From positions 1 to 64,000 of the forward strand of contig CP011268.1 in the NCBI GenBank assembly GCA_001007975.1: a stretch of DNA of 64,000 nucleotides. The letters run 5' to 3'. The position numbers and the translations under genes are program-made. This document shows, in pieces, positions 1-64,000 of the stretch (its first letter is position 1; the number at the start of each line of letters is the position of its first letter). Source of the stretch: a candidate division SR1 bacterium Aalborg_AAW-1. GTDB taxonomy: Bacteria > Patescibacteriota > Gracilibacteria > Absconditabacterales > Absconditicoccaceae. A model generated the notes under the pieces. It made no database searches. It was not told where the DNA came from and was given only the letters and a program-made list of their open reading frames with translations.

Positions 1-92
1 TGATAACAACTATCATACCACAATTATTATATATTGAGCAAACTGAAATATTGCAGAACGAAGCTGTTTTAACTTGTTTACAAAAAAAATAG
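1..92 (+). CDS. 3' end of an unidentified upstream gene (partial)
   Basis: One frame is open from the window edge (codons begin at base 3) to a TAG at 90-92. It encodes about 29 residues with a protein-like amphipathic composition, ending in VLTCLQKK. No family can be recognised from so little. It is followed by about 150 bases without a gene, which hold the dnaA promoter. It could also be a chance open frame. Confidence 0.35.
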   Translation, partial: ITTIIPQLLYIEQTEILQNEAVLTCLQKK

Positions 93-151
93 TAGTATAA
101 AATCAATTATGCAACTAAGAAATCGTGATATTTTTTTATACAATTCGTCCA

Positions 152-180
152 TTGTTTTTGAGGAAGAAAATACGTATATA
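152..180 (+). promoter_or_regulatory. sigma70-like promoter for dnaA
   Basis: TTGTTT at 152-157 and TATATA at 175-180 are separated by 17 bases. This places transcription start about 55 bases before the dnaA ATG. The rest of 93-240 is AT-rich. I saw no convincing cluster of DnaA boxes in it. Confidence 0.45.
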
Positions 181-240
181 TAAAACACACAGAAAGGTTG
201 TTGTTATAGAAACTATTTATTCCCAAATCTTTGAGCGACT

Positions 241-1722
241 ATGTTATTTGAGACTAAGCAGACATATACTCCAGAACAGATAACCGCACTCACAACAGTA
301 TGGTCTGATCTTATACAATATCTTTCGCTTCATCACGACCACAAATTTATACTTTGATTTTTAAATAATTGTGGAGTAGTTGCTATTGATGATAAACACA
401 AAAAAATAGATATCTGAGTACCAAATGAATTCATACTCAGTCAAGTAAAAAAATTTTTTTCAAAAACCCTCAAATCAGCTGTTCAATCTACTTATAATCA
501 ACAGTTTAGTTATGACTTGGTTATTTTTGAACAATTTCAATCTAAAATTAAAAATCCACTGCATATTGATATGAGAAAACTTCTCAAAATTTCTCCATCA
601 GTCCAAGCAACTATTTCCATCGAGAAACAACCAAATAATCCATCTTCATCATTTGGATATACACTACAACATCATCTTACGTTTGATACAATAGTAACAG
701 GCGCTCATATCGATTTTGCCCTTAGTGCTGCAAGAGCAGTCGCTGATCAACCAGGGAAAGTCTATAACCCACTCTTCATCTATGGACATGTAGGATTAGG
801 AAAAACCCATCTTCTCAATGCTATCTGAAATTCTATCCAAAAACATCATAATAGTCAGAATATAGTCTTTTTACCTACGACACAGCTGATCGACCACATT
901 GTAATGGCGATTAGAAAAAACAAGCTCAATACATTACTTTCCGAGTTTAAGAAAATCGATGTTCTTCTGCTGGATGATGTACAATTCCTAGGTGATAAAG
1001 ACAAAACACAAGAAATTTTCTTGAATATCTTTAATGAAATGCAACAAGCAGGAAAACAGATTGTTCTGACTTCAGATCGTGCGCCTAGAGAGTTAAATAA
1101 TATTGAGGCAAGACTCAAAAGTCGTTTTGGTTTAGGATTGGTTTGTGATATTACGGAGCCTGATTTTGAAACAAGACTTGCTATATTACAATCCAAAGTA
1201 GCAATGAAGTGAGAGCATATTGATAGCGAACATCTTCACATACTTGCACAAAATATCACTTCTAATGTCAGAGAACTAGAAGGAGCCATTAATATTATTC
1301 TTACGAAAAAAAGTCTATCAGGACAAGAGACTACCATAGATACAGTACATGATTGTCTTAGAACACTCTGATATAGAATCAAAGGAGAGCAGACAGTGAG
1401 TGTAGAAGAGATGAATAGCTTAAATAGTAGATCATTGATGAATTTTGGAACTATAGTTGAGTACGTTGCTGCATATTATAGTTTGAGTGTTGCAGATCTC
1501 AAATCTGAAAAGAGATCTAAAGATATCTCTCTTGCTCGTCAGATGCTCATGGTCATTGCTAAGTCGAAATTCCAACGAACATTTGAAAAAATTGGAAATT
1601 ATTTCGGAGGTAAAAATCATGCCGCTGTTATCTATGCAGTGAAAGAATTCCCAAAAAAACTCAAAGCAGATCCATCGCTGAATCACGACTATACGCTTGT
1701 CCTTGAACAAGTTGAAAGATAA
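241..1722 (+). CDS. dnaA: Chromosomal replication initiator protein DnaA
   Basis: This 493-aa protein is the AAA+ ATPase that binds DnaA boxes and opens the origin. The AAA+ part has a Walker A loop [10 protein letters not shown] around residues 182-191 (Lys188) and a Walker B stretch [10 protein letters not shown] near 243. The C-terminal DNA-binding domain IV has the signature [11 protein letters not shown] near 456, a variant of GGRDHTTV. Length is normal for the family. The frame contains six in-frame TGA codons at glycine positions. The start is the first ATG after the promoter; there is no Shine-Dalgarno sequence. A strong hairpin terminator follows directly, so dnaA is probably transcribed alone. 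Unlike many bacteria it is not next to dnaN, which lies about 51 kb away. Confidence 0.97.
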
Positions 1723-1729
1723 TATCATG

Positions 1730-1754
1730 TCCCACACCATGTGGGATTTTTTTT
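1730..1754 (+). terminator. Rho-independent terminator after dnaA
   Basis: The 7-bp stem TCCCACA / TGTGGGA has a 3-base loop and is followed by a run of T at 1747-1754. It sits 7 bases after the dnaA stop codon. Confidence 0.85.
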
Positions 1755-1770
1755 CTTACAATAAAACAAC

Positions 1771-2322
1771 ATGCAAGAAAAAATAATTTATATTAATGAT
1801 ATTCAAGATAATGGGTTTTATAAATGATATTTTTATTCTGATTTTGAAAATAATCATAAAATCAACAGTTTACTTATTAATCTCTCTTGTGGACTTAAAA
1901 AAGAACTAGAATGATTTCATCCAGAACTTCATCATCATCTTACATTACAATATCATGATATTATCAGGTGAATATATATTAGAGAGATATATACATCATT
2001 ATCAGATCAAACAATATCTTTAATAAAAAATAAAGATATATTTTCTTCAGAGACATTTCATAAGTCTCATCTTCGAAGAAGTAACGTAGACAATAAACAA
2101 TATATAGTCCTTATACCTCATGAATGAGATAAATATTATAGCATTTTAAATAACAAAAGTACACCACATATTACTTTATGAACCTATACAGGTTCTATAC
2201 CAGAATGAAAAATATTACAAATTTTTAGGACAATAAAAGACGATATTTTTCAAACAATGAATAATAAGTTATTTTTCGTCGAACCTGATAATGAGGTCAA
2301 AGTTTCTTTTAGAGAGTTATAA
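1771..2322 (+). CDS. 2H phosphoesterase-like protein
   Basis: This 183-aa protein is read through six in-frame TGA codons. It carries two histidine motifs of the form H-x-T-x: HLTL at residues 56-59 and HITL at 133-136. Their spacing of about 77 residues suits the 2H phosphoesterase superfamily (LigT, CPDase and AKAP18-like proteins), whose members cleave cyclic or 2'-5' phosphodiesters in RNA or nucleotides using both histidines. Length is typical. The assignment rests on the paired motifs and length only, so the substrate is unknown. It starts 17 bases after the dnaA terminator and its 3' end overlaps the convergent prolyl-tRNA editing gene by 14 bases. Confidence 0.55.
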
Positions 2323-2818
2323 TCTCCATATTCTCCACATCAATTACCTTCACCTCAACTCCCACAATATCCAAATATTGTACCAACGTCTCATGAGATA
2401 CAATAATCGTAGCATCATTACGATTGGGGTGTCGTCCGACAAGATCAGCTTCTCGGAGATCTTTATCCAGATAGAGAGTAAGATTCTCTGGTTTATGAAT
2501 AAGCCCAAAAATACTCACACTTCATGGAGTTAGATGTAATAACTCTTTCATTTCTTCTGGAGATCAAAAGGTCATATCTTTCGCTCCTACCAGTTTACGA
2601 AACTGATTGATCTGTAATCTTTTTGAAGACTCCACACAAATAAGTCGATACTGACCTCTTTTGTCTGTCAGGAAGAGATTTTTGGTTTGTAATCCAGGTA
2701 GTGATTGTTTAAGTTCTTCTCCCTGTTCAACTGTGAAAATAGGTTGATGCTCATGATATTCATATTGGAGATGATTATTCTGAAAAAAGCAGAGGAGAGT
2801 GGGGTCAAAATTATTCAT
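2309..2818 (-). CDS. YbaK/ProX-type prolyl-tRNA editing protein
   Basis: This 169-aa protein belongs to the YbaK/aminoacyl-tRNA editing family, which hydrolyses mischarged aminoacyl-tRNA such as Ala-tRNA(Pro) in trans. Supporting segments are KNLFLTDKRGQYRLICVESS, followed by QINQFRKLVGAKDMTFGSPEE with a UGA-coded Gly, then the PGSVSIFGL turn, and a C-terminal VGRHPNRNDATIIVS segment. It resembles the stand-alone ProX form more than a ProRS insertion. The start is MNNFDP at 2818; an upstream extension to 2896 would run into the terminator of the neighbouring gene and is unlikely. It ends inside the convergent 2H-like gene. Confidence 0.8.
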
Positions 2819-2880
2819 TCGATGATTATATCTAATACCTAAATATGCGAAACTATAGATTTTAGAACGTTTATTGCAAT

Positions 2881-2906
2881 AAAAAATCCCTAGCAAATAC
2901 TAGGGA
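2881..2906 (-). terminator. Terminator of the 400-aa minus-strand gene
   Basis: Read on the minus strand, the stem TCCCTAG / CTAGGGA with a 6-base loop is followed by six T. It lies 14 bases beyond the stop of the gene at 2920-4122 and separates it from the downstream editing-protein gene. Confidence 0.8.
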
Positions 2907-2919
2907 ATACTACTTAAAT

Positions 2920-4122
2920 TTAGCTCTTGAGTATATAAGAACACACATCAAACAGTTTTCCTAGGATAGCTGTACGATGTTTGTAGTTCTTATAATCGGG
3001 TTTCTTTGTCAAAGTACGGATATCTTTATCATATTTTCTCTGATACTCAAACCCAGTATAAATACATGACTGAATAAGCATCATACGTTCCCATACTGAC
3101 AGAGTATCATCTGAAATAATAATACTAGATACATCTGAAAAAAGTCCAATATCCTTCACTGGTGCATCAAGCGCAAACCAATGATTGATGTTCACAATAA
3201 ATGATTGTGGGTTCTTTTCATATGCACGACCGAATAGCATTTTTAATACTTTCTCTTGTACATTTTGTAATTCCCATTTTCTGAATTTAAAAGATTGCAT
3301 CTCTGTAATCTGTTCTACAAGTTCTTGATATCCCTCTGTCATAGTAGATAATGTCTCTTCCAATACTTCAGAATTAATAATTGCCTTGTGATGGACAAGT
3401 CTCACTCCAAAAATCGATTCAGAAGCATAGGCCATGATAAGATTTTCTTGTCCAGTTTGCATATCAACGAGCGACATTCGGAGTTTAAACGAATTATTGC
3501 CATCATGAGCAGTCGAAAGCACGATACAAGGAAGTAATCCTGTTCTTTCATAGATTTCAATCAAAGTACCATTAATCTTATCATCACATAATGATGCAAA
3601 ATCAAGAAAGGTAATAGAATGTTCCCTACGAGCTAACCATTTCCTCAAATTTTCTGGTTTGACTTTCTTCTCCGTTTTGGGCCTATAGACATAAAAATCG
3701 ATAGGATAACATCCACGATCAATAAGTGCATCAATAACATCCATACTAGATACAAACTGATAAACTTTTGATTTGTCATAGATCAGACCTGGTTCTTTTT
3801 TCACATCATCCAGTGTAAGACCAATACTAATTTCTTTCGACAATTTCTCTCGTGATATAAATCTGGAGAGGGATTTTTTGATCAAAGATTGAATAGCAAT
3901 AGGATCTTTACCACGTAATGGTAACGATTTCATAAACTGATCCAAACTTGATAAAAGCAAATGATCAAGACTAGAATACTCATTCGAGTAAATCTCAGTA
4001 GCAATACTCTTGGTCGTGTATGACTTTTTTAGTGAATCAAATCCAATACGAGATTGAATTTTCGCGAGAATTTGGAGATAATCATACAATTCTCTACCAA
4101 ATAATGTCTGTAGTGTCTTCAT
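2920..4122 (-). CDS. Hypothetical protein, 400 aa
   Basis: I do not recognise this 400-aa protein. It is soluble, with no signal peptide or membrane helix. The N-terminal 100 residues are rich in Leu, Ser and Lys and probably helical. The middle part (about 115-260) has mixed alpha/beta character, and the C-terminus is basic and aromatic. It has 16 or so glycines but not a single TGA codon, unlike most genes around it. It has its own terminator and is transcribed away from the exonuclease gene across about 150 bases of AT-rich DNA. No ATG lies earlier in frame before a stop. Confidence 0.85.
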   Translation of the reverse strand: MKTLQTLFGRELYDYLQILAKIQSRIGFDSLKKSYTTKSIATEIYSNEYSSLDHLLLSSLDQFMKSLPLRGKDPIAIQSLIKKSLSRFISREKLSKEISIGLTLDDVKKEPGLIYDKSKVYQFVSSMDVIDALIDRGCYPIDFYVYRPKTEKKVKPENLRKWLARREHSITFLDFASLCDDKINGTLIEIYERTGLLPCIVLSTAHDGNNSFKLRMSLVDMQTGQENLIMAYASESIFGVRLVHHKAIINSEVLEETLSTMTEGYQELVEQITEMQSFKFRKWELQNVQEKVLKMLFGRAYEKNPQSFIVNINHWFALDAPVKDIGLFSDVSSIIISDDTLSVWERMMLIQSCIYTGFEYQRKYDKDIRTLTKKPDYKNYKHRTAILGKLFDVCSYILKS

Positions 4123-4236
4123 AATTTTAAATTTTAATATTTTATTTTAACAGCATTGTAAGAATAACATACATAAAATCAATATAAAGTCAATAAAATT
4201 CTTCCTTGAGATTTGTGTCTCATTTCCTTAAGATTA

Positions 4237-4263
4237 ATAATTGCTAATTTATAATTGCTAATT
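4237..4263. repeat. Tandem direct repeat of 13 bases
   Basis: ATAATTGCTAATT occurs twice, separated by one base, just upstream of the 5'-3' exonuclease start codon. It is probably slippage in AT-rich DNA. It may shape the leader of the downstream gene, but nothing shows a function. Confidence 0.7.
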
Positions 4264-4272
4264 CAAAAAACT

Positions 4273-5169
4273 ATGAGCAAATTTACCATCATCGATGGAT
4301 CAGGACTATTATTTAGATCATATTATGGACTTCCAGCGCTCAGTGATGACTATGGAGAAAATACACAGATGATTTTCGGTATGGCAAAGATGACACTCAA
4401 ACTTATGAGTGAAAAGCCTGATTATTTTGCTATTGCACGAGATGTAGGAGGTAAAACTGCACGTCATGATATGGATGAAAACTACAAAGCCAATAGAGAG
4501 CAAGCTCCTGATGAACTCATCAGACAGTTCCATCTTTCCCATCAGATGATCTCTGATTTGCGTATTCCTGCTTTTGGATTTCCATGATATGAAGCTGATG
4601 ATGTCATCAATACATGGGTACAAAAAGCAAAAGCTAAAGATGGAACGCACGCCACTATCGTTTCATCCGATAAGGATCTCAAGCAACTCATCTGTCAGAA
4701 TATTGATTCTTTCGATCCTATGAAAAACAAAAAGACCAATTATCTCCAATTCAAAATGGAATTTGGTTTTGAGCCAGAACTTCTTGCTGATTATCTTGCC
4801 CTTATTGGAGATACTTCTGATAATATTCCTGGTGTAGCTGGTATCGGTCCCAAGTCTGCTACTGATCTTATTAGAGAATATGGTACCGTTGAGAATATCT
4901 ACAACAACATCGAACATATCAAAAAATCGGTACAAACAAAACTTCTTGCCTGACAAGAACTCGCATTCAGCTCCAAAGTGCTCGTCAATCTTATGCTCGT
5001 ACCAGAGATGAATCATCTCACCATAGAGGAGTCATGTACCTTAAATCCAGATTTTGATCTGATTCGTCATATACTACTCGATACGCATGGTTTCCACTCT
5101 CTCAGCAAAACCATCGATGATCTCGAAAAGAAATACAGTAAGGTAGCGATGCAAGGATTGTTTGGATAA
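4273..5169 (+). CDS. Stand-alone 5'-3' exonuclease (PolA N-domain type)
   Basis: This 298-aa protein equals the 5'-3' exonuclease/flap-nuclease domain of DNA polymerase I with no polymerase part. The N-terminus FTIIDGSGLLFRSYYG carries the first metal-binding Asp. Acidic motifs GYEADDVI and IVSSDKDLKQL follow, then LIGDTSDNIPGV and a helix-hairpin-helix GVAGIGPKSA near residue 187. It would remove RNA primers and 5' flaps. In-frame TGAs fall at FPGYEADD and LAGQELAF. I prefer ATG at 4273 over the upstream in-frame ATG at 4255, because MSKFTIIDG aligns with the normal family start and the earlier one lies within the repeat. A terminator follows. Confidence 0.92.
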
Positions 5170-5188
5170 AATAATAGCATAAGATCAT

Positions 5189-5212
5189 TCACGATAAACT
5201 CGTGATTTTTTT
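5189..5212 (+). terminator. Terminator after the exonuclease gene
   Basis: The stem TCACGA / TCGTGA with a 5-base loop is followed by seven T, 20 bases after the stop codon. Confidence 0.8.
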
Positions 5213-5238
5213 GACAAAAAAACAAAAGCAATTAGAAT
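5211..5238 (+). promoter_or_regulatory. sigma70-like promoter
   Basis: A consensus TTGACA at 5211-5216 and TAGAAT at 5233-5238 are spaced by 16 bases. The promoter lies 33 bases before the small membrane-protein gene and directly behind the preceding terminator. Confidence 0.6.
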
Positions 5239-5271
5239 TATATAATATTTTATAATATATGGATAAATATC

Positions 5272-5709
5272 ATGATGCAACAAAATTTATTCTCTTATTA
5301 TACAAAAAATTATAGATGGTGTCAGAGTATCTTACCACTTTTTTTTATTGGGATTGGATGTGCTATTATATGGAATAATCAATATCCAACGGCTCGGATA
5401 ATTACTATTATTTTAATGGGATTAATTTCAATATCTGGCTTTATTGATACCTATAAAAAATACAAAAACTACAGTTATCTCATCGTACATGGTAGACAAG
5501 TGAGATGAAATATTATAGACATAATCGATACAGGTACTCGCATAAATAACATAAGATGATGAATAATAATAGCAGAATATGATAAAAAAGAATTTCATTC
5601 AGAAATTATTTATAACAATAACATTATAATCCATTGGTCAAAACAGAAAAAAGTCCCTATCCTTATCGACCACACTAAGGAAGAGAAATATTATATACTA
5701 TGGAAATAA
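5272..5709 (+). CDS. Small membrane protein, 145 aa
   Basis: I do not recognise a family. Residues 18-35 (SILPLFFIGIGCAIIW) and 43-58 (IITIILMGLISISGFI) look like two membrane helices. A soluble C-terminal part of about 80 residues follows, which is beta-rich and ends in KYYILWK. Three TGA codons are read as Gly, two of them adjacent near residue 98. The stop at 5707-5709 abuts the stop of the minus-strand gene at 5710. Confidence 0.7.
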
Positions 5710-5913
5710 TTATTTCTTTTCACTCATCTGTCCTACAATAATCTGTCCAGCTTGAGCGAATCTCTGGGCGGTTTTTGGGTCTTTTTTGGTAGCAGCACTC
5801 ACTGTAGCTCCCGCTTGACGTCCCGCAGCACTCACTGCTTCATTAAACTGTTCTGGAGTAGTCGTATCTTCTTCTTTTAATACCAGAGTATCTGGATTAT
5901 TGGTGTCTGCCAT
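5710..5913 (-). CDS. Small hypothetical protein, 67 aa
   Basis: This is a short acidic to neutral protein with an Ala/Gln-rich middle (SAAGRQAGATVSAATKK) and the pattern TPEQFNEAVSAAGRQ. It has no membrane segment and no TGA. It ends directly against the convergent membrane-protein gene. I do not recognise a family; the length and clean ATG support it as a real small gene. Confidence 0.6.
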   Translation of the reverse strand: MADTNNPDTLVLKEEDTTTPEQFNEAVSAAGRQAGATVSAATKKDPKTAQRFAQAGQIIVGQMSEKK

Positions 5914-5958
5914 AAAAGGTTTATAAAATTTGTAAAGTCAAAAAATAATTGATAATTT

Positions 5959-6321
5959 CTAATTTCTAATTCCTAATGTAACAGGTTTATCATCATCGAT
6001 CATCATAATCATCTTTTCCATTTCTATCATCTCTTGCTCTTCACGTTCACGATCTATCTTTTCCATCTTCTGTATCTGTTCGAGCTGGGCAGCCAGGCGT
6101 CACATTTTTTCTATAATAGTATCAGTATGAAGACTATCCACCACACTATTGATCTGTTCATACAGCATATCCAGATGCTTTTCCTCAATTTTCCACTGAC
6201 CTGATATGAGTGTATATAATTTTTGATAGACAGGATGTGAACTCTTTGCTTCATCAAAAACAGACCTCACATAGAGAAGTTTATGATTATAATCAAGTTT
6301 GGTATAATCTATCTGTTGCAT
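5959..6321 (-). CDS. Hypothetical helical protein, 120 aa
   Basis: This small charged protein reads through one TGA at residue 74 (EKMGRLAAQ) to a TAG at 5959-5961. The C-terminal half, from about residue 75, is rich in Glu, Lys, Met and Ile (QKMEKIDREREEQEM) and probably forms a coiled coil. It lies 45 bases upstream of, and on the same strand as, the 67-aa gene, so the two may be cotranscribed. No family was recognised. Confidence 0.6.
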
Positions 6322-6377
6322 GACAATAATTGTAGTAATATCTGTTTTTTTTGCAAGTCATTATTTTTTATAAAAAA

Positions 6378-6405
6378 ACTTGCTTTCTGATACGGATACT
6401 ATAAT
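6378..6405 (+). promoter_or_regulatory. Probable promoter for the basic 112-aa protein
   Basis: A perfect -10 box TATAAT at 6400-6405 has ACTTGC 16 bases upstream as a weak -35 box. It lies about 80 bases before the ATG at 6489, in a 167-base gap without genes. Confidence 0.5.
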
Positions 6406-6488
6406 ATCTTACTATTCACGTGTTGGAATGAGTAAGAGATATGAAAAATTCAACACTTATATAATTTACAACTTATAAAACGTTATAC

Positions 6489-6827
6489 ATGGCAAGAACA
6501 AACAAACGTGGTATAGCTGCAAAGAAAGCAGTACAACAAAAACAGGCAAACAGACTCAAAGGAGGTCGTCGTTTTGAATACCCTAAAAGAAAGGTTGAAC
6601 TTGATGAAGCCAAAGAGATTGGTTTTATCGGTGCAGTAACTAATCCTAAAGGCGCTACCTATAATCGATTTTTAAGAGGACGTAAAGTATGTTGGGAAAC
6701 AAGATTGAGGACCGACCCAGATGGATATAGATTTATACGTACTCCAAGTGGCGGATCAGAAGTTGTAGTCGCTCCTATGTCTGGATGGATTAGTAAAAAA
6801 TTAAGAAAAAGTACAAAAGGAAGATAA
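6489..6827 (+). CDS. Small basic protein, 112 aa
   Basis: The protein is strongly basic (MARTNKRGIAAKKAVQQKQ at the start, ISKKLRKSTKGR at the end) with a Gly/aromatic-rich middle containing the turn DPDGYRFIRTPSGG. This composition suggests nucleic-acid or ribosome binding. I could not match it to a ribosomal protein or a known nucleoid protein. It has no TGA codon and its own promoter. Leu/Ile content is low and there is no membrane segment. Confidence 0.75.
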   Translation: MARTNKRGIAAKKAVQQKQANRLKGGRRFEYPKRKVELDEAKEIGFIGAVTNPKGATYNRFLRGRKVCWETRLRTDPDGYRFIRTPSGGSEVVVAPMSGWISKKLRKSTKGR

Positions 6828-6868
6828 TAAAACATTTCATAAGTTTTATCTCTTATATTATATTCATT

Positions 6869-7216
6869 ATGAGAACATTTGCATGGACAAGCCTTATTCG
6901 AGTGATCATTATCCTCGCAGCTCGAGTTTATATGACGAACTTTCAGTCAGACGCATTATATAATTTTCTAAATCTCAATAATCCTGCAACGAATGCCATC
7001 AATAGTTGTATGAGCGAATTAGAAAGTATTAAATCTGGACATACTGCACAATTTGAAGAAATCAACACAAAACTCGACACCATTATTTCATGAAATACGA
7101 TCACTACAACCACTACTACAGTACAACCAGTCATACCAGATACTACAACAACTGGATCTGGAACAATTTCTCCTACACTCACTGGAAAAGTACTTCAACT
7201 CAACACAGCTAATTAA
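6869..7216 (+). CDS. Small exported or membrane-anchored protein, 115 aa
   Basis: The N-terminus (RTFAWTSLIRVIIILAARVY) is a signal anchor. A short helical segment around 45-70 is followed by a long low-complexity Thr-rich tail (TITTTTTTVQP, then DTTTTGSGT) reached by reading one TGA as Gly at residue 75. Such Thr/Ser/Pro tails are common in surface proteins of CPR bacteria. It lies 26 bases upstream of the GerMN-like gene and is probably in one operon with it and the hydrolase behind it. Confidence 0.6.
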
Positions 7217-7242
7217 TATTTTATAACCACACATATCCAATT

Positions 7243-7932
7243 ATGATCTCTCTACGCACACTCATCAATACGACTATTTTTTGGTTTCTTACTGCGATAG
7301 TATTTTGGTGATATACAAAATGGATAGATAATACACCAGCGAAAGAATTACTGTATGCTATCGGCTGGTCAGATCTTGGGAACCTAACTATCTCAAATAA
7401 TGAAACAATAGGTATCACGAATGAAGCACAACTTCTTCAGAAGATAGATAATATGGAGAAAATGATACAAGCCACCAATATGTCATGTGCATTATTACAA
7501 CTCAATACTTCTAATACCGCCAACACTATTACAACACAAAACACGACAGTCAGTTCAACACAAACAATTACTATACCTGTATTTGATGCCATAATGAATA
7601 CAAAACTTCCAGCATCAGAACAAGGTACTGAAAAAGCACTCAGACTTATACAACGTCCAGTATCGAGTACAAATCCAACCATTCCAGAAATATTTTGAAT
7701 TCTTACTTCTCTCAATCTAACGAATGAAGAACAACAGCAAGGCTTAATCAATATGTTTGCCGGATCTCCACTTTCATTAGGAAATCATACCTTAGAAAAT
7801 GGAGTACTAACACTCTCTATTCTATGATCACAATCGCTCTCTTCAGCACAATTTACAATCATTAGTTCTATTCTTGAAAAAACATATACTCAATTTTCAT
7901 GAATAACTTCTGTTATAGTTCAACAAGCATAA
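7243..7932 (+). CDS. Membrane-anchored GerMN-like protein, 229 aa
   Basis: An N-terminal membrane anchor (residues about 8-24) is followed by a Thr-rich linker and a C-terminal domain of about 100 residues. The pattern TSLNLTNEEQQQGL, then LENGVLTLSIL, then SILEKTYTQFSGITSVIV fits GerMN: a short helix with an E..x..G step, a strand carrying 'nGv..vd', then a helix ending in 'T..qf..V..V.i'. In other bacteria GerMN occurs in GerM and in LpqB-type lipoproteins of the envelope. The identification is by pattern only. Four TGA codons are read as Gly. The stop is 1 base before the start of the EEP hydrolase, which suggests translational coupling. Confidence 0.5.
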
Positions 7933-7933
7933 C

Positions 7934-8920
7934 ATGTTTTCTCTTCTACTCACTATTTGATTAATAATTCAAGGATTTATTCTATGATTTCCTTGATTTT
8001 TTGTACAAGAACTGATTATTTCTTTCTTGCCCTATACTCTAGGTTTTAATATCCTTATCATAGGAATACTTCTCTGTAATGGTATAGTTACCAAAAAAAA
8101 GAGATTCTTTGCTTTGATACTATGATATAGCATATTTTGATATTTGCTTTATACTACATATCAATGAATATATCATACATCGATTACTCAGGATAACACA
8201 ACAACTTGAAATAATGATATCACTTTTTTCTATGGAAACATTTATTATCAAAACAAAGAAACAGAACAACTCATTACTATCATAACCTGATCAAATCCAG
8301 ATATCATTATGTTAGTAGAATATTCTAAGTCGCATGACGAATTACTAACACCTCTTCTCAAAAAAACATATCCGTATGTTTCTCGCTATATTGGTAGTAA
8401 ATGATATGATGGTGATATTATTTTTTCTAAATATCCCATCAAAAACATCACGCACACTATTATTCCATGATCATTTTCACATATTACAGTATCGCATAGT
8501 ACACAAGATATCGATATAGCCCTCGTACATACTAGCGCTCCTGTTTCAAAACATTATTTTGATATGAGAACAAATCAATTACATGAACTTGATAACTTAC
8601 TCAACACCTATTATTCATGAGAAAATAAAGATCAGCATCTTATTGTAGCAGGAGATTTTAACATTACACCATGGTCGTCCTACTATACAACACAAATGAA
8701 ACTACCATTTGAACGTATTGGACTAACCAATATCACCACTAATACAACAGCTACGACTTATAATAGAGATATACCGTATACACGATGTTTATCACAAGCA
8801 AATCTCATATGTGCACACATCGATCATATCCGATCTAATATGAGTAGCATACAACTCAAACAAATCACTCTACCATGATCAGATCATTACGGATTTGTAG
8901 GAACTATTAGACTTCCATAA
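7934..8920 (+). CDS. Membrane EEP-family phosphodiesterase, 328 aa
   Basis: This protein belongs to the endonuclease/exonuclease/phosphatase family. Three hydrophobic segments in the first about 95 residues are followed by the catalytic domain. Visible motifs are MLVEYS (metal-binding Glu), VAGDFNITPWS (metal and catalytic Asp, Asn), AHIDHI and PGSDHYGF (the catalytic His pair). The topology resembles the YafD-like and putative membrane hydrolases whose EEP domain faces outside. Many TGA codons (over ten) are read as Gly, including that of PGSDHYG. Only one base separates it from the GerMN-like gene. The substrate is unknown. Confidence 0.85.
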
Positions 8921-8942
8921 CATCCATATTCCATGATATTAT

Positions 8943-8970
8943 TTGCTTTTTTTTATTATTAGAGTACAAT
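8943..8970 (+). promoter_or_regulatory. sigma70-like promoter for the DUF2207 gene
   Basis: TTGCTT at 8943-8948 and TACAAT at 8965-8970 are spaced by 16 bases, 33 bases before the ATG at 9003. Confidence 0.5.
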
Positions 8971-9002
8971 AATAGATATTCATTTAGTTTTCATAACAAA
9001 AG

Positions 9003-10610
9003 ATGAAAAAAATACTAATCTGACTCATCATCATCGTTTTTGCTACAGTATGATATAGTTTTGCTGACCTTGCTGGATATACCATCAACAATTTTGATGT
9101 ACAAATAGATCTTAATAGTGATGGATCAATGCAAGTAGAGGAAAGTATTGAAGTCATTTTTTCAGAACCAAGACATGGAATCTATAGAACATTACCTCTT
9201 TGAAATGAAAATCAATATTTATCTATCGATACAATCACTTCTAATACTCCTATTCATAGCATTACAACACAAGACAATATTCTTAACATACAGTTAGGAA
9301 GCCCAAATATAACGGTAGTATGAACTCAGCTCTACACCATAAGTTATAAAGTAAATAATGCTATTAAGACCTTTAGTGGACGTGATGAACTCTATTGGAA
9401 TATTATAGGTGGAGAACGAAATACCACTATCGATCGTTCTACTCGAACCATCAATCTTCCTTCTGATTATATCGCTTCTTCTTGATCTTCTTTCGTTGTA
9501 CGAGGATATAGTGGTGATCAACATACTGGTGATATTGAATTTTTACAAACTCAATCTACACAACGAAGAGGATTCTTTGAACAACAACTTCAAGCTAAAC
9601 AAGGAATCACTGTCTGACTTCAATTTTCTTGAAATTATTTTCAACTACCTACGCAATATGATAATTATTTTGTTAATCCTCCATCATATGAAAGGGCTCA
9701 AACTAATACACAATCAATACGAGACATTCTCTGAACAATGTTTCCAATTCTTATATGGATTATCATTATTGGATGAGTCCTTATAGGCAAACAATCAAGA
9801 TCACCACGAAAAAGCAAAAAACCTATCATCACACAATATCAACCACCCAAAAATATCGATCCATCATTAGCATTTTATCTTCGATACAACAACAAACACG
9901 AACCTAAATTATTTACATCCCTCATCTACTATCGGGCAACACAATGATGGATAATGATTCGCAAAGATAAAATGGAAGGTGTCTTATCGTGGTTTGGAGT
10001 AAAAGATCAATATTCTCTTAGTGAACAAGAACTCCATCCTACTGATACGAGTGATCTCGATAATATTCTTCTTCAACAATTCTTTGGATCATATGATGAC
10101 AAACTTGATAGTGTACATCTCTCTGAAAACTCTTATAGAAAAATAAACAACCTCCTTGACACTCTCGCTGATGAATTTAACAATCAAGATTTCACCCAAC
10201 GTAAGTCTGGATTCATGTGAATATTTGGGATGAAAGAACTAACAACTCGCTGATCAGAATTCTTCGAACATCTCAGATGATATAAAGAATATCTCAGTAA
10301 AGTAGAACAGCCAATTATTGAACATGAACTTCAATCTGATCCGGACTATATCAACAAAATTTTACCATGGGCAGTGCTTTTCGGTGTACAGACCAGATTG
10401 CTTAAGATGGTAGAAGAAGTACTTAAAAATATAGATTGGTACGAAAGTAGTGATGGATCAGTATTAACCTACAGCACATTCAATGCTATGAATACCAAAA
10501 TCACAAACTATAGTATCCCACCAAGATCTTCAGGTTCAAGCTGATTTTCTGGATGAGGTGGTTGATTTAGTTGAGGCGGTGGTTGAGGCGGTTGAGGATG
10601 AAGTTGGTAA
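9003..10610 (+). CDS. DUF2207 family membrane protein, 535 aa
   Basis: A signal peptide is followed by the DUF2207 N-terminal domain: YTINNFDVQIDLNSDGSMQV, then ESIEVIF and RHGIYRTLPL. A membrane helix lies near residues 245-262 (MFPILIWIIIIGGVLIG). A cytoplasmic C-terminal region of about 240 residues (FYLRYNN..., WALFGVQ-like helices) ends in a Gly-rich tail closing in GSW. The domain order and the Gly-rich end are typical of the family, which often sits beside LemA, as here. Most of the tail glycines are encoded by TGA. The function of the family is unknown; an envelope role is likely. Confidence 0.9.
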
Positions 10611-10639
10611 AATAATTTTATATATCATATAACGTCATT

Positions 10640-11536
10640 ATGATAGATTTTAGTTTTGAAGTACGATTCATTCTTATAGGTCTTAGTATCACACTTACTC
10701 TGTATAATATAAAATCCATTGTAAAGAAATCAAATATTATAATAGGTAATAAGAATGATATTATAATAGGTAATAAGAATGATATTATCATAACTCAATA
10801 TAATATCCCCAAATGAACTGAGATTATGTATTTATTTTATTTACGATATATCTATGAACATGATATCAGTAATCTTTATAGTTCAATAATATACTATCGA
10901 TATTCACAATGATGGATCAATATAACACAACACTCATGAAAACATGAATATCGTATCACTGAAAAACAAATCAAGCCTCATTGAACATCCTATATTGATA
11001 ATATATTATTACAACAGTTATTTGGTTTAACAGATGAACAATGATATGACCAACATATTCATTCTATAGTTCTGAATAATGAGTATGCAGAGACAAAATT
11101 AAAACGAATGATTAAAAAACTAGAATTTGAATTCAATAAAATGGGTTTTGTATCTCATAATCGTTTTTTATTCTGACTATATAAAATACAAAAACTCTCT
11201 GAAAAATGAAAAAAAATTCTTCTTCACCTCAAATGATATAAAAAATATCTTATATCAGTTGAATGACCCATTATACTTCAACAGATTAAACAAAATCCTA
11301 ATTATGTAAATGAAATTTTCCCTCGAGTAGTACTATTCTGAATAGAAAACAATCTTGTAACAACTATTAATAATCTATGAATTCAAAATTCTATCATAGA
11401 TTTTGACACTAATAATCTTAATATGAAAACTCATATTATAAAGTCTTTAAAAACAAATATGTGATTTCATAAACCTGATAATCATAATGATATACGAGAT
11501 GGCTTTTTATGAGAAATAATAAAAAAATCAAAATAA
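10640..11536 (+). CDS. Shortened DUF2207 paralogue, 298 aa
   Basis: This protein matches the C-terminal half of the preceding DUF2207 protein. Compare FYLRYIYEHDISNLYSSIIY with FYLRYNNKHEPKLFTSLIYY, NILLQQLFGL with NILLQQFFGS, and the block ending NEIFPRVVLFGIENNLV with NKILPWAVLFGVQTRLL. It lacks the extracellular DUF2207 domain; one N-terminal membrane helix replaces it. It also lacks the Gly-rich tail. Several TGA codons are read as Gly. It is probably a partial tandem duplication that diverged; no stop interrupts it, so it may be expressed. Confidence 0.75.
10734..10787. repeat. In-frame 24-base tandem repeat
   Basis: The 24-base unit beginning ATATTATAATAGG is present twice in perfect copies (10734-10757 and 10758-10781), plus 6 bases of a third. 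It lies inside the shortened DUF2207 paralogue and repeats eight residues (IIIGNKND). Perfect identity points to recent slippage. Confidence 0.85.
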
Positions 11537-11610
11537 AACAATCCTCTTGTATTCAATAATTAACTTCCTATTATATTTACTAATCTTTTAATTTATAATT
11601 TCACATTATT

Positions 11611-12183
11611 ATGATAGAAACACTACTTGGATGACCAGCAATTCTTATTATTCTCCTTCTTATCTTTGGTGGAGCAGCAGTAAGTATCTACAATAAACTT
11701 GTAGGTATGAAAAATACTGTCGATGGAGCATTTGCAGATATCGATGTACAGATGAAAAAAAGATTTGACTTGGTCGAGAATCTCGTCAATACTGTAAAAG
11801 GATATGCAACTCATGAAAAGGAAACACTGTCTCAAGTGATTGCAGCAAGATCAGGATATAATAATGCTACTACGACAGAAGAGAAAGTTCAAGCAGCAAA
11901 CATGCTTACCAATACATTAAAGACTCTATTTGCTGTATCAGAAGCATATCCAGATTTGAAAGCAAATGCAGGATTTCTTTCATTACAGTCTGAACTTTCT
12001 GTATTAGAACAAGATATTGCATCGTCTAGAAGATATTTCAATGCAACGATTAGAGAATATAATACTGCTCTAGAAAAATTCCCAAATAATTTGGTAGCAG
12101 GTATTTTTGGATTCAAAAATCAAAAAGAATATTTTGAAATTACAGATGAAGAAGAAAAGAAAGCACCAAAAGTACAGTTCTAA
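11611..12183 (+). CDS. lemA: LemA family protein
   Basis: This 190-aa protein has one N-terminal membrane helix (LLGGPAILIILLLIFGGAAV, with UGA-coded Gly) and the LemA helical domain: YNKLVGMKNTVDGAFADIDV, then QMKKRFDLVENLVNTVKGYA and TLEKFPNN-like FPNNLVAGIFGF near the end. Length and pattern are typical. The family is membrane-anchored, of unknown function, and is commonly found next to DUF2207 or TPM-domain proteins, as here. Confidence 0.93.
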
Positions 12184-12206
12184 TCTCATAATATATATTA
12201 TTTTAC

Positions 12207-12229
12207 AACCTACCTTGTGTAGGTTTTTT
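12207..12229 (+). terminator. Terminator after lemA
   Basis: The stem AACCTAC / GTAGGTT with a 5-base loop runs into six T. It lies between the convergent lemA and DHH genes. Confidence 0.85.
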
Positions 12230-12231
12230 CA

Positions 12232-13239
12232 TTACGAAGATTTTTTGGGATACGATAACAATGATGGAATAGACTGTACAAGAGATTCTAATCTCTCAAG
12301 AGGATCTTCTCCTGGTTCAAGCTCTATTTTCGCTCCTGATGCATAAAAATGTCACCCTCATCATAACGATTCTGCCACTTTTTGAGCACTCATTGCAGGA
12401 TTTTTAGATCTTAATGAGATTTTGATAGTATTATCTTCTCCTCTACAGATAAGAATAAGATCAAGTCATGGTATTTTTTGTAAAATAGCAGTCAAGTATC
12501 ATCCTGCTTGTTCTTTATCTAATCCTAAAGGAAGATAATCTTCTGGTGTAAAATACACATATCAGATCGGACCATGTTGAACCAAACGAGGAAACACCGT
12601 ATTGAAAAATTGCAACTGTTCTATCTGTAATGTTCCAAAAAAATGTCTTGTTAATCATTGTTTATCAGCTCACAATGCAACCAAGTCAGCAGCTGTACGT
12701 AAAGAACGATCACCTTGTTTATCATACTGAAAATTACCTGTATCCGTCATCACGCCCATATACAAATAGGTAGCTATCTGACTGTCATAGTAGTCAGACC
12801 ATATATGTTTTGTATTTTCAAAAATCCATTCACAATTACTATCGGCTTTATCATCCTTTAGAGCCAGTGCATGCATTGGAGTGTCACCAATATGGTGATC
12901 AATAACGATGAGTTGCTTACTATCAAAATAATCATATTTCCCAGCAGAAAAAACGGTACGAGCATAAGGAGAAAAATCGACAAAGATAATCAGGTCATAT
13001 CTGTTACTGTAATCAAATTCTGTTTGAATTTTTTCAATATCTGGAAGGAAATCAAAGATTTTTGATGCTTTGGGTGAGGCAAAGTAGGATACTTTCTTCT
13101 CCATTTTTTCTATAATTCTTCACAATCATAACATTGATCAGATTGCATCACCATCAGGATTATCATGCCCAAAAATTGCAATATGAGTAGCTTGCTCAAC
13201 CTGTGATTGGAAATTTTTGAGGAGTTGCTGATCCACCAT
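12232..13239 (-). CDS. DHH/DHHA1 family phosphoesterase (NrnA-like)
   Basis: This 335-aa protein has the N-terminal DHH motif GHDNPDGDAIGS near residues 24-35, a second acidic motif VDFSPYAR, the DHH signature IDHHIGDTP, and a C-terminal DHHA1 domain ending in GGGGHFYASGAKI. The frame is read through seven or so TGA codons, several in the glycine run before GHFYASG. The family degrades nanoRNA or pAp, or acts on cyclic dinucleotide products; which of these applies cannot be decided here. The start ATG at 13239 gives the normal N-terminus MVDQQLLKNF. Confidence 0.9.
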
Positions 13240-13288
13240 AGTATTGTATATTGAATATAAAGTATGAGAGTAGTACTGCATAATATCT

Positions 13289-15802
13289 TTAATTTACTTC
13301 AAATTTTTCTCCTCTCAATGTAGCATAATTAATAAGAAATGATGCCATATCTTTAAATATAACTCATGCAGTTTGATTTCACCACTGTGTAGATCTTGGA
13401 CGACGTACTTGTATCACAACAATATACTTAGGATTATCCTCTGTAACAATTCCCACAAAAGACCCATTTGTCCAACCATTTCAAGCCATATATCTTCATC
13501 TATAAGAAATTTGCGATGTTCATGATTTTCATCATACATTATATTGTGGAAGATCTGCATATTTACCATTTTCAGGAATTTCGATTACTTTGGTGAGAGA
13601 ATAAGCAAGCTGTTCGGATATACGAGGTTCAAAAACCTGTCTAATTACTTTTGTTTGATTTATCTGACAATTATCAGTACCTGATTCACAAAGTTTATCT
13701 AAAATTGTTGGTTTTAGATACGTACCACCATTTAACATAGCACCATAACCAGCAGCTATTTGGATCGGAGTTACGAGTAGACCTTGTCCAAATACATTAT
13801 TAAAAAATCTTGCTACTGACACAGATCATACTCCTTCTACATATCACGGATCTTCTCAAGCAAGCTCAATATTTGTCAATGATCAAAAATTCAATTTTTC
13901 GAGATAATTATAAAACGTATTTTGCGTTAATTTTTGTGCTATACGTACCATACCTACATTACAGGAGTGTTGTAAGGCATGTAAAAATGTATGAGTTCCT
14001 CTACATGCTTCTACTGATGCATTTTTAATCGTATAAGGTCATACTTTTACTTGAGATTCTGGATCAGCATATCGATCATAAAGATCAATTTCATTCTGAT
14101 CTAATCCAATCGCGAATGTAAATGCTTTAAAAATCGAACCTGGCTCGTAGGGATACGCGATATTTTTATCGACAAAAAGATTGGGTCAGAGTGGATTATT
14201 TGCAACATATTTAGCAATAGTTGTATCTTGTCTCTCTACTCTTGTTGCTAACCTTGTTTCTCCTCCAGTTTGAATGTAGATAGGAAAATCCAAAAAAGTA
14301 GGGTTATCAACCAATTGAGCTTGAGAAGGTTGCAGTGCCTTCAAAGTATAAATATCATTATAATGATTAGGATCAAAATCTGGTGCATTTGCTGATGCTA
14401 AGACATGTCCACTAAAGGGATCATAAACAAGCATACTCACACTATCTGCCCTAAATCTATCACGATATTGTCAAATTATTTTCTCTGCTTGAGTTTGAAT
14501 AACTGGATCAATAGTAAGATAAACATCATATCAGTTTTCTGCATTTTTAATTTTTACATCATTTGCTCATAATTGTCATATCATACTAGAAGCTGTACCT
14601 TCAATACTTCCATCAATTCATTTTAATAAATCATCAAAATATTCTTCAACACCATATGTCGCATCTCCATTATTAGACATGTATCACAAAATATGTGACA
14701 TAAATTTACCATAAGGATAATATCTCTTATTATATGACTCTGTACCTATACCATGAAGAAGCGGAATCTTATTGGGTCCGACCTTTTCTGAATAATAAAT
14801 TGTCTTTAATTGGTTGAGTGCATCAACAATACTTGGATTAACACCTGTAACAAGTCTCACATATCTATAATTACGTACTGTAAATAAGTTTTTAACTTTT
14901 AAAGAATCATTGAGATATCAACGTTTAACAAGCACTGCTTCTATTTCTTTTCTTGCTGTAGCTAAAGATACTGCAGAATTCTTCCATACTTTAGGTTCTA
15001 TAAAAACATAATTGTTATTGTAAATATAAATGTAATCACGATTTAAATTTCTTAGCTCGTTAATAAGCGCAATATCAGAATAATATCATAAATAATTATA
15101 CTTTCTATCTCATACAACAATCATACTATCAAGTCTTTGTGATATTTTTTCTTCTAATTGTTCTTTCGCCATTCATGACAATATTTCTTGATATTGAGCA
15201 TTATACCCTGTCCAATCAAAGCTATCTAAGGACACACTCATACCTGTAGTACTACCGCCTGTAACTGAAGATCATCAAGTAATTATACCATCTCAATAAT
15301 AAAATACGGTAGGTGCTATAGGTAAAATCGTTTCTTTCGTAAAATTCTCTACATTCTTTATACAAGCTTCTTTATCAACATTATCAAAACCATTTGTCTG
15401 ACAGAGGTGAAGGTAGAGGAGTGGAGTGATAATACTAATAAGTCTAGGTTTATCGAAGACCATAGAGGGATCAATAAACATGTTATAGAGTGTTACATTT
15501 TCTGTTAATTTGAGTGGTTGAATTTGAGATGCATCACTCACATAAATATTTCATCTTTTCGCTTGAGTTGTTTGAGATAAACTATGATTCTGATTGAGTA
15601 ATTGTTGATAATATGATCATTGGATAAGTTGAATATAAAAAACTCTTAGAAATAAGATTCATAGTAACAATAGAAAAATTAACACAACCGTTCGTTCTTT
15701 GGTTTGTGTAAAACGATAAAATTGTGGATAATTCGACTTAAAATCTTGTCGTATAGCACGAACATTACGAGAAATTTGGTGTAATATTTGTTGTATAGTC
15801 AT
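13289..15802 (-). CDS. Class B penicillin-binding protein (PBP2/FtsI type)
   Basis: This 837-aa protein has a cytoplasmic N-terminal tail of about 35 residues, one membrane helix near 45-60, a long dimerisation/pedestal region, and the transpeptidase domain. Active-site motifs are SIFK (Ser556, Lys559), SCN (613-615) and KSGT (759-762, Gly761 coded by TGA). The linker GYDVYLTIDPVIQTQAEKII is typical of class B PBPs. It cross-links peptidoglycan in elongation or division. It is longer than usual because of an extended pedestal. About 25 in-frame TGA codons are read as Gly. It lies 49 bases upstream of, and on the same strand as, the DHH gene. Confidence 0.93.
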
Positions 15803-15861
15803 ACTATATATGAGTTTTTAAAAATAGCAAAGAAAAAGATACAAATTTATACGGAAAAAAA

Positions 15862-15889
15862 TTGCATTATCAAATAAAAAGAATATAAT
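15862..15889 (+). promoter_or_regulatory. sigma70-like promoter for the pilin gene
   Basis: TTGCAT at 15862-15867 and a perfect TATAAT at 15884-15889 are spaced by 16 bases. The ATG at 15925 follows 35 bases later, in the divergent gap behind the PBP gene. Confidence 0.65.
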
Positions 15890-15924
15890 TTCTGTGTATT
15901 TTTAACTTCTACAACACATAAAGA

Positions 15925-16350
15925 ATGCTTACAACACTCAAAAACTTTGGTCATAAACTTCTTGGATTGTACCTTATTGCAGGTTCTGCTCTTGTTGCTA
16001 CTGCAAATACTGCATTTGCACAGACACAATGAGGTACAACACTTCCTTTTGCAGATCCTGATAAATCAGCAGGAATTAATGTAGGATGAGCTTGATCTGA
16101 TCAAGGAGATACTATTATTGATATCATCAAAAGATTCATTAACTACGCACTTGGATTTCTAGCGCTTATCGCACTTGTTATGCTACTTTGGGGAGGATAC
16201 AAAATGGTAGCATCTGGATGAGATGAAGGAGCTTACAAAGAAGGTCTTAAAATTCTTAAAAATGCTGCTATTGGAATTGCATTCATTGCAGTATCATGGT
16301 TCTTAGTAACATTTATCTTCTATGTGATTGGATTTGTAGTAGGTTCTTAG
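15925..16350 (+). CDS. TrbC/VirB2-like pilin (type IV secretion pilin family)
   Basis: This 141-aa protein has a signal peptide (LLGLYLIAGSALVATANTAFA, probable cut after AFA). A short Gly-rich linker is followed by two hydrophobic helices, YALGFLALIALVMLLWGGYK and GIAFIAVSWFLVTFIFYVIG, separated by a charged loop with KEGLKILKNA. This layout fits the VirB2/TrbC-like pilins widespread in CPR bacteria. Such proteins could form a thin pilus or a channel for DNA uptake or host contact. Four TGA codons are read as Gly. It has its own promoter and terminator, and no other secretion genes lie next to it. Confidence 0.8.
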
Positions 16351-16374
16351 TAATCAACTTTGCAATTATTAATT

Positions 16375-16400
16375 AATCCTGGCAATAAGTCAGGATTTTT
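16375..16400 (+). terminator. Terminator after the pilin gene
   Basis: The stem AATCCTG / CAGGATT runs into five T, 25 bases behind the stop. Confidence 0.75.
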
Positions 16401-16499
16401 CTTTTTAGAAAAAATATCATTTGAATATACGCTAGTAAATCGTTATAGTAAAAAATACTAGACTAACAATTAAAAAAATTTACAATCTCTCTTATTTGC

Positions 16500-19496
16500 G
16501 TGGATATCTTTGAATTCGAACTTCGTTATAAGGCATATGCAGGACTGAATCGTTTCTGTAAACTTTGACGAGATGAAAAAAACCTTATTAATATGGTTGC
16601 AATTACTAAAAAAGGCTCCCCTGATAAAGCATTACAAGAAATATCTCCAGAAGAGCTTAAATCATTAACAAGAGATACCTACACGAGCTATAAACATAAT
16701 TATATTTCAGCACATAATGATTTTACAGATTTTTTTTCTCAATCTGATTTTTATTATCCACTCAGTGAATATATTGAACGTCTAGAGTATGAACTTAAAG
16801 TTGTAAAAGAAATGTGATTCAACACCTATATGCTTGTTGTGTCTGATTTCACGAGTCGAGCAAAAAATAACAATATTATGGTTGGTCCTGGAAGATGATC
16901 TGGTGCAGGTTCTCTCCTTGCTTATCTTATTTCTATCACCGATGTCAATCCTTTTGCATATGACCTTCTCTTTGAAAGGTTTTTGAATCCTGCACGTATT
17001 TCAATGCCTGATTTTGATATTGATTTTGAAGATACGTTGAGAAATCAAGTAGTAGAATATGTAACACACAAATATGGGAAAGATCACGTATCTGCAATTT
17101 GAACGTATATGAAAATGGCAACAAAAGCAGCATTTAAAGATGCGGCAAGAGCGATTGGTATACCATTTGAAAAATCAAATCAAGTTTCCAACCTTATGGG
17201 AGAAATAAAATCCTTGAAACAAGTTATTGATAAAGATCCTAGTGTAAACGAAGAGCTTTTATGAATGTATGATCAAGAAAAATATATACAAGAGTCTATT
17301 ATTCAATGATCTCAACTCGAGTGAAATCTTAGACAACTATGAGTACATGCTTGTGGAATTATTATTTCTCCAGATCCTGTAACTGAACACACAGCAACGC
17401 AAATTATAACAAAATGAACTGAAAAAACACTAGTAAGTCAATTCGATGGACCAACATTAGAATATATCGGCTTATTAAAAATGGATTTTTTATGATTAAG
17501 AAATCTTTCAGTTATTAAGAACTGTATCAAAATTTTAAGAGCAAAATATAAAAATCTGACAGAAGAACAAGCACTACATCAGTGAGAAAAGTATTATCTT
17601 GAAGATAAAGTACTATTTGATGAATTCGCACATACCATGTCATTTAATCCAGACATGACTAAAGATGAAGTATTTGAACAAGTGTTTATGACAGGAGATA
17701 CTACTGGTATTTTTCAATTTGAATGAGATTGAATTAGAAGATTTTTGATAGACCTCAAACCAAACCATATCAATGATCTTGTTGCAATGAATGCACTCTA
17801 CCGTCCAGGTCCTTTGGAATTTATTCCTACCTATATCAAAAGAAAACATGGAGAAGAGCCTGTAAACTATATGCTACCGGAACTTAAAGAGATGCTCTTG
17901 TCACGTTATAAAGATGATAATCTCATAATAAATGAAACACAAAAACTTGAAGAAGACCTTGGCCCAATTATGAATCTCACTTATGGTATTGCTGTCTATC
18001 AAGAGCAACTCATGTTTTTGGTACAATCTATGGCGTGATTCTCTCTACCTGAAGCAGACCTCTTAAGAAGATGAGTAGGTAAAAAGAAAAAAGAAATCAT
18101 TGAACAACTCAAATTAGAGTTTATGAAAAGAGCACAGTCTTTTAGAGATTATAAACCAGAAACTGCTCAATTCATCTATGAAAAAATGATTGAACCTGCT
18201 GCGTCTTATTCATTTAACAAATCTCATGCCGTATGTTATGCTCACATTGCCTATCAAACTGGATATCTCAAAGCTCGTTATCCTCTAGAATTTTATGCTG
18301 CATTACTTAGGTCGGTAGAAGAAGATACTGACAAACTTGCATGATTCATTGATGAAATCTTAGCTCATAATATTCGTATAGAACCGCCTAATATCAATAA
18401 AGCATATAATCATATTGCAGCTGGTACTTCGACTATTATTATGTGATTTTATGCTTGTAAAGGAATAGGGTTCGAAATAGGAGAACAAATTGAACAAGAA
18501 AGAAAAACAAATGGAGTATTTACTTCGCTAGCAAATTTTTTAGAAAGATGTCCTTTTGTTGCTAATAAAAGAGTATTAGAATCTCTGATTAAAGCAGGAG
18601 CATTTGATGAACGATATGACCGTAATACACTTTTAATCAACCTTCCAACGTTACTTGAATGGCACAAAAATGCTGCACAGCTTGATATGTGATTGTTTGG
18701 TGGCATGGCTGAGACACAAGAACTTATTTTCCAAGAGACAAGCACAACAAGTATTGTAGAACAATGTAAATATGATGTAGAAATTTTTAAAAATATGATT
18801 TCCTGACATCCATTGGATGGACTGTATCCGTATGCCAAAAAGTTCGGATTCATCGAACAAGTCAAGAAAGTGTCAGATCCAATTGCTTTCTCCTGTATCG
18901 CTATGGTCAAAAAAATTACCAGAGCAAGAAAAAAATGATTTTTTATTCTGGTAGAGGATATTACCGATTCATTTGAATTCTTTATTAAAGATCTGTTGGA
19001 TATTAAACTTTATGATCTCCTAATTATATCAGGATTCAAATCAAGAAACCGATGAATTGATACGATGATTAAAGTTCCTATAGAGCAAGTCATTGAACAA
19101 GCTCAAAAAAGTGGGAAATATGATCCACAATGGACAGTAGCAAAAGTAAGAGCAGGTAGAAAATGACAGACTGTTAGTGCTATCACACCATCATCTCTTG
19201 AACTCGAATCAGAACAAACTACTGAAATGATACAAGAGCAAGAATGAATGGATCTTACGGATATAGATATTTGAGCAGAAGATAGTGAAAGAGATGTTGA
19301 AAACATACAAGAAGAAACGACAACATACTGACCTATTCATATTACCTTACCAGATTCTCTTGAGAAAATTAAACTTCTTGGTAATATTATTACTAGTCAT
19401 CCTGGTGATGATCACACTATCTCTGTTCATAATAAGACATATACTATATCACAACAAGGTATGGATCTCATACAACAGATTACCACTGTAGCATAA
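16500..19496 (+). CDS. dnaE: DNA polymerase III alpha subunit lacking the PHP domain
   Basis: This is the replicative polymerase, 998 aa with GTG as probable start. About 100 residues precede the palm, which begins [31 protein letters not shown] follows, then the catalytic PDFDIDF (Asp171 and Asp173) and LLKMDFLGLR (Asp329). Fingers motifs are [12 protein letters not shown] and [13 protein letters not shown]; a tandem HhH region and an OB fold follow. The normal N-terminal PHP domain of about 270 residues is absent: the frame has a stop at 16464 and only 150 bases separate it from the pilin gene. Many TGA codons are read as Gly, including GRGS and FLGLR. The C-terminal 100 residues are acidic and poorly conserved. 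Confidence 0.93.
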
Positions 19497-19517
19497 TATT
19501 TATCTTACTTATTTCTT

Positions 19518-20384
19518 ATGATCAATCTTTTTTACTATATTACCTCTTTAGATTTTGTAGCAGATCTTCCATCATCAAACATAACAATTATTAGTGATGA
19601 GCCCATTGACAAAGAAATTACAGCTCCTTTCAAGTCTTATTATCTTGGAGACATTCTCAAACAGGGATCATTTTCTTCACAAGACCCCATTATTGTACTT
19701 TGTCATACTATCGGGATACAGGATATACTTACGTTACAAAAAATACTTATAGGACCAATAACGCGAGTCAATCTTAATCCATGAGTGATGAGTATGCTGA
19801 CCAAAAATAATCCAGAGGTTGACGATATCGTACACGCACTTGCACATCACTATACTGTCATAGAACCAGTCAGTAAAGAACATTTTCTTCAATCTCTTCA
19901 ACCGAACACTTATCTCAGAATCCATGATACCGTCTTACCAGCAACATTAGGTACACTATCATGGAATACATGATATACAAAACTTATCAATTCTGACCAA
20001 CAGTGAGAGTATGTGGTCATAACAACACCAGCACATATTGATGAAGTTGCAAGTAGTTTACACCACCTTCATACAGCAGAAAAAGAATATCATTATGATT
20101 TGTATGTTCAACATACATTCTCTAATACACTTTCATCAGAACTTATTGCAGATCTAAAAAGGACAGAACATAGTATTATTATACTAGATCACAAAGCAAC
20201 TGAGCAAATTTGGATGTTCTATGACCTCTTATTGAGAGAACAAACAGATAAAAAAGAAATTACTATACAATATATTTTCCCACAATATCATCTTGTATCC
20301 AGTATATTACCAGAATATATCTACGAAGAAGCACAATTTGATCAACCATCATTCTTAGCATATATATCACAAAATAAGGACTAA
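19518..20384 (+). CDS. Hypothetical protein, 288 aa
   Basis: No confident family. From about residue 85 the layout is reminiscent of the C-terminal half of transketolase/E1-beta proteins: VNLNPGVMSML, then HHYTVIEP, then NTYLRIHDTVLP, then GEYVVITTPAHIDEV, and RTEHSIIILDHKA. The thiamine-binding half is missing and no catalytic residue can be named, so this is a weak fold-level guess. Three TGA codons are read as Gly. It lies 21 bases behind dnaE on the same strand and may be cotranscribed with it and the U32 peptidase gene. Confidence 0.65.
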
Positions 20385-20426
20385 AACAATAATCACTATA
20401 ATTTCACTTTTCATGTTTATATTTCA

Positions 20427-21704
20427 ATGATCCATCCATCACAAGCAGAAATTATGGCTCCAGCTGGAAGTTATGAGTCTCTCACAGCAGCGATCAACGC
20501 ATGAGCTGATTCAGTATATTTTGGAGTAACACAATTGAATATGCGCGCCAGAGCAGCAGCAAATTTCACACTCAAAGATCTAGAAAAAATCATGAATATA
20601 TGCCATGAAGCGAAAATCAAATGATATCTCGTTGTCAATACTTTACTCTATGATCATGATGTCGTGATTATGCGTAAACTCATCGATGCTGCGAAAAAAA
20701 ATAATGTCGATGCGATCATAGCATTCGATTTTGCGACAGTACAATATTGTAATGAGATTAATATACCAGTCCATATCTCTGTCCAGTTTTCTGTCTCCAA
20801 CTATGAGTCAGTGAAATTTTTTGCACAATTTACCAACCGTGTCGTACTCGCTCGTGAGCTTACAGTACCTCAGATCAAGGCGATCCATGAAAAGATTATC
20901 TCAGAGCAACTTATGGGACGCGAAGGTTATCTTATGGAAATCGAAGCATTTATCCATGGTGCACTCTGTATAGCACAATCAGGACGTTGCTTCATGAGTC
21001 TCTATACTCACAATGCGAGTGCAAATCGTGGTGCTTGTCTCCAAAACTGTCGTGCACAATACAAAGTCACTGATATGGATACTGGTAAAGAACTCGTTGT
21101 TGATAATCATTATATTATGAGTGCTGCTGATATCTGTACGATTGATTTTCTTGATGAATTATTGGATGCTGGAGTGATGGTCATGAAGATAGAAGGTCGT
21201 GGTCGCTCTGCAGAATACGTCGATACGGTAGTAAAGACATATAAATCAGCATTGAAAGATATTGAAGATTGAACATACGACGATAAGAAGATCAAAGACT
21301 ATTATACCAAACTTGAAACGGTCTACAATCGCCAATTATCAAAAGGAAATTATTATCTTGGGAAAGAACTCGGTGACTATAGTGATGCCCATGGTTCCAA
21401 AGCAACAACAGAAAAAGAGACGATATGACGTGTGACACATTTTTACCCGAAAGTGAGCGTAGCAGAAGTAATCATCGAATCAAGCAGCATCAAAGCTGGT
21501 CAAGCTGTACTCATTATTTGAGCAACAACTGGAGTATTAGAATTTATTCCTGAATGACTCTATGTAGATGGACATAAGGTAGAACAAGCCATAAAAGGAC
21601 AAAAACTTACTATAAAGGTCCCAGAACGTGTCAGACAACATGATAAATTTTCCATTATCAAATCACGTACTAATTTACAACAATCAACTATATCATGTGA
21701 ATAA
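20427..21704 (+). CDS. U32 family peptidase / tRNA hydroxylation protein-like
   Basis: This 425-aa protein begins with AEIMAPAGSYESLTAAINAG and continues ADSVYFGVTQLNMRARA, typical of the U32 family. The signature region is EAFIHGALCIAQSGRCFMS, followed by NRGACLQNCRAQY and LMDAGVMVMKIEGRGRS-like LLDAGVMVMKIEGRGRS. The four Cys in the central region fit the Fe-S or metal-binding set of TrhP/YegQ-type members, which act in tRNA 5-hydroxyuridine formation. The C-terminal about 110 residues form a beta domain. Five or so TGA codons are read as Gly. The 3' end overlaps the ferredoxin gene by 10 bases, consistent with the ferredoxin supplying electrons to a partner enzyme. Confidence 0.88.
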
Positions 21705-21934
21705 AAAAAATAACCATCTCACATAAAAGAGAGGAGTGTATAGGCTGTGGCTCTTGTGTGCTCATCGATCCAAACAATCGAACTATGAATGACGATGATG
21801 GGAAAGCCACACTTCGTTGATCTTGTCGAAAAGGAAAACAATTTATGGTATGATCAGTTGATGAAGATGAAGTTTCCTGTACAAAAGAAGCTGCTCAAGC
21901 ATGTCCTGTAGACATTATCAAAGTACATGCATAA
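21695..21934 (+). CDS. Small 4Fe-4S ferredoxin
   Basis: This 79-aa protein has the cluster motif CIGCGSC near residues 15-21 and a distant CPVD near residue 71, giving a four-Cys set for one 4Fe-4S cluster. Additional Cys lie at GSCRKGK and SCTKE. The second codon is TGA (Met-Gly-Ile-Lys), so under the standard code the gene would stop at once. It starts inside the end of the U32 gene (ATG at 21695, U32 stop at 21704), which suggests translational coupling. A symmetrical terminator follows. Confidence 0.85.
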
Positions 21935-21950
21935 ATATAGTCTTATCATT

Positions 21951-21977
21951 AAAAAAAATCACCAATGGTGATTTTTT
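21951..21977. terminator. Bidirectional terminator between ferredoxin and YceI-like genes
   Basis: The stem ATCACC / GGTGAT with loop AAT is flanked by eight A on the left and six T on the right. It can end transcription from both convergent genes. Confidence 0.85.
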
Positions 21978-21995
21978 ATGATAACAGATTACATC

Positions 21996-22703
21996 TTAAT
22001 TCGCAATACCAGTACTCATACTTCACGTAGAAGCAGTACCAGTAAGAACATCGGTTGGTAATGAAACAACTGGAGAGAATATAAGATCAACAGTATATTC
22101 AATATAATCATTTGCTACACCTTGGAATGCATTCAATCATCGAACAAGTCTATCGATGGCAAATGCAGCTTGTAATCTTGTCTCGTCATCACGAGTTGTA
22201 AGAGTGGCTGGAAATGCAATAGGATGAGTTTGTCCAGCAATAGTAAGATTTCCTTGAACAGTATATCCAGTAGCTGACATACTCACTGTTGTAATGACAA
22301 ACTGAGAAGTAGGATAGGTAGATACAGAGAATATATCATTCTTAATCTCACCAAGTAATTTAGCATTATCTATATCGTCAAGCGTAATAGATGTCATATC
22401 AAGATTAAATGATCCTGAAGTAATAACACCACTTACAATACTTACATTACCTTCTGTCAAGAATACCTTCCCTGTATGATATCAAGTAGGTTTTGTAGCT
22501 TTCCAAACGATATAAGAACCAGAAGCTGTTTCAAAATCTCCTGATACTGAACCAGAAGTAATTTGTAAATCTCCTGTCATGACATCACCTGTAACTGGAA
22601 GATTAGCTACTGGCACATCAGTTGGTTTTTGAAGAGATGTATAATAAACATATCCAGCACCAAGAGCGACAAGAAGCAAAAGAGGAAGAAGAATTTTTTT
22701 CAT
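21996..22703 (-). CDS. YceI-like exported protein, 235 aa
   Basis: An N-terminal signal anchor (MKKILLPLLLLVALGAGYVY) is followed by a Thr/Ser/Gly-rich linker and a YceI-like lipocalin domain. Visible elements are SYIVWKATKPTGYHTG, then VSIVSGVITSGSFNLDMTSI, then LLGEIKNDIFSVSTYPTSQF and GNLTIAGQTHPIAFPATL. YceI proteins bind isoprenoid-type lipids in the cell envelope. Reading three TGA codons as Gly joins the pieces and gives a Thr/Gly-rich tail. The start at 22703 begins the signal peptide; a longer in-frame start to 22766 would add a less suitable segment. Confidence 0.8.
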
Positions 22704-22831
22704 TATAAATGAGACTATATAAAATAAAGACAATGTTCTATATAAGAAATTATTAAAAAAAATCAAGCACTTTATACAGTAGTTTTACAAAAAACAACTC
22801 TACAATGTGTTGATTCATGATATAATACTTT

Positions 22832-23206
22832 TTAACTTAATCCAGGAATTTTACCTCATGACATCATTCCTGCCATATCTGAAGGATCAAATCCAAGAAT
22901 CTCTTTCGTTTTCTCAGCTGCTACTTCTTGTGCTTTATTTTGAGCTTTCATCACCGCTTTTACTAAAAGTGATTCAAGAGAGCTTTTCTGACTTGGTGAA
23001 AGAAGTTCATCATCATTGATAGTAATGGCTTGAATTTTCATCTCTCCAGAGATATCAACCACCACCGCATCCTCACGTTCAGTGCCGTCAGAATCTACAA
23101 ATTTTCCTTCTTTTGCTCTAATAAGAAGATTCTTTAATTTATCTTGAAGTGTCTTATATTTATCATAGAGTTTTTTCATTTCACCCATTTGTCCAAACAT
23201 ATTCAT
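22832..23206 (-). CDS. YbaB/EbfC nucleoid-associated protein
   Basis: This 124-aa protein has the family layout: an N-terminal helix MNMFGQMGEMKKLYDKYKTL, a central beta region DAVVVDISGEMKIQAITI, the LLSPSQKSSLESLL turn, and a C-terminal helix ending KTKEILGFDPSDM. It forms dimers that bind DNA. One TGA near the end adds GGKIPGLS. In many bacteria ybaB sits next to dnaX and recR; neither is nearby here. Confidence 0.88.
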
Positions 23207-23239
23207 TGTGATGTAAGAATTAAGAATTAAAAATTAGAA

Positions 23240-23701
23240 TTATTTATGAAATGTATTAGGTATATTATATTGTGTACGTACTCATTCTGGAATAGAATCT
23301 TGTCATTGATAAATACTAACATATTTATCTCAAGTATTATATAAAACTATTGCATATCAACCAATAGTATTTGGTTCAGTAATATTTATATATATAATTT
23401 TCTTATCAGTTGTAATATCCCAAATATCAAAGAACTTTCAACTTAACTGAGATGCAAGAATAGGATCCAAAGGTATAGATGAAAAATCATGCCATTGATT
23501 AATAACTCAAGATAATCAAAGTAAAAGTTCTCCAGTAGAATAGAATCAAACAACACCGCTATTAACACCTACATATCCTGTATCTATAACCACTTCTTCT
23601 TTTAAAGATGGTCACTCTAACTTTTCTACAATAGGTCCCCTACCGCATCAAACCAATACTAAAGATAGACCAAATATTGAAAGCAATATTTTTTTTTTCA
23701 T
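23240..23701 (-). CDS. Putative lipoprotein, 153 aa
   Basis: The frame has more than ten in-frame TGA codons and is invisible under the standard code. The N-terminus MKKKILLSIFGLSLVLVGC is a lipoprotein signal whose lipobox LVGC has its Gly coded by TGA. The mature part is beta-rich with VIDTGYVGVNSGVVGFYSTG, GYAIVLYNTG and KYVSIYQGQ. I recognise no family. It lies 33 bases from ybaB on the same strand. Confidence 0.7.
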
Positions 23702-23737
23702 TTAAGGAAACATAACTTAAACAATAAAATAATTTAT

Positions 23738-24961
23738 TTATTTTACTAACTTATCATAAAGCTTTTGCTCTACTTCTCCATTAGCTTGTGCTTTATCTCG
23801 ATCAATATCAAGTTTCAAATCATCAGCAACATATTTCATAATAAAATATTTATGAATACTTGCAACAGCTGCTTGTCTAATAGTTTCAACATATTTATCT
23901 GATTCTTCTTTACCCATACGTTCTAGATATGCCTGCAATCATTTTTCTCATCCAAGTTGATGACTCAAATGATGCATTCTATTTTTTACCTCTTCCTCAA
24001 TAAGCGTCTTAGGGACTGCTACATCAAATGAAAATTGTATCGATGAAAGATAAGCATCAATCCACTCATATAATCCATTCTCTTGTTTATTTTTAAGAAG
24101 AGTCTCTTCTATTTTTTCTCTTAATACTTCTATTGAAGTAATATTGTCATCTTTGCTAAAAGTTTTATCAATAAACTCTTGGTTCAAGTCTGGGAGAACT
24201 TTTTGTTTAATATCAACAATTTCACAAGAAATAGTTTCAGCATCACCTTCACCACTATATTGTAGCAACGTAATAACAGATCATTTTGCATAATCTACAT
24301 TAACAACATCTCCTTTCTTCTTTTTTAAGAAAAGTTTTTGGATAGTAGGATGTACTGAAAGTTCTTCTTGTCCAAGATATTGGTTTTTACCATTACCCAG
24401 AGCCACACCTTTTTTATCAAGAAATGAAATTTTTAGTCTCATTAATGATGACTCATCAACAGTATCAACATCATCAAACGTAGCATATGACGATCTTAAT
24501 TGATCAACTGTTGCATCGATATCTTCTTGAGTTACTTTCGTTTCGTAGGCTTCAACTTTTTGTTTTTTCCATGTATCATTTTTAGCTGTAACTTCAGGGA
24601 ATACATCAAGAGAAAATGAAACTGTACCTTCTGTTTGTTCATCTTTAAAGTCACTGGTATCTAAATTATAGATTTGTCCAATCCATCTTTTATCTGAATA
24701 GGTAGTAACAATTTGTTGGATAGCGTCATTTACTAAATCTTCAAGAGTAGCCATAAAGACGGTAGCTTGATTTGCAAGTTTTTCTACCATATGCAAAGGC
24801 ACATGTCCTTTTCTAAAACCTGGCTGAACTGCATCTTTCTGATATTCACGAATTACTGCCTCATGAGCCTTTTTTTTCTGATCAGGAGTAACCTTAACCA
24901 CAAAATTATAATTTGATTGATCTCATTGTTTCATATCAATATCAAATTCAAGTTTTTTCAT
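23738..24961 (-). CDS. tig: Trigger factor
   Basis: This is the ribosome-bound chaperone, 407 aa. The N-terminal ribosome-binding domain has VVKVTPDQKKKAHEA and the signature GFRKGHVP followed by MVEKLANQ. The middle section (LMRLKISFLDKKG, then GAGDAETISCEIVDIKQKV-like GEGDAETISCEIVDIKQKV) corresponds to the PPIase region, and the rest is the helical arm region ending KLYDKLVK. It is slightly short for the family. Four or so TGA codons are read as Gly. It is divergent from infB across a 237-base gap. Confidence 0.9.
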
Positions 24962-24978
24962 CTCACTAGTATATTAAA

Positions 24979-25230
24979 ATGTTAAAAATAGTATTGTTTT
25001 GTTACACTGAACAACAAGATAGTATACGAATTTTTATCCACAATTGCAACACAACTATCACAAAAGAGACCATGGGTCAGATAGAATCTCATTTTTATTC
25101 TGATCTTGATGATTTTGGCTTGTATTTTATAGATACTTTCAATACAATAACCTCTATTGACTGACATTGGTGTTCAGTTTTTTATTATAGAGTAGTACAT
25201 GTCCATTTTTGCAAAACCACAATCTGATAG
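24979..25230 (+). CDS. Doubtful small ORF, 83 aa, in the tig-infB gap
   Basis: An open frame begins with ATG at 24979, reads one TGA as Gly near residue 62 and ends at TAG 25228-25230, overlapping the infB start by 32 bases. The product (MLKIVLFCYTEQQDSIRIF at the start) matches nothing I know. A weak hairpin followed by six T (about 25160-25184) lies inside its 3' part. This could mean the region is an infB leader instead. It could be chance. Confidence 0.2.
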
Positions 25231-27526
25231 TGATGAAAAGAAAAAAACCATTATCATCAAAAAAGTAGCTAAAACCAGTGATGAAAAAGAAAAGAAAAAT
25301 CTGAGTTCTGACAGTATTTGAAGTGGTACAGACTCATTTTTCGGATGATTAGGGTTCAAGAAAAAAGTGGAACCAATACAACCCAAAACTACTCCAATCC
25401 AACAAGAGGAAGCGAAGGAAGCTGAAAAAAAAGAACAAGAAAAAATAGCAAATGATGAGTTTTTTGCACAAGCATCACAAATTGCTAAAAAGAATGCTGT
25501 CGTTATTCGTAGCGCAGAACCAAACACATCGACACCAAAATCAGTTCGTTGAGGACAGACGAATAATCGTAACAACAACAATAATCGTTGATCAAATATT
25601 AATTTTGGACAAGGCCAATATAAAGATAAGAAAAAAAATAATAATTACACTAGTAAGCAAAATAACTACAACAATACTCCAGTTACAGAGAAAAAAGAAC
25701 CAGTGATACAAAAACCTAAAGTTGTAAGAGAAGCTGCGGTTTCTGATAGTCTAGTAAAAAAAGAAAATATTATTATCAAGGATGTTATTTCTGTAAAAGA
25801 ATTTTCTGAAAAATCAGGTATTCCTTTCCCACAGATTCTCAAATTTATGCTCACCAATAAAATAATGGGAGGTATTAATACAGCTCTTGATTTTGATACG
25901 GTTTCATTAATAGCTTTAGAGTTTGGCGTCAATGTAGCAAAAGAACAACAAACACTTGATCTTGATAAGGTTATGAGTGGTGATTTAAATGCGATTTTAG
26001 AACAAGATAAATCATCCGAACATACCCTTGCAAGAGCACCTATTGTGACCGTCATGGGACACGTTGATCATGGGAAAACATCATTACTTGATTATCTCAG
26101 AAAAACATCAGTTGCTTGAGGAGAATCAGGAGGGATAACACAATCGATTGGTGCAAGTAAAATCAAGCACCAAGGACATGACATTACCTTTATCGATACT
26201 CCAGGACACGAATTATTTACTAATCTCAGATCAAGAGGAGCGAAAGTAACGAATATTGTAGTTATTGTAGTAGCTGCTGATGATGGACTAAAACCGCAAA
26301 CTATTGAATCTATCAATCATGCCAAAGAAGCTTGAGTTCCCATCATTATTGCGATTACTAAGATCGACAAACCAGATCCTAAACTTGAACAAATCAAATC
26401 AGAAATAGGGAGTTATGGTCTTATTCCTGAAGAATGGGGAGGTGATGTACCCCTTATTGGAGTATCATCTAAAACTGGTGAAGGTATGGATAAACTCCTA
26501 GAACAGATTTTGTTTCAAGCAGAAGTACTTGATCTCAAATACGATCCAAATAGATCTGCTGTATGAGTGATTATTGATGCTCATAAAGATGCAAAACAAG
26601 GAATTCTGACCTCTATTATCGTCTTGACTGGTACCTTGAAAGTAGGAGATATCGTCGTAGTACATAATACCTATGGTAAAATAAGAAAAATGATTAACTC
26701 TATGGGACAAGCCATCAGAACAGCAAGTGGATGAGAACCTGTACAAATTCTTGGTATTTCTGAAGTTCCAGAACCAGGTAGGGTTATCGAAGTAGTAGCT
26801 AATGAAAAAGAAGCACAGAAAAGAATAGAAGTTATCAATGATTCGTTAGAGAAGAGTAGTGTCAGTACGCTCTGATCCTTCTTAGAACAGATGAAGAAGA
26901 ATGATGGTGCTGTACTCAAAATAGTGTGTAAAGCGAATGGTCCTTCAAGTCTTGAAGCCATGAAACAAGCACTCAATAACATTCCACTTCCTAAAAATGT
27001 ATCATTCAAAATTATTCATAGTGGTATTGGAGATATTTCTGAATCTGATATTGGACTTGCGCAAGTATCAGAAGGTATCGTTTTAGGATATAATGTAGCT
27101 TGTTCTGCATTACTTAAAAAGAGAGCTGAAAACTCTAAAGTATCAGTTAAACTCTTTGATATTATCTATGCACTTACTGATTATATCGAACAAATTATGA
27201 AAGATATGGTTGAAAAAGAGTATAGAGAAGTAGAGAGAGGTAAACTTGAAATCCTTGGAGTATTCTACAAAAAAGAAAAAACTATGATTATTTGAGGTAA
27301 AGTGATTGAAGGTAAGATTGGTAATGGTATGAAATTTAGAGTTGAAAACGAAGATCCTGACCAAGTGATTGGTGGTGAGATTACCTCACTCCAAAGAGAA
27401 ACAAACTCAGTGAAAGAAGTATCTGAAGGATACGAATGTGGTATGAAAGTAAAAGTATCTAAAAAATTGAATGAAGGTATGATTCTTACGTTCTATGAGA
27501 TGGAGGAAATTACTGATAGCAACTAA
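25199..27526 (+). CDS. infB: Translation initiation factor IF-2
   Basis: This 775-aa protein has a disordered N-terminal part rich in Lys, Glu, Asn and Gln. It is followed by the IF2-N helix domain ([20 protein letters not shown]), the G domain with [18 protein letters not shown] near residue 283, FIDTPGHE and ITKIDK, domain II, and the IF2-specific C-terminal domains (GSLEAL-like [15 protein letters not shown], then [17 protein letters not shown]). It brings initiator tRNA to the ribosome. TGA-coded glycines include [11 protein letters not shown] in switch I. No Shine-Dalgarno sequence precedes the ATG. Confidence 0.97.
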
Positions 27527-27556
27527 ATTCTTTGTATCATAATCACCTAACGAACA

Positions 27557-28384
27557 ATGCAAGAACTCACTACTTACAAAGAGTCCTGAGAAATAAGATG
27601 ATCTTTTTTCTTTATCATAGGTACTCTGTTGATTGCACTCATTATTGGGGTAGTGTATACATATGCTAGCATTTATGTACCTTCTATCTATCTTGCTGTC
27701 TTATTAACGATAGCATTTCCTCTAGGAGTTATCTATACAGCGGAGTATCTCACCAAACTCCTCAAGATACAACATAGTGGTTATGTGAAAGGTATCGTTT
27801 TTAGTGCAATAGTGATTGCGTTCATCTTATCCTGGGTACTATGGATTAGTTATCATACAGGAAAATGATTTTTCCCAATAGATTCAATACTTCAGCATCT
27901 GAAAAAGCCTATAAGTCTCTGGCGAGACATGCTCATGCTTCTATGAAGAGGAACACGAACCATAGAAAAATGAGAAGCTATCAAAGGCATATTATTATGA
28001 GTATTATGGATTATAGAAGCCTGTATTATCCTATGAACATCACGATTTATCAGTGGAAAACAAGCTAAAAAACCATTCCGTCGTTCTACGGATGATTGGG
28101 CAGTACATACTATATCAGCAAATCTTAATCCTATCACGAAAGACGAGTTTCAACTATTCCTTCATAACAAAGATTATACACGCATCAGTGCTGATGATGG
28201 AAACAATAAACAGTATAGTACGTTTGAAATCTATACTGGTGAGGACAATACCTACTACGCGACACTTATGATTCACACCGTCAACAATGATAATGTTCAC
28301 AATAAAGAAGTTATAGAATATGTTGCTGTTCCGAAAGAGTTTATACAATATCTCACAAAACACAATCTTCTGAGGCTCTCATAA
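27557..28384 (+). CDS. Membrane protein, 275 aa, unknown
   Basis: Four hydrophobic stretches lie in the first 150 residues: FFIIGTLLIALIIGVVYTYA, then IYLAVLLTIAFPLGVIYTA, then IVFSAIVIAFILSWVLWI, and GILLGVLWIIEACIILG. A soluble C-terminal domain of about 110 residues follows (TISANLNPITKDEF and later EVIEYVAVPKEFIQYLTKHN). Seven or more TGA codons are read as Gly. It starts 30 bases behind infB and may be cotranscribed. No family was recognised. Confidence 0.7.
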
Positions 28385-28397
28385 TTATACTACCATA

Positions 28398-28423
28398 AAC
28401 TTGACCTTCATGTCAGGTTTTTT
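28398..28423 (+). terminator. Terminator behind the 275-aa membrane protein
   Basis: The stem AACTTGAC / GTCAGGTT (one G-U pair) is followed by T to 28423, 13 bases behind the stop. Confidence 0.8.
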
Positions 28424-28549
28424 CATTTCTTTATATTGCATTAGAATTATTTTTTGATTACTTCATAAAATTATTTAAGGTTAATTTAAGAATAAGGTAT
28501 ATGATATGCGTCATACTCTATATTTTATATTCTTATTCCTTTACACAGT

Positions 28550-28897
28550 ATGAGCACAGAACTAACTACATCACAACACAAAGAAACAAAAGAACAATCT
28601 CCAAACGTCACATTACATAATGACTCTCATCCAACTGATCGAGAAAAGTTGAAAGTTTGGTTGAGAACATTTATCTCACCAGTCAAACCATTACGAGAAG
28701 CGATAGTAACTTTTTTTCAAACCAGTATTGGTATCGTGATTGGGTTACTCATCCTTATCTGTCTGGTCGTTAGAATAACCACCATGATCAATCATCATCG
28801 TTTTGGTCATCGAGAACAGAGAGGATGATACCAAGTGAAAGAATACACTATTCAATGAGATGGATATCAAGGACAAGGCATCTTCATCAGAAGATAA
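28550..28897 (+). CDS. Small single-span membrane protein, 115 aa
   Basis: A charged, Thr/Gln/His-rich N-terminal half of about 60 residues is followed by one membrane helix (TSIGIVIGLLILICLVVRI) and a short Gly/Gln-rich basic tail reached by reading two TGA codons as Gly. No family was recognised. It stands alone between two terminators. Confidence 0.65.
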
Positions 28898-28924
28898 TAC
28901 CTAATCCAAACTAGTATCATAGAA

Positions 28925-28952
28925 AAACTGAGTCAGAAAGATCAGTTTTTTT
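28925..28952 (+). terminator. Terminator behind the 115-aa membrane protein
   Basis: The stem AAACTGA / TCAGTTT with a 10-base loop is followed by a T run, about 28 bases behind the stop. Confidence 0.7.
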
Positions 28953-29034
28953 CATATATTGACTTATATAATAAAATCTTGATTTATTGTTATAAATATC
29001 TATACTAACATCCTAAAACAAAAAAATAAATAGT

Positions 29035-29358
29035 ATGACACAACTTCTCACACAAACGACAGCAAAAACTGCTAGAAATTTACATCAAGCTTTTACTACA
29101 ATCACATTAGAATCTGTAGAAAAAGCAGATCTTACAACAACATTTTGGCACCACTGTAATAAGCAAAAATTTGATAATCTTTATGACAATAATACGTCAT
29201 TTCAACAGATGCTTAAACAGCCAAAACAATTACTTGATTTCAAAAACAGTTTACTCAAACTAAAAAACTACTGTTCTAGAAATCAAGATCATCAAGAGAT
29301 CACTCTTACCATCGTTACCAATCAACAACACAAGCATTGGATAAGAGCACTTTCTTAA
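29035..29358 (+). CDS. Hypothetical protein, 107 aa
   Basis: This small soluble helical protein is rich in Thr, Gln and Leu (MTQLLTQTTAKTARNLHQAF at the start, KLKNYCSRNQDHQ later). It has no Gly at all, and so no TGA. It has its own terminator. No family was recognised. Confidence 0.65.
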   Translation: MTQLLTQTTAKTARNLHQAFTTITLESVEKADLTTTFWHHCNKQKFDNLYDNNTSFQQMLKQPKQLLDFKNSLLKLKNYCSRNQDHQEITLTIVTNQQHKHWIRALS

Positions 29359-29377
29359 TCTCATATACAATCTATCT

Positions 29378-29405
29378 AAGACCAGTTATGCTGGTCTTTT
29401 TTTAT
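29378..29405 (+). terminator. Terminator behind the 107-aa gene
   Basis: The stem AAGACCAG / CTGGTCTT with a 5-base loop runs into a T run, 20 bases behind the stop. Confidence 0.85.
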
Positions 29406-29488
29406 TGCACAAGTATACAAATTCACTTGTATTTTCTCTCACTATCAGATATTATAAAGTCGTCTTTTATATCATCACTCTCAAAACT

Positions 29489-29887
29489 ATGTTGATTAGT
29501 ACTTCATTTCTCATACGAGCTCTTATCACTACCGTACTTTCACAAGTAACTGGTGTAATCTGGTTTGGTCCGCTGTTTGGTAAAGTCTATGCCAAAGCTC
29601 TGAGTCTCTCACAAGAGGATATGAAAGATAGCAAACCAAGCTATATGGCACCACTCTTTATCGGAGAATTTATCACTAAATTTATCATTTTTTTCTTTAT
29701 AGGGTTCTTGATAGAACAAATGATGAATGTAGGAGGAGTCCTCATAAGTGTCGGTATCATCATCTCTATGGTCTATATCTCACAGTTTCTCTGGTCTCAT
29801 AATAAAAAAGATATTATCTGGCTCATGATAGGGAAACTCATCATCGATCTGGGTCTTGCCTACGGAGTCCTTATCCTCATGAGATAA
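29489..29887 (+). CDS. DUF1761-type membrane protein, 132 aa
   Basis: Four membrane helices are visible. The pattern VLSQVTGVIWFGPLFGKVYA near the N-terminus, followed by MAPLFIGEFITKFIIFFFIG, fits DUF1761 proteins (four-helix, unknown function). The start is taken as MLISTSFLIR at 29489; an in-frame start at 29405 would fall inside the terminator of the gene before. No TGA codon is used. Confidence 0.75.
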   Translation: MLISTSFLIRALITTVLSQVTGVIWFGPLFGKVYAKALSLSQEDMKDSKPSYMAPLFIGEFITKFIIFFFIGFLIEQMMNVGGVLISVGIIISMVYISQFLWSHNKKDIIWLMIGKLIIDLGLAYGVLILMR

Positions 29888-29926
29888 TGCACAATTTCTT
29901 TATTTATTATCTCATCTTCAGTAGCC

Positions 29927-30337
29927 ATGAAGCATAAACTTTCAACAAAAGAATCATCTTGATTGAAATCTATAACTGATCATATTGGACAACTTGCTGT
30001 AGGAGCTCAACAGCAGATTACTACACTCTTAGCTCCAGAGAAAACAGCTATTGTTTCTATTTTTGATCACTACGATATCATACAAAAAAGCGATAAACAT
30101 CTCCAATTCATCCCCACACAACACAAAACCTGACTAGGAGCTTATATCTTTCAAGCCTATATCGAAGGTGGACTCACAAGCGAAAACTTAGCAGCAACAA
30201 TACACAAACTTCATCCCGATAATCTTGTTTCTCATGATACTTTTATGCTAGCATTATACGATGAATTAGGGGATTCTCTTATCGATTATATCCAAGAGTA
30301 TCAGGAAGCAAAACATATTACCAAAAGAGAGGAGTAG
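29927..30337 (+). CDS. Hypothetical protein, 136 aa
   Basis: This small soluble protein is probably helical, with QLAVGAQQQITTLLAPEKTA and GAYIFQAYIEGGLTSENLAA as recognisable blocks. Two TGA codons are read as Gly. It ends in TAG within the left arm and loop of its own terminator. No family was recognised. Confidence 0.65.
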
Positions 30338-30350
30338 TCCTCTTTTTTTA
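30328..30350 (+). terminator. Terminator overlapping the stop of the 136-aa gene
   Basis: The stem AGAGGA / TCCTCT encloses the loop GTAG and is followed by seven T. The stop codon TAG lies in the loop. Confidence 0.7.
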
Positions 30351-30367
30351 TAGCTTAAAAAATTATC

Positions 30368-30395
30368 TTGCAAGTGGAATCATAATCACTATATA
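30368..30395 (+). promoter_or_regulatory. Promoter of the SAM riboswitch-metK unit
   Basis: TTGCAA at 30368-30373 and TATATA at 30390-30395 are spaced by 16 bases, about 25 bases before the P1 arm of the aptamer. Confidence 0.55.
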
Positions 30396-30419
30396 TCTTC
30401 TGTATGCAAAACTTACTTG

Positions 30420-30532
30420 TCATACAACATATCCAGAGAGGACAAGAGAGATCGGCTCGATGACTGTCCCAGCAACCTGCAAATCGTAAGGTGCTCATTC
30501 CGACCACGAAGGTGGACAGATATTTTGTATGA
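30420..30532 (+). promoter_or_regulatory. SAM-I (S-box) riboswitch aptamer
   Basis: The core shows the S-box order: CCAGAGAGG, then a small hairpin with GGCTC and ATGA, then CCAGCAACCT, an internal hairpin, GGTGCTCATTCC, and a closing hairpin before GGACAGATA. P1 extends to the perfect pair TCATACAA (30420-30427) / TTGTATGA (30525-30532). SAM binding should stabilise P1 and let the downstream terminator form, reducing metK expression when SAM is plentiful. The assignment agrees with metK being the next gene. Confidence 0.92.
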
Positions 30533-30570
30533 TAATCATAAGACTATCATAACCTCACATACTATCTGTA

Positions 30571-30597
30571 AACTTTCACTTCGTCTGAAAGTTTTTT
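30571..30597 (+). terminator. Expression-platform terminator of the SAM riboswitch
   Basis: The stem AACTTTCA / TGAAAGTT with loop CTTCGTC is followed by six T. It lies 38 bases behind P1 and 69 bases before metK, so it can act only as a conditional terminator for metK. Confidence 0.85.
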
Positions 30598-30665
30598 GTT
30601 TATAAAAAAACAATTTTCTGACTAAACAACGTATCATTATTTTTACTTATTTATTGTTTATTACC

Positions 30666-31790
30666 ATGTATTACATCACTTCAGAATCAGTTACCCCAGG
30701 GCATCCAGACAAGCTCTGTGACCGTATCTCAGACGCCATCCTAGATGCTTGCCTATCACAAGATCCACTCTCAAGAGTAGCCTGCGAATGTTATGCAACC
30801 ACAGGAATTGTTATTGTAGGAGGAGAGATCACGACAACAGCACACATTGATATTGAAGCTATCGCTAGAAAAGAGATCATCGCTATCGGATATGATAGCC
30901 AAGAAGCATGTTTTGATGGTCATACCTGTGGGATACTCAATCTTGTCCATACCCAGTCTCCTGATATAGCACTTGGAGTAGATACAGGATGAGCAGGAGA
31001 TCAGGGGATTATGTTCGGATATGCCACGAATGAGACTTCAAGCTATCTTCCACTCTCTATCCATCTCGCTCATCGTCTCGCAGAACAACTCACTACAGTC
31101 AGACAGTCTGGTCTTTTGGACTATCTTCTTCCAGATGGTAAGACGCAAGTTACGATAAAGAACAATGATGATGGTTCTGTAGCCATCGATACGATCGTCC
31201 TCTCTACACAGCACAAAGCGTCTGTCGACCAAGCGACTCTTAGAGCAGACGTGATTGAACACGTCATCAAACCAGTATTGGGTGACTACCGACATGATGG
31301 TATTATCTTCCATATCAATCCTACAGGACTGTTTACCATCGGATGACCGACAGGGGATTGTGGACTCACTGGACGTAAGATCATCATCGATACCTACGGA
31401 GGGATTGGTCGTCACGGAGGTGGAGCATTCTCTGGGAAAGATCCAACGAAGGTCGATAGATCAGGTGCCTATATCGCTCGTTACTTAGCGAAGAATATCG
31501 TCACTGCTGGACTCTGTGATCGTTGTGAGATACAGCTCAGTTATGCTATCGGTGTCGCTCAACCTCTCAGTATTTTCTTAGAATGTTTCGGTACCGAGAA
31601 GGTAGCCATCTCTGATATTTTGGAGACTATCACTACTCATTTCGATCTTTCACCAAATGGTATCATCAATAAATTAGATCTTAGACATCAAGAGTATATC
31701 AAAACGACCGCTTTCTGACATTTTGGACGTGAGGGATTTTCTTGGGAGAGCCTAGATAGTGTGGAAGTATTTAAAGCATTGTTAGGATAA
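30666..31790 (+). CDS. metK: S-adenosylmethionine synthetase
   Basis: This 374-aa enzyme makes SAM from methionine and ATP. The start [22 protein letters not shown] has the ATP-binding His/Asp motif. Further motifs are GGEITTTAH, then [16 protein letters not shown] (first G of GAGDQG at residue 109 is UGA), DGKTQVTI, then [14 protein letters not shown] and [16 protein letters not shown]. Length is normal. An in-frame ATG 12 bases upstream (30654) is possible, but 30666 matches the family start. It is controlled by the upstream SAM-I riboswitch. Confidence 0.97.
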
Positions 31791-31859
31791 AATTATCCCA
31801 ATACTATCCTCAAGGATAAAAAAGAACAAAAATTATCCTTGACTTGATTATTGGGATAA
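31785..31859. repeat. Nested inverted repeats with multiple GGATAA boxes
   Basis: The outer arms are TTATCCCAATA (31793-31803) and TATTGGGATAA (31849-31859), perfect over 11 bp. The inner arms are TCAAGGATAA (31810-31819) and TTATCCTTGA (31833-31842), perfect over 10 bp. GGATAA/TTATCC half-sites occur about six times in 75 bases. The region starts at the metK stop and covers the likely promoter of the Fic gene. It is a candidate operator array; a structured RNA or small mobile remnant is the alternative. Confidence 0.7.
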
Positions 31860-31867
31860 AATAATTA
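31839..31867 (+). promoter_or_regulatory. Possible promoter of the Fic gene inside the inverted repeat
   Basis: TTGACT at 31839-31844 is followed after 17 bases by TAATTA at 31862-31867. The right arms of both inverted repeats overlap the -35 box and spacer, so a bound protein could block transcription. Confidence 0.4.
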
Positions 31868-31908
31868 TATATTCATCATATGATTATTTCTTATCGCTAC
31901 TATACATC

Positions 31909-32985
31909 ATGTTCAATCCTAAGATACCAAATAATGACTTGCCTCTCTTACCAGGGGATTTTGCATATCAAAATATTACACTCTATACCAAAGTACTAGA
32001 AGCACAACAAGAGTTATCGAAACTCAATGGATTGATTCACCTCTTACCCAATGCTGATGTACTTATTACTCCGCTTATCACAGCAGAATCAGTCTCCAGT
32101 AGTGCTATAGAAAACATCAATACTACCACAATAGAAGTACTCAAAAGTCAGGCTCTACCGATTGAGTCTCAAGTATGACCAGAAAAAGAAGTACTCCATT
32201 ATCGTCAGGCTATCATGCATGGATACGAACTTATACAACAGAAAGAACTCCTCTTAATATCTGATATCTTAGCAATACAAAAAATCATCGAACCTGATAG
32301 ACATGGTATACGTACCTTACCATGAACCATCATCGGTAACAGCAAATGAGAGACTATCTATACTCCACCAGAATGAAAACAAATTATACTTGATCTCCTT
32401 ACTAACCTCGAACATTTCATCAATACAAGCGATGATAATATCTATCCTCTTATCAAGACAGGAGTCATTCATTTCCAGTTTGAGGCAATCCATCCATTTT
32501 ATGATGGAAATGGTCGTACTGGTAGAGTAATGATGATTTTGTATCTTATTGTTACGAAATTATTAGATTATCCCGTATTGTTTCTCAGTGGATATATCAA
32601 CAAACACAAGCAAGAGTATTATGATATCTTACGCTATACCCAAGAAACTTCAGACTATACCAAGATCATCAACTATATCTTAGAAGCCATACTTGTCCAA
32701 TCTAGGATCACGTCTCAAAAAATCATTGGTATACAGCAATTGATTACAAAACTTGAAGATAGTATCCATGCTATCATCCCAAAAAAATCATATCAGATTA
32801 CTTGGTCTCTACTCAAAAATCCCTTTATCACTCTCCAAAACTTCGCTGATGATATAGGAGTGAGTAGACATACTGCCAGATCTTATAGTGAAAAACTCAA
32901 TAATGCAAATATCATCCAGAAGACTGAAGTAGGTAAATATACGCTTATATCGGTACCAGCTTTTATACAATTATTGAGTGAATAA
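31909..32985 (+). CDS. Fic-family protein with C-terminal winged helix
   Basis: This 358-aa protein has a Fic N-terminal domain with SSSAIENINTT (the alpha-inhibitory-like S-x-x-x-E-N region, residues about 65-75). The Fic active-site loop is HPFYDGNGRTGR (His195), preceded by FQFEAI. It also has a C-terminal region with an HTH (LKNPFITLQNFADDIGVSRHTARSYSEKL). Fic enzymes usually transfer AMP to target proteins. With the HTH and the inverted repeats upstream, autoregulation is likely. Four or so TGA codons are read as Gly. It stands directly before the type I R-M operon but has its own terminator. Confidence 0.88.
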
Positions 32986-33021
32986 TATAGCATGTCTAGA
33001 AGCAGAAAACACACTTATCAG

Positions 33022-33044
33022 ACTGATCTTCAGGTCAGTTTTTT
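33022..33044 (+). terminator. Terminator behind the Fic gene
   Basis: The stem ACTGATC / GGTCAGT (one G-U pair) with loop TTCA is followed by six T. Confidence 0.8.
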
Positions 33045-33084
33045 GTTAGTATTTTCTCTTGGTTTTCGATAAGTAAATGATTAG

Positions 33085-33097
33085 AATTGTGACAATT
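33085..33097. promoter_or_regulatory. Palindromic operator candidate before hsdM
   Basis: AATTGT-G-ACAATT is a perfect 6+1+6 palindrome 17 bases before the hsdM ATG, where a repressor would sit near the transcription or translation start. No binding protein is identified. Confidence 0.4.
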
Positions 33098-33114
33098 TAT
33101 TTCTATCATATTCT

Positions 33115-34695
33115 ATGTCAGAAGATCAAAAACAATTACTTCAAAAAAAACTCCGAGATATAGCCAATGAACTGCGTGGTAAAATGAATGCAGACGAGTT
33201 TCGTGACTATATTTTGGGATTTATTTTCTTCAAATATCTATCAGAAAAAATATATTTGTATGCCAATAAGTTGCTTGAGCAAGACAACATGAAATATGAT
33301 CAGATTGATGAGAAATCACAAGAAGGAAAAGAAGTTCTTGAAGCTATCAAAGAAGATGCACTCGATAAACTCGGGTATTTTCTCAAGCCATCAGAATTAT
33401 TTCATGTGATAGCAAAGAGAGGAAACGCAGCGACTGATGATACTAACAATGAAGATACTCAATTTATCCTCGGAGATCTGAAAAACATTCTCAATAGTAT
33501 AGAACATAGCACTATGGGAACTGATAGTGAAGATGATTTTGATCATCTCTTTTCTGAACTTGATCTCACGAGTCAAAAACTTGGTAAAACAGAAAAAGAA
33601 AAAAACAATCTCATCGCAAGAGTCCTTGCTCATCTTGATAAGATAGATTTCCAACTTGAAAATGCAAAAATTGACATCCTCGGTGATGCGTATGAATATC
33701 TCATCGGGCAATTTGCTTCTGGCGCTGGGAAGAAAGCAGGAGAATTTTATACACCACAAGAAGTATCGAGAATCCTCGCACAGATCGTCACAACAGGAAA
33801 GAAAAGACTCAAATCTGTCTATGATCCTACCTGTGGGTCAGGATCGCTTCTTTTGCGTGTAGGAAGATATGTCGATGAAGTAGGCAAATATTATGGACAA
33901 GAGATGAACAACACGACCTACAATCTCTGTCGTATGAACATGATCTTGCATGGAGTGCATTATACCAACTTTGATATCAAACAAGAAGATACACTCGAAC
34001 ATCCACAACATAGAGATACCCAATTTGAAGCGATCGTAGCTAATCCACCATTTTCAGCTCATCGATCACACCAACTGAAAAACATAGATGAAAGATTTTC
34101 ACAATATTGAACATTGGCTCCAGAAAAAAGAGCAGACTATGCATTTATCACGCATATGATATATCATCTCGCAGAACATGGGACGATGGCAGTAGTCATG
34201 CCTCATGGAGTACTATTTACAGGGAATGCTAATTGACGTATCCGTGAATATCTCATCAAAGAAAAAAACTATCTCGATGCCGTGATAGGACTACCTGCCA
34301 ACATCTTCTATGGGACAAGTATCCCGACGTGTATCCTCGTGTTCAAAAAATGTCGTACTCATCCTGATGATGTCCTCTTTATCGACGCCAGTCAGTGATT
34401 TGAGAAAGTTAAGAATCAAAATATGCTCAGAGAAGATCATATCGAGAAGATTATCACTACCTACAGAGAGAGAACGACACAAGACAAATACAGTTATGTT
34501 GCGCCACTCAGTGAGATAGCAGATAATGAATACAACCTCAATATCCCTCGTTATGTCGATACCTTTGAAGAAGAAGCACAGATTGATCTGGACGCAGTAG
34601 CAAATTCTATCTCAGAGATAACACAAAAGATGAAAGAAACTGACACGGTGATCGCACAGTTTTGTAAAGAGTTAGGTATTAAAAGTCCGTTTTAA
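33115..34695 (+). CDS. hsdM: Type I restriction-modification methyltransferase subunit
   Basis: This 526-aa N6-adenine methyltransferase subunit has an N-terminal HsdM helical domain (IANELRGKMNADEFRDYILG). The SAM-binding motif DPTCGSGSLLL starts at residue 237, after GEFYTPQEVSRIL, and the catalytic motif NPPF at residue 310. It is the first gene of an operon with hsdS and hsdR, which flank three accessory genes. Only three of roughly 29 glycines use TGA, far fewer than in the cargo genes downstream. Confidence 0.96.
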
Positions 34696-34712
34696 TTTAT
34701 AACAATAAAATT

Positions 34713-34985
34713 GTGTTTCTAAAAAAATATTGGAAATGGATAATATGAATATGTGCTTTAATATTCTTACCAATACTTATGTTTATATTCTGGATATACC
34801 CAAAGCAATGTTTACTACAAACTCATTTCACTCTATGATGTATGAAAACAGAATGGAAAAACTTCACTCCTCAATATTCGGAAGCATTAGTAGATTTATG
34901 AGAAGATACAATTATTAAGAAATTTAATAATCGATTTAATCGACAGATCAAAAAGAAAAAATTCATAATTAATACATGATCTTAA
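34713..34985 (+). CDS. Small membrane protein between hsdM and hsdS, 90 aa
   Basis: Reading from GTG at 34713 gives one membrane helix (KYWKWIIGICALIFLPILMF, residues about 4-23). A short loop with two Cys follows and then a highly basic tail (KKFNNRFNRQIKKKKF). Four TGA codons are read as Gly and the frame ends at TAA. An overlapping frame with ATG at 34730 gives a less protein-like product. The weak point is the GTG start without a ribosome binding site. It may be an accessory membrane protein of the island. Confidence 0.5.
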
Positions 34986-35011
34986 AGACTTTAAAACAAT
35001 TAAATCATCCT

Positions 35012-36268
35012 ATGTCCCCAACCACTCACTCATCTCACATCCCACGTCTCCGTTTTTCTGGTTTTTTTGGTGAGTGGGAAGAAACAAGACGATGAAAAGA
35101 ATTTACTAATTTCCCAACTAATAGTATCTCTAGAGATTGATTAAATTATGAAGAATGAGAAATCAAAAATATTCATTATTGAGATATTCATACAAAATTT
35201 AATATATTATTTGATATTACTAAAGAAAAAGTTCCTTATATAAATTTAGATATAAAGTTCAATCAATCTAATATTTGTGATAAATGAGATATAATAGTTG
35301 CAGATGCTTCCGAAGATTATAGTGATATTGGTAAAGCAATAGAGATCACTAATATAGATAATCAAAAAATAGTAGCTTGATTACATACATTACATTTTAG
35401 ATCAAAAGACAAAATTTTTGCTTCTTGATTTTTAGGATATTTATTAAAAACTTCTTCATTTAGAAGAAAAATACAATTTATTGCACAAGGTGCGAAAGTT
35501 TTATGAATTTCAGTAAAAGAATTTAATAAAATTTGATTTATTATTCCAGAAAAGCAAGAACAAACCAAAATCGCCTCATTTCTCTCAGCAGTTGATGAGA
35601 AAATACAGTCACTCACTGATCTGCGTACAGCATGGGCAGACTATAAGACTGGTATCATGCAACAGATTTTCTCTCAGGAGATTCGTTTCCCTGGGTTTAC
35701 GGATGAGTGGGAAGAGAAGAAGTTGGGAGAAGTTTGTGATTTAAAAAATTGATATGCTTTTGAAAGTTCTAATTATGTTGAATGAGGAGATTATAAAATT
35801 ATTACTATTTCTAACGTACAAAATGGACAACTAAATTTATCATCATTTAATACTATAAACAGTTTGCCAGTAGATATAAAAAATTATCAAATCTTAAAAA
35901 AATGAGATTTACTTATTTCTATGACATGAAATGTTGGTCGTGTATGTATTGTAAATCAAAATAATTTATTACTTAATCAAAGAGTTTGAAAGTTAGAAAT
36001 CAAAAAAATAAATCAAATTTTTTTCTATCAACTTATAAGGCAAAATAAATTTGTATTTAAAATGACACAACTTGCACAGTGATGAGCACAACCGAATATT
36101 TGAAAATTTGATATATTATGATATAAATTACAAATTCCATCACTCCCAGAACAAGAAAAAATCGCCAACTTCCTCTCAAGTATCGATGATAAGATCGTTG
36201 AACTTGATGCTCAGATACAGATAGCAAAGCAGTGGAAAATAGGGTTGTTACAAGGGTTGTTTATTTAA
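35012..36268 (+). CDS. hsdS: Type I restriction-modification specificity subunit
   Basis: This 418-aa protein sets the DNA target of the type I enzyme. It has two target-recognition domains, each followed by a conserved helical spacer. The two halves repeat: RLRFSGFFGEWEETRRG and IRFPGFTDEWEEKKLGE at the domain starts, then EQTKIASFLSAVDEKIQSL and QEKIANFLSSIDDKIVEL in the spacers. About 18 of 31 glycines are TGA, nearly all in the recognition domains; the conserved parts use GGN. This suggests recognition domains swapped in from an AT-richer code-25 source. Confidence 0.94.
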
Positions 36269-36295
36269 TAGTATTTTATATTTTATTTACTAACA

Positions 36296-37204
36296 ATGGT
36301 TAGAACTAGAAGATCAAACACAGTAAAAAGAAAATTTCATTTCTTTAATGTAGTATGAGAATGATTTGAACAATGTCTTTCAGAAATTAATAGTCTAAGT
36401 GGGGAGGATATGTATATGGATATTTCTGAAGTAAGAGATGTATATCTTAACAATCGAGCAGAACAATGAAATTATTATTTTTGATGTTTTGTATCCGCAA
36501 AACGATGAGATTATCCAGAAAAGGTATCTCGTGGAAATAAAGAACTATCAGATTTATGATTATGAGAATCTGAATGAATTGGAGAAAAAACATATATCTT
36601 ATATGTTCCATCATCAAAAACATTAGTTGTAGAATATAATCATTACGGAACAAGAGTATGACATATAGAAGAATATATAAATCATATTGCAGGAAGTTGA
36701 TTGCTTTCATCAATATTTGAAGATTATTCGTTAATGATGGTAATGAATAGGGATATCCAATTAAAACTTAGTGAATTAGAACACGTTGCTTCGCTAGAAA
36801 TTAAAATTAAAGAAGAAAATATCTCACATACTAGCGAAATTGACGAACATTTAAAAGGAGCGTTAGAAGCTGCTGCTCAAATATGATGAACAAATATTGT
36901 TTCTCTTAAAATAAAATCTAAAAGAGGAGAGTGACGACTATTAGATAATAATTCCAATTTATTTACAAGATTAAAAAGATTCATACAACATGGATCTGCT
37001 CAAGAGGTATTTGAATCTCTAAAAATATCTTGATTAGAATCTTGAGAAACAAAACTATCTGCTTTTGATTTATTAAAAGATAAAATAGAAGTAGTAGAAA
37101 GTATTATAAAAATGGGAAGTTCTAGAATACTAGATGAAAATGATGTATTTAATAAATTAAAATCAGCATATCTTTCTAAAAGAGAGCTTCTTATTAATTT
37201 ATAA
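36296..37204 (+). CDS. Unknown protein, 302 aa, island cargo
   Basis: About fifteen in-frame TGA codons hide this gene under the standard code. The product has a basic N-terminus (VRTRRSNTVKRKFHFFNVV). An alpha/beta N-terminal half includes NYYFGCFVSAKRGDYPEK and EGIGEKTYILYVPSSKTLVV, then EYNHYGTRVGHIEEYINHIA. The C-terminal half is helical and charged. I cannot assign a family; the layout is reminiscent of uncharacterised phage-defence associated proteins. It sits between hsdS (27 bases) and the four-helix membrane protein (27 bases), in the same direction, so all are probably one transcript with the reverse transcriptase. Confidence 0.75.
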
Positions 37205-37231
37205 AAACTTTATATATTTATAGCCTAATAT

Positions 37232-37687
37232 ATGAAAAAACTCAAAGATATCTATTGGAAAAATTTTCTCTATGCAGACACTCTTTTATGAATATTTTTA
37301 AGTATTTTATACTTTTTTAGTATAGGAAAATATGGAAGTTTTTGAAATAATAATATAATTGATGTTGCAGCTATATACTTTTGATTAGCATGACTTCTTT
37401 TAGCAACTTTTTCTATTATTTTTTCTTTTAAAGATGGAGAGAAAATTCAGTTTTTACAAGCGAATAAAAACTATAAAGAAGTATATAACATCTTCCAACA
37501 AGCAATTGTATTTTCTTTATTGTTTTGAACATTATTCATCATGATAAGTTTTTGAATAAATTTAGAATTTATATGAATAAAGATTCATAATATTATTATT
37601 TTTACTATTGTAATTTTATGAATAAAATTATGGCGTTGTTTACGAATTTTGAAAAATTTATTTAATTTATCTCTACCTAAGGGATAA
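37232..37687 (+). CDS. Four-helix membrane protein, 151 aa, island cargo
   Basis: Helices lie near residues 18-33 (TLLGIFLSILYFFSIG), 46-66 (AAIYFGLAGLLLATFSIIFSF), 92-110 (AIVFSLLFGTLFIMISF) and 118-135. The block following helix 2, KDGEKIQFLQANKNYKEVYN, links the two helix pairs on the cytoplasmic side. Small membrane proteins of this style often accompany defence genes, where they may damage the membrane when a sensor is triggered. Seven or so TGA codons are read as Gly. It is 34 bases ahead of the reverse transcriptase. Confidence 0.7.
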
Positions 37688-37721
37688 AAAATAAAATAAG
37701 ATTTACTTGTATATATCAAAT

Positions 37722-39278
37722 ATGATGAGCCAAGCAGAACATCATTATAATGAAACCAAAAGATGAGCAAAAAAATTAAATAAAGATGTTATAGCAAAGT
37801 GGCTTCTACAATTTTGATATTATCCAGAACAAAATGTACTTCCACCTCAATTTAAGGTGAAGGAGTTTAAAGTTAAAAATCCATATTATACAAAGGGAAT
37901 GCTAAAAAACAGTAATAATCTTAGTAATCATATCAACCTTTCTTATCCAAAAACACAATTTAATGATAGACTTTTTTCATTACAAGATCCAAAATATTAT
38001 CATGATATTGTTCATATAATAAGCAACAATTGGAATAAAATTACTAAGTTATTATTCCCAAACTGACAGAAAATATTTAGCTATAGTTTTCCGATCCCCC
38101 TTTATCATACAACAAATTTGCGTTCATGAAGAATGATATATGAACGGATACAAATGGCTGAATGAGATTTAGTAGTAGATTCACATAGATATAAATATAT
38201 AGTAAAAGCAGATGTTACTAATTTTTATCATTCTATTTATACTCATACTATTTCATGGGCCATTACGGATAGAATAATAGCTTATATTAAAAAGAATGAT
38301 TATGATGATAATATATTTTGAATAGGAAATAAATTAGATAGATTATTTCAAAAATCAAATGATTTGCGTACTGTTGGTATTCCTATTTGATCTGCTGTTA
38401 GTGATTTAATAGCTGAAATTATTTTATCAAGAATAGATCAAAAAGTATCAAGATATTTAAAAATTAATAAAATAGATTTTATTGGGACTAGATTCAAAGA
38501 TGATTATAGATTTTTATGTAATAGCAAAGAAGATGCAACAATTATTATTAAAGGTCTAAGTAAAGAATTATCTAAATTTAATTTAATTTTAAATGATAAA
38601 AAAACTGAAATTCTAACTTCTCCAACAGGATTATATAGATTGCATACAAAAGAATATGAGCCATTATCATTAAAAAATGAGACTACTATATCATTTAAGA
38701 AATTTGAATTGGTTTTATTGAAAACTATTGAAATACATGAAAAATATCCGTGAACTTCTTTAATAGAAAAATTTTTATCAGAATTATATAATAAAGAATA
38801 TAAAATAAAAATTGATTATAATAGTTTTTCAACTCACAAACAACACACCAAAATATATAAATCTATTAGTCTTATTTTCTCATTATATAACTATTCTAAA
38901 AAATCCCTTTGATCTTGTATATGATTAATATTATTAATTTATGATCAGTATAAGATAATCTGTCCTGACTTAAGGTTCTTTATAGAATCTATTATAAAAA
39001 ATTGATTAATTATATCTGTAAAACAAAAATTAGTTTTTGATAGTAGCTGGTTTATATTTACTTATAATAGATTGTGAATTACTATTCCTTACGATATAAA
39101 AAAAGAAATTTTAACAAATAATTATTTAGATTCTTCTCTTATAGAATCACTTATAAAAAACAAACAACTATTTTTTGAAAATTCATGACTAAAATGATTT
39201 ATTAAGAAAAAAGATATTAAAGATATGAATCTTGCAAAAGAACTTAATATTTTTGATAAAAATGAAGATATCTTATAA
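37722..39278 (+). CDS. Abi/DRT-like reverse transcriptase
   Basis: This 518-aa protein has RT motifs in order: ADVTNFYHSIYTHTISWAI (first catalytic Asp at residue 164), TVGIPIGSAVSDLIAEIIL, and FKDDYRFLC (Asp260-Asp261, a Y/F-x-D-D box), then KFNLILNDKKTEIL. A C-terminal region of about 230 residues without a known domain follows. There is no group II intron maturase or endonuclease domain, and no retron RNA was seen upstream. The style (NFY.SIYTH.I.WAI) fits the 'unknown group/Abi' reverse transcriptases of defence systems. Fourteen of about twenty glycines are TGA. It lies between cargo genes and hsdR (30 bases). Confidence 0.85.
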
Positions 39279-39308
39279 CAAATAATTTTACAATATGTTA
39301 AATTTTTA

Positions 39309-42125
39309 ATGCCTCACCAATCCGAACTCACGCTTGAAGACAATCTCATGACTCAGCTCCAGTCTCTGGAGTATGATCTCATCCAGATCGCAGACGAATC
39401 TGATCTCATCGCCAACCTCAAGACCCAACTCGAGATCCATAATCACATCACCTTGTCAGACAAGGAATTTTCTCTCATCCTGAATCATCTGTCCAAAGGA
39501 AATGTTTTTGATAAATCTAAGATCCTCAGAGATAAGTTCGCTCTCACCAGAGATGACGGATCAGTAAAGTATATCAGCTTTTTAAATCAAGTCCACCGAT
39601 GCCAAAACGAGTATCAAGTCACTCGTCAGATCTCTATGGAATGAAGTTATAAAAATCGTTATGATGTGACCATCCTCATCAATGGACTCCCACTCGTACA
39701 GATAGAACTCAAGAGGAGAGGATTGGAACTCAAAGAAGCATTTAATCAGACTAATCGTTATCAACGCCATAGTTATGACAGTAGTGCAGGATTATTTCAA
39801 TACATCCAACTCTTCGTCATCTCCAATGGTGTAAATACAAAATACTATGCTAACAATCGTAATCAATCATTTAAACAAACGTTCTACCGAGCAGATAGAG
39901 AAAACAAGAAGATCACCCAACTCGATGCCTTTACCAAAGAGTTTCTCGAACCTTGTCATCTTTCGAAGATGATCACCAAATATATCGTCCTCAATGAGAC
40001 GTATAAGATACTCATGGTATTGCGTCCGTATCAGTACTATGCGACTGAAGCTATCGTCCAGAGAGTGAAGCACAGTGACCAAAACGGATATATCCGACAC
40101 ACGACATGATCAGGTAAGACATTGACGTCATTTAAGACGGCTCAGATTTTGGTAGACCTTCCAGAAGTCTACAAGGTGGTTTTTGTCGTAGATAGAAAAG
40201 ATTTGGATTATCAGACAACCAAAGAATTTAATAGCTTCGCCAAAGGAAGCATAGACGGAACTGAAGACACCAGACAACTCGTCAAACAACTCTCAGATGA
40301 TACCAAACTCATCGTCACGACGATACAAAAACTCAATACAGCAATCACCAAACAACACTACTTAGATAAGGTAGAGAAGATACAGCATGAGAGGATTGTG
40401 TTTATCTTTGATGAATGTCATCGTAGCCAATTTGGAGATGTACACAAGCGTGTAAGATCATTTTTCACGAATGCACAGATGTTTGGGTTTACTGGTACAC
40501 CGATCTTTGCCGACAATCACAACAAAGGACAGACCACAGCAGATCTCTTTGTAGAATGTTTACACAAATATGTCATTACTGACGCTATCAACGATGAGAA
40601 TGTACTCAGATTTTCGATAGAATATGTAGGTAAATATACAGAGAAATCATGATCTCGCAATGATGTCGATATATCCGTAGAAGATATTGATACCAAAGAA
40701 CTCATGGAATCTCCTGAACGTCTGACGAAGATTGCTGATTATATCATCGCCAATCATAGTCGTAAGACTCATCACAAAGAATTTACTGCGATGATGTGTG
40801 TGAGCAGCGTCGATGTCTTAACCAAGTATTATGATATTTTTCAAACCAAAAAGAACGCTGGAGAACACAATCTCCGTATTGCAACGATCTTCTCGTATGG
40901 AACAAATGAAGATGATAAGTGAGCAAATGGTCTCATCGCTGAAGATGTCTTAGAAGTAGCATGACCAGTCAACCAGCATAGTAGAGATATGTTAGAAAGT
41001 TATATCGCTGATTATAATCAGATGTATGGTACGAATTATACGACCAAAGATAGTATATCATTTTATAACTACTACAACGATATCGCCAAGAGAGTAAAAG
41101 CGAGAGAAGTTGATCTCCTTTTGGTGGTAAATATGTTTTTGACAGGATTTGATAGTCCATCTCTGAACACTCTGTATGTCGATAAAAATCTCAAATATCA
41201 TGGACTGATCCAAGCATTCTCTCGTACGAATCGTCTCCTCAATGAAAAGAAATCGCAAGGAAATATTGTCTGTTTCCGTAATCTCAAAAAAGCAACTGAT
41301 GAAGCGATTACTCTTTTTTCAAACAAAGAAGCGATAGAAAAAGTTATCATGGAACCCTACGAAGTCTATCATGATAAATTTCAAAAAGCTATCCAATCAC
41401 TACTTGAGATCACACCAACGATTGATAGTGTAGATAATTTATATGGAGAGGAAGAGAAACTTGCATTTGTACAAGCATTTCGTGAGGTGATTCGTTTACA
41501 TAATATTTTAGAATGATTTGCAGATTATCGTTTTGAATGATTTGCTATATCCTCACAAGAGTACGAAGATTTTAAAAGTAAATATCTCGATATCTATGAT
41601 AGCACCAAATCATGAGGCAAAGAGAAAGTATCTATCCTAGAAGATGTAGATTTTGAATTAGAACTTATCCAACGTGATGAGATCACCGTGACCTATATTC
41701 TTTCACTCCTTGCCAAACTCAAAGGAACGACTAACATCACCAAAAAAGAAGCTCTCCATCAACAGATTATGCAAATTATATGATGAAATAGATCACTACG
41801 TTCCAAGAGAGAGCTGATAGAGGAGTTTATCAATAATTATCTTGCGACGATTACAGAGACGGAAGATGTTGAAGAATCGTTTTATACATTCTTAGATGAA
41901 AAGAAAAAACTTGCTCTTAATGAACTCATCCAAGAAGAGAAACTCATACCAAGTGAAGTACATAAGATCATCGATCATTATATCTTTAGTGAAAAGAAAC
42001 CCCTCCGTGATGATATCGTAGGAGCATTAGAAACCAAACCGACTATCTTACAACGTACTCCTATTATTACCAGAGTGACAGAAAAACTCATGAAGTTTAT
42101 AGAGATATTTATTAATGATTTGTAA
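39309..42125 (+). CDS. hsdR: Type I restriction enzyme R subunit
   Basis: This 938-aa protein has an N-terminal nuclease domain with the PD-(D/E)xK pattern [13 protein letters not shown] followed by VQIELKRRG. The helicase motor has Walker [12 protein letters not shown] (first Gly, residue 267, is TGA; Lys270), [18 protein letters not shown] and motif [12 protein letters not shown]. The C-terminal part binds the methyltransferase core. It translocates and cuts unmodified DNA. About ten of 36 glycines are TGA. The gene completes the hsdM-hsdS-hsdR operon and a terminator follows it. Confidence 0.95.
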
Positions 42126-42156
42126 TTAACAACGCTCCACTCAATCCCTCACACCC

Positions 42157-42179
42157 ATCCCTATCAGAAGGGATTTTTT
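42157..42179 (+). terminator. Terminator behind hsdR
   Basis: The stem ATCCCT / AGGGAT with loop ATCAGA is followed by six T, and marks the 3' end of the restriction-modification operon. Confidence 0.8.
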
Positions 42180-42243
42180 CCTTGTAAAAATTATCATAAA
42201 CCTTATAAACTTTATAACTTTACAAACATTATAAACTTCTTCT

Positions 42244-43965
42244 ATGAATCAATCCCTCGCTCTTTCTCTCCTCAAATCTGGACGCAATGTCTTCCTCACG
42301 GGACAAGCAGGAGCAGGGAAAACCTATGTCATCAATCAGTATATCCAGTGGTTACGATCCTGTGATATCCCTGTAGCGATTACCGCTTCGACAGGAATAG
42401 CAGCCACGCACATCGGAGGAGTGACCATCCATTCCCGAGCTGGTATAGGAATCAAAGATAGACTGACCGACCATGATATGGAACTGATCCAACAGAAAGA
42501 ACATCTTCACAAAAATATCACCAAAGCCAAAGTCCTCATCATCGACGAAATCTCGATGATCAGTGCAAACACTCTCGATATGGTCGATAGAGTAGTGCAG
42601 ATGATCAGGAGAGATGGCCGTCCCTTTGGTGGACTGCAGGTGATCCTCGTAGGAGATTTTTTTCAACTTCCACCCGTGATGTCATCACAAGACGCAAACA
42701 ACACCAAGAGATTCGCCTTCGCTGCGAAAGCTTGGAAAGAACTCAATCTCGCAATCTGCTATCTGCATACGCAGCATAGACAAGATGAGGGAGATTTTAG
42801 TATCGTGTTGAATGAACTCAGGAAATGACAAGCCAGCCAAGAGAGTATAGCTCTGCTCAGGACGAGGATGGATGCCAAGATCACTCATACGAATCCTGTT
42901 AAACTCTATACCCACAATATCGATGTCGATAGGATCAATGATGAAAAACTGGAGGAACTGACAGGAGATGAAAAATCCTACATTGCCACGTGAGCGTGAG
43001 ACAAGAAACTTCTCGATACGATCAAAAAATCCATGCTAGCTCCCGAAGTGCTGTATCTCAAAGTCTGAGCACAAGTGCTGTTTGTAAAAAACAATCCTGT
43101 AAAATGATACTATAACGGTACCACAGGAGAAGTGGTTGGATTTGTGGCTTGATCTGGATACCCACTTGTGAAGATAGCGAACGGCGACGTCATCACCGCA
43201 GAACCAGAAAAACGATCGGTAGAAAACGCCAACGAGATTATCGTCAGTGTCACCCAAATCCCACTCAAACTTGCCCGAGCTATTACTGTTCATAAATCTC
43301 AAGGAATGACACTCGATGCTGCAGAGATGGATCTGTCGAAAGTCTTTGAACCAGGACAAGGATATGTAGCGCTCTCGAGATTAAAATCACTAGAGAGCCT
43401 CAAGTTTCTGGGACTGAACGAATCAGGATTGAATGCACATCCACTCGTAGCCAGAGGAGACGACTATTTTTGGAATCAATCAGAACTTCTCATCGAGCAA
43501 TACGGTACTCGAACAGATGATATCTGGGACGAACTCCATGCTCGTTTTGTCGAACTTATCGGTGGGACCTATACCAAAGATGTTACTGAAAAATCCAAAG
43601 TCATGCTCTCAGACTATACCTATAAAGGCAAGACAAGTAAAAAATGACTCAAAGCCGTGAAAGACACCTATGCCACGACCTTATCCTATATCACTAGACA
43701 GATGCCCATCGCCGATATTGCAAAAATCCGTGAACTGACCCCTGGAACGATCCGATCCCATATTTTCAAACTTCACGAACAGGATCCGACACTTGATATC
43801 GCGTATCTCAAACCAGAATCATCTCTCCTGAATCTCGTCCAATCTGCCTATACCAAAGCAAAGCAACAGTCCAAACAAGACATCTCCTCCAAAGATATCT
43901 TCACTCTCCTCAACGGTACCGTCAGTTATGAGGATATTAAAAAATGCTTACTTTTTATAGAATAA
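42244..43965 (+). CDS. Pif1/RecD-like SF1 helicase
   Basis: This 573-aa protein has Walker A LTGQAGAGKTYVIN near residues 18-31. It is followed by ITASTGIAATHIGGVTIHS, VLIIDEISMISANTLDMVD, LVGDFFQLPPV, and a C-terminal UvrD-like segment AITVHKSQGMTLDAAEMDL with GYVALSRLKSLESLKFL. This order is that of Pif1-family helicases (5'-3' on DNA). The last about 110 residues form a helical domain with an HTH-like segment (MPIADIAKIRELTPGTIRSH), as found in RecQ/helicase-associated C-termini. Seven or so TGA codons are read as Gly. Confidence 0.92.
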
Positions 43966-44002
43966 ACCCTTTGTACATCGTATTTACTTTTATCCACCTA
44001 CC

Positions 44003-44290
44003 ATGCAATCTTATTCCATTAATTCAACAACTATAAGACATATTTTTTACAGAAAGAAAAAACAAAGACTTATCATAGAATTTATGTCTTGATGAGTCTA
44101 TGAATACAAGAAAGTGCCCAAATACATAGTTCAGTGATTTGTACAAGCTCATTCAGTAGGAATCTTTTTCAAAGACAACATTAGGAATAATTATTTTTAT
44201 AGAAAAACAAAAGATTATTCAAGTGAAATGCTAAATATCAAGAAAGATAAAAAACGAAAACATCCATCAGAAGCACTAACGCGACAATAA
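44003..44290 (+). CDS. KTSC domain protein, 95 aa
   Basis: The first 65 residues fit the KTSC domain: SINSTTIRHIFYRKKKQRLI, then EFMSGGVYEYKKVPKYIVQG and AHSVGIFFKDNIRNNYFYRK. The name-giving Cys is not where expected. The C-terminus is basic. KTSC domains occur alone or with phage/lysyl-tRNA related proteins and their function is unknown. Three TGA codons (two adjacent) are read as Gly. It lies 37 bases behind the helicase gene. Confidence 0.75.
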
Positions 44291-44314
44291 TACATTTATT
44301 CTTATAGCTCTCTC

Positions 44315-44790
44315 ATGAAAAAAATTCTCTATATCGATATGGATGGTGTCCTCGTTGATTTCCAAAGCGGAATAAATCGTCTTTCACCCTTAGATAAAGT
44401 AAAATATGCACTTCATCCCTCCAATGCACCGGGTATCTTTGCTCTTATGGATCCACACCTGGAGCTCTGGATGCCTTTCATCTTTTATCAGAATATTTTG
44501 ACACCTATATTCTCTCGACTGCTCCTTGGGACAATACGAGTGCTTGGTCTGATAAAATAGCTTGGGTACATACCTACCTTCCACAAGTTGCACATAAAAG
44601 ACTTATTCTCAGTCACAACAAGCATCTCAATGCAGGTAACTATCTCATCGATGATAGACTCAAAAATGGAGCTGAAAAATTCCCTGGAGAACTCATCCAG
44701 TTTGGAACAGAACAGTATCCTGATCGAGACAGCGTCATTCACTATCTTCTTACAAACAATGGATTCTGACTCCCATCACGTCAGGATTAA
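44315..44790 (+). pseudogene. 5'(3')-deoxyribonucleotidase with a frameshift
   Basis: The first frame (from 44315) gives MKKILYIDMDGVLVDFQSGI, with the HAD Asp motif DMDGV, up to MDPH near residue 48. The protein then continues in another frame from about 44458 with PGALDAFHLLSEYFDTYILS, then TAPWDNTSAWSDKIAWV and YLIDDRLKNGAEKFPGE, to the TAA at 44788-44790. One base is missing between 44453 and 44460. The combined 158 residues match NT5C-type nucleotidases, which dephosphorylate dNMPs. It is either a pseudogene or a sequencing/assembly error; no slippery site is seen. Confidence 0.8.
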
Positions 44791-46205
44791 TAGTGTTTGA
44801 TATATTTTTTGTGTTTCAAGAGAGATTGAATTACTTCCCATTCTTCACTTGTGATTCCTTGACTATAGGGAACATAGATCGAAGCATTAAATCCTAAGGG
44901 TTGACCATGAGCCTTATAATATTCTTGAAGACGAAGTGGTTCTTTTTTGCCAACATTCAGGTAATGACTATAAGGTGTAACATTACTGGGGTTTCCAAAA
45001 GAAGTCTCATTCGAATCTGATTGCGTTATAATCACAGGAAGATTTTTATCATCTATATCAGATTGCTCTAAAAGATTAACTAATGGTCATGCACTATTAT
45101 TCGCATGACAATGCAAATATTGGATCGTACTGACTCCGTTAGCAGTATTATGCGTAGAGTGGAGGAGTCACATCAGTCACTCAGGATCAAGATAAAGTTT
45201 ACCATCTACTAAAATGGTTATTCCTATCATTTTATCTTCTTGGACACCACCATGATTCGATAACATAATCGTATACGGTCTTTTCTCTTCACCTGTTTCT
45301 TGAAGCGTTTGATCGATAGTACTATAGATTTTATCAGTATCTTTTCGATAATCAGCAAAATCATGATCGCGAAACTGATACATATGACGTTTTTTTTCTG
45401 GAGTAATGTTTTTATATAAATCGATCATACTTTGTGTCGATGCAAACATACCATCTTTACCCACAAGATTCACGATCGTATGCTCTTCAGAAATCACTTG
45501 TTTCTGAGCACTTGCTCTTCTCTGTTTAATCACCATACGCATTATCTGCTCTCTCTGTTCGAGAGTATAGGTATTGATAGGATTAGCGGTATTGGAGAGT
45601 ATAGTTCTCGCTATAGCAAACAATTCATGAAATGATATCGTTGTGTAATATTCTTGTATCAGTGATTTAAAGTTCCCTTCAGCAATCAGCGCCATGATAT
45701 CATGACGAATGTCTCTTGTCTCTGTCTCATACGATATATTCAAGGTATAGAGATCATTTTTCATATGATCAATATGCTGAAGACTCTGTCCTGGGAGTAC
45801 CTGTCTAGCTTTATAGTGCTCATATTCGCTACTATAGAGCCACTGCAAGAGCTCTTTCTTACGATTCATTCCTCTCACAAAGTCGTGTAATATATTCTCG
45901 TTGAGTTTTTCATTCGTATATGGTACAAACTCTCAGAGACTAGAATAGATAGTGATTCCTTTTTCTACTAATCTCTTATTAAAACCATGTCTATGGAATA
46001 CCATATTTTCGGTATACAGCTCTTTATTCTGTTGTTGAAGTTTTTTGTTATCAGTGATTTTTTCAGTAAGAATTTTTTGAATTGCTTCCTTCTGTCTCTC
46101 TTGATATACTCGCATTCATCCTCAACTCAGCACTCCCACCAAGAGAGACGGTACTACCGTTTTCTTAAGAGCTGATGTTCGTGGAAAGGGTTCGCGACTA
46201 TTCAT
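44787..46205 (-). CDS. Possible caspase-fold (clan CD) protein, membrane-anchored, 472 aa
   Basis: An N-terminal membrane segment (KKTVVPSLLVGVLSGGG, three UGA-coded Gly) is followed by a coiled-coil-like region (residues about 30-65) and a helical middle part. A C-terminal alpha/beta domain follows, with strand PYTIMLSNHGG (His318-Gly319) and, 48 residues later, strand STIQYLHCHANNSAG (Cys366). A hydrophobic strand ending in H-G followed by one ending in Cys at this spacing is the layout of caspases and other clan CD peptidases. The acidic S1-pocket residues cannot be placed. Four further TGA codons join the frame. Its 3' end overlaps the nucleotidase stop by 4 bases (convergent). Confidence 0.55.
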
Positions 46206-46341
46206 GATCATCTCAGCGAAATAAACATATTGTATATATGATATATACACATTTAACAACAAAAGTAAAGACATTATCATTTGCACACTATACCTTCCCT
46301 CAGTATACTTAACCCATCATTTTGTTTCGTTCATTACTATC

Positions 46342-47709
46342 ATGAAGCATCTTCTCACTCTCCTGGCTATCATAGCAGTCAGTATTCCTAATTCTTTTGC
46401 GACCTTCAACGATACGCGTGATCATGACTATAGAGAAGATATAGACCAGATGGTTACGCTAGGTGTAGTTCAGTGATATCCAGGTAATGTCTTCAACCCT
46501 GATCGAGCAGTGACTCGTGCCGAGATCCTCAAGATTATTATGCTTGCTGCCGACATTACTATCAATACGGGATCACAAAGTTGTTTTCCTGACGTACCAT
46601 CAAACACTTGGTATACTGATTATGTCTGTACTGCTAAATCGATGAATATCATCAAATGATATGAAGATGGAAATTTTAGACCTAATGCTCCAGTTCTGTT
46701 TTCTGAAGGAATCAAGATTGGTCTGGAAGGATTTGGAATAACCGTGAGGGCAGAAAAGAACAGTGAAATATGGTATGAGAAATATATGGATTTCGTCCAT
46801 GACAACACCATCTTCTCCAGATATAGTATCTACCCAGAAAAAGGCATGACTCGTGCCATGATGACTCATCTAGCAGCAAGTATTATCAATCAATGAACTC
46901 AACAGTGGAGTAATACGCGCGATAACCGTTCACTGTGATGTAATATGCCTCAACCTCCAAGCGCTCCTACATCAGTCATGCTGAATGGTAGTCAACGTAA
47001 TATTATCACTGACATAGGAAGCAACTATAATCAGTCAAAACCTACCAAACTGATCATTGCCTTCCATGGACGTACCAATCCTAATACTCTTGTCCGTACC
47101 TATTATAAAATAGATAAAGCATCAGATGGTAACACTATAATCGTTTATCCATCTGGACTTCCTGAAGAAGGTCCAACTCGTAACTGGATGGATCCAGGTG
47201 ACAAAACCACAGCATTGAGAGATTACGCACTCTTTGATAAGATAGTAGAGGAGTTTAGTGAATCCTATTGTATTGATAAAGATGAAATCTATGTTGTCTG
47301 ACACTCACTCGGGGGTTGGTTTACCAACAATCTCGCTTGTGCTCGCGGAAACGTTATCCGTGGTATTGGATCAGTAGGAGGAAGTATGACGATCGGATCA
47401 GCAAACTGTTCTGGTCCAGTCAATGCGATGATTATGCATAATCCTGAAGATAACCTTGCATCATTTGCTGGTGGTGAAGCTGCTCGTGATACACTCCTCA
47501 AGCAAAATCAATGTGACGTCAATACTTTCAAACCATTACCAAATGATCCAGAAGAAGGAAACTGTATAGAATATACCTCTTGTCTCAACTGATCATCAGT
47601 GGTACGATGTCCCTATACTGATAGTATCGAGAATGGACGTTATTATCCGCATACTTGGCCAGATTTTGGAGGGAGAGAGATTCGAAACTTTTTCAATACA
47701 TTACCATAA
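46342..47709 (+). CDS. SLH-domain surface esterase (PHB depolymerase/LpqC-like)
   Basis: This 455-aa protein has a signal peptide (LLTLLAIIAVSIPNSFA) and two or three SLH-like repeats, seen as HDYREDIDQMVTLGVV, then GNVFNPDRAVTRAEILKI, then WYTDYVCTAKSMNIIKG. An alpha/beta hydrolase follows from about residue 215 with IIAFHGRTNPNTLVRTYY and the nucleophile elbow GHSLGG (Ser322; its first Gly is TGA). Several Cys pairs in the hydrolase fit an extracellular enzyme. The catalytic domain resembles feruloyl esterase/PHB depolymerases. It probably acts on the cell surface; the substrate is unknown. Confidence 0.85.
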
Positions 47710-47731
47710 TGTATAGAGAAGTGGATTTGTC

Positions 47732-47759
47732 TTGCAACTTTATGACAAACAATTATAAT
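47732..47759 (+). promoter_or_regulatory. sigma70-like promoter for the lipoprotein gene
   Basis: TTGCAA at 47732-47737 and a perfect TATAAT at 47754-47759 are spaced by 16 bases, 38 bases before the ATG at 47798. Confidence 0.65.
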
Positions 47760-47797
47760 CCCATAAAAATAAATTTTATCTTTATGTATGACCACAT

Positions 47798-48283
47798 ATG
47801 AAACTACGCATACTCTTTGTCTGAGTACTCTGTATACTTATCGTATCAGGATGTACAAGCAGTAAACCTAACACTAACGAACAGAAACCTTCTCCCAATG
47901 GCATCTATACTGCAGAAAGTTGGAAAGAAATAATTCCTGAAAGCTGTCAAAGCTTTAATGACGGATGTAATCAATGTATAAAAATCATATCAGAAACAGG
48001 AGCAGTTGATGCATCATGTACCAAAATGTACTGTGAAAACTACAAAAAACCAGTGTGTACTGATCCTATAGTCAATGATTCTGGGTCAACAGCACCATCA
48101 TTCCAAGATCAATATGTAGGACTTACTATAGAACAAGCTACAGAACTTGCTAATAAATCTCGCAAACCATTCCGTATTGTCGAGGTAGATGGACAACCAC
48201 AAGCAGTAACTATGGATCTTGTACCAGGACGTCTCAATGCAAAAGTCAACTCAGGAGTCATTGTAGACCTTATGCTTGAATAG
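47798..48283 (+). CDS. Lipoprotein with I78-inhibitor-like C-terminus, 161 aa
   Basis: The signal VGVLCILIVSGCTSS ends in a lipobox with the lipid-modified Cys near residue 19. A Cys-rich middle (SCQSFNDGCNQCIKII, then SCTKMYCENYKKPVC) resembles small disulfide domains. The C-terminal about 55 residues (YVGLTIEQATELANKSRKPF, then TMDLVPGRLNAKVN and GVIVDLMLE) fit the peptidase inhibitor I78 pattern. The same module ends the membrane protein at 49198-50853. One TGA is read as Gly in the signal peptide. It could protect the cell surface from host or prey proteases. Confidence 0.7.
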
Positions 48284-48309
48284 TTCACTACGAACCAAAC
48301 TACAAAGAA

Positions 48310-48336
48310 CTATCTTCGAAAAGAGGATAGATTTTT
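48310..48336 (+). terminator. Terminator behind the lipoprotein gene
   Basis: The stem CTATCTTC / GAGGATAG (one G-U pair) with loop GAAAA is followed by ATTTTTAT, 26 bases behind the stop. Confidence 0.7.
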
Positions 48337-48364
48337 ATATTATAAAATATTTATAAAAAATGTC

Positions 48365-48393
48365 TTGATTTTTATATATCTTTTCTGTATAAG
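48365..48393 (+). promoter_or_regulatory. Promoter of the candidate small RNA
   Basis: TTGATT at 48365-48370 and TATAAG at 48388-48393 are spaced by exactly 17 bases, which places the start near 48400. Confidence 0.55.
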
Positions 48394-48399
48394 TGAAGC

Positions 48400-48606
48400 A
48401 TAACAAAAACACAAATGAAAAAAGGTTGTGTCAGAAGTTTTGCGATCATTATTCTGGCAAGAGCAAGGAGAATTTCCGGAGTCATTGTTTCTCCTTGCTC
48501 AACAACCGCCAATACGGAATACCGTAAAACACAAATGATTCTCTATATACCCAAGTCTGTCATATCAGATCTGGTCTCAAAGTCTCCTTTTAAGGAGACT
48601 TTTTCT
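48400..48606 (+). ncRNA. Candidate structured small RNA, about 205 nt
   Basis: Between a promoter and a strong terminator lie three hairpins: GTCAGAA / TTCTGGC (48430-48458), a perfect 12-bp stem GAGCAAGGAGAA / TTCTCCTTGCTC (48461-48472 / 48489-48500, 16-base loop), and TACGG / CCGTA (48513-48526). The terminator stem AGTCTCCTT / AAGGAGACT with T run lies at 48581-48606. The segment is visibly richer in G and C than its surroundings, as structured RNA is in AT-rich genomes. A 66-codon frame (48415-48615) overlaps it but has unlike composition and crosses the terminator. It matches no RNA family I could recognise (not tmRNA, RNase P or SRP RNA). The rest of the 468-base gap (48284-48751) holds only the terminator and promoter listed beside it and AT-rich DNA. 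Confidence 0.55.
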
Positions 48607-48751
48607 ATTCAATAAATAAAAAAAAACTCTTCATATGCATTCTAAGTTATTGCCATTTTTTAAATTCTCTTGCATTTGATATTTTTTTATATAATATACC
48701 TTGTATAACATAGTACTATATAATAATATTTATTTGATACACATGTAAAAT

Positions 48752-49078
48752 ATGGAATCCAAAATTACCACTCAGATGAAAAAAGGAGTGATAGAATATA
48801 TCGTCTTAGCAGTAATTGCAAAAGGGGAGGTATATGCATCAGATATCATCGATATTCTGAAGAGAAATGATCTCATTCTTGTAGAGGGAACTCTCTATCC
48901 ACTTCTGTCACGTCTGAAGACTGAAGAATTGCTCAACTACTCACGAGTAGAATCTGTGCAATGACCTCCTAGAAAATACTATCGTCTCACTGAAAAAGGA
49001 ACTCATGCATTACAACTTATGCGTAAAACGCGATCCTGACTTGCAAAAACGATCACCAACATTGATAAAGTCAGATAA
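48752..49078 (+). CDS. PadR family transcriptional regulator
   Basis: This 108-aa winged-helix repressor starts MESKITTQMKKGVIEYIVLA and continues YASDIIDILKR. The recognition-helix region is VEGTLYPLLSRLKTEELLNY, then GPPRKYYRLTEKG (Gly coded by TGA), typical of PadR. It lies 119 bases before a HAAS-PspC protein on the same strand; such pairs are common, the PadR protein usually repressing the partner. Confidence 0.92.
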
Positions 49079-49197
49079 TAAAGTTTTTATTATAACACAT
49101 TCACCGTCACTGCGAAGAATGAAGCAATCCACATCCAACAAGAGATACTTCGCAAGCTCTGGATGACATCTCATTTTATTCTTTATCTTCAACAAGT

Positions 49198-50853
49198 ATG
49201 AAAAAATACAATCTTCTCTGACACCTCTTCGAGTTAGAACCACGTGCTCACGACTTTCTTGACAGTTACGTACAGCGTATCGAAACCTACGCACATAATC
49301 ATCATATAAACAACGACATTCTCGATGATATCAAATATAATATTATTGAGAAACTCTATACCGCCAAAAGTCCTATTAACGAAGCATTTGTCATGAATTT
49401 AGCTGAAACTATCGGTGAACCAGAACAAATTTTTGAAGTGAGAGAAGCACAAGATGAAGAGAGTGAAACTCAGTCAAACATTCTAGAAAGATGGTTCTGA
49501 AAAGACAAACCAATGATCTGGTGAGTAGCATATCGAATTGCCAAATCTCTCAATATACCAGTAGCAATTGTTCGTCTTATCTTCCTTATCGCTGTTTTTA
49601 TTTATGGAACAAGTATCTGGCTATATCCACTTCTTGCATTATTTGTACCCTACCAAGACAAAAAAAAAAGTTCAGGACAAGTAGGTAATCTCTTTTTCGA
49701 GACAATTCGTATCATCATATGGTTAGGGCTTATATTTTTTCTCTGATCGACTATTATAGGTACTCTGATAGGATCTACATTCTTCTTATCATTACCACTA
49801 TTGAGTAATCAATCAATTCAATCAATTTTACCAACATCAATATATCCTCTTGGTTTTCTATCTCTAGCAGCACTGATAAGCCTATTTGTTTGATCAATAT
49901 GAGCATTACTCAAAAAAACACGACTATCAAAAACTTTTGCTATGGTTGCTATTGGAGTTATACTTGCAAGTTGAGTAATTACAGGAATGATTGCATATAC
50001 TGAAGCCATGAAATACAATAATACCACTCCGACTGTATCAGAATCAACTCTTAATACATTCACTACTGATTCAGAATCAGTAATTATTACTCTCAATCAA
50101 ACTGGCAATAAAACTGCAAATTATTTTCAATGATGATTACGATCTAATTTTAAGAGATGAGGAATGTTTCAAGAGATCAAACTTCTTCCATCACCGAACA
50201 ATGAAATCAGCGTAATAATAACCGACACCATGAATATCACTGACCAAGATAAGAAAGAACATATTCTATCACAACGCACATCAGTAAGTACTACAACTTC
50301 TGGCAATGAAATCATCTTTACTATCCCAAATACTATCTTTAGTCAGAAAGTTCCTTTTGTATTTGCCAAAAGAACCATCAATATATATGTACCTACTAAC
50401 AAAACTATTCAATACAACAATAATTCTGAAGTAAGATATCATACACCTCATCAACGATATGGTGAAAGCACAACAACTGGTGAAACACGTATTATCTGTA
50501 ATGATACCAAATCTTTTAAATACAACGAACGTGAAAAGGAACGAAAATGTGCTAATATTTCTTCTGAACTGATACCACTCAATACTGATATGTATTGAAG
50601 TAATAATCTAGATGAAGATATTGATGATATCTTTGATAGAGAACATCTGACCAATGATCAAGAACATATGATAGAAAAAACTTATATCTGACTTCCTCTA
50701 ACACAGGCTACTACACAAGCTACAGCAAGTGGAATGATACTCAGAGTAGTAAAAGAAGATGGAATTGACTTACCAAGCACGGAAGATTATCGTCCAGGTC
50801 GTATCAATATAGAGATCAATAAGGGAATCATCACTGATCTTGATATCGAATAG
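49198..50853 (+). CDS. HAAS-PspC membrane protein with I78-like C-terminus, 551 aa
   Basis: Domain order is as follows. A HAAS/DUF1700-like N-terminus (LFELEPRAHDFLDSYVQRIE, then NDILDDIKYNIIEKLY, then NLAETIGEPEQIFE) is followed by a PspC domain (GVAYRIAKSLNIPVAIVRLI, then WLYPLLALFVPYQ). Three more membrane helices follow to about residue 270, then an extracytoplasmic beta region with two Cys. The C-terminal I78-like module is GLPLTQATTQATASGM, then STEDYRPGRINIEINKG. PspC proteins respond to envelope stress and HAAS domains pair with PadR regulators, which fits the gene before it. Over a dozen TGA codons are read as Gly. Confidence 0.8.
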
Positions 50854-50867
50854 GTATTGATCTCTAT

Positions 50868-50899
50868 AATCTATCTCATATCACGAGGTAGATTTTTTT
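50868..50899 (+). terminator. Terminator behind the HAAS-PspC gene
   Basis: The 10-bp stem AATCTATCTC / GAGGTAGATT (one G-U pair) is followed by seven T. Confidence 0.8.
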
Positions 50900-50960
50900 A
50901 TATTTGCATTATATCAAAAAATTTCTATAATTCACAACAGAATTTAACTTCATCTTAATC

Positions 50961-51497
50961 ATGAAACTTCTTGTCTTTCTAGGAAATCCAGGTCCTCAAT
51001 ATCATTTTACTAAGCACAATATCTGATTTCTTATCGGAGATGAATTAGCAAAGACACGAAACTGTTCTGATTGGTCTCTAGATAAGCAGAGTAGAGCAGT
51101 TATTACAACGGCTATGTATGAAGGAGAAAAACTCATCTTAGTGAAACCACAGACTTTTATGAATCTTTCTGGTCAATCTGTTATGTCATTACTATGATAT
51201 TACAAGTTTACTCCAGCTGATATGGTCGTTATTCAAGATGACATTGATCTTCCTTTAGAAACCGTGAGACGAAAATTTGGAGGAAGCTCTGGAGGCCAAA
51301 ATGGAATCAAAGATATTATTCAAAAAATAGGCACTGACCAGTTTGCCAGAGTCAAGATTGGGATTGGGAGACCATCTCATCCATGAGCGGACATTGCTGA
51401 TTATGTGCTGAGCAAACTACCTCATGATACTCTTGAACATCTTGGAGCATTATCAAATGACGTACTAGAAAAATTACAGAACCATTTTTTTCAATAA
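50961..51497 (+). CDS. pth: Peptidyl-tRNA hydrolase
   Basis: This 178-aa enzyme releases peptides from stalled peptidyl-tRNA. It has LVFLGNPGPQYHFTKHNIGF with the catalytic His, then VKPQTFMNLSGQSV, then VIQDDIDLP with the catalytic Asp, GGSSGGQNGIKDII, and IGIGRP. Length is typical. Glycines at HNIGF, LLGYY and HPGAD are TGA. Confidence 0.95.
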
Positions 51498-51615
51498 CAA
51501 CACTACAGAGAACAAAAAATAAATAATATGTACTCATAACATTTTGTTCATTTTTTCTTGCACATATTATAAAATTAACTATACTCTAGACGATAACTTT
51601 ATCATCCCCATTCTT

Positions 51616-52395
51616 ATGCCAGACAAAAAACGCGTGAATCCAATTATCTTCAGTAGTGAAAATTTACCATGATTTGGTCTCGACCTTATTTTTTCAATTG
51701 CAAAAGATTCCTGATGCGATGGGATTGATCTAGCTTTATGGAAAAACTATGATGCACGACATGAGTGATACGTACAAAAATTATCTCACAATTACAACTT
51801 ACCAGTATATAGCGTACAGACATCATCTAAAATAAATGCTAAAGAGATGAATAAAGCAATCGAAATTTGTGAAGTTACGGGTGCACAACATATTTTAATT
51901 AATGCACCAAAATATTTTGATGTAAAACCTTATGCATTTCTCACGACTCATCTTAAAACATATCAAACACAATATCCTCATATTACCTTTAGTATCATCA
52001 ATCCAGATACTGCTTCTATGGCTTTCTTACCATTTCCAAAATATCGTTTCAATAATGTTGGTGAAATCATAAAAAAACATCATTGTAAACTTTGATTTGA
52101 TGTATCTAATATGGATGAAGATACAATCGATACAATGATTATTAGTCAGAGCGATCATATTGTAGAACATATTGCTATCTGTTATCTCAGTGATAGAAAA
52201 AAAGAAAAATCTCACCTCATGCCAGGAGAAGGTACATACAATCTTACCAATATTCTTAAAACATTATCAAAAAACCACTACAATGGTGCATTTGGTATAA
52301 AACTAGCATTTGATGCACAAACCTTAGTAAATAATGAAAAAGTATTGTTTCAAATACAAAAATCTATAGACTATATTACAAATCACTATAAATAA
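51616..52395 (+). CDS. Sugar phosphate isomerase/epimerase-like TIM barrel, 259 aa
   Basis: The strand-helix rhythm and blocks SGCDGIDLALWKN, VYSVQTSSKINAKEMNKAI, HILINAPKYF, LGFDVSNMDEDTID and NGAFGIKLAF fit the xylose isomerase-like/AP endonuclease 2 fold. Metal ligands (Glu, Asp, His) are only partly visible, so the activity is open. It lies between pth and dnaN on the same strand. Five TGA codons are read as Gly. Confidence 0.65.
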
Positions 52396-52444
52396 GCATA
52401 GTATTATAGTATCAATCACTTTATATCATTCTGTTGTATCATAC

Positions 52445-53581
52445 ATGAAATTGTCACTTGAAGTATCACTATTGTCAGAACTTTTAGATCTTTCTACAAG
52501 ATTTATTGCCAAAAGTTCTACTCTACCTATTTTACAAAATATTTATATTGCAGTAGTAGACAATGAAGTTACTATCAAAGCAACTGATATGGAAAAATAT
52601 ATCCTTATTCATTTCCCCATAGATAAAGCAGAAGATGGTGGTATTACTGTCGATGCAAAAACTTTTTTTGAGATCATCAAAACTATAGAAGATGATCATG
52701 TAGAATTGAGTGTTAGTGGAGATAATCTTTCTATCAGTTCTGCAAAAGATAGTTTTACAATCAAATGACTTCCTCTTCAAGAATTTGTAGCTCTTCCAGA
52801 TTTAAAAGAACCAAAGACAATAGAATTCCCAGTAGCAACACTAACTGCAGGTATTGGTAAAGTAGAATTTGCAGTTCTAGAAAAGAACTTTAGCCCTGTC
52901 TTTACTGGTGTACTTATGACTACAAAACACGAATCAGGAAAAGACAGTATTGTTTTTGTAGGAACCGACTCATATAGATTAGCTGAATATAAAACTCCTT
53001 ATGAAGGAAAAGCACAAGAGATGAAAGTCATCATACCCAAATCATCAATCAATGATATTAAAAAAGTATGAGACTACTGTACTGGTAAAGGGCAACATAA
53101 TAATGTTATTGTAAATTTTTCACATAATATGATTCTTTGTGAATTTACTATTGGTAATATGAGCATCAAAACAAATTCATTACTCATACAAGGTAATTTT
53201 CCTGATTACGATAATGAGAAAATCCTTCCAAAAAACTTCAATACTACAATCACAGTTGATAGCTCAGCTACAGATAAAGCAATTAGAAAGATTGGTATTT
53301 TAACAAAAGATAACAATAACTTTATTCATCTTGTATCACAAGATAACATTCTAGAAATTTCTTCTGGAAACACTGATCTTGGACAAGCAAATACTTCTAT
53401 ATCAGCAATTATCGATAAAGGAGATATCAATGTTGGACTCAATGGTAAACATGTTGCTGACTTTATGAAAATTGCAAATAGCGACCGTATAAATATGAAT
53501 TTTGTTGATAATACATCTCCTATCGTACTTATGGAACCAGATAGTACCGTATATAAATATGTTATTAGACCTGTCAAATAA
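52445..53581 (+). CDS. dnaN: DNA polymerase III beta subunit (sliding clamp)
   Basis: This 378-aa ring protein tethers the polymerase to DNA. It has three similar domains; markers are KSSTLPILQNIYIAVVDN, FEIIKTI, LSISSAKDSFTIKGLP, LMTTKHE...FVGTDSYRLAEYK, IQGNFPDYDNEKILPKNF, and the C-terminal LMEPDSTVYKYVIRPVK. Few TGA codons are used (at IKGLP and KVGDY). It lies 2 bases before the prepilin gene. Confidence 0.96.
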
Positions 53582-53583
53582 TC

Positions 53584-54291
53584 ATGATAATCAAAAAATG
53601 ATTTACTATTTTAGAAATGCTAATTATACTTGCGCTATTGGGTATTGTTATTTTTATGTCGAGAAGTTTATTTACTGATCCCAATAAAGATATCATCAAT
53701 AGTGAAATTTGTATCAATAAAGTATCAGGAGAATTAGAAAAATTTCTCTATAACGGAATTACAGGTAAGAAATACGATCAGAATAATTCAACTCCAGATA
53801 GTTATACTATTACTATTTTACAAACTACTTACTGAGAGAGAAATCAAATCACTCTTTCAACAAGTTGATCAGATGGGTCTCAAATTACTGTTAATGATCG
53901 TTGGGGATCTTGATTTCCCTCTGCAATATCTCAATTCAACTGTAATCCACAAAATTATGTAGTCATACTATCATGATGAGTAGCTTGATCACTTCCTACA
54001 GAATATTATTTTATTACGATAAATAAAAATTTACAAACCTCAAATGAATCACCATGATGATTTTCTATTTGTCGTGGTTCTTATCCATGTAGCTGATCAA
54101 ATCGCCTTTCTACTTATAAATTAGAATATTGGGTATGTACGAAAAGAAATAATCAGGTAGATATGAGTAGTTGTGTACATACATATACTAATCGTTTTGA
54201 TACAACGACACAGTCTATGAAAAGTAATAAATGTTTAGGTATTAACAGAGATACAAATATATGTAATCAATGGTCTATAGATAATTTTTAA
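53584..54291 (+). CDS. Type IV prepilin-like protein, 235 aa
   Basis: The N-terminus MIIKKGFTILEMLIILALLG is a type III signal sequence: cleavage after Gly6 (coded by TGA) would expose Phe, and Glu5 of the mature form is present. The rest is a Ser/Thr/Asn-rich soluble head with seven or eight Cys. Type IV pili in CPR bacteria serve attachment and DNA uptake. It starts 2 bases after dnaN and may be cotranscribed. Confidence 0.85.
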
Positions 54292-54312
54292 TATTAAAAC
54301 ATAACATTATAT

Positions 54313-55161
54313 ATGGAATTTCCTATGTTTTATAAGGCTATGAATTATCCAGTACCAGAAGAACATTGATATTATCGATACATCAATGAAGATTACCAAT
54401 GACATTATCCCATCAAAAATCATCAGAATAAAACATTTTCATGGAAAGATCAAAATAATCTTATGAAATCATATAAGAAATTTCTTTGTGAACATATGGG
54501 ATTTTTGTCTTATATTCCATTTATTGAGCAAATTTATCTCTGTAACAGTATTACATTTAATGCCTTACATCCATGATCAGATATAGATCTTTGTATTGTT
54601 AGTAAGCCATGATATTTATGGTATGCAAGAGCATGGTCATGGTTATTTTTTTCCTTGTTAAAATTGAAAAGATCAGCACAAATATGAGATCACTCATTCA
54701 AATTTTGTTTAAGTTTTTATATTGATGGCGATCATACCAATCTCATCAACCTACGCAATCCACAAGGTGATGTTTATCTTAGTTACTGGTTAGCACATAC
54801 TGTATTACTATATACAACCCATCACTATCCTGACAACCACCTCCATAAAACAAACAAACAACTTCTATCATATCTTCCAAACCATCCAGATGAACAAACT
54901 ATTTTTTTAGGTATTCCTGTATACTCTCAAAAAGGTAACATCGCAAATATGATTGAAAAAATATTCTCTACTCTACCTGGAAAGTTGCTACAACATATTA
55001 TAGAACGACTACGATGATGAATTATTAATACTTATAAAACAAGCAAACTTCCGCCACATACAAAAGAATATATCATTACTTCATCAACCATACTAAAATT
55101 TTATACTGATAAAAGAGTATTGTATCAACACAAACGAAAAACAGCATCCAGAAAGAAATAA
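54313..55161 (+). CDS. Nucleotidyltransferase-like protein, 282 aa
   Basis: The motif LHPGSDIDLCIVSKPG near residues 93-108 (Gly-Ser-Asp-x-Asp) is that of the nucleotidyltransferase superfamily; a third acidic residue may lie at FYIDGDHTNLIN. The C-terminal half is helical and basic (HKRKTASRKK at the end). Its substrate, which could be a small molecule or RNA, cannot be named. Several TGA codons are read as Gly, including the one in PGSDID. Confidence 0.75.
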
Positions 55162-55271
55162 CCATCCGATAACTATAATATAGCACACAAATATTGTATT
55201 CATTTGCATCTCTATATTGTATCAGTAGTATAAATTTTATCTGATACATTTTTTATATCATAAGAGAAGAG

Positions 55272-56462
55272 ATGAATACAATTAGAGCGAGTATAGATAT
55301 CTGAAATGGATACATAAAATGACTTGTTTTCAATAATGAAGAGGGTAGAGATGTTGTACTTGCAAAACAAATAATAAAGACAGAATGATATCGTAAATGA
55401 AAAATTCTTGATAGCAATCTCTTATCTTCACTTATCAATGATATGGTAGAAGGATTTCAAAAGAAAATTGGTGGAGAATATATTGATGATGTCATTGTTT
55501 GAATATCTCATCCAGAACTGATTATTGAAAGAGTAAGTGAACATAAAAGAATATTAGGTAATGCAAGTATTCAAAACACTGACATCAATCATCTTTCAAA
55601 ATTAATTGGAGATATCAGCCAAAAAAACAATTATGAAATCATAAAAATCATACCAGCATATTGGATACTTGATGATGAAAAAATAGAAAAGAATCCTGAA
55701 GGATCTGAAGCAAGAAAGCTTACTATGGTTGCTGATATCTTCTATTTACCAAAAGTATTTTATCAACATCTTTTCGATATTTTTCACTCTATTAATCTCA
55801 ATGTCATAGATATTATACCTAATATTTTATCTTGAAGTGAATATCTTCTCGATATTGATCACAAAGACTTATGATCAGTACTTATTGATATAGGAGCAAA
55901 CCAAACATCATACGCAGTGTTTGAAGAATGAAATCCATTACTCTATGGTACCTTACCTATTGGTTGAGATGATGTAACGAAGGATCTTTCTATTGGATTA
56001 CAAATTGATATTAAACAAGCTGAATATATCAAAATCAATTACGAAAAATTAGGAGAAAATAGTGATGAAATGAGACTTGATCAAAAATTTCTCCATGAAA
56101 TTATCTCTGCAAGATATGAACAAATCTTTGAAAAAATCAATGATAAACTCAAAAAAATAAAAAGAGATGGAAAGCTAGCTGGTGGTGTACATATGACAGG
56201 ACAAGGAAGCCTATGGCCAGAATCAATGCATTATGCAAGAGATATCTTTAAATTAGCAGTATTCCCTGTACAAGGTAGTGATAAATATCGTGATCTCTCA
56301 CATGATCCAGCATACCAAAATACTCTAAGTCTGTATGAACGAGCTAATAAATATCACAACAAAAATAAATGAATATTCTCATTCCGTTGATTACAATGAT
56401 TACAATCAGGAGGGAAAGGATTCTTAGATAGTATTATCAACTTCTTTAAAGAACTTTTTTAA
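55272..56462 (+). CDS. ftsA: Cell division protein FtsA
   Basis: This 396-aa actin-like protein anchors FtsZ to the membrane. It shows ASIDIGNGYIKGLVF (phosphate 1), the SHIM/1C region DVIVGISHPELIIERV, KIIPAYWILDD, VLIDIGANQTSYAVFEEGN (phosphate 2), TLPIGGDDVTKDL and GGVHMTGQGSLWP (adenosine motif). The C-terminus FLDSIINFFKELF is an amphipathic membrane-targeting helix. About a dozen TGA codons are read as Gly, including DIGNG. It lies 48 bases before ftsZ. Confidence 0.93.
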
Positions 56463-56510
56463 ACAACTTTCCTTATAATTCTTCTTTTATACTCTTAATT
56501 CTTACAAATA

Positions 56511-57671
56511 ATGACTATTACAGAATTCAATCCAGATCTTATTTCAGGTGCTAAAATAAAAGTAATTGGAGTAGGCTGAGCTGGAAATAATGCCGTCAAT
56601 AGAATGGTAGCTGAATGACTTACAGGAGTAGAATTCGTTGCCGTCAATACTGATGCTCAAGATCTTGCTAAATCATTAGCTCCAACCAAGATAAATCTTG
56701 GAATGAATATTACAAAAGGACTCGGTGCAGGTACTGATCCAGAAATTGGTCGTAAAGCAGCTGAAGAAAGTAGTGATGCTTTAAAACAAATGCTACAAGA
56801 CTCTGACATGGTGTTTGTTACGTGTGGAATGGGTGGAGGTACAGGTACAGGTGGTGCTCCAGTCGTTGCTTCTATGGCTAAAGAAATGGGAATACTTACT
56901 ATTGGAGTAGTTACAAGACCGTTTAGTTTTGAAGGTAAAAAGAGATTCACAAACGCTGAAGAAGGAATGAAAAAATTCAAAGAAGCAGTAGATACACTTA
57001 TTGTTATACCAAACGATAAAATATTCTCTCTTGTAGATAAGAAAACAACTTTCAAACAAGCATTTACTATGATCGATAAAATTCTCTTCCTTTGAGTACA
57101 AGGTATTTCTGATCTTATCATGAAACCAGGGGATATTAATATCGACTTCGCGGATATCAGAACTATCATGAAAGATTCTGGTAATGCATTACTTGGTATC
57201 GGATACGGAGCTGGAGAGAAGAGAGCAGTAGATGCTGCTCGTAAAGCTATCGAAAACCCACTTCTCGAAGCTAATCTTGATGGAGCTAAGAATGTTATCT
57301 TTGCCGTTACAGGAGGTCCAGATCTCACACCTATTGAAGTACAAGAAGCTGCTGCAATTGTAGAAGAATTATGTGATCCTGATGTAAATCTTGTCTGGGG
57401 TATGACACTTGATGAATCATATGACGATGAAGTCAAAGTAACTGTGATTGCTACAGGATTCAATTCATACGAAGAGAACACTTCTCTCAAAAAACCACAA
57501 AGAGATGAACTTGGTAGAAAAGTAGGTGGAAGTCAAGACTTCGTTAGTAGAACGCTTGGAAATAATAATCCATTTGGATCTACTGGTAGAAACCAAGAAA
57601 TCACTCAACAAGAGCCTGAAGAAGATCAAGAAGATTATGAAACTCCAGCATTTATGAGAAAGAAAATATAA
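56511..57671 (+). CDS. ftsZ: Cell division protein FtsZ
   Basis: This 386-aa tubulin-like GTPase forms the division ring. It has [16 protein letters not shown] (second Gly of GVGG, near residue 23, is TGA), [10 protein letters not shown], the tubulin signature [10 protein letters not shown] near residue 108, the T7 loop NI-DFADIRT, and a variable linker. The C-terminus [13 protein letters not shown] carries the conserved peptide that binds FtsA. Only four in-frame TGAs occur. Confidence 0.97.
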
Positions 57672-57794
57672 GAAGAAGTCATAATAAAGATAATGGGATC
57701 TTAGTATAATATTATAGTTGAATAGCTAAGATTCCAAATCATATTGCAAGATATCATCATAACCTTACCAAACAAAAAAATACTGTCCTAAAAT

Positions 57795-57822
57795 TTGACA
57801 AAATGCTTTTTCTGACTATAAT
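57795..57822 (+). promoter_or_regulatory. Consensus sigma70 promoter
   Basis: TTGACA at 57795-57800 and TATAAT at 57817-57822 are both perfect and spaced by 16 bases, the best promoter in the window. It lies 29 bases before the 87-aa gene, so that gene is probably highly expressed. The gap from 57672 also holds an inverted repeat ATCTTAG / CTAAGAT behind ftsZ without a T run. Confidence 0.8.
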
Positions 57823-57851
57823 TTTATTGTTTATTTATTGTTCTTTTTCTT

Positions 57852-58115
57852 ATGGAAGCATCTATCATCACTCCACAACAAACTATCAACCACAAAAATA
57901 TTGTTGATATGGTGATCAACACACCAAATGGACAAAAACATATCAAAAATTCTAATGGAAATGTTGATCTTGTTAAAAGAGGAAAGATTCAAATTCTTCT
58001 CAGAAGAGAAGGTTCTGATAAACTTGAAACAGTAGAATTCTATGTCAATAATGGAGTTGCCTATGTAGAAAACAAAGTCATCAATATTGTGACTGATATT
58101 CGCTCTGTTGAATAA
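57852..58115 (+). CDS. Small hypothetical protein, 87 aa
   Basis: This soluble protein has two alpha/beta-like blocks, NIVDMVINTPNGQKHIK and LVKRGKIQILLRREGSDKLE, followed by VEFYVNNGVAYVENKVIN. It has no TGA codon. It sits between a consensus promoter and a terminator, so it is probably an abundant monocistronic product. No family was recognised. Confidence 0.75.
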   Translation: MEASIITPQQTINHKNIVDMVINTPNGQKHIKNSNGNVDLVKRGKIQILLRREGSDKLETVEFYVNNGVAYVENKVINIVTDIRSVE

Positions 58116-58138
58116 TCTCATCTACAAACTCAACCAAC

Positions 58139-58166
58139 AACACTCACAAAGCCGGGAGTGTTTTTC
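58139..58166 (+). terminator. Terminator behind the 87-aa gene
   Basis: The stem AACACTC / GAGTGTT with a 10-base loop is followed by five T, 23 bases behind the stop. Confidence 0.8.
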
Positions 58167-58240
58167 TTTTATCTTGTTTTTTTTCTATGAAATCATATGA
58201 TACACTATAGTACGAAGTAATTTTATATAATGAACATAGT

Positions 58241-59302
58241 ATGAAATATTTTTGAATTATTGGAGAAAATGAAGAACTTGTACATAATGCATTATCTTAT
58301 CTCCATGCTACGAACATTATCGTTATCAAAAAAAATATTATTAGCTTTGAAACAGAATTCCATCATAGATTGCAAACCTGTGCATCACTCATCAAATGGG
58401 GTATCGTACTTGACCATCAAACCCTTGAAAAGAAAATCATTTCTGACACAGTAGGAGTCGCAGATAATAAATTTTGAGTTCATCTCAAAAAACAGTTCAA
58501 TCTCCTAAAGAGATTTAAACTTGTAGAACTTATCCATACGGATCTAGAAATAAAAAATGAATGACAAGAAGTTGTGTCTTTGGGAGAGAACATCTATGGA
58601 TTAGTACAATGATATCAAAATATATCACTCTATGAAACTATTGATTTTAACAAACCAGTAGGATGAATGGGGATAGGTATGATGCCCAGCAAACTTGCCC
58701 TTACACTTATCAATATTTGAGTAGGGGAATATGAAGATCTTTCATCATCAACAGTTCAGAATTGACAATTAACAATTCGAGATCCATTCTGTGGATTCGG
58801 AACAACGAATTTTCTTGCTAATCATTTGTGATATAATACTATCTGATCAGACATCAACACTACCCAAGCTAAACAAAATCGAAAACGACGAATCAATAAA
58901 ACATTATCTCAAGAGACAGTAAAATCTTTCTTTCTAAAACAAGATGTAACTAAAGAGCTGAAGAGTCCAATTTTTCGTCATGCTACTATTATTGTGAGTG
59001 AATGACGACTTGGTAATACAGTAACAAGTAGAACAGCACCTGCTACTATGCATATGTATGCATCACAAGTCCAAACTGTCTACACAGTATTTGCCAAAAA
59101 TTTGACTGAATATCAAAAAGACAAAAAACCAGTTACCCTTATCATGACTATACCTGTATGGTTAAAATATGAAATATCTATTTCTCAGACTATACTTGAA
59201 CAATTTGCATCATTATGACGAACAGCTAGACTCATCGAACAGCCCTATTCAAGAGAAAAACAATTAGTAGGTAGACAGATTCTAATAGCAAATTTTTTGT
59301 AA
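58241..59302 (+). CDS. Trm11/UPF0020-type RNA methyltransferase, 353 aa
   Basis: The N-terminal about 170 residues (KYFGIIGENEELVHNALSYL at the start) precede GGMGIGMMPSKLALTLINIG. The SAM-binding domain follows with IRDPFCGFGTTNFLANHLG (motif I) and NTIGSDINTTQAKQNRKR. The expected DPPY-like motif IV is replaced by IVSEGRLGNTVT, as in Trm11-like enzymes. These methylate guanosine in tRNA. About a dozen TGA codons are read as Gly. A short stretch of slippage-type AT repeat lies inside the gene near 58755. Confidence 0.8.
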
Positions 59303-59348
59303 TAACAGCTCTATATAACCATTTTTATCCTAGTTATACCTTATAACA

Positions 59349-60170
59349 ATGCTAACTATGAGTGAAAAATTCTTTCGCGGCACACAATCACAAGCGCGAG
59401 AGAGTATAAAAGCTAACTGTCAGACACAGTGATCGTGTGTGGTGAGTTTTGTGTATTTTGCGCAAGCAATGAAGTTTAAGATCTTTCAATCCGAAGTGAA
59501 AAGTGAATATAAAAAAGCACTTATCAACGCAGATATGGTTTTTATTGATGGGATAGCTATGCAGATTTTCGATCGAGTGTGACAGCGATTTTTTAAACCT
59601 AAACCAAGACAGCGATCACATAATCTGAACGGGACAGATTTCCTTCCTTTTATTCTCACACAAACTCAAGATAAAAAAGTAGGAATCATCCTGTCAACAG
59701 TCTATGATCCTACATTGGGTAAATGACCAGAATGGATGGAGAAAGGGTTGGCTGAGCTGAAGAGACAATACCCTCATATTGAGATTATGTTGGCTCATCA
59801 GACTGAATTCAAAGACAGAGGTCAGGAGTTTCCTTTTAAAAAACTTTCTACAATATTACAACAACAGCAATCTGACTATGATCACATTCTGTTCCTCAAT
59901 GGGATAGGATGACCAGTACAAGAGATCTGGACGGAGAAACACAGAGATTTTTTTGATAATTCTGGTCTCATTATATTAAATAATGGAGCAACTATTGATT
60001 ATTATAGCGGATTTGAAACCAGAGCACCAAAACGAGTAGTAAAAATGAGAGTAGGGGAGACCTTCCGAAGAATTGTCACCCAACCGAAGAAAAATCTTCA
60101 CAAATTCCTCTCAATGTTCCAAATCGCACCATACCGATGATATCTCATCAAAAAATGGTTCAAAAAATAG
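59349..60170 (+). CDS. WecG/TagA/CpsF family glycosyltransferase
   Basis: This 273-aa protein has LINADMVFIDGIAMQI, HNLNGTDFLPFIL, KVGIILSTVYDP and a late HILFLNGIGGPVQEIW, and NNGATIDYYSGFETRAPK. This is the pattern of the WecG/TagA transferases that add N-acetyl-mannosamine-type sugars to lipid-linked precursors of surface polymers. A basic C-terminus (YLIKKWFKK) should bind the membrane. Two ATGs lie close together (59349, 59358). It converges on the NERD gene, 4 bases apart. Confidence 0.88.
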
Positions 60171-60174
60171 TATA

Positions 60175-60909
60175 CTATGAATATTGATGATAAGTTTTTT
60201 TATAAGATCATAACATAGTTGTAATATTTTCTATATGTTGATGTTGAATATCAGTATTAGCACCATTATCGACTGATTCTTTCAAAAAATTAAGAACTTT
60301 TTCCTTATTCATATAACTAACAGGAGTATGTTTTTTTAAAAGCTCTTTAAGCGAATAGAAGATTTCTTCTGATTTTCATATCATCACAGTATTTGGAAGA
60401 TTTTCAATGTGTCTCAAAACACAATTACCATAAAAAACTACAGCCGAATAAATTGGAACATTTTCAAAACCACTAATATGTTTATGTAAATTTTGAATAT
60501 GATTATAATTTTGTCTTATAGGATTATAAAAACGATATTTTTCTCTACCATAAGCCAATACTTGCGTCCAATATGAATTATAACTATTACCTAAAAGCCA
60601 TCAACTATAATCTTTAACTTCAAAAATTATAATTCCAATATCAGTAACAATAGCTACATCTATTTGAGAAAACTGATTGTTATCCATTTTAAGATACAAG
60701 TCATGAAAAATATATTCTGCAGGAATACCATGTTTCAAAAGGCTTAAAACTAAAACTCTCTCTGAATAAGTTCCTCTATCTAATGACGTTACACTTTGTA
60801 GTAATTTTCTATCGTGTTTCTTTCTATACTCATCCAATCAAAGAAAGACAAGAAAAACAAAACACAATCAAGCCAAAATAATCATGTACAAAGTATAATA
60901 TAATACCAT
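60175..60909 (-). CDS. NERD-domain membrane protein, 244 aa
   Basis: One membrane helix (residues about 8-24) is followed by a NERD (nuclease-related) domain. SERVLVLSLLKHGIPAEYIF is followed by QIDVAIVTDIGIIIFEVKDYSG with Asp84, Glu97 and Lys99, the restriction-like (D-ExK) core, then WTQVLAYGREKYRFYNP. The C-terminal about 70 residues are helical. It may cut or bind nucleic acid at the membrane. Five or so TGA codons are read as Gly and the frame ends in TAG. A later in-frame ATG (residue 9) is another possible start. Confidence 0.85.
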
Positions 60910-61057
60910 AAATATTTATATTATAATTATAAAAATAATATTGTCAAATTATGATTAAAAAAGTCATAAAACAGCTTGAAAATACACTATAAACCGTTAG
61001 AATAAAGTTATTAGTCTGCTTTTAGGTATATTTTTAACTATTCTATTTTCTTACTAC

Positions 61058-63088
61058 ATGAAGACAAATACACTATGGAAATCATTTATTGATAGCGAAC
61101 AAACGCTTGCCCTATCTCATACGTATAAAAATGGTGTATACTATCATCTCATTCTTACTATTAATGATGCCACACTTTCTGAACATCTCAAAGATATCTG
61201 TATTCAAGAAATTCATCCACTCTTGGAATCATTGTCTGACGAACATATTAACATTAATACTATTGAATGATTAGTAGAGCATTCACTACAGCAAGTTAAT
61301 CACGCTTTTTCATTATTTGCTGAAGGTGCAGATAGAGATGATTATATTGATATCAATGGAGCGCTTGTGATATCGTATCAATGAAATATTCTTGTATCTC
61401 TCATTGGGTGAAGTAGCCTTCTCATCTGTAGAAATGGTAAGAGTATCTATAATATGACAAATACTGAATCAAACAAAAAACGTACTATTAGTCATTTCAC
61501 AGATTATATTAGCGGCAACATCCATAATGGTGATACGATTCTCATATTATGATTTGATCATAGTCTTATCCTTCATAATGACGAACTTCATAAAATTGCT
61601 CAACTTATTTACGACAATGAGCCAGATATGTTACAAGATTTGGAGTCTATGATGACAGCAAGAACAGAAGAAAAAAATCTTTGATTTATGAGTTTGGTAA
61701 GAAATATTTCACAAACTATAGACTTTTCTGGTATCAATAACAGCACCAAAAAAGTTATGAATTACCTTCCTAAATGAGCCATCAACAAAATTTCAGGCAA
61801 AACAAGAGATATCTGGTCTCAAAATTCTTATACCATAACCTTATGAATTTTAGCATTATTTGTTATTATTTCTATTTATAGTATCATTAATGGAGCTCTC
61901 AACAAATGAGCAAATAACCCTACTATTACTACTGAAAATGGAGTAGAAGTAGTTACTATTGATGATATCAAAAAAGAAATTAATGCTTTCCAAGAATTAG
62001 ATGCAACAACATCAAATGAAAAATGAGCGAAATATAAAGCAATCAATGATAAGTTGGAATTTTTGAAATCACAAGGTAAATGGCTTGATGATGTAGCAGC
62101 ACTACAAAAAATTCTTCAAGAGAAATATTATGAATGATTCAATATTATAGCTATCAACAATCTCAACGATATCACTGGAGAATTCAAATCAATTTATCCA
62201 TTCTCTGAGAATGAAACAAAAACATTATGAAGTCCATTATCTCTTATGTACGAAAAGTGATTTTATATTGGTTGAACAAAAGGTGCTATTATCAAATGAA
62301 TTAATCAAGACGTAAAATGAACACCCGTATCATACTCAATAACGAACGAAATGAAAAAATGTAATCTAGATTTATCAAAAACTTGACTCTACTGTTTTGA
62401 TGATAAAAATGAACTCTACCGTATTACAGCATGATCAGTTACTCCATTTAGCTTAGGTCTAGACATATCACTTCCTACAGATATTCAAGATATAGGGACA
62501 TTTGGTAGAAATAATATTTATCTTATGATTAATCCACAATCAAATGGTGGTTCTGATCTTATAAGAAGATATACGATACAAGCAGGTAATTTTGCATCTC
62601 TTTGAACAGCTATTTGATACAAATATAATGGATCAGGATGAGCATTCACTACCATGACTATTGATGGTAATTTCATGAGTTGGTCCGCTAGTGACAAAAA
62701 ACTTTATCAATTTCAAAGAGATCCTAACACTAACAATCTTAACAAACGTATCATAGAATTAAAATGATGAGATACAACATTTGTTACCTATTCTGATAAC
62801 GTAAAAATCATCACATCAGCTAGTTCTCGTTATGTATACCTTTTTGATAAATGAAGTAATACGTTCACTGTATATAACTCAACTCCACTAAAAACAACTC
62901 AAGGAAATGAAACAGTCTATAACTTACAATATGTCATGAGATATACCTTTGATAAATCAGTACCTATTATCGATGCTACTGTACCAGACAGTAGTGCTAG
63001 TCAACCAATTCTTTATGTAGTAACAGCAAATTGAGTCTTCGAAAGCAATCTATGAGAAGCAATAAAACTCTATGAAAATAAACAATAA
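61058..63088 (+). CDS. Large membrane-anchored protein, PP2C-like and beta-propeller, 676 aa
   Basis: The N-terminal about 220 residues (NGALVISYQGNILVSLIGGS, then ISGNIHNGDTILILGFDHSL) have a PP2C-like feel, but the metal-binding Asp residues cannot be placed with confidence. A membrane helix (YTITLGILALFVIISIYSII, about 262-281) is followed by a coiled helical segment and a beta-rich region of about 330 residues with repeated strands (NIYLMINPQ, RYVYLFDKGSNTFTVYN, ILYVVTANGVF), like a beta-propeller. I do not know a named family. About 30 TGA codons are read as Gly. It lies directly upstream of alaS. Confidence 0.65.
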
Positions 63089-63119
63089 TAATCTTTATAT
63101 GTAAAGTAAATCATATCGT

Positions 63120-64000
63120 ATGCATTCTTCACAAGAAATTTGGAATCTTTGGAATACCTTTTGGATAGAAAAAAATCATATTTTTCTACCTCCTGCTTCT
63201 CTTATAGCCGACAAATCAAGTACTGCACTTTTTAATGTTGCTGGGATGCAACCATTGATTCCTTATCTCTCGGGACAAGAACACCCTTTAGGAACAAAAC
63301 TCTATAATATACAACCCTGTATTAGAACAAATGATCTTGAAGATGTAGGAGATGATTCTCATCATACTATGTTTTTTATGATGGGGAATTGGTCTCTGGG
63401 TGATTATTTCAAAAAGGATGCTGTAGCACGAAGTCGAGAATTTCTTACACAATATCTAAAACTTGATCCTCGTAAACTTGCTGTAACTGTCTATGAAGGA
63501 GATACTGAAGTCCCCGCAGATGATGAAACTGCAAATCTGTGGAAATCACAAGGAGTACCAAATCATAAAATATCGTACCTGACTGCTGATGATAATTGGC
63601 GATCTCCTGGTCCTGTATGACCTTGTGGTCCATGTACAGAAATATACTACTGGATATGAGAATCTGAATTTCCAACCCAAGAAGATAATGTAAAAAAAGA
63701 TGATAGTCAGCGATTAGAAATCTGGAATAATGTCTTTATGGAATACTATAGAGATGAAAAATGAACTCTTACAAAGCTTGCAAAACAAAACGTTGATACA
63801 GGAATGGGGTTTGAAAGAATCTGTAAAGTACTTCAAACAACACAAAGCCCATATGAAACAGATCTCTTCTCTTGAATCATTCGTGTTTTAGAAGATGCTA
63901 CTAAAAAATCATATGCTTATCATAAACAAGCCATAAGAATAGTTTCAGATCATATGAGATCATCAAGCTTTCTTATTGCAGAAGGACTAATCCCATCGAA
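63120..64000 (+). CDS. alaS: Alanyl-tRNA synthetase (5' part, runs off the window)
   Basis: The first 293 residues are present. The class II motifs are [20 protein letters not shown], then [20 protein letters not shown] and [17 protein letters not shown] (motif 1), then [20 protein letters not shown] (motif 2) and [27 protein letters not shown] follows with two UGA-coded or GGN glycines. It charges tRNA-Ala. The frame is open to the edge with six TGA codons. Confidence 0.95.

Follow-up and report, generated by a model that had tools for sequence, protein, structure and literature searches.

Two probably independent abortive-infection modules, a putative RexAB-like gene pair and a UG14 reverse transcriptase, in the hsdS-hsdR gap of a type I restriction-modification operon of a code-25 CPR bacterium

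The genome of candidate division SR1 bacterium Aalborg_AAW-1 is a single contig of 1.04 Mb (CP011268.1) in which TGA is read as glycine (code 25), and its first 64,000 nucleotides, referred to here as the window, carry a complete type I restriction-modification (R-M) operon on the forward strand. All three hsd genes encode their Pfam domains: hsdM, the methyltransferase subunit (33115..34695; N6_Mtase, E 8e-112, and HsdM_N), hsdS, the specificity subunit (34976..36268; two stretches of Methylase_S, E 8e-38), and hsdR, the restriction subunit of the EcoR124 type (39309..42125; HSDR_N, SWI2_SNF2 and EcoR124_C, E 9e-64). Between hsdS and hsdR sit three cargo genes of the same strand, which encode a 302-residue protein of the Pfam family DUF6731 (36296..37204; E 2e-15), a membrane protein of 151 residues (37232..37687) and a reverse transcriptase (RT) of 518 residues (37722..39278), the last counted from an ATG, with an alternative TTG start possible at 37707. 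The gaps that lead from hsdS through the three genes to hsdR measure 27, 27, 34 and 30 bases. The cargo frames contain 15, 8 and 14 in-frame TGA codons, respectively, and since such frames stay open over 2.9 kb, they are not chance products. The original prediction, made from the letters of the sequence, had described three co-directional genes with gaps of 27–34 bases and an RT with D164 and an FKDDY motif, and this anatomy is borne out.

Other features lie upstream. A Fic/DOC family protein is encoded just before hsdM (31909-32985), and the space between hsdM and hsdS holds a 90-residue ORF (34713-34985) that has no Pfam match and is possibly a remnant in a second cargo slot. Further upstream, a SAM riboswitch (30426-30526) precedes an ORF (30654-31790) that resembles S-adenosylmethionine synthetase, a label taken from its sequence rather than from a family search, which places this riboswitch in a code-25 CPR genome.

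The RT is a UG14 enzyme, a class 1 member of the UG/Abi group, as indicated by its profile, its place in the tree, its fold and its catalytic aspartates. The PADLOC model RT_UG14 matches residues 2-513 with 576 bits (E 1.3e-173), and is followed by Drt6 (215 bits, E 7e-64) and then by Drt4 and Abi-P2, while the NCBI family models give the protein no name, the best of them being Drt4 with 156 bits against a cut-off of 450. The protein has the catalytic motifs D164 and F258-K-D-D-Y262, and across 43 aligned UG14 proteins D164, D260 and D261 do not vary. A scan of genome contigs with an aligned query yielded 62 UG14-like loci, one of them from Enterobacter mori (L047), which score at least 183 bits (the next group scores at most 127 bits) and come from at least 12 phyla, namely Bacteroidota, Pseudomonadota, Cyanobacteriota, Planctomycetota, Verrucomicrobiota, Acidobacteriota, Chloroflexota, Fibrobacterota, Balneolota, Thermodesulfobacteriota, Spirochaetota and Patescibacteria. 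When placed in a tree together with further class 1 RTs, the window RT falls inside a UG14 clade of 61 rows (support 96/98) and, within it, inside a subclade of 15 rows (97/94); its branch is rather long, and its nearest neighbour by path is a sequence from Patescibacteria. Profile and tree agree with the UG/Abi (DRT-type) identity that had been proposed for it. In a divergent UG14-like RT from a Curtissbacteria genome (L009, 1118-2602), the DD motif is replaced by RYRDNY, and this enzyme may be catalytically dead or altered.

The AlphaFold2 model of the RT, built with UG14 relatives, has a pLDDT of 91.8 and consists of an RT domain (residues ~20-310) and a helical C-terminal domain (~320-515). 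Its best structural matches are DRT6 (Z 29.6, 435 residues), DRT4 (Z 27.9) and Abi-P2 (Z 26.6), whose alignments extend over model residues 11-512 and comprise 430-440 residues. Because the match covers nearly the full chain, the C-terminus, which had been described as 230 unassigned residues, is instead the helical domain of about 200 residues common to these three class 1 enzymes. A group II intron RT was rejected on a profile E of only 2.6e-12, on a Z of 15.5 for the RT part as compared with 29.6, and on the lack of an accompanying RNA; diversity-generating retroelement (DGR) and retron RTs were rejected as well, their fold match being confined to the RT part (Z ~15 or less), again with no RNA. 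In the surroundings of the RT, the Rfam search detected no RNA, be it of an intron, a retron or another kind, and its sole hit in the window is the SAM riboswitch at 30426. In this respect the original prediction, which took the RT to be Abi/DRT-like and saw no maturase, endonuclease or retron RNA, is supported. DRT10, which combines a UG17 RT with a SLATT protein, was likewise rejected, as the UG17 profile reaches 46.8 bits and UG14 reaches 576, and a SLATT-type partner was rejected because the RT is not UG17 and the 151-residue protein has no Pfam match at E<1.

The UG14 loci assign no partner gene to this enzyme. When the DUF6731 protein (P0001) and the membrane protein (P0002) were searched with phmmer (E < 1) against the ORFs of 80 loci, relatives of either were found at none of them, including the 62 UG14 loci, for which DNA up to ~6 kb on each side was examined, and not one of 17 searched genomes that encode a UG14 RT or another class 1 RT contains DUF6731 anywhere. 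Clustering of the neighbours within 5 kb gave no family present at more than 8 of the 62 loci; the two largest groups, with 8 loci each, resemble methyltransferase/R-M-type proteins and UvrD-like helicases, as labelled by eye from the sequence starts and not by profile search. In the window, the flanks of 34 and 30 bases leave no room for a separate ncRNA, although an RNA lying within the neighbouring genes may be needed. UG14 appears to be an enzyme encoded by a lone gene, in varied surroundings some of which are rich in defence genes. The papers searched included none on UG14 RTs or on DUF6731, and for UG14 no published mechanism was found. For related enzymes, single-gene class 1 DRTs of the DRT4 type are known to produce untemplated ssDNA that becomes toxic once a phage protein protects it (PMC13213688), and synthesis has been called untemplated for class 1 enzymes and protein-primed for Abi RTs (PMC13174585, PMC12632851). 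By analogy, protein-primed, untemplated DNA synthesis and phage protection may be carried over to UG14, where candidate priming tyrosines are Y33, within GYFPE, and the invariant Y121, Y140, Y169 and Y173.

The other two genes form a pair. The 302-residue protein had been listed as unknown; besides its DUF6731 assignment, it matches the PADLOC profile PDC-M67A (E 8.9e-6). Sixteen further DUF6731 loci were examined, from a Pseudomonas phage, the archaeal virus GahPV1, an E. coli prophage (L127), two phylum-wide genome samples and IMG/VR; two of them are 81% alike, and among the rest pairwise identity stays below 40%. In all 16, a membrane protein of 118-195 residues, always of one family, is encoded directly downstream of DUF6731, including one locus in which the DUF6731 frame is broken (L128) and one in which the partner gene overlaps DUF6731 in another frame (L134); none of the 16 has an RT. 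The 151-residue protein is recovered at E 4e-6 by a profile of the membrane partner built without the window, a search in which the first unrelated ORF comes at 0.26, and BLASTP of this protein against the GahPV1 partner gives 4e-7. Both for this protein and for its relatives, hydropathy is consistent with about four membrane helices, as had been claimed. GahPV1 itself, an archaeal pleolipovirus, carries the RexAB-like pair of DUF6731 and membrane protein at 2210-3674 of its locus (L120). The window holds the only DUF6731 copy among 240 genomes of the phylum, and no sequence relatives of either protein were found in plasmids; the alignment of 10 DUF6731 sequences is too diverged to serve as a scanning query. 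As the two genes co-occur without an RT at all of these 16 loci, the putative sensor and effector belong together and the RT stands apart.

Fold comparison relates the DUF6731 protein to RexA of phage lambda. Its AlphaFold2 model, based on an alignment of 8 sequences, has a pTM of 0.70 and a pLDDT of 66.6, which restricts the RexA/RdgC assignment to the fold level. The top match in VIA-align is lambda RexA (8twq; Z 12.4, rmsd 3.5, 145 residues), with model residues 12-302 aligned on RexA 1-269, and it is followed at Z 6-7 (best 7.1) by Iml3, Chl4, the kinetochore protein CENP-N and RdgC. In a Foldseek search of the PDB, RdgC (E 4.5e-3), CENP-N and Iml3 rank highest, with weak E values, and no RexA chain is among the best 50 matches, so that 8twq surfaced in VIA-align alone. 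RdgC, Iml3 and Chl4 are the structural relatives named in the description of the RexA structure (PMC11077077).

Sequence profiles point in the same direction. DUF6731 aligns colinearly and at full length with a profile of four RexA sequences (P 1.2e-4, score 24.4; best of 151 decoys 11.5), and the membrane family does so with RexB in a profile-profile comparison (P 1.4e-4, score 24.2; best of 12 decoys 7.8), although the decoys are single sequences, which somewhat favours the RexA and RexB families; with RexA or RexB entered as single sequences, scores reach at most 16.7 and 17.2. The single lambda RexA sequence matches the DUF6731 profile weakly (P 0.006) and did not align in a repeat; for RexA, clear signals come only from its family profile and from the comparison of folds. 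The PADLOC RexB profile matches five partner proteins (2.9e-5 to 0.019) but not the 151-residue protein of the window, whose link to RexB runs through its family. In the Pseudomonas phage AUS531phi, the DUF6731 pair follows the CI repressor gene, as rexAB follows cI in lambda. From models and profiles, we conclude that DUF6731 probably belongs to the RexA group at the fold level and has a RexB-like partner. In Pseudomonas putida RexAB, the DNA-binding RexA triggers the membrane-damaging RexB (PMC12894663); carried over to the window, this would make the DUF6731 protein a DNA-binding sensor and the 151-residue protein a RexB-like effector.

Relatives of hsdR are present in 39 of 147 related genomes, and eleven regions were read upstream of hsdR, nine obtained from the hsdR search and two from the RT searches; as they were picked for hsdR or an RT, the proportion that holds cargo should not be taken as a frequency. 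The hsdS-hsdR gap is empty in three of them, among them G145, which has hsdM-hsdS-hsdR and a first hsdS recognition domain resembling that of the window, and also G039 and G036. Elsewhere, the gap contains an AlbA-type protein (G069), an OLD-like ATPase (G022), an IS200-like gene that narrowly misses the Pfam cut-off (G059), a Ymh protein (G046), an AbiP2-type RT with an AbiJ-like gene that is under the cut-off (G143; L187, 4668-6961) or a divergent, long-branch class 1 RT (G209; L186, 3362-4918), and the region of G095 is not informative on slot content. In G008 (L182), a Fic gene lies inside the gap, which may be compared with the Fic/DOC gene upstream of hsdM in the window. The differing cargo in related genomes indicates that the hsdS-hsdR gap is a cargo slot, in which two probably independent modules are stacked in the window. 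The reading of the three genes as cargo for defence, carried inside a type I R-M operon by a code-25 CPR bacterium, is supported.

The explanation we favour, with a probability of roughly 0.78, is that the slot holds two independent abortive-infection modules, a RexAB-like pair (36296-37687) and a lone UG14 RT (37722-39278). In the first, the DUF6731 protein, with its modelled RexA/RdgC-type DNA-binding fold, would detect either DNA of the phage or complexes of protein with DNA, and in response open or activate its partner with four transmembrane helices, which, judging from lambda and P. putida RexAB, would depolarise or permeabilise the membrane and stop growth. In the second, the RT would act alone and, by analogy to DRT4, DRT6 and Abi-P2, may form an oligomer that polymerises untemplated, protein-primed ssDNA, whose build-up upon infection might be toxic or sequester phage factors. 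The spacing of the genes suggests that both modules are co-transcribed with hsdS and hsdR and could serve as backup layers behind restriction.

The composition of the operon bears on the origin of the cargo. In the three cargo genes, TGA encodes 62-70% of the glycines and the GC content is 21-27%, in contrast to hsdM (10% TGA-Gly, 38% GC) and hsdR (28%, 37%). The AT-rich target-recognition domains of hsdS, which are flanked by GC-richer conserved parts in the profile of GC and TGA, resemble the cargo in being AT-rich and TGA-rich, and the closest full-length hsdR found (G069, 64%) has no in-frame TGA. From this contrast, the cargo has probably long resided in, or was obtained from, an AT-rich code-25 lineage, and the hsd backbone seems not to share that history. 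The fraction of TGA-encoded glycines could be used, like a clock, to date the transfer of genes into genomes with code 25.

The shared composition means that the three genes may have arrived together, and this is the main argument left for the original prediction that they form one new system of RT, membrane effector and sensor, for instance a DRT-type system in which the RexA-like protein binds the DNA that the RT produces and then gates the membrane effector, a scheme like the one proposed for DRT10 and its SLATT partner. The common strand and the tight gaps of 27 and 34 bases also fit such a unit, DRT10 offers a precedent for an RT with a membrane protein (PMC12632851), and RexA-type proteins bind DNA (PMC11077077, PMC12894663). 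However, the pair is complete without an RT at every other DUF6731 locus, and the absence of its genes from the 62 UG14 loci and of DUF6731 from the 17 genomes with UG14 or other class 1 RTs counts against a single unit as well. The result named beforehand as refuting, that homologues of the three genes never co-occur elsewhere, is what was found: the DUF6731 and membrane genes do go together, as predicted, but the RT does not belong with them, and a single system is unlikely. It is a little less likely still that the UG14 RT and the RexA-like protein have become coupled in this lineage, two older modules being joined into a new DNA-signalled, membrane-gating defence. A reading of the cargo as passenger DNA, decayed or without activity, would fit its low GC and a gene order (DUF6731, membrane protein, UG14 RT) known from one genome, but with three open frames rich in TGA-encoded glycine, all catalytic and UG14-invariant residues kept and a high-confidence RT model, this is improbable. 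The least likely reading is that the cargo regulates or moderates the R-M system, for example by restriction alleviation, and has no defence role of its own; its position within the hsd operon obliges it to share that transcript, but homologues of both modules lie mostly away from type I R-M operons and unrelated genes fill the slot in relatives.

RexAB is the oldest known exclusion system, and the pairs described here make it testable in new settings. The most interesting result is the RexA-like identity that models and profiles suggest for DUF6731, together with its constant membrane partner, by which a Pfam family of unknown function gains a likely identity. According to a 2026 paper, no more than five RexAB-like systems have been described (PMC12894663); the pairs found here come from genomes of two phylum-wide samples, those of a Lentilactobacillus and of an Enterobacter, and from several phages, an archaeal pleolipovirus and a CPR bacterium. 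New points are the putative RexA-like nature of DUF6731, the probable presence of RexAB beyond the lambdoid phages, a CPR bacterium included, and a UG14 enzyme encoded in code 25. In addition, the hsdS-hsdR gap of CPR type I operons emerges as a place where genes for abortive infection are lodged, two more class 1 RTs among them.

Among known systems, DRT4 (UG15) and DRT6 are closest to the window RT, with which they share the full-length fold including the helical C-terminal domain, the catalytic aspartates and, probably, the organisation as a single gene without partner gene or ncRNA, although UG14 is a separate clade and identity is about 20-24%. Abi-P2, AbiK and AbiA are class 1 UG/Abi polymerases of the same architecture that match less well, in sequence as in structure (Z 26.6, 23.9 and 16.4). 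For the pair, the PADLOC candidate PDC-M67 (A/B) matches the DUF6731 protein through its A profile, but PDC-M67B does not match the membrane protein of the window and matches one relative weakly (0.026). The lambda RexAB and P. putida RexABpp systems have in common with the window pair a gene of ~280-300 residues for a RexA fold, modelled in the case of the window, followed by a gene of ~145-150 residues for a four-helix membrane protein, and the repressor-adjacent position of lambda RexAB is matched by a relative of the DUF6731 pair; the window pair differs in an identity near noise (about 14%) and in its location in a chromosomal R-M operon of a code-25 CPR bacterium. Lastly, the R-linked ORFs (rlo) of Campylobacter, despite their different cargo and different phylum, occupy the same position in a type I operon, between hsdR and hsdS (PMC5183652).
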